A stretch of DNA of 25,614 nucleotides from a virus. A model generated the notes under the pieces. The model was not told where the DNA came from and made no database searches. It saw only the letters and a program-made list of their open reading frames with translations. The translations under genes and the position numbers were made by a program. How positions within the stretch are numbered: position 1 is the first letter of the stretch; each line of letters starts with the position of its first letter. Where the stretch lies: IMG/VR virus record IMGVR_UViG_3300043774_000981, positions 1 to 25,614 of that record. One strand, given 5' to 3'. Below are positions 1 to 25,614 of this stretch, piece after piece.

Positions 1-953
1 GCCCAATATCCCATACCTGTTGTTATACTAGTATTTTTATATGTTCTATCTAGATTTTGAGATACAAATTCTGCTTGTGCTGTTGTATAATCTGATACTG
101 ATACTGCTGAGTTCATTATACCTGGTAATTGATCCATATTAGCCATTACCATAATTTGGTAAGCAGTATTTGCAGTCAGTAATGAATCTACAATATTTAC
201 TGTACCATTTGCTGTTACATTAAACATTGGTCCTGTATTATCAGCTTTCTTAAATAATACTTTAACGTGAGTTGGATTGATATTTCCATTTAAATCCAAT
301 ACTGCTTTAACGAATTTTTTAGCGTCTGGGTTTTGTGTAATTACTGTAGTTAATGGAATTTCATTTATTGCAGCACCTGATGAACCATTTTGGTTAAATG
401 ATGCTGCAAAGTTCATTTTAATTGGATCCCATGCATCACCTACTGCTGTTGTTTTTAATCTAAAACGTAATTTCAATAAATCACCATAATTATTATAAGG
501 TAATGGTGAATTTGACGCCCAGTTTAAATAAACACGAATAATTGTTTTAGGACCACCTTGAGTAAAACTGTATCCAGCATTGTTGTAATTTTGATTACCA
601 TTAGGGGATGTGTTATTACCATTTCCAGCAAATGAATAACCTGGATATGTGTAATTATCCATTGTAATAGAAGCACCTCCTGGAAGTACACCACCATTTC
701 CACCAGTACCTGTATTAATTACATTTATAAAATCAAATGCAGCATTATTGAATTCAAAATCAAAATATAGTGAACGAGAAGTTGTGTTTCCGTTACCATT
801 TAATTGAACATTGACGATGAATTCATCACCTTTATCAATTACTCCACCATTGATATCTACCTTAGTAGAGTCATCAGCTAACCTAATTTTAGGTTCTTGC
901 GCAAACGCGGTTAAACTTACTAATGATAATAGTAAGAATAATAATTTTTTCAT
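1..953 (-). CDS. Secreted adhesin-like protein, cohesin/dockerin-flavoured (C-terminus outside window)
   Basis: An open frame starts at ATG 953-951 and runs 317 codons to the left edge without a stop, so the C-terminus is missing. Residues 1-19 form a clear signal peptide (MKKLLFLLLSLVSLTAFAQ), so export from the host cytoplasm is likely. After it comes a Gly/Asn/Thr-rich beta-type region (about residues 25-130) whose start resembles cohesin-like domains. Around residue 246 the segment NGTVNIVDSLL resembles the calcium-loop half of a dockerin repeat. The start overlaps the stop of the upstream CsgG-like gene as ATGA, so the two are probably translationally coupled. Function is not certain: a surface-displayed adhesin, a fibre or a secreted host-interaction protein are all possible. 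The signal peptide is seen directly; the domain assignment is a weak resemblance. Confidence 0.7.
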   Translation of the reverse strand, partial: MKKLLFLLLSLVSLTAFAQEPKIRLADDSTKVDINGGVIDKGDEFIVNVQLNGNGNTTSRSLYFDFEFNNAAFDFINVINTGTGGNGGVLPGGASITMDNYTYPGYSFAGNGNNTSPNGNQNYNNAGYSFTQGGPKTIIRVYLNWASNSPLPYNNYGDLLKLRFRLKTTAVGDAWDPIKMNFAASFNQNGSSGAAINEIPLTTVITQNPDAKKFVKAVLDLNGNINPTHVKVLFKKADNTGPMFNVTANGTVNIVDSLLTANTAYQIMVMANMDQLPGIMNSAVSVSDYTTAQAEFVSQNLDRTYKNTSITTGMGYW

Positions 954-1441
954 ATTTTGTCTAATAATTTAGTTGTTAATGAAACCGATGCTTTCTTCAA
1001 CGCATTTGATAATGATGTTTGATTAAAACCACCTGCTTCAGAAATAACTAAAGTAGACATTGATACTTCGCTTGATTTTTCTGTTGCTGTTTTTGTTTTG
1101 ACGACTTTATCGCCCTTCAATAATTTACCCACCATACTAATAACGACGGATTGTTTATCTTGATGCATTATACCTATACTTACATTTGATTGCTCAACAT
1201 CTAAAAATACGATGTCGACTTGTACTGAATAATCAGCAGCGTCTTTAGTAGGTACTAATGAATAATTTTCGGATAATAGTTCTTCAACTATATTTTTGAC
1301 ACCAAATGCTAAATTGCGGTTACCTGCTAATTTACCAATTTGGATTTTGTTTTCTACATTATGTAAAAACAATTTAGGAGTTTGCGCTTGGCTAGTGAAT
1401 GATGCCAAAACCAATATTAATATAGCAATTACTTTCTTCAT
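950..1441 (-). CDS. Secreted CsgG/LpoB-like protein
   Basis: This is a 163-residue protein. The chosen start is the ATG at 1441, which gives a signal peptide (MKKVIAILILVLASFTSQAQ); an in-frame ATG at 1462 would put seven residues ahead of it and is less likely. The mature part has alternating beta strands and helices. A segment near residues 60-80 (LLSENYSLVPTKDAADYSV) recalls the 'degraded-by-ADY' pattern of CsgG/LpoB-type periplasmic folds. CsgG-like proteins are known in some T4-like phages, but their role is unclear. The stop overlaps the start of the secreted adhesin-like gene (ATGA), which suggests joint expression and possibly joint export or surface assembly. The secreted nature is firm; the CsgG relationship is tentative. 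Confidence 0.6.
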   Translation of the reverse strand: MKKVIAILILVLASFTSQAQTPKLFLHNVENKIQIGKLAGNRNLAFGVKNIVEELLSENYSLVPTKDAADYSVQVDIVFLDVEQSNVSIGIMHQDKQSVVISMVGKLLKGDKVVKTKTATEKSSEVSMSTLVISEAGGFNQTSLSNALKKASVSLTTKLLDKI

Positions 1442-1467
1442 AGATAGAACTAGTTCCCCCATAAATA

Positions 1468-1479
1468 TAGTATATACTA
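1468..1479. promoter_or_regulatory. Perfect 12-bp palindrome upstream of the CsgG-like gene
   Basis: TAGTATATACTA is a perfect palindrome 26 nt upstream of the ATG at 1441, inside the divergent intergenic region. It shares the half-site TAGTATA with the larger palindrome at 8147-8168. It could be an operator or an A+T-rich promoter core; an A+T-rich background makes chance palindromes fairly common. Confidence 0.3.
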
Positions 1480-1518
1480 CAAAGCCAAATTTGAATATTA
1501 TAGGCGTAGTGTGGATTT

Positions 1519-1556
1519 TTCAACGAACATTATGGCAATTTGTCGTTTTCGTTGAA
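1519..1556. repeat. Inverted repeat in the divergent intergenic region
   Basis: Two perfect 9-nt arms (TTCAACGAA at 1519-1527 and TTCGTTGAA at 1548-1556) flank a 20-nt spacer that itself contains another TCGTT. The repeat lies between the leftward gene starting at 1441 and the rightward gene starting at 1595. It could be an operator for divergent promoters or an RNA hairpin in the 5' leader of the plus-strand gene. Confidence 0.4.
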
Positions 1557-1594
1557 GTGTTATATACGTATTGTCGAACAAAATATAAAATAAA

Positions 1595-1756
1595 ATGCCA
1601 TTATTAGCAATCTCATTATTAATTAGTACATTATTTAGCGCAGTGTTAGTCAAATTTGACAATACTGAACGTAAATCAAAACAACCCGTATCTAACCGCA
1701 GACATGCTGGTGGAAGAAACGGGTTGTTAAATATTGATAAAGACTTATCTGTTTAG
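1595..1756 (+). CDS. Small single-pass membrane protein, the only plus-strand gene
   Basis: This is a 53-residue protein. Residues 3-19 are strongly hydrophobic (LLAISLLISTLFSAVLV) and make a single transmembrane segment or uncleaved signal anchor. A basic, polar tail follows with Lys/Arg and Gly-Gly. The ATG is preceded by an A-rich stretch (AAAATATAAAATAAA), like the leaders of the minus-strand genes. A TTGAAG...TATATA pair about 30-45 nt upstream could serve as a promoter. It is convergent with the 115-residue gene ending at 1771, with only 14 nt between the stops. I do not recognise a family. Small phage membrane proteins on the opposite strand are often early, host-directed or lysis-related, but nothing here proves that. 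Confidence 0.5.
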   Translation: MPLLAISLLISTLFSAVLVKFDNTERKSKQPVSNRRHAGGRNGLLNIDKDLSV

Positions 1757-1770
1757 TAAAATAGTTATAC

Positions 1771-2118
1771 CTATAATGTCATAGGTTCTATTTTAACGTG
1801 CTCTAACGAATCTTTTTCAATGATTTGTTTGAGCACTTTGATTTTTTTCTTAGTTTGAGTAAGATCTTTTTTATGTTGGGTTAACTTATCATCGGTTTTT
1901 TTCTCTTTTAACCAATTAGATGCAAAATCAGTTTTTTCTGTTTTATTTACATCATCCCACATTTTACGATACTCGAGCGCTTTAATTTCTGATTGAAGCT
2001 TTTGCTCCATTATCATCTCATTGCTCAATTTTTGTCTGTAAAATGTCATGTCTTGATTAGGCATCGGACCACCTACGGCTAAACCGAGCATTATAAGTAA
2101 TTCTTTTAAATCTAGCAT
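1771..2118 (-). CDS. Hypothetical coiled-coil protein
   Basis: This is a 115-residue protein with a short hydrophobic N-terminus (residues 4-18, LKELLIMLGLAVGGP). From about residue 25 to 110 it is a long, highly charged helical stretch rich in Lys/Glu/Gln with heptad-like spacing, typical of a coiled coil. It starts 3 nt after the stop of the upstream 43-residue membrane protein, so the two form a pair. A hydrophobic-anchor-plus-coiled-coil protein next to a tiny membrane protein is reminiscent of spanin pairs, but the signal-anchor is weak and the neighbour has no clear lipobox, so I leave the function open. Confidence 0.6.
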   Translation of the reverse strand: MLDLKELLIMLGLAVGGPMPNQDMTFYRQKLSNEMIMEQKLQSEIKALEYRKMWDDVNKTEKTDFASNWLKEKKTDDKLTQHKKDLTQTKKKIKVLKQIIEKDSLEHVKIEPMTL

Positions 2119-2121
2119 AAC

Positions 2122-2253
2122 TTATCCTTTTAATAGTTGTTTTTTATTATCGTTGCACTCACATTTACATTTAGGGTAATCAAATGCTAATAGAGTACAA
2201 ATACATCCTAAACCAAATCCAGCCAATGAGGCAATTGCAATTGTTGTTATCAT
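2122..2253 (-). CDS. Tiny membrane protein with Cys-rich tail
   Basis: This is a 43-residue reading frame with ATG at 2253. Residues 2-24 are hydrophobic (IAIASLAGFGLGCICTLLAF) and would span the membrane. The rest is short and polar, with a CKCEC cluster (residues 29-33). It lies immediately after tRNA-Gln on the transcript and 3 nt before the 115-residue coiled-coil gene. LAGFGLGC is only loosely lipobox-like. The function is unknown; the tight spacing and codon pattern favour a real gene. Confidence 0.5.
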   Translation of the reverse strand: MITTIAIASLAGFGLGCICTLLAFDYPKCKCECNDNKKQLLKG

Positions 2254-2268
2254 AATAATAAATATTTG

Positions 2269-2339
2269 TTACCCGAGCAGGATTCGAACCTACCATAAGC
2301 GCACCAAAAACGCTTGTGTTACCGCTACACCATCGAGCA
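2269..2339 (-). tRNA. tRNA-Gln (UUG)
   Basis: Read on the minus strand, a 71-nt cloverleaf folds with acceptor TGCTCGA/TCGGGTA, a D-arm GTGTAGCGGTAACAC, an anticodon stem AGCGT/GCGCT with loop TTTTGGT (anticodon TTG), and a T-loop GGTTCGAATCC. CCA is not encoded. It is the last tRNA of the cluster. Confidence 0.93.
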
Positions 2340-2347
2340 ATTTACTG

Positions 2348-2419
2348 TAGCCCCAACGGGAATCGAACCCGTGACTCATCCGTGAAAGGGACGTGACTTA
2401 ACCGCTTGTCGATAGGGCC
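2348..2419 (-). tRNA. tRNA-Glu (UUC)
   Basis: A 72-nt cloverleaf on the minus strand. The acceptor GGCCCTA pairs with TGGGGCT. The anticodon stem CGTCC/GGATG encloses loop CTTTCAC, giving anticodon TTC. The T-arm is GGGTTCGATTCCC. The discriminator is A and CCA is not encoded. Confidence 0.94.
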
Positions 2420-2426
2420 ATTACTG

Positions 2427-2499
2427 AGCTTCCGGTCGGGGTCGAACCAACGGCCTGCTGATTACAAGTCAGCTGCTCTACCATCTGAGCTACGGAAGC
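2427..2499 (-). tRNA. tRNA-Thr (UGU)
   Basis: A 73-nt cloverleaf on the minus strand with acceptor GCTTCCG, a standard D-arm (GCTCAGATGGTAGAGC), anticodon stem GCTGA/TCAGC and loop CTTGTAA, giving anticodon TGT. The T-loop is GGTTCGACCCC. Confidence 0.94.
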
Positions 2500-2507
2500 A
2501 ATTTAGG

Positions 2508-2540
2508 AAAGTAGAAGATGGGTGCGTGGACATCTACTTT
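2508..2540. repeat. Hairpin between tRNA-Thr and the 62-nt structured spacer
   Basis: Arms AAAGTAG (2508-2514) and CTACTTT (2534-2540) pair perfectly, and an inner ATG/CAT pair (2518-2520 with 2531-2533) continues the stem across a 3-nt bulge. It may be a processing signal for the flanking tRNA-Thr or part of the neighbouring spacer RNA. Confidence 0.35.
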
Positions 2541-2542
2541 TA

Positions 2543-2604
2543 TGATTGGCATTTCTAACCGATTATATCCGCCCTTCCTACAGTTAAAGGATATATCCCA
2601 ATCA
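2543..2604 (-). ncRNA. Candidate structured RNA in the tRNA cluster (62 nt)
   Basis: The 110-nt gap between tRNA-Ser and tRNA-Thr contains no cloverleaf. It does contain nested complementary arms on the minus strand. A terminal 7-bp stem TGATTGG/CCAATCA encloses a second stem GATATATCC/GGATATAATC (one bulge), and a further CCTT/AAGG lies inside that. The overall length and 7-bp terminal stem are tRNA-like, but no anticodon arm or normal T-loop is present. T4 carries two stable non-tRNA RNAs (C and D) in its tRNA cluster, so a similar RNA or a decayed tRNA are both possible. Confidence 0.35.
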
Positions 2605-2611
2605 ACCTATG

Positions 2612-2696
2612 AGGAGAGTGAGGGATTCGAACCCCCGGTCCTGTTACAGACAATAGTTTTCAAGACTACCTCGTTCGACCGCTCTGACAACTCTCC
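2612..2696 (-). tRNA. tRNA-Ser (UGA)
   Basis: An 85-nt class II tRNA on the minus strand. The acceptor is GGAGAGT/ACTCTCC, the anticodon loop is CTTGAAA (anticodon TGA), and a long variable arm (TTGTCTGTAACAGGACC region) is typical of Ser. The T-loop is GGTTCGAATCC. It is preceded by a promoter-like motif copy at 2705-2721. Confidence 0.94.
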
Positions 2697-2704
2697 TTAC
2701 ATAA

Positions 2705-2721
2705 TAAACATAATCAGGAAA
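2705..2721 (-). promoter_or_regulatory. Promoter-like 17-bp motif, tRNA-Ser copy
   Basis: The minus strand reads TTTCCTGATTATGTTTA, 8 nt before the 5' end of tRNA-Ser. Its TTTCC is also the 3' arm of a 6-bp hairpin GGAAAT/ATTTCC (2717-2733). If it is a promoter it would give extra transcription of Ser, Thr, Glu and Gln tRNAs. Confidence 0.5.
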
Positions 2722-2740
2722 TCTTATATTTCCTAAATGG

Positions 2741-2815
2741 GGTGACTAATGGGAATTGAACCCATAACCTTCCGAACCACAATCGGATGCTCTAACCAGT
2801 TGAGCTATAGCCAAC
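2741..2815 (-). tRNA. tRNA-His (GUG)
   Basis: The anticodon stem TCCGA/TCGGA encloses loop TTGTGGT, giving anticodon GTG. The D-arm (GCTCAACTGGTTAGAGC) and T-arm (GGGTTCAATTCCC) are normal. The acceptor TGGCTA/TAGTCA pairs over six positions, with a T1-C72 mismatch. A G at -1 can pair with C73, the hallmark of tRNA-His. The three bases at 2740-2738 read CCA, so the 3' end may be encoded. Its 5' end lies one base from the 3' end of tRNA-Cys. Confidence 0.88.
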
Positions 2816-2816
2816 G

Positions 2817-2887
2817 AGTCACGTATTGGAATCGAACCAATGTATAAGGTTTTGCAGACCTTCGCCTAACCACTCGGCCAACCTGAC
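2817..2887 (-). tRNA. tRNA-Cys (GCA)
   Basis: A 71-nt cloverleaf with anticodon stem AAGGT/ACCTT and loop CTGCAAA (anticodon GCA), D-arm GCCGAGTGGTTAGGC and T-arm ATTGGTTCGATTCCAAT. The acceptor GTCAGGT/ACGTGAC has one G-G mismatch. The discriminator is T, as expected for Cys. Confidence 0.92.
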
Positions 2888-2892
2888 TTATG

Positions 2893-2963
2893 CACACCCT
2901 CTAGGGCTCGAACCTAGAACAACGGTTTTGGAGACCGTGATGATACCATTTCACCAAAGATGC
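2893..2963 (-). tRNA. tRNA-Trp (CCA)
   Basis: A 71-nt cloverleaf with acceptor GCATCTT/AGGGTGT (several G-T pairs), anticodon stem ACGGT/ACCGT with loop CTCCAAA (anticodon CCA), and T-arm CTAGGTTCGAGCCCTAG. The discriminator is G. Confidence 0.93.
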
Positions 2964-2968
2964 GTATT

Positions 2969-3042
2969 AGAAGTAATATCCTGAGCCCCTCAGGCAACCG
3001 CCGCTTATTGGAATAATTCCATCTGCTGTCCATATTACTTCT
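2969..3042 (-). ncRNA. Candidate structured RNA in the tRNA cluster (74 nt)
   Basis: The gap between tRNA-Pro and tRNA-Trp holds a perfect 11-bp inverted repeat, AGAAGTAATAT (3042-3032) with ATATTACTTCT (2979-2969). Inside it are two perfect hairpins, GGAA-TTA-TTCC and CCTGAG-GGG-CTCAGG, giving a three-way-junction shape. It abuts tRNA-Pro (3044) and lies 5 nt from tRNA-Trp, so it would be released by normal tRNA processing. It has the size of a tRNA but no anticodon or T-arm. It resembles no riboswitch or ribozyme core I can recognise; a T4 RNA C/D-like stable RNA is a fair analogy. Confidence 0.55.
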
Positions 3043-3043
3043 G

Positions 3044-3116
3044 TAGAATAGGCAGGACTCGAACCTACAACCTCTTGCTCCCAAAGCAAGTAATCTAGCC
3101 ATTGATATACTACTCT
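3044..3116 (-). tRNA. tRNA-Pro (UGG)
   Basis: A 73-nt cloverleaf with acceptor AGAGTAG/CTATTCT, anticodon stem CTTGC/GCAAG and loop TTTGGGA (anticodon TGG), and T-arm GTAGGTTCGAGTCCTGC. The D-arm is unusual (TATC...GATTA). The discriminator is A. Confidence 0.92.
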
Positions 3117-3122
3117 ATATGG

Positions 3123-3205
3123 TGGGAGTGGATGGATTCGAACCACCTACCCGTGCAGGTTACCAGATTTACAGTCTAGCGCTTAGCCAATTCAGCCTCA
3201 CTCCC
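3123..3205 (-). tRNA. tRNA-Tyr (GUA)
   Basis: An 83-nt class II tRNA with acceptor GGGAGTG/CACTCCC, anticodon loop CTGTAAA (anticodon GTA), a long variable arm and T-arm GGTGGTTCGAATCCATC. The discriminator is A, followed at 3122-3120 by CCA, so the 3' end may be encoded. It is the first tRNA of the cluster. Confidence 0.94.
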
Positions 3206-3207
3206 AA

Positions 3208-3237
3208 ATAAAAAACCCCTAACTTGTGATTAGGGGT
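3208..3237 (-). terminator. Rho-independent-type terminator or attenuator ahead of tRNA-Tyr
   Basis: On the minus strand ACCCCTAA (3237-3230) pairs perfectly with TTAGGGGT (3222-3215) around a 7-nt loop, followed by a run of T interrupted once. This is the classical intrinsic terminator shape. It lies after the small gene ending at 3354 and only about 2 nt before tRNA-Tyr, leaving no room for a promoter, so read-through must occur if the first tRNAs are made. Confidence 0.8.
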
Positions 3238-3353
3238 CGTTTAATATATTATATATTATTATCTATATCATACCCCTATCCTAGTGCAAATACACCACGG
3301 TGATTGATATGAATGTGTAGAGTTATTTTTCATTTCGTATAAATATATGCAAC
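3238..3353. other. A+T-rich spacer with no gene
   Basis: These 116 nt hold no convincing reading frame or tRNA. A TATAAATA sequence sits at 3339-3346 on the plus strand, the wrong direction for the surrounding genes. Confidence 0.6.
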
Positions 3354-3557
3354 CTAATCTTTCTGTAATTCTTGTTTTAATTTCTCTAAATATAGAATAC
3401 CATCCATTAACTCATCTTGAGCGTGATTAATCCAATCGATTTTTTCCAAATCAGTACGATCTAAATCGGTACCATATTTTTGGTTTCCCATACGAGCTCT
3501 ACGCTCAAATTTAGCAATTACACTTGCTACTACTGTGTCTATTTTAAATTGATCCAT
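3354..3557 (-). CDS. Small MazG-like/phage conserved protein
   Basis: This is a 67-residue, all-helical protein. The layout KYGTDLDRTDL (residues 27-37), IDWINHAQDELMDGILYLEKL (about 40-60) matches a conserved phage protein pattern in which a tryptophan-His helix is followed by ELxDxxxY. This is the metal-site style of the MazG-like all-alpha NTP pyrophosphohydrolase fold, but in a minimal form. If it is active it would hydrolyse nucleotides, in keeping with the dNTP genes elsewhere in the window. The start overlaps the end of the upstream 80-residue gene by 14 nt. The intrinsic terminator at 3208-3237 lies downstream. Confidence 0.65.
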   Translation of the reverse strand: MDQFKIDTVVASVIAKFERRARMGNQKYGTDLDRTDLEKIDWINHAQDELMDGILYLEKLKQELQKD

Positions 3558-3786
3558 CGTGTCCTATAACTTGTTCTAATGATTTATAATTCATTTCTTC
3601 ACCATGATAAAATCCTAATTTGATATTATTATTATTGTCTTTAATAATTTCACTAAAACCATATCCTTCACATATAATTCTAATACCATAATTTGGTTTT
3701 AATTTATTTGCCTCTTCAATAATATCAAAATCCCACGGCATTTCGGGATCATAACTTTCGCACCATTGTTTTGAAAAATCAGCCAT
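3544..3786 (-). CDS. Hypothetical acidic protein
   Basis: This is an 80-residue protein with no family I recognise. It is acidic, with an Asn run (DNNNNIK) around residue 51 and aromatic residues near the N-terminus (WCESYDPEMPWDFD). The ATG is preceded by AAAAAGTT, and by a promoter-like motif copy 15 nt upstream. The leader is nearly the same as the one ahead of the gene at 7946, so this is the first gene of an operon that continues into the MazG-like gene. Confidence 0.6.
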   Translation of the reverse strand: MADFSKQWCESYDPEMPWDFDIIEEANKLKPNYGIRIICEGYGFSEIIKDNNNNIKLGFYHGEEMNYKSLEQVIGHDGSI

Positions 3787-3801
3787 AACTTTTTATTTAT
3801 T

Positions 3802-3818
3802 TAAATGTAATGAGGAAA
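3802..3818 (-). promoter_or_regulatory. Promoter-like 17-bp motif, copy ahead of gene 3786
   Basis: The minus strand reads TTTCCTCATTACATTTA, 15 nt before the ATG at 3786 and 18 nt after the nuclease stop codon. A second partial TTTCTTAAG lies just upstream at 3822-3830. Confidence 0.55.
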
Positions 3819-3836
3819 TACTTAAGAAACAAATTA

Positions 3837-4460
3837 TTATTTAAATGTAAATCCAGTTAATTTTTCTATTTGTGCTAATGGAACTTCGTTATTGGCAAAT
3901 CCATCTGATGGAGATAAGTCATTGTTAAATAGATATGCATGCCATTTACCTGCTACCTGAACTACTTTCCAACATTGTGTAGGAACTGATACTAGACCAA
4001 TTTTCTTTGCCTCACCAACTGAACCGCTCCATACTCTAACTTTTGAACTAATAGCGGCCCAATTTCTAGTTGCAGTTTCTAATGATTTCCAATCTCCAGC
4101 ATTTAATCTATGTGTTTGTGCTACCATGTTTGAATAATAAAAACACTCATCTTGTATTGCTTGTGTTTGGCAAAGATTATCTGCTGCCGGCATTACGTGT
4201 CCTCTGTCGTATCCACTTTTTACATAATAAACTGCAATATTAGTTTCATCTACTAATTGTGGGTCTGGTTTAAAATTGTCTTTACGTTTTAATGGAGTTA
4301 GACATCCTACCATTGCTTTTGTTGTTTCCCATTGTACTAATACAGGATAGCGTTTTGATTTGCTAAAATGTGTTGTGTAATTTGTATGTTTAATTACCAC
4401 AATATCTTGTGCTGTTAAACCAAACGATACGAGTAATAATAGTAATAATAATTTTTTCAT
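3837..4460 (-). CDS. Secreted DNA/RNA non-specific endonuclease (NucA-type)
   Basis: This is a 207-residue protein. A signal peptide (residues 1-18, MKKLLLLLLLVSFGLTAQ) is followed by a beta-beta-alpha-metal nuclease domain. The catalytic DRGH is at residues 85-88 (YDRGHVMPAAD). The metal-site region, with Asn and Gln in CFYYSNMVAQTHRLN and a following GDWKSLE, is around residues 106-128. This family cleaves DNA and RNA without sequence preference and is usually exported. A phage copy with a signal peptide could degrade nucleic acid outside the cytoplasm, for example host or competitor DNA in the periplasm or medium, or salvage nucleotides. It ends the operon that also carries thymidylate synthase and the bilin genes. 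Confidence 0.88.
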   Translation of the reverse strand: MKKLLLLLLLVSFGLTAQDIVVIKHTNYTTHFSKSKRYPVLVQWETTKAMVGCLTPLKRKDNFKPDPQLVDETNIAVYYVKSGYDRGHVMPAADNLCQTQAIQDECFYYSNMVAQTHRLNAGDWKSLETATRNWAAISSKVRVWSGSVGEAKKIGLVSVPTQCWKVVQVAGKWHAYLFNNDLSPSDGFANNEVPLAQIEKLTGFTFK

Positions 4461-4461
4461 G

Positions 4462-4695
4462 TTATGTGATTTTGATTAATATTCCAGCACTACCGGCTGA
4501 AATGGAATATGTATTTTGGCGATTATCGCTTATCCACCCATACTTTTGGAATTTGAATATAATAACATCTTTACCTTCGAATACAGCATGAATAGCATTT
4601 GTCGCGTAATCAATATGAGGGTGGGAAATAAATCCCATCCTCCACGATTCTTTGAATTCTTCTTCTAGCTCGTCTGGTGTAATTGTAATTAACAT
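4462..4695 (-). CDS. Hypothetical protein
   Basis: This is a 77-residue protein starting at ATG 4695; an in-frame TTG at 4698 directly precedes it, but the ATG is the natural choice. It has mixed beta/alpha composition (MLITITPDELEEEFKES..., then HAVFEGKDVIIFKFQKYGW). I do not recognise a family. It sits 1 nt upstream of the secreted nuclease and 12 nt downstream of a 32-residue membrane peptide. Confidence 0.55.
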   Translation of the reverse strand: MLITITPDELEEEFKESWRMGFISHPHIDYATNAIHAVFEGKDVIIFKFQKYGWISDNRQNTYSISAGSAGILIKIT

Positions 4696-4707
4696 CAAGT
4701 ATAAATA

Positions 4708-4806
4708 TTACTTTTTGTATACTTTGTAGTAATTTCTGTTAGACAGGTAATGTAGTAAAGATACTATAGCGAATATACCAACAACTACTCCAACTTTATA
4801 TATCAT
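4708..4806 (-). CDS. Tiny membrane protein (32 aa)
   Basis: This is a 32-residue frame. Residues 4-20 are hydrophobic (KVGVVVGIFAIVSLLHY) and form one membrane span. A short tail rich in Tyr, Asn and Lys follows. It starts 3 nt after the thymidylate synthase stop, which fits the tight packing of this operon. No family is recognised. Confidence 0.5.
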   Translation of the reverse strand: MIYKVGVVVGIFAIVSLLHYLSNRNYYKVYKK

Positions 4807-4809
4807 ATT

Positions 4810-5916
4810 TTAATTTGATAATGGTGCTTTAATTCCTGAATGTGATTCATATCCAACTAATTCAAAGCAGTCTGGACGATATGATAATATAATATCTTTA
4901 AATGTTTTTGGTCCTAAATGTTCTTTTACTTTTTCATGTTGATACCAATTACGTTCAGTAATGTTTACTTTAGGTAATAAAAATGGTTTACGTAATATCT
5001 GTGCTTTAGCTTGATGAATGTGGTTTGAATATAAATGAACATCTCCTAAATTACCAATCAAATCTTCGGGTATCATATTAACTTCCTTTGCTATAATCTC
5101 CAATAGTAATGCATAAGATGCTATGTTGAATGGTAATCCTAAAAAAGTATCTACACTTCGTTGATTCCACATTAGAGAGATTGTTCTTTTTGGGATGTTA
5201 TTTTCATTCATTCTTTTGAGTTTAAGTTCATCAATTAAATGATGAATAAAGATGTTTTTTTCATTAGAATAAATGCCATCTAACTTACTGATTTGGATTT
5301 GACATCTCTCTTCAAAACTCAACTCTCTCGTATAAACTTGAAATCCATAATGACAAGGTGGTAAAACCATTTGGTCTAACTCTGCTACATTCCAAGCCGA
5401 TACCATTAATCTTCTACTATCAGGATTTGTTTTTAGAGAATGAACTAATTGTAGGATTTGGTCATACCACAATGAACCTTTCTCATTACCATTCATATCC
5501 ATCCAACCCTGCCATTGTCTCCATTGCTTACCATAGATTGGGCCTAAATCACCCCATACTTTAGCCCAATTTTCATCAGTTTTAATTAAATTGATAAATT
5601 GTTCTTTTGTATAAGATGCTTCATGTTGTGTGTGTTCTAAATAATTCTTATATGCATCACCATCCCAAATATGGCAATCGTAATCTAATAGGAATTTAAT
5701 ATTAGTATCACCACGTAAAAACCATAATAATTCAGTTACGATTGATTTCCACGCCATCTTTTTAGTTGTTAGCAGTGGAAATCCTTCAGACATTTTATGG
5801 CGAATCTGGCGTCCAAATACTGAAATAGTACCAGTACCAGTTCTATCGGATTTTTCTACTCCGTTATCTAAAATGTCTTGTAGTAATGCTTGATAATGTT
5901 TGTCTATGTTATTCAT
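4810..5916 (-). CDS. thyA: Thymidylate synthase (ThyA type)
   Basis: This 368-residue enzyme makes dTMP from dUMP using methylene-tetrahydrofolate. Conserved ThyA elements are visible: SDRTGTGT near residues 23-30, WGDLGPIYGKQWR around 121-133, the catalytic Cys188 in LPPCHYGFQVY, and the dUMP/folate-binding LGLPFNIASYALL and GDVHLYSNH. It is about 100 residues longer than E. coli ThyA, with insertions around residues 95-120 and between the catalytic Cys block and the RSVD block. The start overlaps the stop of the bilin reductase gene as TAATG, so it lies in the same operon as the heme oxygenase and bilin reductase. Confidence 0.97.
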   Translation of the reverse strand: MNNIDKHYQALLQDILDNGVEKSDRTGTGTISVFGRQIRHKMSEGFPLLTTKKMAWKSIVTELLWFLRGDTNIKFLLDYDCHIWDGDAYKNYLEHTQHEASYTKEQFINLIKTDENWAKVWGDLGPIYGKQWRQWQGWMDMNGNEKGSLWYDQILQLVHSLKTNPDSRRLMVSAWNVAELDQMVLPPCHYGFQVYTRELSFEERCQIQISKLDGIYSNEKNIFIHHLIDELKLKRMNENNIPKRTISLMWNQRSVDTFLGLPFNIASYALLLEIIAKEVNMIPEDLIGNLGDVHLYSNHIHQAKAQILRKPFLLPKVNITERNWYQHEKVKEHLGPKTFKDIILSYRPDCFELVGYESHSGIKAPLSN

Positions 5917-6533
5917 TATTGAATTTTTGGAAATAAAACTGTGCCCATAAAATATTTAGCGCGTTCTTCACCTAATTTAGCTTTTAATACATTATATGTA
6001 CGTTCATTTCTAGATTGTTGTTCGCAATAGTAATTTTGTGCTTCAACTACTAATTTAGGGTCAGCAAATAGACCTACTGATTCAGTATACGACTCAAATA
6101 AATCAGTAGCTTCATGACATAATCGAACCATTTCTTCAATACCTGGCCTAATTGCTATTGCGTGTTCTGAAAATATATTATTGGCCCATTCAGGTAATGG
6201 ATATGGTGTTTTAAATTCGTAATCAATGAATTTATCAGGTGAAAATGTAACTGGAGATAAATCAATGAATGCTGCTAATGGTTTTTCCTTAGTGCATATG
6301 ATATCAAACCCGAATATTGGATCTGCAAAATTCAATTGAGGAAATGCTGTAAAGTGTAGCACCTCTAATGCTCTATCGCTATAGCGTTCAATATGGGCTA
6401 TACGAAATGAATCAGAAACATATCGGGTGTTTTCCCACCCAAAATCTTCTGTTTCAATTTCGAATCCATTATCTTCAATCAGAATATTTTCTAAAATATT
6501 AGCTGTTTGATCTAGTATTATTTTGTAATTCAT
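5916..6533 (-). CDS. Ferredoxin-dependent bilin reductase (PcyA/PcyX/PebS family)
   Basis: This 205-residue protein should reduce biliverdin IXalpha to a phycobilin using ferredoxin electrons. The match to PcyA runs over the whole length: HIERYSDRALEVLHFTAFP, DPIFGFD and AAFIDLSP in the first half, LPEWANNIFSEHAIAIRP around 113-130, and a C-terminal QNYYCEQQ...NERT...TVLF block. Equivalents of the PcyA active-site residues are present: His47/Glu49 for His74/Glu76, His60 for His88, and Asp77 for Asp105. The later Asp220 position seems to be Glu177. The protein is shorter than cyanobacterial PcyA at the N-terminus, as in viral PebS and PcyX. The start overlaps the end of the heme oxygenase gene by 35 nt, so substrate and enzyme are made together. 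Which bilin is produced cannot be read from the sequence. Confidence 0.9.
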   Translation of the reverse strand: MNYKIILDQTANILENILIEDNGFEIETEDFGWENTRYVSDSFRIAHIERYSDRALEVLHFTAFPQLNFADPIFGFDIICTKEKPLAAFIDLSPVTFSPDKFIDYEFKTPYPLPEWANNIFSEHAIAIRPGIEEMVRLCHEATDLFESYTESVGLFADPKLVVEAQNYYCEQQSRNERTYNVLKAKLGEERAKYFMGTVLFPKIQ

Positions 6534-7023
6534 CTGCTATATTGATGATAAATTGAAATCCTTTATTTACTTCGTCTGCCCATTCGTCTCTTTGAATTGC
6601 TCTAATACTACCAACAGCTTCTTGCATATCTTCAAAATCATACATTTTGCCTGAACCTGGTACTTTAGTTTTCATCATTTGGCCACCATAGGCTAATGCT
6701 AAGTAATTCAAATAAACATGTGGTAGGCGTTCTTTTTCGCTAAGTGATGCTATATGATTAGCATATTCCAAAGTTGAGGGAAGTAAACTACCAGTTACAT
6801 CTAGAGATGAATTTAATTCGAGTAAATCTACTTTAATGTTATCCACACGATTTAATGTTGGATATGTACGTGATTGTGACTCAATTGCATCAAATATAGC
6901 TAATTGTTGATGTAAATAATTTGCATATTCGCCTGTTGATAATTCACCACGAAACATTCGTTGGTTGAATTCCATTTTCTCTGCTTTGCTGTGCAGTTCA
7001 GCTGTTGCTTCTCTTAATTTCAT
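6499..7023 (-). CDS. Heme oxygenase (biliverdin-forming)
   Basis: This 174-residue, mainly helical protein should open heme to biliverdin, iron and CO. The proximal heme ligand is His11 in LREATAELHSKAE, which matches the LREGT...AH pattern of bacterial and cyanobacterial HO1. The distal helix has YLALAYGGQMM (GGQ at 113-115), equivalent to the GDLSGGQ signature. It is shorter than cyanobacterial HO1 (about 240 residues), as known phage versions are. It is directly upstream of the bilin reductase and overlaps it by 35 nt, making a two-step heme-to-phycobilin cassette. Reduced ferredoxin would have to come from the host or from another part of the phage. Confidence 0.88.
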   Translation of the reverse strand: MKLREATAELHSKAEKMEFNQRMFRGELSTGEYANYLHQQLAIFDAIESQSRTYPTLNRVDNIKVDLLELNSSLDVTGSLLPSTLEYANHIASLSEKERLPHVYLNYLALAYGGQMMKTKVPGSGKMYDFEDMQEAVGSIRAIQRDEWADEVNKGFQFIINIADELQNNTRSNS

Positions 7024-7025
7024 TT

Positions 7026-7418
7026 TTATAATTTTAAATGTTTAATATTTTCTTTTTCAAGTTCGTGTGAGTATCTTTCTCGCATTCCAACAATTCTATG
7101 GAAATCTTTATATGCTGTTGGATGATAATCTTTTAAATAAGATAATCCAATTTCATAATCTAACAGTACATCTTCATATCTATGTTCTCTAGAATCAAAT
7201 CCTTCTTCTAATATTTTAATATCGGATTGTAAATTACCAATTACATTATGTAATGAATCAATTGTACGAGTTTGAATCTCATAGTTTTCTATACCCATTG
7301 CAATGATTGGTTTATCTTTATTATTCATACTAAATCCTATTGATACTATTGTAATTGCTATAATTCCAACTATTAGTATTGTACCTAATACAATTTTTAA
7401 TATTTTATCCATATCCAT
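7026..7418 (-). CDS. Membrane-anchored coiled-coil protein
   Basis: This 130-residue protein has one strongly hydrophobic segment (about residues 7-30, ILKIVLGTILIVGIIAITIV). A polar, helical remainder follows with coiled-coil character (IDSLHNVIGNLQSDIKILEEG, about residues 52-73). The layout suggests a cytoplasmic N-terminus with the helix bundle across the membrane. It sits 2 nt upstream of the heme oxygenase start. I do not recognise a family. Confidence 0.65.
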   Translation of the reverse strand: MDMDKILKIVLGTILIVGIIAITIVSIGFSMNNKDKPIIAMGIENYEIQTRTIDSLHNVIGNLQSDIKILEEGFDSREHRYEDVLLDYEIGLSYLKDYHPTAYKDFHRIVGMRERYSHELEKENIKHLKL

Positions 7419-7430
7419 AATTGTTTTTAT

Positions 7431-7718
7431 TTATCTCCAAACTTGTGCGTATCGTCCATGTCTATATACTGTTTTTTGTTTTTTTACTCGTTGTGGTTTT
7501 AATGATCGGGTTATTCTATTATCATCTTCAGGCGGCATCCGCCTATAATCTTCTTTAGTATCGAATGAATAACGGATATCACTGTCAGTAAGCCAAGTTT
7601 CATATGAGTGTGTATTATCAACAGGAAAATCGATTATAACGTAGTATCTCTCGTTTTCTACACGTAATACACTACCAACACCTAAATCCGTAACTATGCG
7701 TTGTCCTACTTCGTACAT
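7431..7718 (-). CDS. Hypothetical small basic protein with SH3-like start
   Basis: This is a 95-residue protein. The first 45 residues (YEVGQRIVTDLGVGSVLRVE, then YYVIIDF) look like a small beta-barrel of the KOW/SH3-like kind: an opening turn, a GxGxV strand and a following strand. The C-terminal third is very basic (RSLKPQRVKKQKTVYRHGR). It lies within the operon of the heme oxygenase. A nucleic-acid-binding role is possible but not shown. Confidence 0.6.
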   Translation of the reverse strand: MYEVGQRIVTDLGVGSVLRVENERYYVIIDFPVDNTHSYETWLTDSDIRYSFDTKEDYRRMPPEDDNRITRSLKPQRVKKQKTVYRHGRYAQVWR

Positions 7719-7721
7719 TGC

Positions 7722-7946
7722 TTATGAAAGTAATTGATCTAAATCGATATTATATTCATTCATCATTTGAATGAATTTCTCTCTATATTCATATGCTCCT
7801 TCATTACCACCATGTTTATATTCTGATCGTAAATACTGGTCATATTTCCACATCATTAATATTAAATCCAATGACATGACAGCTCTTAAATGAGCTTGTT
7901 TATCTTCTGGATCGTTTAAATCGTATGTTAGTGTTGCTGTTGCCAT
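7722..7946 (-). CDS. Conserved-type phage hypothetical protein (first gene of the bilin operon)
   Basis: This is a 74-residue protein. It opens with ATLTYDLNDPEDKQAHLRAV and contains a central helix LDLILMMWKYDQYLRSEYKHG, a layout seen in a small phage family of unknown function (the 'TLTYxLxxPEDxxxxxxA' type). Its leader (AATAAAAGTTATGGC) and the promoter-like motif 18 nt upstream make it the first gene of the operon that runs through the bilin genes to the secreted nuclease. Confidence 0.65.
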   Translation of the reverse strand: MATATLTYDLNDPEDKQAHLRAVMSLDLILMMWKYDQYLRSEYKHGGNEGAYEYREKFIQMMNEYNIDLDQLLS

Positions 7947-7964
7947 AACTTTTATTTTTACATT

Positions 7965-7981
7965 TAAATATAATCAGGAAA
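7965..7981 (-). promoter_or_regulatory. Promoter-like 17-bp motif, copy ahead of the bilin operon
   Basis: The minus strand reads TTTCCTGATTATATTTA, 18 nt before the ATG at 7946 and 7 nt after the stop of the 46-residue gene. It partly overlaps the hairpin at 7980-7999. Confidence 0.6.
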
Positions 7982-7999
7982 GGTCGAATTAACGACCTT
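7980..7999 (-). terminator. Hairpin spanning the stop codon of the 46-residue gene
   Basis: A perfect 7-bp stem AAGGTCG/CGACCTT encloses a 6-nt loop that contains the TAA stop codon. There is only a short T run (TTT) after it, so it is a weak terminator at best. It runs straight into the promoter-like motif at 7965-7981. Confidence 0.4.
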
Positions 8000-8129
8000 G
8001 TCCACGATATCTTTTAACGTAATTTTTAGATTGCTTTGCAAATGACTGTTTAGTTTTTGAGTGACGGAACAGTGTTTTCTTTGAAATTTCTACTTTGCGA
8101 GATTCAGCCGCAACTTTTGCTTTTGCCAT
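7989..8129 (-). CDS. Very basic small protein (46 aa)
   Basis: This is a 46-residue frame starting MAKAKVAAESRKVEISKK and ending VKRYRGQGR. About a third of the residues are Lys or Arg, with no acidic stretch. It may bind RNA or DNA (ribosomal-protein-like or nucleoid-like). It lies alone between queE and the bilin operon, with an inverted repeat upstream (8147-8168) and a hairpin at its stop. No family is recognised. Confidence 0.6.
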   Translation of the reverse strand: MAKAKVAAESRKVEISKKTLFRHSKTKQSFAKQSKNYVKRYRGQGR

Positions 8130-8146
8130 TATGTAACAAGTTAAGG

Positions 8147-8168
8147 GTTTAGTATAAATATACTAAAC
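8147..8168. repeat. Perfect 10-bp inverted repeat at the queE stop
   Basis: GTTTAGTATA and TATACTAAAC are separated by AA. The queE stop codon lies in the right arm, and the 46-residue gene starts 18 nt to the left. It may be an A+T-rich terminator stem or an operator. It shares the half-site TAGTATA with the palindrome at 1468-1479. Confidence 0.45.
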
Positions 8169-8936
8169 TTCCCTCTTGTCACCATATGCAATGATATGAT
8201 CTCGTCCTGAAAAATTATATGAATGTGCTGTACAGTAATCTAATACTATTGGGTACATCTTAATTAATTCTTCACGAGTATCGCCAGCAGGCATAATCCA
8301 TGTTTTATGTTTTGGTATATTAAAGCGTTTTCTGAATGCTTCAATTTCATACATCAATTCAGGTGTACCATCCCATACTGGTTTAAAATGGTAGTTCTTA
8401 TGGTATGCTAATAATTGGCGAATTGCATCATATTTTTCTCTATATTTATTATGTTGATCAATCATTTTCTGATCTACAATTTTACCTTGTGGTGTTTCAA
8501 CACCAATTACTGGGATTGAATTAGAGAATTTAGGTGATAATGAAATAACATCAATACGATGATCAGTAATTAGTGGATGTGATCCTTCGGTTTCAATAGT
8601 TACAATACCTTTCTTAGCATGTAATGCTTTAAATAAATTAATTATTTCATTACACATTTCAGGATGCATTGTAGGCGAACCACCAGTCAGCATCAAATGA
8701 TTAATATCCCAATTGTCAGAAAAGAACTGCTTAATATCAGTTAATGTATATTTACCTTTTTCTGGGTGGATTGATGTATACCATGAATCACACCACCCAC
8801 CTTCACCAAAGTAGCAGCGGTGGGTACATCCTGTAGTACGTACAATAATGTGTGGTTTGCCTGCTAGTGAACCTTCGGTTTGAACGCAACGATATACTTC
8901 TAATATAGGTTGTGTTTTAGTATAATCTAGTGCCAT
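8163..8936 (-). CDS. queE: 7-carboxy-7-deazaguanine synthase QueE (radical SAM)
   Basis: This 257-residue enzyme converts 6-carboxytetrahydropterin to 7-carboxy-7-deazaguanine. The radical-SAM cluster is C37, C41 and C49 (CTHRCYFGEGGWCDSW), a CX3CX7C spacing expanded from the standard CX3CX2C, as expected for the QueE family, which tolerates insertions here. The substrate-side QTEGSLAGKP (19-28), the GGSPTMHP motif (about 89-96) and IETEGS are typical of QueE. It is the last gene of the queC operon and overlaps the upstream 77-residue gene by 20 nt. Confidence 0.93.
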   Translation of the reverse strand: MALDYTKTQPILEVYRCVQTEGSLAGKPHIIVRTTGCTHRCYFGEGGWCDSWYTSIHPEKGKYTLTDIKQFFSDNWDINHLMLTGGSPTMHPEMCNEIINLFKALHAKKGIVTIETEGSHPLITDHRIDVISLSPKFSNSIPVIGVETPQGKIVDQKMIDQHNKYREKYDAIRQLLAYHKNYHFKPVWDGTPELMYEIEAFRKRFNIPKHKTWIMPAGDTREELIKMYPIVLDYCTAHSYNFSGRDHIIAYGDKREV

Positions 8937-9150
8937 CTTGTTTTTCTTTTAATTTTAAACGTTTAGCTAATTTTTTATCGATAATTACTTCTGCATTAAT
9001 ATTTACCTCAACGGTTTTCTTATTTGCATCGCGTACTTTAGTTTTCCATTCGGCTTTAGGAACGAATGCCCATCCATGTACTTTTACTTTATTATCAGCA
9101 TCTACATCTGATACTCTACGGATTTCACCGTCTTTTTTAATACATTTCAT
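8917..9150 (-). CDS. Hypothetical protein between queC and queE
   Basis: This is a 77-residue protein, very rich in Lys, with the pattern MKCIKKDGEIRRVSDVDA and then KVHGWAFVPKAEWKTKVRD. It resembles short phage proteins of unknown role. The start overlaps the stop of the 69-residue gene (ATGA) and the end overlaps queE by 20 nt, so it is certainly in the same transcript. Confidence 0.65.
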   Translation of the reverse strand: MKCIKKDGEIRRVSDVDADNKVKVHGWAFVPKAEWKTKVRDANKKTVEVNINAEVIIDKKLAKRLKLKEKQDGTRLY

Positions 9151-9356
9151 ATTTTTAATTTATAATTTGGGTTAATATTTGCCATTCCAACACTACTATC
9201 AGAATATATTCGCATACGTTCTATACCATTTACTCCAATACTCATATCAGCATTACTAGTATGATTAGGTAATGTTAGTTTTTCAGATTTTAATTCAGGT
9301 ATAAATGAGGCTCCTGCTAATGCTCCTAATGACTTAATAAAGCTACTACGTTTCAT
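9147..9356 (-). CDS. Small exported-type protein with a tail-fibre-like repeat
   Basis: This is a 69-residue protein. The N-terminus (MKRSSFIKSLGALAGASFIP) looks like a Tat-type signal (KR-x-S-F-I-K followed by a short hydrophobic stretch), although the second Arg is missing from the strict RR pair. The C-terminus (GIERMRIYSDSSVGMANINPNYKLKI) closely follows the ERMRI...GNVGIGT..P..KL repeat common in phage tail fibres and adhesins before peptidase S74 domains. It is therefore a short chimera or remnant. Its start and stop overlap the neighbouring genes by 4 nt each (ATGA). Confidence 0.6.
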   Translation of the reverse strand: MKRSSFIKSLGALAGASFIPELKSEKLTLPNHTSNADMSIGVNGIERMRIYSDSSVGMANINPNYKLKI

Positions 9357-9490
9357 TTAAACTTTAATTTAATTACTTGTTGAATGTAAGTAAGAAACTG
9401 CACATCACCAGCGAGTACAGATAAAATGTTAGGGTGTGCATCGCCACACACTCCTAACAAATGACTAATAATGTGTCTAATTTCCTCCAT
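9353..9490 (-). CDS. Small protein between queC and the 69-residue gene (45 aa)
   Basis: This is a 45-residue frame (MEEIRHIISHLLGVCGDAHP..., ending VIKLKFK). It begins within the queC stop as TAATG and ends by overlapping the next start (ATGA), so both ends are coupled, which strongly suggests a real gene. It is helical and contains no motif I know. A copy of the promoter-like motif lies inside it at 9381-9397. Confidence 0.65.
   Translation of the reverse strand: MEEIRHIISHLLGVCGDAHPNILSVLAGDVQFLTYIQQVIKLKFK
9381..9397 (-). promoter_or_regulatory. Promoter-like 17-bp motif inside the 45-residue gene
   Basis: The minus strand reads TTTCTTACTTACATTCA, 24 nt before the ATG at 9356. It is the only copy inside a coding frame, so it could be a chance match or an internal promoter for the 69-residue gene to queE. 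Confidence 0.3.
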
Positions 9491-10341
9491 TATTTAATGT
9501 ATTCAGCTAATACTTTTTCTACTGCTGCTTTAGCAAATTCCCACTTAACAGGGATAACACTTCCATCTTCCATTATATAAGCATAATCTACAGGATCAGG
9601 ACGTCCTAATTTAATAAACGCTTCAATGCGCTCTACTGAAGCTGCTGATTTGAAATCTGAAAACCATTTTTCCGTTATTTCACCATTATTAGGATTCATT
9701 GCTTTTAATAAAATTGGTTTATATGATGTATTAGTACGTTTATATACTTCATCAAAGTCTAAACCTAACGATTCACAACACGCTAATCCGTCTTCTAAGA
9801 TAGTAAATTTATTACCTTCCAAATACGGAGTATAATGATAAACTAATTCAGAATCCCAGTTACCAATTTTAAATGCTTCCATATCTGCATCCCGGAATTC
9901 TTGGCGACAGTCTGGATAGATTTGATGGTCACCAGCATGGATCCCCATCGCAATTGCTACTTCTTGCTTATCGCCTTTAGTTGCAATCGATAATGCGGCT
10001 GCTTGAATTAATGAAGCGAATATTTTATTACGATTAGGTACAACAGTTTCTTTCATGTTGTCTTGCTCGTAATGTCCTTCTGGTACATCGCTTCCACCTG
10101 TAACTAATGCTGAATGGAGTAAATTTTGTAATCCATCTAATTTAATGATTTGATGTTTAACTGACTGTCTGTTTTCATTCAAATACGCAACTAACGATTG
10201 AGCACGTTCTAATTCAACACGGTGTTTTTGACCATAATCAAATCCTAATGCTGTAACTTCATAGCCGTTAGCAAGTAAATGAAGTAATAATGTGGAGGAA
10301 TCCATTCCTCCGGATAATGATAAAACTGCTTTTTTAGACAT
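9490..10341 (-). CDS. queC: 7-cyano-7-deazaguanine synthase QueC, zinc-site-less form
   Basis: This 283-residue enzyme uses ATP and ammonia to turn 7-carboxy-7-deazaguanine into preQ0. The PP-loop SGGMDSS is at residues 10-16, FDYGQKH at 34-40 and VPNRN near 101-105. The end aligns well with other QueC proteins (AFIKLGRPDPVDYA). The C-terminal zinc-binding cysteines of canonical QueC (the TwSCY and CGxCxSC blocks) are replaced here by TNTSY and FSDFKSA; the only cysteines are 145, 188 and 189. It is the first gene of an operon that ends in queE. A promoter-like motif and a possible pseudoknot occupy its leader. Confidence 0.93.
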   Translation of the reverse strand: MSKKAVLSLSGGMDSSTLLLHLLANGYEVTALGFDYGQKHRVELERAQSLVAYLNENRQSVKHQIIKLDGLQNLLHSALVTGGSDVPEGHYEQDNMKETVVPNRNKIFASLIQAAALSIATKGDKQEVAIAMGIHAGDHQIYPDCRQEFRDADMEAFKIGNWDSELVYHYTPYLEGNKFTILEDGLACCESLGLDFDEVYKRTNTSYKPILLKAMNPNNGEITEKWFSDFKSAASVERIEAFIKLGRPDPVDYAYIMEDGSVIPVKWEFAKAAVEKVLAEYIK

Positions 10342-10360
10342 AAAATTTGTAATATATAGT

Positions 10361-10401
10361 TGGAACGTATTAATTTATTGATCGATTAGTTCCGATAACC
10401 G
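10361..10401 (-). promoter_or_regulatory. Possible H-type pseudoknot in the queC leader
   Basis: On the minus strand, CGGTTA (10401-10396) pairs with TAATCG (10388-10383) around the loop TCGGAAC. The loop bases GGAAC can pair with GTTCC at 10366-10362 across a 16-nt A+T-rich linker. An alternative plain hairpin also exists (GGAACTAAT with ATTA and GTTCC). The ATG follows 20 nt later. A preQ1-sensing riboswitch is an appealing idea here, but nothing matches its consensus. Confidence 0.3.
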
Positions 10402-10408
10402 ATTATAT

Positions 10409-10425
10409 TAAATATAATTAAGAAA
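10409..10425 (-). promoter_or_regulatory. Promoter-like 17-bp motif, copy ahead of queC
   Basis: The minus strand reads TTTCTTAATTATATTTA directly after the queD stop codon and 67 nt before the queC start. Confidence 0.6.
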
Positions 10426-10905
10426 TTAAATAGGCATGTATTCCTCTTCGTATGAAGCTGAATTACGGCCATTTTCAAATACTTCTACTTTAGCTACTCT
10501 AACTCTGTAGTGTGTTTCTTCTTGAACAAATTCATTGATCTTTTGAAATAAATACTCAGCAAAACGTTCAGCACCAACGTAAGGTAAAATACGTAACTGG
10601 ATAATTCCATCATCTGACATTTGTTTAAATTGTTCTAAATATGGATCGTCTTCGGAAATAATTGTAGTGTGATCTAATAAATAATCGAACCATTGTTTTG
10701 GATTCATTCCATCGATATTGCCGTTAGCACGTTTCATACCACCGAAATCCCATACCCAATTGCGTTCGTCTAAATCTCCTTCAAAATCTACTTTAAAGGA
10801 TATAGCATATCCATGTAAGAACCTACAGTGGGTTCCTTCTGCTCTCCATTGTCTAAATACAGTAGAGAATCCATCAAATAATTTTGATGATTTGAATGTA
10901 ATCAT
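10426..10905 (-). CDS. queD: 6-carboxy-5,6,7,8-tetrahydropterin synthase QueD
   Basis: This 159-residue enzyme makes 6-carboxytetrahydropterin from dihydroneopterin triphosphate. Cys27 and His31 lie in THCRFLHGYAISF, the catalytic region. DHT at about residues 78-80 supplies the conserved Asp-His, and a Glu near the C-terminus (KVEVFEN) is typical. The usual zinc-binding HGH reads HGY, and the first zinc His (AAHxL) is replaced by the FRQWRAEGTH context; I believe this occurs in a known QueD subfamily, so it may be normal. The start overlaps the stop of the DpdA-like gene (ATGA). Confidence 0.9.
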   Translation of the reverse strand: MITFKSSKLFDGFSTVFRQWRAEGTHCRFLHGYAISFKVDFEGDLDERNWVWDFGGMKRANGNIDGMNPKQWFDYLLDHTTIISEDDPYLEQFKQMSDDGIIQLRILPYVGAERFAEYLFQKINEFVQEETHYRVRVAKVEVFENGRNSASYEEEYMPI

Positions 10906-11699
10906 GATAAAAGTGTTCTAAAATGTTTAACGTTATATAATACATCAGAAATCTGTTGATCCGATAATCTCTGATCAAAGTATGTTTCTAATTTTTCTTT
11001 TGGTTTATCTAATAATACTTCATCTGGGTATTTACCGTGTTTTAAACCATAAATAACTGGATTAGATGTATCGATTGTTTTGATAAATGAATATTCTTTA
11101 CCTTTATAATTAGAAAATTCGTTAGGTAATGTAGCACCTAATAAGTGATGATGTATTGTTGGAGCAAATGCAGATAGTGTTCTTAGTTTTTCAATAAATT
11201 TAACACGTCCCATCATTAAACTCATTAATGGGTTTTGATGCTCATATAATTCTTTATAAAACACACCTGAATGATTTAATGCAATGTGATCATATCGTAA
11301 TCCTGAAGATAATGAACTGTACATTTCAATAGCATCAGGTACATTTTCAGCTTGTACTACAGCCATTAATTTAGTTCTACGATGTAATTCATTTGTATAA
11401 CCTGTCATCCATGCTTTAGCATTACGATATGTTACATCAGGATCATTCCACGCATCAGGAACAATGAATATATTTGGCTTAATTTCATTTAATCGTTCGA
11501 TTAAATCTTCAGTAGTATGAGATACACCTTCGAATAATCCATTATCCATGATAATAAATTCTCTACGCTTAGATGCGTCTTTAAAGAAATTAAAGTATTT
11601 ATCGTTATCTAACAGATGAGGTAAACAGTAATGGTAATCATTAAATTTTAATGACTCGTCTAATAAGTCTAATGGTACTTCGTGAGAGATTAATGCCAT
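10902..11699 (-). CDS. dpdA: DpdA-like DNA guanine transglycosylase
   Basis: This 265-residue protein looks like a short, TGT-fold phage DpdA, the enzyme that swaps guanine for a 7-deazaguanine base in DNA. The catalytic-style Asp52 sits in FIIMDNGLFEG (49-58), a second Asp82 is in FIVPDAWND, and Gln116 is in MAVVQAEN. An ALNHSG segment (140-145) and HHHLLGAT near residue 180-190 complete the barrel pattern. It overlaps queD by 4 nt and lies beside queC and queE, which strengthens the call. The substrate is probably preQ0 because no QueF or amidotransferase-fused QueC is seen. Confidence 0.75.
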   Translation of the reverse strand: MALISHEVPLDLLDESLKFNDYHYCLPHLLDNDKYFNFFKDASKRREFIIMDNGLFEGVSHTTEDLIERLNEIKPNIFIVPDAWNDPDVTYRNAKAWMTGYTNELHRRTKLMAVVQAENVPDAIEMYSSLSSGLRYDHIALNHSGVFYKELYEHQNPLMSLMMGRVKFIEKLRTLSAFAPTIHHHLLGATLPNEFSNYKGKEYSFIKTIDTSNPVIYGLKHGKYPDEVLLDKPKEKLETYFDQRLSDQQISDVLYNVKHFRTLLS

Positions 11700-11701
11700 A
11701 A

Positions 11702-12196
11702 CTATTTATTATAATTTTTTAAGTATTCATAGAATTCTAAAGTAGTACCATCGAATTCTCCTGCTAATTCATTAATTAAATCTATACGAGACAATTTATC
11801 GGGTCCCAAATGTCTAAGATCATTGGCTAGTTCTTTAACTAGTTCATCCCATATTTTGGGTTCTTCTTTATCAAACGCAGCCATTAATTTATGGTAGCGA
11901 TCGTATTGTTGTTTTTCAATTATATCTCTACGATTTACCCAAGCTTCATGGGATGGGTATTTTTTGCGTTCAGTTTTTAATCGTTCGTCTAATAACCACA
12001 ATTCATAAAATGCTTGTTGCCTATAATCCGATATTTCAAAATCACCGTTTTTAATGCGGGTATCTAATGGAGTGTACTTATGCATTGGTTGACGTGATTT
12101 AAAACGCCTCCAATAATAAAATACATTAAAGTTCGCTGGTTGGAACTTCGATTCCACTATCGTCTGAATGTTCTTCGGGTAACGGGATATTTGCAT
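11702..12196 (-). CDS. Conserved-type phage protein of unknown function
   Basis: Up to 164 residues. It has a run of aromatic and basic residues (NFNVFYYWRRFKSRQP), then the pattern YTPLDTRIKNGDFEISDYRQQA (about residues 41-62), which resembles T4-like phage proteins with 'IxNGDFDxSxYxxxA'. The rest is helical. The ATG at 12196 overlaps the 3' end of the previous gene by 71 nt, which is unusually long here. The next ATG, at residue 38 (12085), would leave 40 nt between the genes but drop part of the conserved-looking region. The true start is therefore uncertain. It precedes dpdA by 2 nt and could act with it. Confidence 0.65.
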   Translation of the reverse strand: MQISRYPKNIQTIVESKFQPANFNVFYYWRRFKSRQPMHKYTPLDTRIKNGDFEISDYRQQAFYELWLLDERLKTERKKYPSHEAWVNRRDIIEKQQYDRYHKLMAAFDKEEPKIWDELVKELANDLRHLGPDKLSRIDLINELAGEFDGTTLEFYEYLKNYNK

Positions 12197-12332
12197 TATC
12201 TAGTGTGTTTAAAACCTTATCAGCGAGTGCGCTAATTGCTGCTACTCGCTGATCTTCTGGTAGTTGATTAATGTTTAAATTGTCAACTTCGTTTCTAATA
12301 TTTTTTAATTCTTTTAATAAGTCGTCTAACAT
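12126..12332 (-). CDS. Small acidic helical protein
   Basis: This is a 68-residue acidic protein (MLDDLLKELKNIRNEVDNLN..., ending in SDDSGIEVPTSEL) with a leading coiled-coil helix and an acidic tail. It is the first gene of the dpdA-queD operon. The promoter-like motif at 12335-12351 ends only 2 nt before its ATG. No family is recognised. Confidence 0.6.
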   Translation of the reverse strand: MLDDLLKELKNIRNEVDNLNINQLPEDQRVAAISALADKVLNTLDNANIPLPEEHSDDSGIEVPTSEL

Positions 12333-12334
12333 AG

Positions 12335-12351
12335 TAAATTTAATTAAGAAA
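12335..12351 (-). promoter_or_regulatory. Promoter-like 17-bp motif, copy ahead of gene 12332
   Basis: The minus strand reads TTTCTTAATTAAATTTA, 1 nt after the nrdA stop and 2 nt before the ATG at 12332. If it is a promoter, the transcript would be leaderless or start inside the gene. Confidence 0.5.
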
Positions 12352-12352
12352 A

Positions 12353-14077
12353 TTATCCTTCACAAGCTACACAAGCAGCCGTTCTATCTAAATTATCACC
12401 ACGTAAAACAGATTCTGTACGTAAGTAATATAATGTTTTAATACCAGCTTTATGTGCTTCTTTATGTACTTCTGACATCCAACGTGGTGTATCGTTTGGA
12501 TCAAAACATAAATTTAATGATACTGTTTGATCAACATACTGCTGGCGAATACCAGCTTGGCGTACAATTTCTAATTGATTGATTTCTTTGAATGTACGAA
12601 ATACTTCTTTTTCTTCGTCTGATAGAATGTGTTCTTGTATTCCATAAACTGAACCTTGATCTTTAGCGATTTGATCCCATACTGAAGTAATATTAAATCC
12701 TTTAGATTCAAGTAATGCTTCTAATACTGGATTCTTTTTAATGAATACGCCTTTAGCTGTCTTTAAATTATAGATATTAGCAGGTAATGGCTCAATTGAT
12801 GGAGAAACACCACCTGAAATGTGTGCATTCGATACTGTAGGAGCAATTGCCATTCTATGTGAATGTCTTACGCCTGTACCTTTACACCATTCTGGCTCGC
12901 CATATTCTACAGCCATATCTTTAGATGCTTTTAATGATTCGGCATCAATGAATGAGAATATTTCACGTGTATAAGCATTTGCTTGAATACCAACAAATGG
13001 AACACCTTTTGCTTGTAGGAATGTGTGCCATCCTAAAGCACCAATACCAATTGCTCTACCTTTTTGTGCTGAACGTACTGTATTTTCCATAAAACGGATA
13101 TTTTTAGCACGATCAATAAATTCTTGTAGTACACCTTCTAAAAACCAAGTCATCAATTCAGGAACAGACATACCATTCTCAAAACGATAATCTTTCCATT
13201 CATCAAAACGAGCTAAATTCAATGATGATAAACAACAGATGAATGAGTGTAATGGATCTGTATATAATACAATTTCAGAACAGATATTCGTCATTGTAAC
13301 TTCTAAGTTCAATTTCTTATATCCTTCAGGATTAGCTTTATTTACATTATCTTTAAACATAATATATGGCTCGCCTGTCTCTAAACGTGTACGTAAAATT
13401 TCACCCCAAATTTTTAATGAATGCGGATCACGATCTTCTACTTTTTGCATAAATGTATCATCAACAATTACGCAGTGGTGTGTATTTAAACACTGACGAT
13501 TAACATCACCTTTTGGACGTCTCATCATTAAAAATTCTTCAATGTCTGGATGATTAATATCCAAATTAAATGAAGCGGCTCCACGACGAACGGATCCTTG
13601 ATTTGTAGCAAGTATCGTTGAATCATAAATTTTAGCCCAAGGAATAATACCTTCACTTACACCGTTATCTTTAATTCTAGCGCCACGTCCTCTAATACGA
13701 GATAATGACATACCAACACCACCACCTTGAGATGATAATCTCATTAGTTCGGAATTGGCTGATGCAATTCCTTCTACAGAATCATCAACATCAATTCCAT
13801 AACATGAGATAGGTAATCCACGTTCAGTACCCATATTTGAAAGTACTGGTGATGCTAAACATAACCAATTCTTCACCATTGCCTCATAAAAGAATGGTTG
13901 AAGATCTTTACGACGTAACCTACGAGCAGCAGATTTAGACACACGTTTAAAACCATCGAATACACTTTCATCTGATAATAAGTATCCCTTAGAGATCATA
14001 CTTAATGCGATATCATCCATCCATTCGGGATAATCTTTTCCTACAACCCATTTGCGGGTATCAACTGTTATGCTCAT
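12353..14077 (-). CDS. nrdA: Ribonucleotide reductase large subunit (class I, short)
   Basis: This 574-residue protein reduces ribonucleotides to deoxyribonucleotides with NrdB. Visible active-site elements are Cys92 (LPISCYG), the Asn264-x-Cys266-x-Glu268 radical site (TNICSEI), Cys281/282 (FICCLSSLNL), a tyrosine pair for radical transfer (LYYLRT, about 549-550) and the C-terminal redox CVACEG. It is about 180-200 residues shorter than E. coli or T4 NrdA and starts where their ATP-cone ends, so the dATP activity-control site is missing. It follows nrdB by 16 nt. Confidence 0.97.
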   Translation of the reverse strand: MSITVDTRKWVVGKDYPEWMDDIALSMISKGYLLSDESVFDGFKRVSKSAARRLRRKDLQPFFYEAMVKNWLCLASPVLSNMGTERGLPISCYGIDVDDSVEGIASANSELMRLSSQGGGVGMSLSRIRGRGARIKDNGVSEGIIPWAKIYDSTILATNQGSVRRGAASFNLDINHPDIEEFLMMRRPKGDVNRQCLNTHHCVIVDDTFMQKVEDRDPHSLKIWGEILRTRLETGEPYIMFKDNVNKANPEGYKKLNLEVTMTNICSEIVLYTDPLHSFICCLSSLNLARFDEWKDYRFENGMSVPELMTWFLEGVLQEFIDRAKNIRFMENTVRSAQKGRAIGIGALGWHTFLQAKGVPFVGIQANAYTREIFSFIDAESLKASKDMAVEYGEPEWCKGTGVRHSHRMAIAPTVSNAHISGGVSPSIEPLPANIYNLKTAKGVFIKKNPVLEALLESKGFNITSVWDQIAKDQGSVYGIQEHILSDEEKEVFRTFKEINQLEIVRQAGIRQQYVDQTVSLNLCFDPNDTPRWMSEVHKEAHKAGIKTLYYLRTESVLRGDNLDRTAACVACEG

Positions 14078-14093
14078 TTTTTATTATTTTATA

Positions 14094-15041
14094 TTATAAA
14101 TCTGACCAATCCGCTACCGACTTCGAATAAGATGAAGGTCGTTGCGCAAAGAAATCTTGTTGTTCTACTCCTGATGTAATTTGACCGAACCAAGCGATCT
14201 CGTCTAATAGTCGTTCATTTACATCATATAATGGTTTATAACCTAATTCAATCATTTTTTCATTGGCTCTAGCGCGAATGAAATTCTTTAATTGCTCCTT
14301 AGTTAAATTTTCTAAGTCGCCCATTTCAAATACTTTATTGATAAATGCAAATTCTAATTCTACTGAAATTGCACATGCTGTTTTGATACGTTCCTGTAAA
14401 TCGATTGTATTTAATTCAGGGCGTTCTTCTAGTAATTGTCTAAATAACCAACATCCAGCTTTTGAATGTAATGATTCATCTCTAACACTCCATGCAACGA
14501 TTTGTCCCATACCTTTCATTAGATTTCTCATTTGAAATGACATTAGGATAGCAAATGATGAAAATAAATTAACACCTTCGGTAAATGCTGAGAATATAGC
14601 CAATGATTGCGCTATTTCATCCATTGTACCTGATTTTACTTGCTGCAATCGCTCAATTTTATTACGAGCTTCTTCATCATCCATGAATGCGGCAAAATCA
14701 TCTAAACCTAATGATTCGTTTAGTAATGAGTATGCTTCAGCATGAATTGATTCAAATGAACCAAATGTAACAGCCATTGATTGTATTTCTGGTTTTGGAA
14801 ACCAATGCGATACATTAGATGACCAATAATCCTCAACGTGTGTTTCAGTCTGAGCAAATGATTTTAATATTTGTCCGATTAGATTTTTTTCTGATTCGGT
14901 TAATTTTAATTTGAAATCATTAACGTCAGCCGCTAATGTAACTTCTTCGGGTAACCAATGCACACGTTGCTGTTGTTTTAAAAATTCATGTGCTTGGTCG
15001 TATTCAAACGGCTTATAGAATAAACGCTTATCTGTGATCAT
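14094..15041 (-). CDS. nrdB: Ribonucleotide reductase small subunit (class I, tyrosyl radical)
   Basis: This 315-residue di-metal protein generates the radical used by NrdA. Metal ligands can be placed: Glu97 and His100 with the radical Tyr104 (GSFESIHAEAY), Glu155 (FTEGVNLF), and Glu189/His192 (VRDESLHSKAG). The first-ligand position (Asp84 in E. coli) is probably Glu66 in TETHVEDYW, as in some phage and chlamydial forms. The Tyr suggests a classical Fe or Mn tyrosyl-radical type. The C-terminus (SKSVADWSDL) should bind NrdA. It starts 1 nt after thioredoxin. Confidence 0.96.
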   Translation of the reverse strand: MITDKRLFYKPFEYDQAHEFLKQQQRVHWLPEEVTLAADVNDFKLKLTESEKNLIGQILKSFAQTETHVEDYWSSNVSHWFPKPEIQSMAVTFGSFESIHAEAYSLLNESLGLDDFAAFMDDEEARNKIERLQQVKSGTMDEIAQSLAIFSAFTEGVNLFSSFAILMSFQMRNLMKGMGQIVAWSVRDESLHSKAGCWLFRQLLEERPELNTIDLQERIKTACAISVELEFAFINKVFEMGDLENLTKEQLKNFIRARANEKMIELGYKPLYDVNERLLDEIAWFGQITSGVEQQDFFAQRPSSYSKSVADWSDL

Positions 15042-15042
15042 A

Positions 15043-15303
15043 TTATTTAAACGAGTTAATAGTTGAAGTTAATAATGGTTTTTGCTGCATTCCAACAAGA
15101 CGTTTTACTTCCTGTCCATCTTTTTCAATAATAATAGTAGGGACACCTCTTACATTGTATTTAATTGCTAATGTTGATTCAGCATCTACATCAACATCTT
15201 GGAATGAAACACCAGATACTTCTGACTTAACTTGATCAAATATAGGGGCAAGCTGCTTGCAAGGACCACACCATGAAGCAGAAAATTTGAGTACTTTTAA
15301 CAT
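15043..15303 (-). CDS. trx: Thioredoxin
   Basis: This is an 86-residue minimal thioredoxin with active site WCGPC at residues 11-15 and the conserved cis-Pro (VRGVPTI, around 56). It is about 20 residues shorter than E. coli thioredoxin. As first gene of trx-nrdB-nrdA it should supply reducing power to ribonucleotide reductase. It is preceded by a promoter-like motif 48 nt upstream. Confidence 0.95.
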   Translation of the reverse strand: MLKVLKFSASWCGPCKQLAPIFDQVKSEVSGVSFQDVDVDAESTLAIKYNVRGVPTIIIEKDGQEVKRLVGMQQKPLLTSTINSFK

Positions 15304-15351
15304 AAATTTTATTTTAATTTTTATAGGTGCTATAATAAATACAATATATAC

Positions 15352-15368
15352 TAAATATAATTAAGAAG
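15352..15368 (-). promoter_or_regulatory. Promoter-like 17-bp motif, copy ahead of trx-nrdBA
   Basis: The minus strand reads CTTCTTAATTATATTTA and includes the stop codon of the helicase gene. It lies 48 nt before the thioredoxin ATG. Confidence 0.55.
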
Positions 15369-16749
15369 GAGTCGCAAGTTCAAAAAACTTCTTTCGTAGA
15401 TAATCTTTATCATCGTGATCAAAGTCTTGTTTAGTTCTTTGTGGAGATTGTTGTGGAGAATCCGACTCTTCATCTTCAATATACTCTCCAGTAATGCGAG
15501 TTATACCAGTTGATCCTTCAAAATCACAGTTGAATGTAATACCATCTGTACCATAGCGATTTTTAATAATATGCCAACGAGAAGTATTATCTACTTTATC
15601 TTTACGTAAACGTGATGTTGAGATAATAATATCACCAATCATGATTTTGTCATATGATCCAGCAGCTTTGTCACCTTCTACTACTTTATCAGCAGCACCC
15701 GAACGATTAACTTGGGATGGCGATACAATTGGTATACCTAATTCCTTAGCTAGTCCTTTAGCATCTGTGTAGATATCATCCAAATCATCTTTGCGTTCAT
15801 TTCTAGCGCGTTGACGATTTTTTAATAAATCTAAATAATCAATAAAGATAACATCGGGTCTAAAATTATGTTGATTCCATAATTGATCCAAATGGCGCTC
15901 AATATCATCTAATGATGCACGTTTTGGTGGGTATTCTTTAATAATTAATTTACCTGCTAGTCCTTTCGTTGCATCTTCGATTTTAACTCGATGTAGTGGT
16001 AGTTGATCAACTGGAATTCCTAATAGATTAGCATCAAAACGTTGTCCAACATATCCTTCACCTAATTCTAATGTGTAGTATACTACTTTACCACCTAATT
16101 TAGCAGCTTCTAAGGCCATTGAAATCGCAGCCCATGATTTACCAGAACCGGGCCCGCCAAAGAATATAATTAAATCACCTTTACCATAACCACCTTGCGT
16201 AATTGAATTAATCTGTGGCCAAGGTGTGGGAATAACACGTCTATCATCTGGTCTATAACGTGCTTCTACATCTAATTCATAATCGTGTCCTGTATTTTTT
16301 TCTTGTGATGTAACAATTGCTTTGGAAATTAATGAGCGAATTGATTCGTAATCACCATCATTTAATAAATCAACAGATGTCATAATTGCTTTCTTCATCT
16401 GTTGGTTTTGACAGAATTTTAGGAATTCCTGCTCAATATATTCCTTATCATGTGCTTGATCAGCCATTTTATAGGCTTCCTTTAATTCCTCAACAACAGC
16501 AATCTTTAATACATCGTTATCTTCTTTTTTTACTTCGATCTGAAGTGCCTCCATTGTAGGAGTTGTATGAAATTCGTCGAAGTATTTATTTAATTTAGTT
16601 ACAATCCATTTTCTGGCTGTATTTTCAAAATAATCATCTGTAACTGAATCCGATACATCTACTAGAAATTTCCTATCCGTTAATAACAAACCTAATACTT
16701 TGGTTTGAAACGAATTCCCGTACTTATCTAAACTATCTAGTGCTGTCAT
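15361..16749 (-). CDS. Replicative DNA helicase (DnaB/gp41-like)
   Basis: This 462-residue, RecA-fold hexameric helicase should unwind duplex DNA 5' to 3' ahead of the fork. An N-terminal helical domain (1-150) is followed by the ATPase: Walker A GGPGSGKS at about 198-205, a YYTLELGEG segment (H1a-type Glu), Walker B VIFIDYLDLL around 300, and VSPSQVNR (H3-type Gln). The acidic C-terminus may bind partners. It closes the gp32-uvsX-exonuclease operon, and its stop codon is embedded in the promoter-like motif of the next operon. No primase is seen in the window. Confidence 0.92.
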   Translation of the reverse strand: MTALDSLDKYGNSFQTKVLGLLLTDRKFLVDVSDSVTDDYFENTARKWIVTKLNKYFDEFHTTPTMEALQIEVKKEDNDVLKIAVVEELKEAYKMADQAHDKEYIEQEFLKFCQNQQMKKAIMTSVDLLNDGDYESIRSLISKAIVTSQEKNTGHDYELDVEARYRPDDRRVIPTPWPQINSITQGGYGKGDLIIFFGGPGSGKSWAAISMALEAAKLGGKVVYYTLELGEGYVGQRFDANLLGIPVDQLPLHRVKIEDATKGLAGKLIIKEYPPKRASLDDIERHLDQLWNQHNFRPDVIFIDYLDLLKNRQRARNERKDDLDDIYTDAKGLAKELGIPIVSPSQVNRSGAADKVVEGDKAAGSYDKIMIGDIIISTSRLRKDKVDNTSRWHIIKNRYGTDGITFNCDFEGSTGITRITGEYIEDEESDSPQQSPQRTKQDFDHDDKDYLRKKFFELATPS

Positions 16750-16771
16750 TTATAACCTTTATTTATAACTT

Positions 16772-17803
16772 TTATTGCTTCCAATCTAACGAAGAAAAAT
16801 TCTCTATCAACCATCCTTGCCAATTTACCCGCTCATTTAATTGATCATCCTCCGTCATTTCAACGAAATTACCTATGTTCAGTGATGGTGGTGCATTTTC
16901 AACTGCATCGTCAACGATGCGCTTATCCTCGTCATCTATATTCGGATCTTTTAATGACATTAATTGATAATTAATACCTAATTGGCGTTCAAATTGAATG
17001 ATTTTAGTATATAATTGATTTTTATCTTCATTCAATTTTGCTTTATTTAACATATAATCTAGATCAATAGGAGTAGACTCCATCAATTCAGGATATAACT
17101 TAAATACTTTTTTAGGACCTAATCCCTGTATTCCAGGAACGTTATCGCCAGAATCCCCCAATAACATTTTATAATTAATAAAGTTATTAGGATGTACAAA
17201 ATATTCTTCTAATACATCATCAGCTCGGTATGTTTTCTTCTTAGTTGGCGAATATATTTCAGTTTTATCTGATACTAATTGTAGGAAATCCTTATCAGCA
17301 GACATAATTGTTACTTTATCTGTTTCTGGGTCTGCTTCAAATTTTTTAACTAAATATCCCATTACATCATCGGCTTCAATTTTTGGGATGCAAATCATCG
17401 ATACTGGTAATTGGGTGCAGTATTCAATTAATCGTCCCATTTGATTAGCCATTGATTCGCTTTCTTCCTTTTTATCGCCAAATACTTTCCAATTAGTTAC
17501 TTTAATATTAGTACGATTAGCTTTATAATCAGAATATAAATACTTTTTATTAGTTGAATTACCTTGCCCATCAAATACTAAAACAACCCTACTCGGTTGG
17601 TATAGCTTAATAGCATAACCAACCGATTTAAGGAAGCCAACAAGACCACCTACATGGTGGCCGTTGGGATTTAAGTGCTGAATAATAGCAAATGAGCGTA
17701 AAAATGTATTCATTGAATCTACAATAAGTACTCTAGCGTTCTTTGAATTATTTTTATCAGCTTTTAGTTCTGAGAGTAATTTATTTAGGAAGTCTTTATC
17801 CAT
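16772..17803 (-). CDS. 5'-3' exonuclease / flap nuclease (T4 RNase H-like)
   Basis: A 343-residue PIN/FEN-type nuclease is called from ATG 17803 (MDKDFLNK); an in-frame start further upstream at 17842 would overlap the 63-residue gene by 47 nt. Acidic metal sites appear in order: VLIVDSMNTFLRSF, VVLVFDGQ, IEADDVMGY, VTIMSADKDFLQL, and LLGDSGDNVPGIQGLGPKK, the last being the H3TH DNA-binding region. The family removes RNA primers and flaps during lagging-strand synthesis. The ATG overlaps the stop of the upstream gene by 8 nt. Confidence 0.92.
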   Translation of the reverse strand: MDKDFLNKLLSELKADKNNSKNARVLIVDSMNTFLRSFAIIQHLNPNGHHVGGLVGFLKSVGYAIKLYQPSRVVLVFDGQGNSTNKKYLYSDYKANRTNIKVTNWKVFGDKKEESESMANQMGRLIEYCTQLPVSMICIPKIEADDVMGYLVKKFEADPETDKVTIMSADKDFLQLVSDKTEIYSPTKKKTYRADDVLEEYFVHPNNFINYKMLLGDSGDNVPGIQGLGPKKVFKLYPELMESTPIDLDYMLNKAKLNEDKNQLYTKIIQFERQLGINYQLMSLKDPNIDDEDKRIVDDAVENAPPSLNIGNFVEMTEDDQLNERVNWQGWLIENFSSLDWKQ

Positions 17804-17987
17804 TATCTTGTTGTTTATACTTGGGGATTTTAATCCAACCAAAAACCTGTCTTATTGTATTATTATCAAATAACCATTTACTACCATCCCAATGCCCTAA
17901 TTGTACTCCCATCATATAAGGTCCTAGATAACAAATGTATAATCCCTCATCTTCAGGATTTTCGGTATTCCAAAATGATTCTTCCAT
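17796..17987 (-). CDS. Small DUF551-like phage protein
   Basis: This is a 63-residue protein with the pattern PEDEGLYICYLGPYMMGVQLGHW, then WLF and VFGWIKIPKYK. This resembles the DUF551 layout, in which a 'P-x-x-G-x-Y-L' strand is followed by a final 'V-x-x-W-x-x-L/I-P'. DUF551 proteins are frequent in phages and have no known role. It lies between the 38-residue gene and the exonuclease in the replication operon. Confidence 0.65.
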   Translation of the reverse strand: MEESFWNTENPEDEGLYICYLGPYMMGVQLGHWDGSKWLFDNNTIRQVFGWIKIPKYKQQDNG

Positions 17988-17991
17988 ACTA

Positions 17992-18108
17992 TTATTGTTT
18001 GATTAGTAACATAATCTCTCTAGTTAAAGAACCTGCTGTTTTAGTACCATCAAGACTCCAACGTATAATTGTAGCTTCTATAGCACTATATAATTCATCT
18101 TTATTCAT
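17992..18108 (-). CDS. Tiny helical protein in the replication operon (38 aa)
   Basis: This 38-residue frame (MNKDELYSAIEATIIRWSLD..., ending REIMLLIKQ) overlaps the uvsX stop by 8 nt and stops 4 nt before the next start. The context (gp32-uvsX-X-Y-exonuclease) favours a real gene. It is amphipathic helical. No family is recognised. Confidence 0.6.
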   Translation of the reverse strand: MNKDELYSAIEATIIRWSLDGTKTAGSLTREIMLLIKQ

Positions 18109-19207
18109 TATCTAATTCATCATCAATAGAAATTGTTGGGGCAATACTTTTGCCTTCATCCCATTCACTGCTATCTTCAGTAATTTGTAGATCATCTACA
18201 TCTGTTAGTCCATTGAACCACTCACGTGCATGTTCTTTCTTGTATTTAGCGATTGCATTTGGTGTATCGCTAATAAAACCATGTGGAGTAACAATAATAG
18301 TAGAAGCAGTTGCTACACCACAATCAGCATGAATTTTATCAATTGCTATTTTAGTACGTTTAGCAAATTCTACTGATTTGCCATCTTTAACTGCTTTAAT
18401 CTTAGACGTACCTGAATTAGTTACGTTACCATAAGTAATAACAACAGCCGCATCCCAATACATTGTATCTCCACCTTTATTAGTACGTTTAGGTTGTGCC
18501 ATTGGCATCATAGCCGGCTGAACACCCGTTTTATTAATAACAAAGAATGTATTCGTGTATGGATATTTTTCCTTACGTGATAGTGGAAATTGCTGATTGA
18601 TAAAGTTACCAAATTGAGTAGCCATCGCACCTGCATTCCACATTGGATTATTTTTGCCTTGATCTACACTCATTTGACATGGAAGTGACCCAACTGAATC
18701 CCATAGAAATAATAAATCATATGGTAAACGTCCTTTTGCTTGCTCATTCATAATGTCTGAAATGAATGCTGCTACATCTTCAATATGATCAATTGATGAT
18801 CTATCAATGTAAAGGAAAAAACCATCATAATTAATTATTTCACCTGTTTCTTCGTCTGGAATTGCGGTTAATTCCAATCCCATTTTCTGAGCATGAGCAA
18901 AGTCCCACTTCATTTCCGAAATAATGAATACAGGTAATATACCCATTTTCTGAGCTGTAACAGCAGTTTCAATAAGTAATGTTGTTTTACCTGTATCAGA
19001 ACCTCCACGCGCAATTGTAATTTGTCCCATTGGTACACCAGGAATGGAAAGTGCTTCCTTAACTGCTGGAGTGAATGGGATCCATTTTTGTTCTTTAAAT
19101 TTAGTAGTCTGATCTAAGTATTTAGATTTCTTAAATGCAGATAAGTTAAATTTAGACTTGTCACCCAAAATATGGGTGACAGTCTCGGATGGTGATTTTT
19201 TAGCCAT
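18101..19207 (-). CDS. uvsX: UvsX/RecA-like recombinase
   Basis: This is a 368-residue RecA-fold ATPase for homologous recombination and recombination-dependent replication. Walker A GGSDTGKT is at 68-75 and Walker B LLFLWDSVGSLP around 164-175. FFVINKTGVQPAMM and GGDTMYWDAAVVI follow the RecA/UvsX core. The tail is acidic (DDELDNE). Its start overlaps the gp32 stop as TAATG, so production with gp32 is coupled, which suits joint filament formation on ssDNA. Confidence 0.95.
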   Translation of the reverse strand: MAKKSPSETVTHILGDKSKFNLSAFKKSKYLDQTTKFKEQKWIPFTPAVKEALSIPGVPMGQITIARGGSDTGKTTLLIETAVTAQKMGILPVFIISEMKWDFAHAQKMGLELTAIPDEETGEIINYDGFFLYIDRSSIDHIEDVAAFISDIMNEQAKGRLPYDLLFLWDSVGSLPCQMSVDQGKNNPMWNAGAMATQFGNFINQQFPLSRKEKYPYTNTFFVINKTGVQPAMMPMAQPKRTNKGGDTMYWDAAVVITYGNVTNSGTSKIKAVKDGKSVEFAKRTKIAIDKIHADCGVATASTIIVTPHGFISDTPNAIAKYKKEHAREWFNGLTDVDDLQITEDSSEWDEGKSIAPTISIDDELDNE

Positions 19208-20052
19208 TATTGAAATAATTCGTCGAATTTATCTGATGAGTTTGTATTCAAACTAAATGATTTATCTTCAGTAGAAGGTGCCTGAGCTAAAGTCTCCCAT
19301 TCTGGTGATACTGCTGGAACTGGATCTGCAGGTGTTGGAGCCGGTGCAGCAGGTGCTGCTTGTTCTTCTTCAGCTTCTGGGTTTAGCCATTTAGCTAATA
19401 GTTCCTTAATATCATTGTATTCGCGTTTGCGATTAATAGTCATGATATCAGGTTGTTCTTCTAGCCACTTATTAATCTGATTAATATCTTCAGAAATTGG
19501 TGATGCTTTTGGACGAGGACGTAATGTACAACTAACTACTTTACGACCAGCAACTTCAGCGTGTACAGCATCGATTTTAAAGTCAAATCCTTCTTGGATA
19601 TCAGTAAAATCACCGTAATCTTCATCAGCCGCAAATCCTAGTAATGATTTGTATACTTCCTTACCAAATTCCCATAAACGAACGCCTAAATGCTCTTCGC
19701 CACGAACAATAACAGGAACAAATACACGCATCTTTGGATCTAACTTCTTGGCTAATGCCCAGTTGTCGCGATCTTTTGACTGACGTAATTTTGCTGCAAA
19801 TTCCATGATTGGATCTGCTTCTCCAAAGTTGTTTAGAGCCAATACTGGTCCTTTAGCAAATCCATAGTGGAAATATACTTCCTTGAATGGGTTTTGCTTA
19901 TTCGCTTTTGCGGGTACGATGCGAATCGTATAATTGCCTACCTGAGGCTTCCAGAACACTTTCGTGTAGTCGATTTTTTCGTAAGTCTTACCACCACTGT
20001 TTTTGGGTGCGTTAAGATTACCTAATTTTTGCTTTAATAAAGCTAAATCCAT
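19207..20052 (-). CDS. gp32-like single-stranded DNA-binding protein
   Basis: This is a 281-residue protein. The core includes VGNYTIRIVPAKANKQNPFKE, HYGF and SLLGFAADEDYGDFTDIQEG, the pattern of T4 gp32-type OB-fold proteins. The four zinc ligands of T4 gp32 are not visible: there is one Cys only (VVSCTLRPRP). A Pro/Ala-rich linker (AAPAAPAPTPADPVPA, around 234-250) leads to an acidic tip ending DKFDELFQ, the usual partner-binding tail. It leads the replication operon, with the promoter-like motif 35 nt upstream. Confidence 0.9.
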   Translation of the reverse strand: MDLALLKQKLGNLNAPKNSGGKTYEKIDYTKVFWKPQVGNYTIRIVPAKANKQNPFKEVYFHYGFAKGPVLALNNFGEADPIMEFAAKLRQSKDRDNWALAKKLDPKMRVFVPVIVRGEEHLGVRLWEFGKEVYKSLLGFAADEDYGDFTDIQEGFDFKIDAVHAEVAGRKVVSCTLRPRPKASPISEDINQINKWLEEQPDIMTINRKREYNDIKELLAKWLNPEAEEEQAAPAAPAPTPADPVPAVSPEWETLAQAPSTEDKSFSLNTNSSDKFDELFQ

Positions 20053-20087
20053 AATATAACTATTTAAGTTTTAAAAATTGTACTCAG

Positions 20088-20104
20088 TAAATGTAATTGA
20101 GAAA
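20088..20104 (-). promoter_or_regulatory. Promoter-like 17-bp motif, copy ahead of gp32
   Basis: The minus strand reads TTTCTCAATTACATTTA, 35 nt before the gp32 ATG. It begins inside the 3' arm of the hairpin at 20102-20132. Confidence 0.6.
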
Positions 20105-20132
20105 TCCTACAGATTAATTATTCTGTGGATTT
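20102..20132 (-). terminator. Hairpin over the stop of the 144-residue gene
   Basis: AAATCC-ACAGA pairs with TCTGT-A-GGATTT as an 11-bp stem with one bulged A around an 8-nt loop. It includes the last codons and stop of the upstream gene. No T run follows, so it may be a transcript-end stabiliser or weak terminator rather than a classical one. Confidence 0.45.
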
Positions 20133-20541
20133 TTGTTTGAATGATATTTAAATCATTACTTTGAATTAATAAGATTGAATTTTTATAATCCAACCAGGTA
20201 ATACGGAAATTAGTATCTAATATACCGTTGTTTAAAGACTTTATTAATGCGTTTAATGCATTTATTGTATATAACGTATTTGACTCTTTTTTACGATGTA
20301 GCAATATTGTGTTAGGTAACACTGATTGTTGCTCCATATTAAATGTATCTATATTATAAGTGCAAACATATTCTTCAGTCGACAGCGATTCTAATACAAA
20401 TATTTTAGAATATAAAATAGTATATTTAGTCGTTAAAGTATTTAGAGTATTGTCTAATTCTTCAGGAGCCGTGAATGTGCAGAATAGCTTATTAGCCATT
20501 AAAAATGTATTATTAAATAAATCGTAACTTAAGTCCAACAT
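20107..20541 (-). CDS. Unknown protein downstream of the DNA polymerase
   Basis: This is a 144-residue protein with three repeated-looking strand/helix units. Visible features are FCTFTAPEELDNTLNTL (about 20-36), LHRKKESNTLYTINALNALIKSLNNG (81-106) and ITWLDYKNSILLIQ. An internal ATG at residue 15 (MANKLFCTF, 20499) is a second possible start. It lies 11 nt after the polymerase and shares its promoter-like motif, so a replication-related role is plausible but unproven. Confidence 0.65.
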   Translation of the reverse strand: MLDLSYDLFNNTFLMANKLFCTFTAPEELDNTLNTLTTKYTILYSKIFVLESLSTEEYVCTYNIDTFNMEQQSVLPNTILLHRKKESNTLYTINALNALIKSLNNGILDTNFRITWLDYKNSILLIQSNDLNIIQTKIHRIINL

Positions 20542-20552
20542 AAATATACGGT

Positions 20553-21854
20553 TTATTCTATTTCTGCGTAGTTGTGTCCAGACTTCGTGGAGTAATTAAA
20601 TTTTAGTAGTGAAGTTATGCTATCTAATAAATTCTCTGACGAATCATAATCCAATAATATAGAATCGTATGTGTATAGTATAATTTTTGTATTTTTATCT
20701 TTAAGTAAATTTACCACAGCTGAAAACTGAACTACGTTAAATATAGTTTCGGTATTTTGTACAATATAATTAAGTAACTTTTGTGGTGTTGGATTTTCAA
20801 TCATTTCTTTAGTGAAACGCTTACCGAATTGTGTACCAATCACACCATTATCAGCATCATTCCATAATTTATTTGTATATTCATACACGTATTTGAAAAA
20901 TGTTTTATCTTGATATTCTTTTTTAATACCACCATATAACTGCTGAAATACTAATTCTTTGATAGTTTCAGGTGTTGAACCAGGAATGAAATTTGATATA
21001 AATTCATATATACTAGATGTAGTAAAACCATAATTAATTAATCTAGCGATAATAGTTGGGTGATATGCTTTAAAGTCAATCTCAACTAACTTATCGTTTT
21101 TAGGAATAAAGGCAGCACGTTCACCGTTTGTTTTATTTAAAGCAGCAAAATTAATCCCATTAAATGCATTTGATGGTCTGCCAGTTAATGTATTTAAATT
21201 ATACTGTGTATATATTTTACCTTTAGATATTGAAAATTTAGGGTTAGGTAATGTTTTAAAGTGCTCAATGAATGGTTCTTTTGATAGTTTAATACCTTGT
21301 TTTTCAATATTATAAAATAATGGAGCAACGTAGTGATTTAAAAATGCATATGGCTCTAAATCCTCACTAATTTTATTTATAGTTTGTTCAATATGATCAT
21401 ATATGTTTTCATATTTTTCGTAATGTTTTGCTATAGGAATTAATGTTGATGGTGCTTCAGTATAGTATTTACGTTTAAAATCCGTTTCAACTTTTGATTC
21501 GTATTGTTCAATATTAATTTCTTGAAAATGTTGATATGAATTAATCAGTTGCACATCAATTAATTGAGGAGACAACGTAGGGAAATGGTGTAACACCGCT
21601 TTCTTATCTAATGTGTATAGATTATTGACTTTAGATAGTTTAGCGAGTATATCGGTGATTGATAACGATAATGATTCTGAATGATTGACACACAGAATAT
21701 ATCCTTTATGGCCTTTAATCCACCGAACATAAATTAAGCTAATGTTTTGTAAAGCAGGATGGTAGTTTTCATTCGTTGGAATTATATGAATGAATGTATC
21801 TTCACCAATATGTAACTGATCTAATTGATCTTGTTTTTCAATAATATAAAACAT
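20553..21854 (-). CDS. Compact family A DNA polymerase
   Basis: This is a 433-residue polymerase. The palm and fingers carry TLTGRPS (222-228), motif A EIDFKAYHP (Asp260), an O-helix-like KELVFQQLYGG (Lys299, Tyr307, Gly308), the Gln366 region YIVQNTETIF, and motif C LYTYDSILLDY with Asp397, where the usual HDE reads YDS. The first 110 residues look like a remnant 3'-5' exonuclease fold, but the DTE metal motif is not visible. E. coli Pol I is more than twice as long and T7 gp5 is about 700 residues. T4 itself uses a family B polymerase. It is the only DNA polymerase in the window and heads its own short operon. Confidence 0.85.
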   Translation of the reverse strand: MFYIIEKQDQLDQLHIGEDTFIHIIPTNENYHPALQNISLIYVRWIKGHKGYILCVNHSESLSLSITDILAKLSKVNNLYTLDKKAVLHHFPTLSPQLIDVQLINSYQHFQEINIEQYESKVETDFKRKYYTEAPSTLIPIAKHYEKYENIYDHIEQTINKISEDLEPYAFLNHYVAPLFYNIEKQGIKLSKEPFIEHFKTLPNPKFSISKGKIYTQYNLNTLTGRPSNAFNGINFAALNKTNGERAAFIPKNDKLVEIDFKAYHPTIIARLINYGFTTSSIYEFISNFIPGSTPETIKELVFQQLYGGIKKEYQDKTFFKYVYEYTNKLWNDADNGVIGTQFGKRFTKEMIENPTPQKLLNYIVQNTETIFNVVQFSAVVNLLKDKNTKIILYTYDSILLDYDSSENLLDSITSLLKFNYSTKSGHNYAEIE

Positions 21855-21870
21855 AGTATAACCTTTTTAA

Positions 21871-21887
21871 TGAATGTAGTTAAGAAA
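21871..21887 (-). promoter_or_regulatory. Promoter-like 17-bp motif, copy ahead of the polymerase
   Basis: The minus strand reads TTTCTTAACTACATTCA directly after the stop of the structural gene and 16 nt before the polymerase ATG. It overlaps a perfect 6-bp hairpin GTAGTT-TCTT-AACTAC (21876-21891). Confidence 0.6.
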
Positions 21888-22433
21888 CTACAAATTAACA
21901 AACGTTTTTAGTCCTGGTATTATTTTATCCCCTTCTTCAATTTGTTGTTGTAAATCAGGAATTGAAAAGTTAATTGCGGTTATTTTATATAATGGGTCTC
22001 GTTGTAATGATGTTATAGTATTTTTATTTGATTCCTCGTCTTTTATTTCTTTAATAATATTATTAGGATCATTAGTTTTTTTTGCAAAATAGTATATTCC
22101 AGATCTAAGTTGTACTTCATTAGATTGTTTTGGCTTAGAAGGAATATATTTTTCAGCTAAATTTTTAGCATTATCTACATTTTGTTTAACTAGATTATAA
22201 GCTGCGGTTCCTAATCCTACAGAAGCAATAATACTAGCAAAAGGATTAAATTTTGCACTTACTTCATCTAATGGAACTGGTTGTGGGTAAGATTTATCGT
22301 TTTCACCAGCATAAGCAACACCACTTATTATATGATATTTTCCTGAATAAGGTAATCCGCTATCAGCATATACAAACTCCCCATCTTTAGCGGGAATATT
22401 TACTGTTATTAATGATCTTGGTTTTCTTGACAT
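21888..22433 (-). CDS. Structural-type protein next to the baseplate gene
   Basis: This is a 181-residue protein. It contains YADSGLPYSGKYHIISGVAYAG near residues 22-44, similar to a G-Y-H...G...YTG pattern in phage virion proteins. A hydrophobic segment (FASIIASVGLGTAAYNLV, about 65-82) and a long charged middle follow. The gene starts 1 nt after the baseplate/lysozyme gene, so a virion role (baseplate or neck) is likely. The exact identity is unknown. Confidence 0.6.
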   Translation of the reverse strand: MSRKPRSLITVNIPAKDGEFVYADSGLPYSGKYHIISGVAYAGENDKSYPQPVPLDEVSAKFNPFASIIASVGLGTAAYNLVKQNVDNAKNLAEKYIPSKPKQSNEVQLRSGIYYFAKKTNDPNNIIKEIKDEESNKNTITSLQRDPLYKITAINFSIPDLQQQIEEGDKIIPGLKTFVNL

Positions 22434-22434
22434 T

Positions 22435-25400
22435 TTATCTATTAAATACTTCAGCTTCTTTATTTCTTCTTTTTATTAATCCTTCTAATACTTGACCACC
22501 GGCAGTGATAGGACCTTTACGAATATAATTTGATGCCGCATAATAATCCCCACTTTTTAAAGATATAACAATATTATCTCGTAACGATCCTACATTATAC
22601 GCGTAACTCACTAATGCTGCTTTTTGTGTATCTTTTAATTTATTCCATATTAATTGTCCAATCTGTTTAATAACTATTGGGGCGTATATACTTTTAATAC
22701 TATATTCTAAAGTATCAATAGCTTGTTTTTTAGTAAATGTTGTATCTTTTGTTACATCTAAAACAGAACCATTAATAACTATTTTATCACTTCCATACCC
22801 CCCACGATATTTAGTTTGATCTATTTTAGCCTTATCTAAAAATCCTTCCATTGAAGATATTAAAGTGGATGCTATTTTTACCCAATCTCCCGTTAAATTT
22901 AGGGCTTTTAACTCATTTAATGCACTATCTACAGTAGATTTAGAATATACTGTTTTTTCATTTGTTAATGGATCATAATCTACTATTAATTTTATATCAT
23001 AATCTTTTACGGTATCATCCCTTTCTTCTTTAGGAATAACAAATGGATACCCTTCTAATGTTGTATCCCATACATTGTTATTTATGGAATGAGCTACATT
23101 TACAACAATATAACCTACATCAACCCCACTAATTGTTCCTTTATAAGATTGTGGTAAAAATGTTTTATCAACATTAAACAAGTTTCCAATTATAAATCCG
23201 GCTAACCCATCTAATGTTAATGATATTTTAGTAGGTAGAAAGGATTTATTTTTATTTCCGGTAGATTTAACTGAAGTGAAAAAGTTAATAATTTCTTTTA
23301 ATGCATCTTTATTAGCTATAGCATCTTTAGCTTCAAATCTTCCAGGAGTATTAATATTTACATCTCCTCTAAATGTATTAAAGAATTTTGCTAGTACTGA
23401 TAATGCTGATGTAAAATTAACTATTTGAACTCCCTTATTAACAATTGCGCCTCCTAATGAATATATTGGTGAATCTTTTTTAGGAATAACTCTATCCGTT
23501 ATGCCAGTATTATATGATACTAATGTACTATTATCTAACCCATATGATCCCGCATCTGCTTGGGCTGAAATAGCAATCATAGATGCTTGATTAGCAAATA
23601 TTTGTGATTCTAATTTTAAGTCCTTTATGATTGATTTATTACTTCCTATTTCAAAAGTAAATGGTGTGTCATTTTTATTTAAATTAACATAATTTAAATC
23701 TATAATACGGCCAATTCCATCCCTATCATCAATATGAATTTCAAAATTATTAACATTACCTAATGATATCTGTACTTCTTGTAGTACTGCTTTTAAATAA
23801 TTAAGTAGTAATAAACTATTTTTACCGGATGGGTCTTGTTGGCGTAATGATGGATCCTTAGCCATTTTATATAAAAACTTAGTATTTAAGTATATATTAC
23901 CTATAGTTCCAAATGTATGATCACCACTTTTTTCTCTAAAATCTTTTTTTAATCTTTTAAAAACTTTTTCCATCCACCATCTTCCAGATAAACTAGCTGA
24001 TGTAGTGATTTGGTTTGTTGCTTCTTTTGTTTTTATAAGATCTTCAGTTAATTTTGTATTTTGATTTACATAATCATCTATTGGTTGTAAATTAGATACA
24101 TTATATTCATATACTGCTTTAGCATAAGGACCCCATTTACTCCCTTTTATAAAAACTAAATCATTAACTGTACCCGGTGAATTATCATCAAAAACATTTT
24201 TAAAATACTGAACAAATTCTTTACCTTTTGCTTTTAGAATACTTTCTGAAAGGTCAGATGGTTTATCAGGTAATGGATAATTTGCAAAAGTATAAGTATT
24301 AGCGGCTCTTTTTATTGTTTCAAAACCTCCTCTTACCCAAATATAATGCTCATTAAATAATTTAGCAAATTCCTCAGGTTTAATTTTTAATGATGCTCCT
24401 TTATTTCCTATTAATTCTAAAATATTTTGAGTTTTAAACATATTAAAATTAGAGTCATTAATTAATTTTCTTAAAACCTCTACAACTAAATTTTTTATAG
24501 GATTATTTACAATAAACCCAGTTATTTTACCTACTTCTTGTGGTGTAGGTTCTATCCAATTAGTATCAATACTAATATTAGATAATATAGTTAGCCAAGT
24601 ATCATTATTTATTAAGCAAACATCAGGATCAACAGATGTCATTAATGTATTATATAAACAATATAATGGTTCGTTTCCTTTCCCTAAATACCCCCTATCT
24701 TTAACAGATAATGATGTTAAGGGGGAGTTTGAATTATCTGGGTTAACAGCAATTATATATGTGTTAAGCAATTCTACAAAACTTTCTAAAGTAATATAAA
24801 CATCAGAAGATAAAATATCACTTTTTATAATTTTATAATCTGGATCTTCATTGTTTGATACATAATCAATTATAGCGTAATCTATACTTCTTGATACTAT
24901 GCGATTTATACTTTCGTAAAATTTTAATGAATCTACAGTATTGGGCGAACCATATAATGGTTTAGTTGTTACATTAGGAATTGTAATATTTCCTGCACCT
25001 GCGTTTATAATAGGAGCAGCAGCAGCTACACCAGATGCTATACTACATAATCTAAAAGTTTCATATATTAATCCTGATAATATATTCTGTGAATATTCTT
25101 CATTTATTCTATTATAACTTATTAATCGCTCGTATTTAATATTTCCCCCATTATATAAATTTATCGGATCATGAAGTAGTCCTGTAAATTTGGGGAGATT
25201 TGATTTAGTTGCAACAACGTTTGGATTGACACTAGTATTAACTGTAGATCCTGAAGATGTAGTGGATAAGGAATTTACTAATGATGTAAAATCTACTAAT
25301 CCAACACTATAATTTACTTTTAATGATTCTAATATCTCACCAGTAGATATAATTTCGGTTTTACAATCATACCCACCATCTCCACGAGCATTCCATGCAT

Positions 25401-25614
25401 AATTAGTAATATATCCAAATAATGAATCGTAGTGGCCTTTAGAGTCTGTAGATCGTTTATGTAAATCATTTAAATAAGAATGTAGATCAACATTTTGCTG
25501 AGTAAAAAAGTCATCTTTATATCTTATTGGATTTAATTTACCATCTTCAAAATATGTATTTCTTCCAAATTCTAATAACACAGTATATCCTGGTCGCATA
25601 TACAATGTTTCTAA
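22435..25614 (-). CDS. Baseplate hub/tail lysozyme-like protein (N-terminus outside window)
   Basis: The frame is still open at the right edge (LETLYMRPG...), so the true start lies upstream; the visible part is about 1,059 codons. The N-terminal part (YMRPGYTVLLEFGRNTYF, then YDSLFGYITNYAWNARGDGGYDC and ESLKVNYSVGLVDF) follows a repeated layout of long phage baseplate/hub proteins. The last 140 residues are a GH24 (T4 lysozyme-like) domain: SSMEGFLDKAKIDQ has the Glu and Asp at the right spacing, and the end GLIKRRNKEAEVF is the family's signature helix. The usual catalytic Thr of TIGYGH is not conserved (RGGYGS). The role would be cell-wall degradation at the tail tip during entry, as for T4 gp5. 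Confidence 0.82.
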   Translation of the reverse strand, partial: LETLYMRPGYTVLLEFGRNTYFEDGKLNPIRYKDDFFTQQNVDLHSYLNDLHKRSTDSKGHYDSLFGYITNYAWNARGDGGYDCKTEIISTGEILESLKVNYSVGLVDFTSLVNSLSTTSSGSTVNTSVNPNVVATKSNLPKFTGLLHDPINLYNGGNIKYERLISYNRINEEYSQNILSGLIYETFRLCSIASGVAAAAPIINAGAGNITIPNVTTKPLYGSPNTVDSLKFYESINRIVSRSIDYAIIDYVSNNEDPDYKIIKSDILSSDVYITLESFVELLNTYIIAVNPDNSNSPLTSLSVKDRGYLGKGNEPLYCLYNTLMTSVDPDVCLINNDTWLTILSNISIDTNWIEPTPQEVGKITGFIVNNPIKNLVVEVLRKLINDSNFNMFKTQNILELIGNKGASLKIKPEEFAKLFNEHYIWVRGGFETIKRAANTYTFANYPLPDKPSDLSESILKAKGKEFVQYFKNVFDDNSPGTVNDLVFIKGSKWGPYAKAVYEYNVSNLQPIDDYVNQNTKLTEDLIKTKEATNQITTSASLSGRWWMEKVFKRLKKDFREKSGDHTFGTIGNIYLNTKFLYKMAKDPSLRQQDPSGKNSLLLLNYLKAVLQEVQISLGNVNNFEIHIDDRDGIGRIIDLNYVNLNKNDTPFTFEIGSNKSIIKDLKLESQIFANQASMIAISAQADAGSYGLDNSTLVSYNTGITDRVIPKKDSPIYSLGGAIVNKGVQIVNFTSALSVLAKFFNTFRGDVNINTPGRFEAKDAIANKDALKEIINFFTSVKSTGNKNKSFLPTKISLTLDGLAGFIIGNLFNVDKTFLPQSYKGTISGVDVGYIVVNVAHSINNNVWDTTLEGYPFVIPKEERDDTVKDYDIKLIVDYDPLTNEKTVYSKSTVDSALNELKALNLTGDWVKIASTLISSMEGFLDKAKIDQTKYRGGYGSDKIVINGSVLDVTKDTTFTKKQAIDTLEYSIKSIYAPIVIKQIGQLIWNKLKDTQKAALVSYAYNVGSLRDNIVISLKSGDYYAASNYIRKGPITAGGQVLEGLIKRRNKEAEVFNR

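Follow-up and report, generated by a model that had tools for sequence, protein, structure and literature searches.

Results

A structured 74-nt RNA within a phage tRNA cluster

The stretch of DNA analysed here, hereafter the window, comes from an uncultured phage and constitutes a 25.6-kb virus record in IMG/VR. Nine tRNAs were called in it by ARAGORN, all on the minus strand, and an Rfam scan of the window returned these nine tRNAs only. They form a cluster (2268..3205) which reads, in order of transcription, Tyr-Pro-X-Trp-Cys-His-Ser-Thr-Glu-Gln, where X is a 74-nt structured RNA (2969..3042, minus) recognised from its fold, a homologue in a second phage and a covariance model. A terminator-like hairpin with a T run lies just upstream of tRNA-Tyr (3209..3236, minus), and the same hairpin stands just upstream of the first tRNA in three related phages (L013, L151 and L154).

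The nearest cultured relative of the phage is immuto, a T4-like Immutovirus which infects Flavobacterium. The helicase and recombinase of the window are 47% and 57% identical, respectively, to the immuto proteins, and because of this resemblance the host is likely to be a member of the Bacteroidota. As a separate observation, this relative of a Flavobacterium phage carries at 5916-7023 (minus) a ferredoxin-dependent bilin reductase adjoining a heme oxygenase, that is, a pigment-synthesis pair.

X is flanked by tRNA-Pro(UGG) upstream (3043..3116, minus) and tRNA-Trp(CCA) downstream (2892..2963, minus), as placed by ARAGORN. Since every tRNA of the cluster is encoded there, the minus strand is the RNA strand to consider for X. 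A preliminary description of the locus had put X 1 and 5 nt from its neighbours. The 5-nt spacer to tRNA-Trp (AATAC, 2964..2968, minus) stands, but by ARAGORN X follows tRNA-Pro directly, at 0 nt. The same description had reported a perfect 11-bp terminal stem enclosing two perfect hairpins, and folding confirmed this architecture. The closing stem pairs a 5′ arm (AGAAGTAATAT, 3032..3042, minus) with a 3′ arm (ATATTACTTCT, 2969..2979, minus) and encloses a 5-bp hairpin (TGGAA TTA TTCCA) and a 6-bp hairpin with a 3-nt loop. On the minus strand the first of these grows via an internal loop to CAGC...GCGG, giving an extended hairpin 1 (CAGC-AGA-TGGAA-TTA-TTCCA-ATAA-GCGG; 3001..3028, minus). Hairpin 2 (CCTGAG GGG CTCAGG; 2980..2994, minus) abuts the 3′ arm of the closing stem.

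Shuffling bore out the view that such pairing is unlikely by chance. The plus strand of X folds with an MFE of -21.6 kcal/mol (z -4.3) and was equalled by none of 200 shuffles; the minus strand with its 5-nt tail reaches -22.3 (z -2.8), a stability matched by 2/200 shuffles. The 11-bp flush stem itself was reached in 0/300 dinucleotide shuffles. Nor is X a cloverleaf, in agreement with the preliminary description: the Rfam tRNA model (RF00005) did not match it at the gathering score or even at E<=10, ARAGORN called no tRNA at 2969-3042, and neither a T arm nor an anticodon arm is present. Against Rfam as a whole, X gave one chance match and no family at E<=10. We also rejected X as an intrinsic terminator, as it is followed by AATAC and tRNA-Trp and not by a T run.

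A homologue in a distant phage keeps the fold

An 18-mer from X matched one other IMG/VR contig, L020 (122.6 kb). This contig is from a distant relative, whose thymidylate synthase is 67% identical to that of the window. Its copy of X (L020:13590-13664) lies between tRNA-Ile and tRNA-Trp at spacings of 0 nt and 5 nt, with an identical AATAC spacer. Both copies therefore occupy the slot upstream of tRNA-Trp, the preceding tRNA being Pro in the window and Ile in L020. The two copies of X share 93% identity, compared with 78% for tRNA-Trp and 57-69% for the shared Thr, Tyr, Pro, His, Ser and Cys tRNAs; the exceptions are tRNA-Glu (95%) and tRNA-Gln (88%).

The two copies of X differ by five changes, all of which fall outside pairs or keep the pair, so that 25 of the 25 modelled pairs are kept in L020. 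Two substitutions and one inserted base are in the linker, one substitution changes the hairpin 2 loop from GGG in the window to GAG in L020, and one lies in the 3′ arm of the closing stem, which reads ATGTTACTTCT in L020. This sole stem change converts a U-A pair to U·G on the tRNA strand and would give A-C on the other strand, which argues that the minus-strand RNA is the one selected. By our own estimates, the chance that all five changes would keep the structure is roughly 0.03, and the chance that all five would fall within the last 31 of 75 columns is about 0.01. No difference falls within nucleotides 1-44, which span the 5′ arm and all of extended hairpin 1, and the extended hairpin-1 arm is the most conserved part of X. 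The five structure-keeping events are suggestive, not strong, evidence for conservation of the predicted fold, and recent transfer, rather than constraint, could account for the identical 44 nt. The preliminary description had asked for compensatory changes in relatives; the one homologue found in the collections searched offers a single stem change, the pair-keeping U-A to U-G substitution, and no double change.

Searches for further copies of X

The covariance model of X (R1) gave convincing matches to the window and L020 copies only. Two patterns drawn from the core of X, GACAGCAG N10-34 AATAAGCGG and AATATGGACAGCAGAT, retrieved 67 and 26 stretches from IMG/VR, respectively, with no real copy besides that of the L020 contig. 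The other stretches, many of them coding, do not have the closing stem of X and look like chance matches, and none of the loci scanned for the first pattern has a tRNA. A pattern for the 3′ half of X found the L020 contig alone. No significant DNA match to X was present among the INPHARED phages. In 84,980 GTDB genomes we found no bacterial sequence like the core of hairpin 1, even with some hairpin variation allowed. Among 40 whole contigs of related phages, X was present in L020 only and never in a second copy. Finally, a tRNA-Trp pattern located 12 further clusters, of which none has X before tRNA-Trp.

Two partial matches were considered individually. On the contig of L155, a 22-nt sense-strand match to the X core (L201 1500-1525, 96%) was judged to be due to chance because it lies inside an ORF, which we take to be queD, and its covariance-model score is E 0.5. 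The Ig-like repeat gene gp064 of phage immuto shares 26 of 29 aligned positions with the core, apart from a 3-nt gap (L150 19616-19679). This match is in frame (WSADVITISG vs WTADGIIPISG) and scores E 0.03 with the covariance model; it is probably a chance match as well, being in a coding Ig-like repeat with the closing stem broken. X is a real feature which is not a tRNA, lies outside Rfam and is rare, occurring in two phages.

Stem-closed units are spaced like tRNAs in related clusters

The slot before tRNA-Trp, which holds X in the window, contains a different RNA of 107 nt, closed by AACTTATCA/TGATAAGTT, in L006, L151 and L154, and no unit in L013 and L155. Similarly, a 79-nt insert with an 11-bp closing stem followed by a 5-nt spacer is present after tRNA-Ser in L006 and L154 and absent from the window, L013 and L151. 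Since the contents of near-identical clusters differ in this way, we measured flush closing stems in all collected gaps. The collected clusters gave 66 inter-tRNA gaps of 45-260 nt, all of which were surveyed; removal of gaps with a T-loop motif (missed tRNAs) left 50. A flush closing stem of at least 9 bp was found in 11 of these 50 gaps, whereas windows of equal length from these loci would give 0.74; the clusters are a non-random sample found via tRNA and protein patterns derived from the window, and the pattern had been spotted before it was measured.

The position of these stems was also constrained. In 6 of 9 independent cases the closing stem ended exactly 5 nt before the next tRNA (P about 2e-5), whereas control stems had no fixed end position relative to the next tRNA. 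Spacers between tRNAs peak at 5-6 nt, and most neighbouring tRNAs in these clusters are 1-9 nt apart. The stem-closed units range from 61 to about 120 nt and have no evident sequence relation to each other; some of those counted may be decayed or remodelled tRNAs, such as that of L156 with its T-arm-like GTGGTTAGAATCCGC. From the excess of stems and the 5-nt spacing in these gaps, we conclude that X belongs to a set of RNA units with the spacing expected of tRNA genes. This statistical pattern is a more interesting result than X itself, and suggests that stem-closed RNAs form a little-known class of small RNAs which phages release along with their tRNAs.

Other structured RNAs were observed in the same clusters. 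The window has a second structured non-tRNA stretch, 111 nt long, between tRNA-Ser and tRNA-Thr (2500..2610, minus). It is conserved in six relatives with few changes. Most of these map to a single predicted helix, as a G-C/A-U double change, two wobble changes and one break. This putative covariation is consistent but thin, the compensatory signal being matched by 92/500 shuffles. In the cultured phage immuto, whose host is Flavobacterium sp. LMO8, the Glu-Gln gap (L149:21173-21254) is structured as well (z -3.0).

Elsewhere, an RNA of ~80 nt follows a lone tRNA-Ser in four phages (L033 6933+, L037 6714+, L063 4731+ and L067 6820+), with closing stems of the GAGAAGTA/TGCTTCTC type, internal helices which apparently covary and a possible pseudoknot; that of L063 has no match in Rfam. 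A larger element comes after it in L033, L063 and L067, and in L033 and L063 this element has an acceptor stem and a T arm enclosing a long insert. A structured RNA of ~150 nt, closed by AAGATAATG/CATTATCTT and likewise with no Rfam match, precedes tRNA-Thr in L161 (375-521); it is also present in the His-Thr gap of L156 (8230-8499) and upstream of tRNA-Thr in L158, and so in three phages. At L044 8032-8180, a tRNA-like RNA has an acceptor, a D arm and a T arm, with an insert of ~39 nt in place of the anticodon loop. The tRNA-Phe/tRNA-Lys gap of L020 (13227-13310) contains a T arm and then an acceptor 3′ half with CCA, without an ordinary 5′ half, and is a tRNA remnant or a rearranged tRNA. 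Lastly, a tRNA of L162 (3098-3175, counted on the reversed strand) was assigned anticodon TTA by ARAGORN and would decode the stop codon UAA, which hints that this phage suppresses or recodes stop codons.

Comparison with known phage RNAs

The preliminary description had likened X to the stable RNAs of the T4 tRNA cluster. T4 rnaC and rnaD (species 1 and 2) are late RNAs detected on northern blots, and have no known role (PMC3014915, PMC9697503). With rnaD 1 nt after tRNA-Arg and rnaC 6 nt after rnaD, they are, like X, non-tRNA RNAs at tRNA-like spacing in the tRNA operon of a T4-type phage, and as to location the comparison is apt. It does not extend to homology, as the predicted folds differ: rnaC is tRNA-like, with a T arm (CCGGGTTCGAATCCCGG), and rnaD does not have a long flush closing stem. 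Furthermore, rnaC and rnaD measure 139 and 119 nt, compared with 74 nt for X, and covariance model R1 did not match the T4 region (L174). X and the T4 RNAs are of the same kind in position, but are not the same family. The interpretation in the preliminary description is partly supported: X is a structured non-tRNA RNA unit, kept in one distant relative and spaced like a tRNA gene, and its excision by tRNA-processing enzymes is a prediction.

Three other systems bear a partial likeness to X. GOLLD and ROOL are structured phage RNAs of unassigned role, often near tRNA islands (PMC12286853), but they are much larger, form nanocages and are Rfam families whose models X did not match. RNA anti-CRISPRs (Racrs) are short phage-encoded RNAs that work in trans by mimicry (PMC10651486), which resembles a candidate role for X; they are defined, however, by similarity to CRISPR repeats, and querying the GTDB genomes with the hairpin-1 core found none for X. 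Phage tRNAs can be anti-defence genes, such as the T6 tRNA-Tyr against Septu (PMC13096335), in an operon context like that of X; unlike them, X is not a tRNA and has no implicated defence system.

Discussion

We favour, with a probability of about 0.6, the reading that X is a small stable non-coding RNA unit of the tRNA operon which is freed by RNase Z and RNase P and acts in trans. Established tRNA maturation involves two cuts, one by RNase Z just behind the discriminator base and one by RNase P at the tRNA 5′ end. A single transcript would cover the whole tRNA operon including X. Host RNase Z, cutting after the discriminator base of tRNA-Pro, would generate the 5′ end of X, and host RNase P, cutting at the 5′ end of tRNA-Trp, would leave X with a 5-nt 3′ tail; given the 0-nt and 5-nt spacing, these two cuts would suffice to free it. 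The 11-bp stem and the stacked hairpin 2 would shield the ends, allowing X to persist. Both excision and stability are proposed here by analogy with known tRNA processing. Extended hairpin 1, which is invariant and carries the internal loop AGA/AUAA, would then be presented as a putative binding site, and we presume it to be the recognition element.

As for what X does once released, the leading mechanism, advanced tentatively, is that of a decoy acting in trans, which would occupy a host protein such as an RNA-binding or RNA-cleaving protein threatening the phage or its tRNAs. We put this mechanism first because presence, absence and replacement among close relatives is the behaviour of accessory or anti-defence genes, and because T4-like phages are known to use tRNA genes against a defence that cuts tRNAs (PMC13096335). 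It draws on turnover and conservation only, no target of X and no link to a defence system having been found, and excision of X as a discrete RNA is more likely than the decoy step.

The alternative that survives best, though we consider it unlikely, is that X acts in cis as a folded spacer which parts tRNA-Pro from tRNA-Trp, guiding processing or marking an RNase site, and is then discarded. X does lie exactly between the processing sites, such gaps hold different sequences with the same closing-stem layout, and unrelated RNAs precede tRNA-Trp in other phages. Yet 1-9 nt suffice between most neighbouring tRNAs of the same clusters, and L013 and L155 manage with no unit at all before tRNA-Trp. 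A pure spacer would not need 44 invariant nucleotides, including unpaired internal-loop bases, and X is preceded by tRNA-Pro in one phage but tRNA-Ile in the other.

Could X instead be a decayed or remodelled tRNA, a functionless remnant in a fast-changing cluster? Its length is close to that of a tRNA, remnants do occur nearby (the T arm with CCA at L020 13227-13310), and T4 rnaC and the RNA at L044 8032-8180 are tRNA-like RNAs with altered middles. We nevertheless find this improbable, as X lacks both a T arm and an anticodon arm and does not score as a tRNA at E<=10, and decay would not be expected to preserve 25 of 25 pairs and 44 identical nucleotides between distant phages.

The remaining alternatives are very improbable. 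A Racr, mimicking a host CRISPR repeat and poisoning a Cas complex, would suit a strongly conserved hairpin of patchy occurrence, Racrs being small phage RNAs in solitary repeat-like units (PMC10651486), but the hairpin-1 core is absent from the 84,980 GTDB genomes even with some hairpin variation allowed. A small ORF encoding a peptide (e.g., MDSRWNYSNKRR.. or ..EVIWTADGIIPISG..) could be proposed since two frames are open across the conserved 44 nt in both phages, the second being in register with the immuto Ig-like repeat that the covariance model matched (E 0.03); however, the 1-nt indel after the conserved half shifts both frames, so that peptide ends and lengths differ, the shared half has no synonymous changes, and no convincing protein match was found (best E 5). 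A very small mobile DNA element, bounded by terminal inverted repeats and inserting beside tRNA genes, would explain the inverted ends and the 79-nt unit after tRNA-Ser, cleanly present in L006 and absent from L013, L151 and the window, but each unit has different inverted ends, the L006 insert shows no obvious target-site duplication, 40 whole contigs hold no second copy, the internal core is conserved and not the ends alone, and unit plus spacer fits tRNA spacing.

Returning to X as a released, trans-acting RNA, a broader and more doubtful extension is that the tRNA operons of this phage lineage are expression platforms for a large, fast-changing repertoire of stem-closed RNAs, X included, each released by tRNA enzymes and each a decoy or inhibitor of a different host factor. 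Such a repertoire would be the RNA counterpart of anti-defence islands. A class whose fold is defined, whose core is conserved, whose spacing is precise and tRNA-like, and which is present in some and absent from others of a set of near-identical tRNA clusters, makes the question of what such RNAs do in T4-type phages testable, since the ends, stability and binding partner of the RNAs, and fitness, are all open to measurement. Should these RNAs counteract host factors, RNA-based anti-defence could be sought in tRNA clusters.
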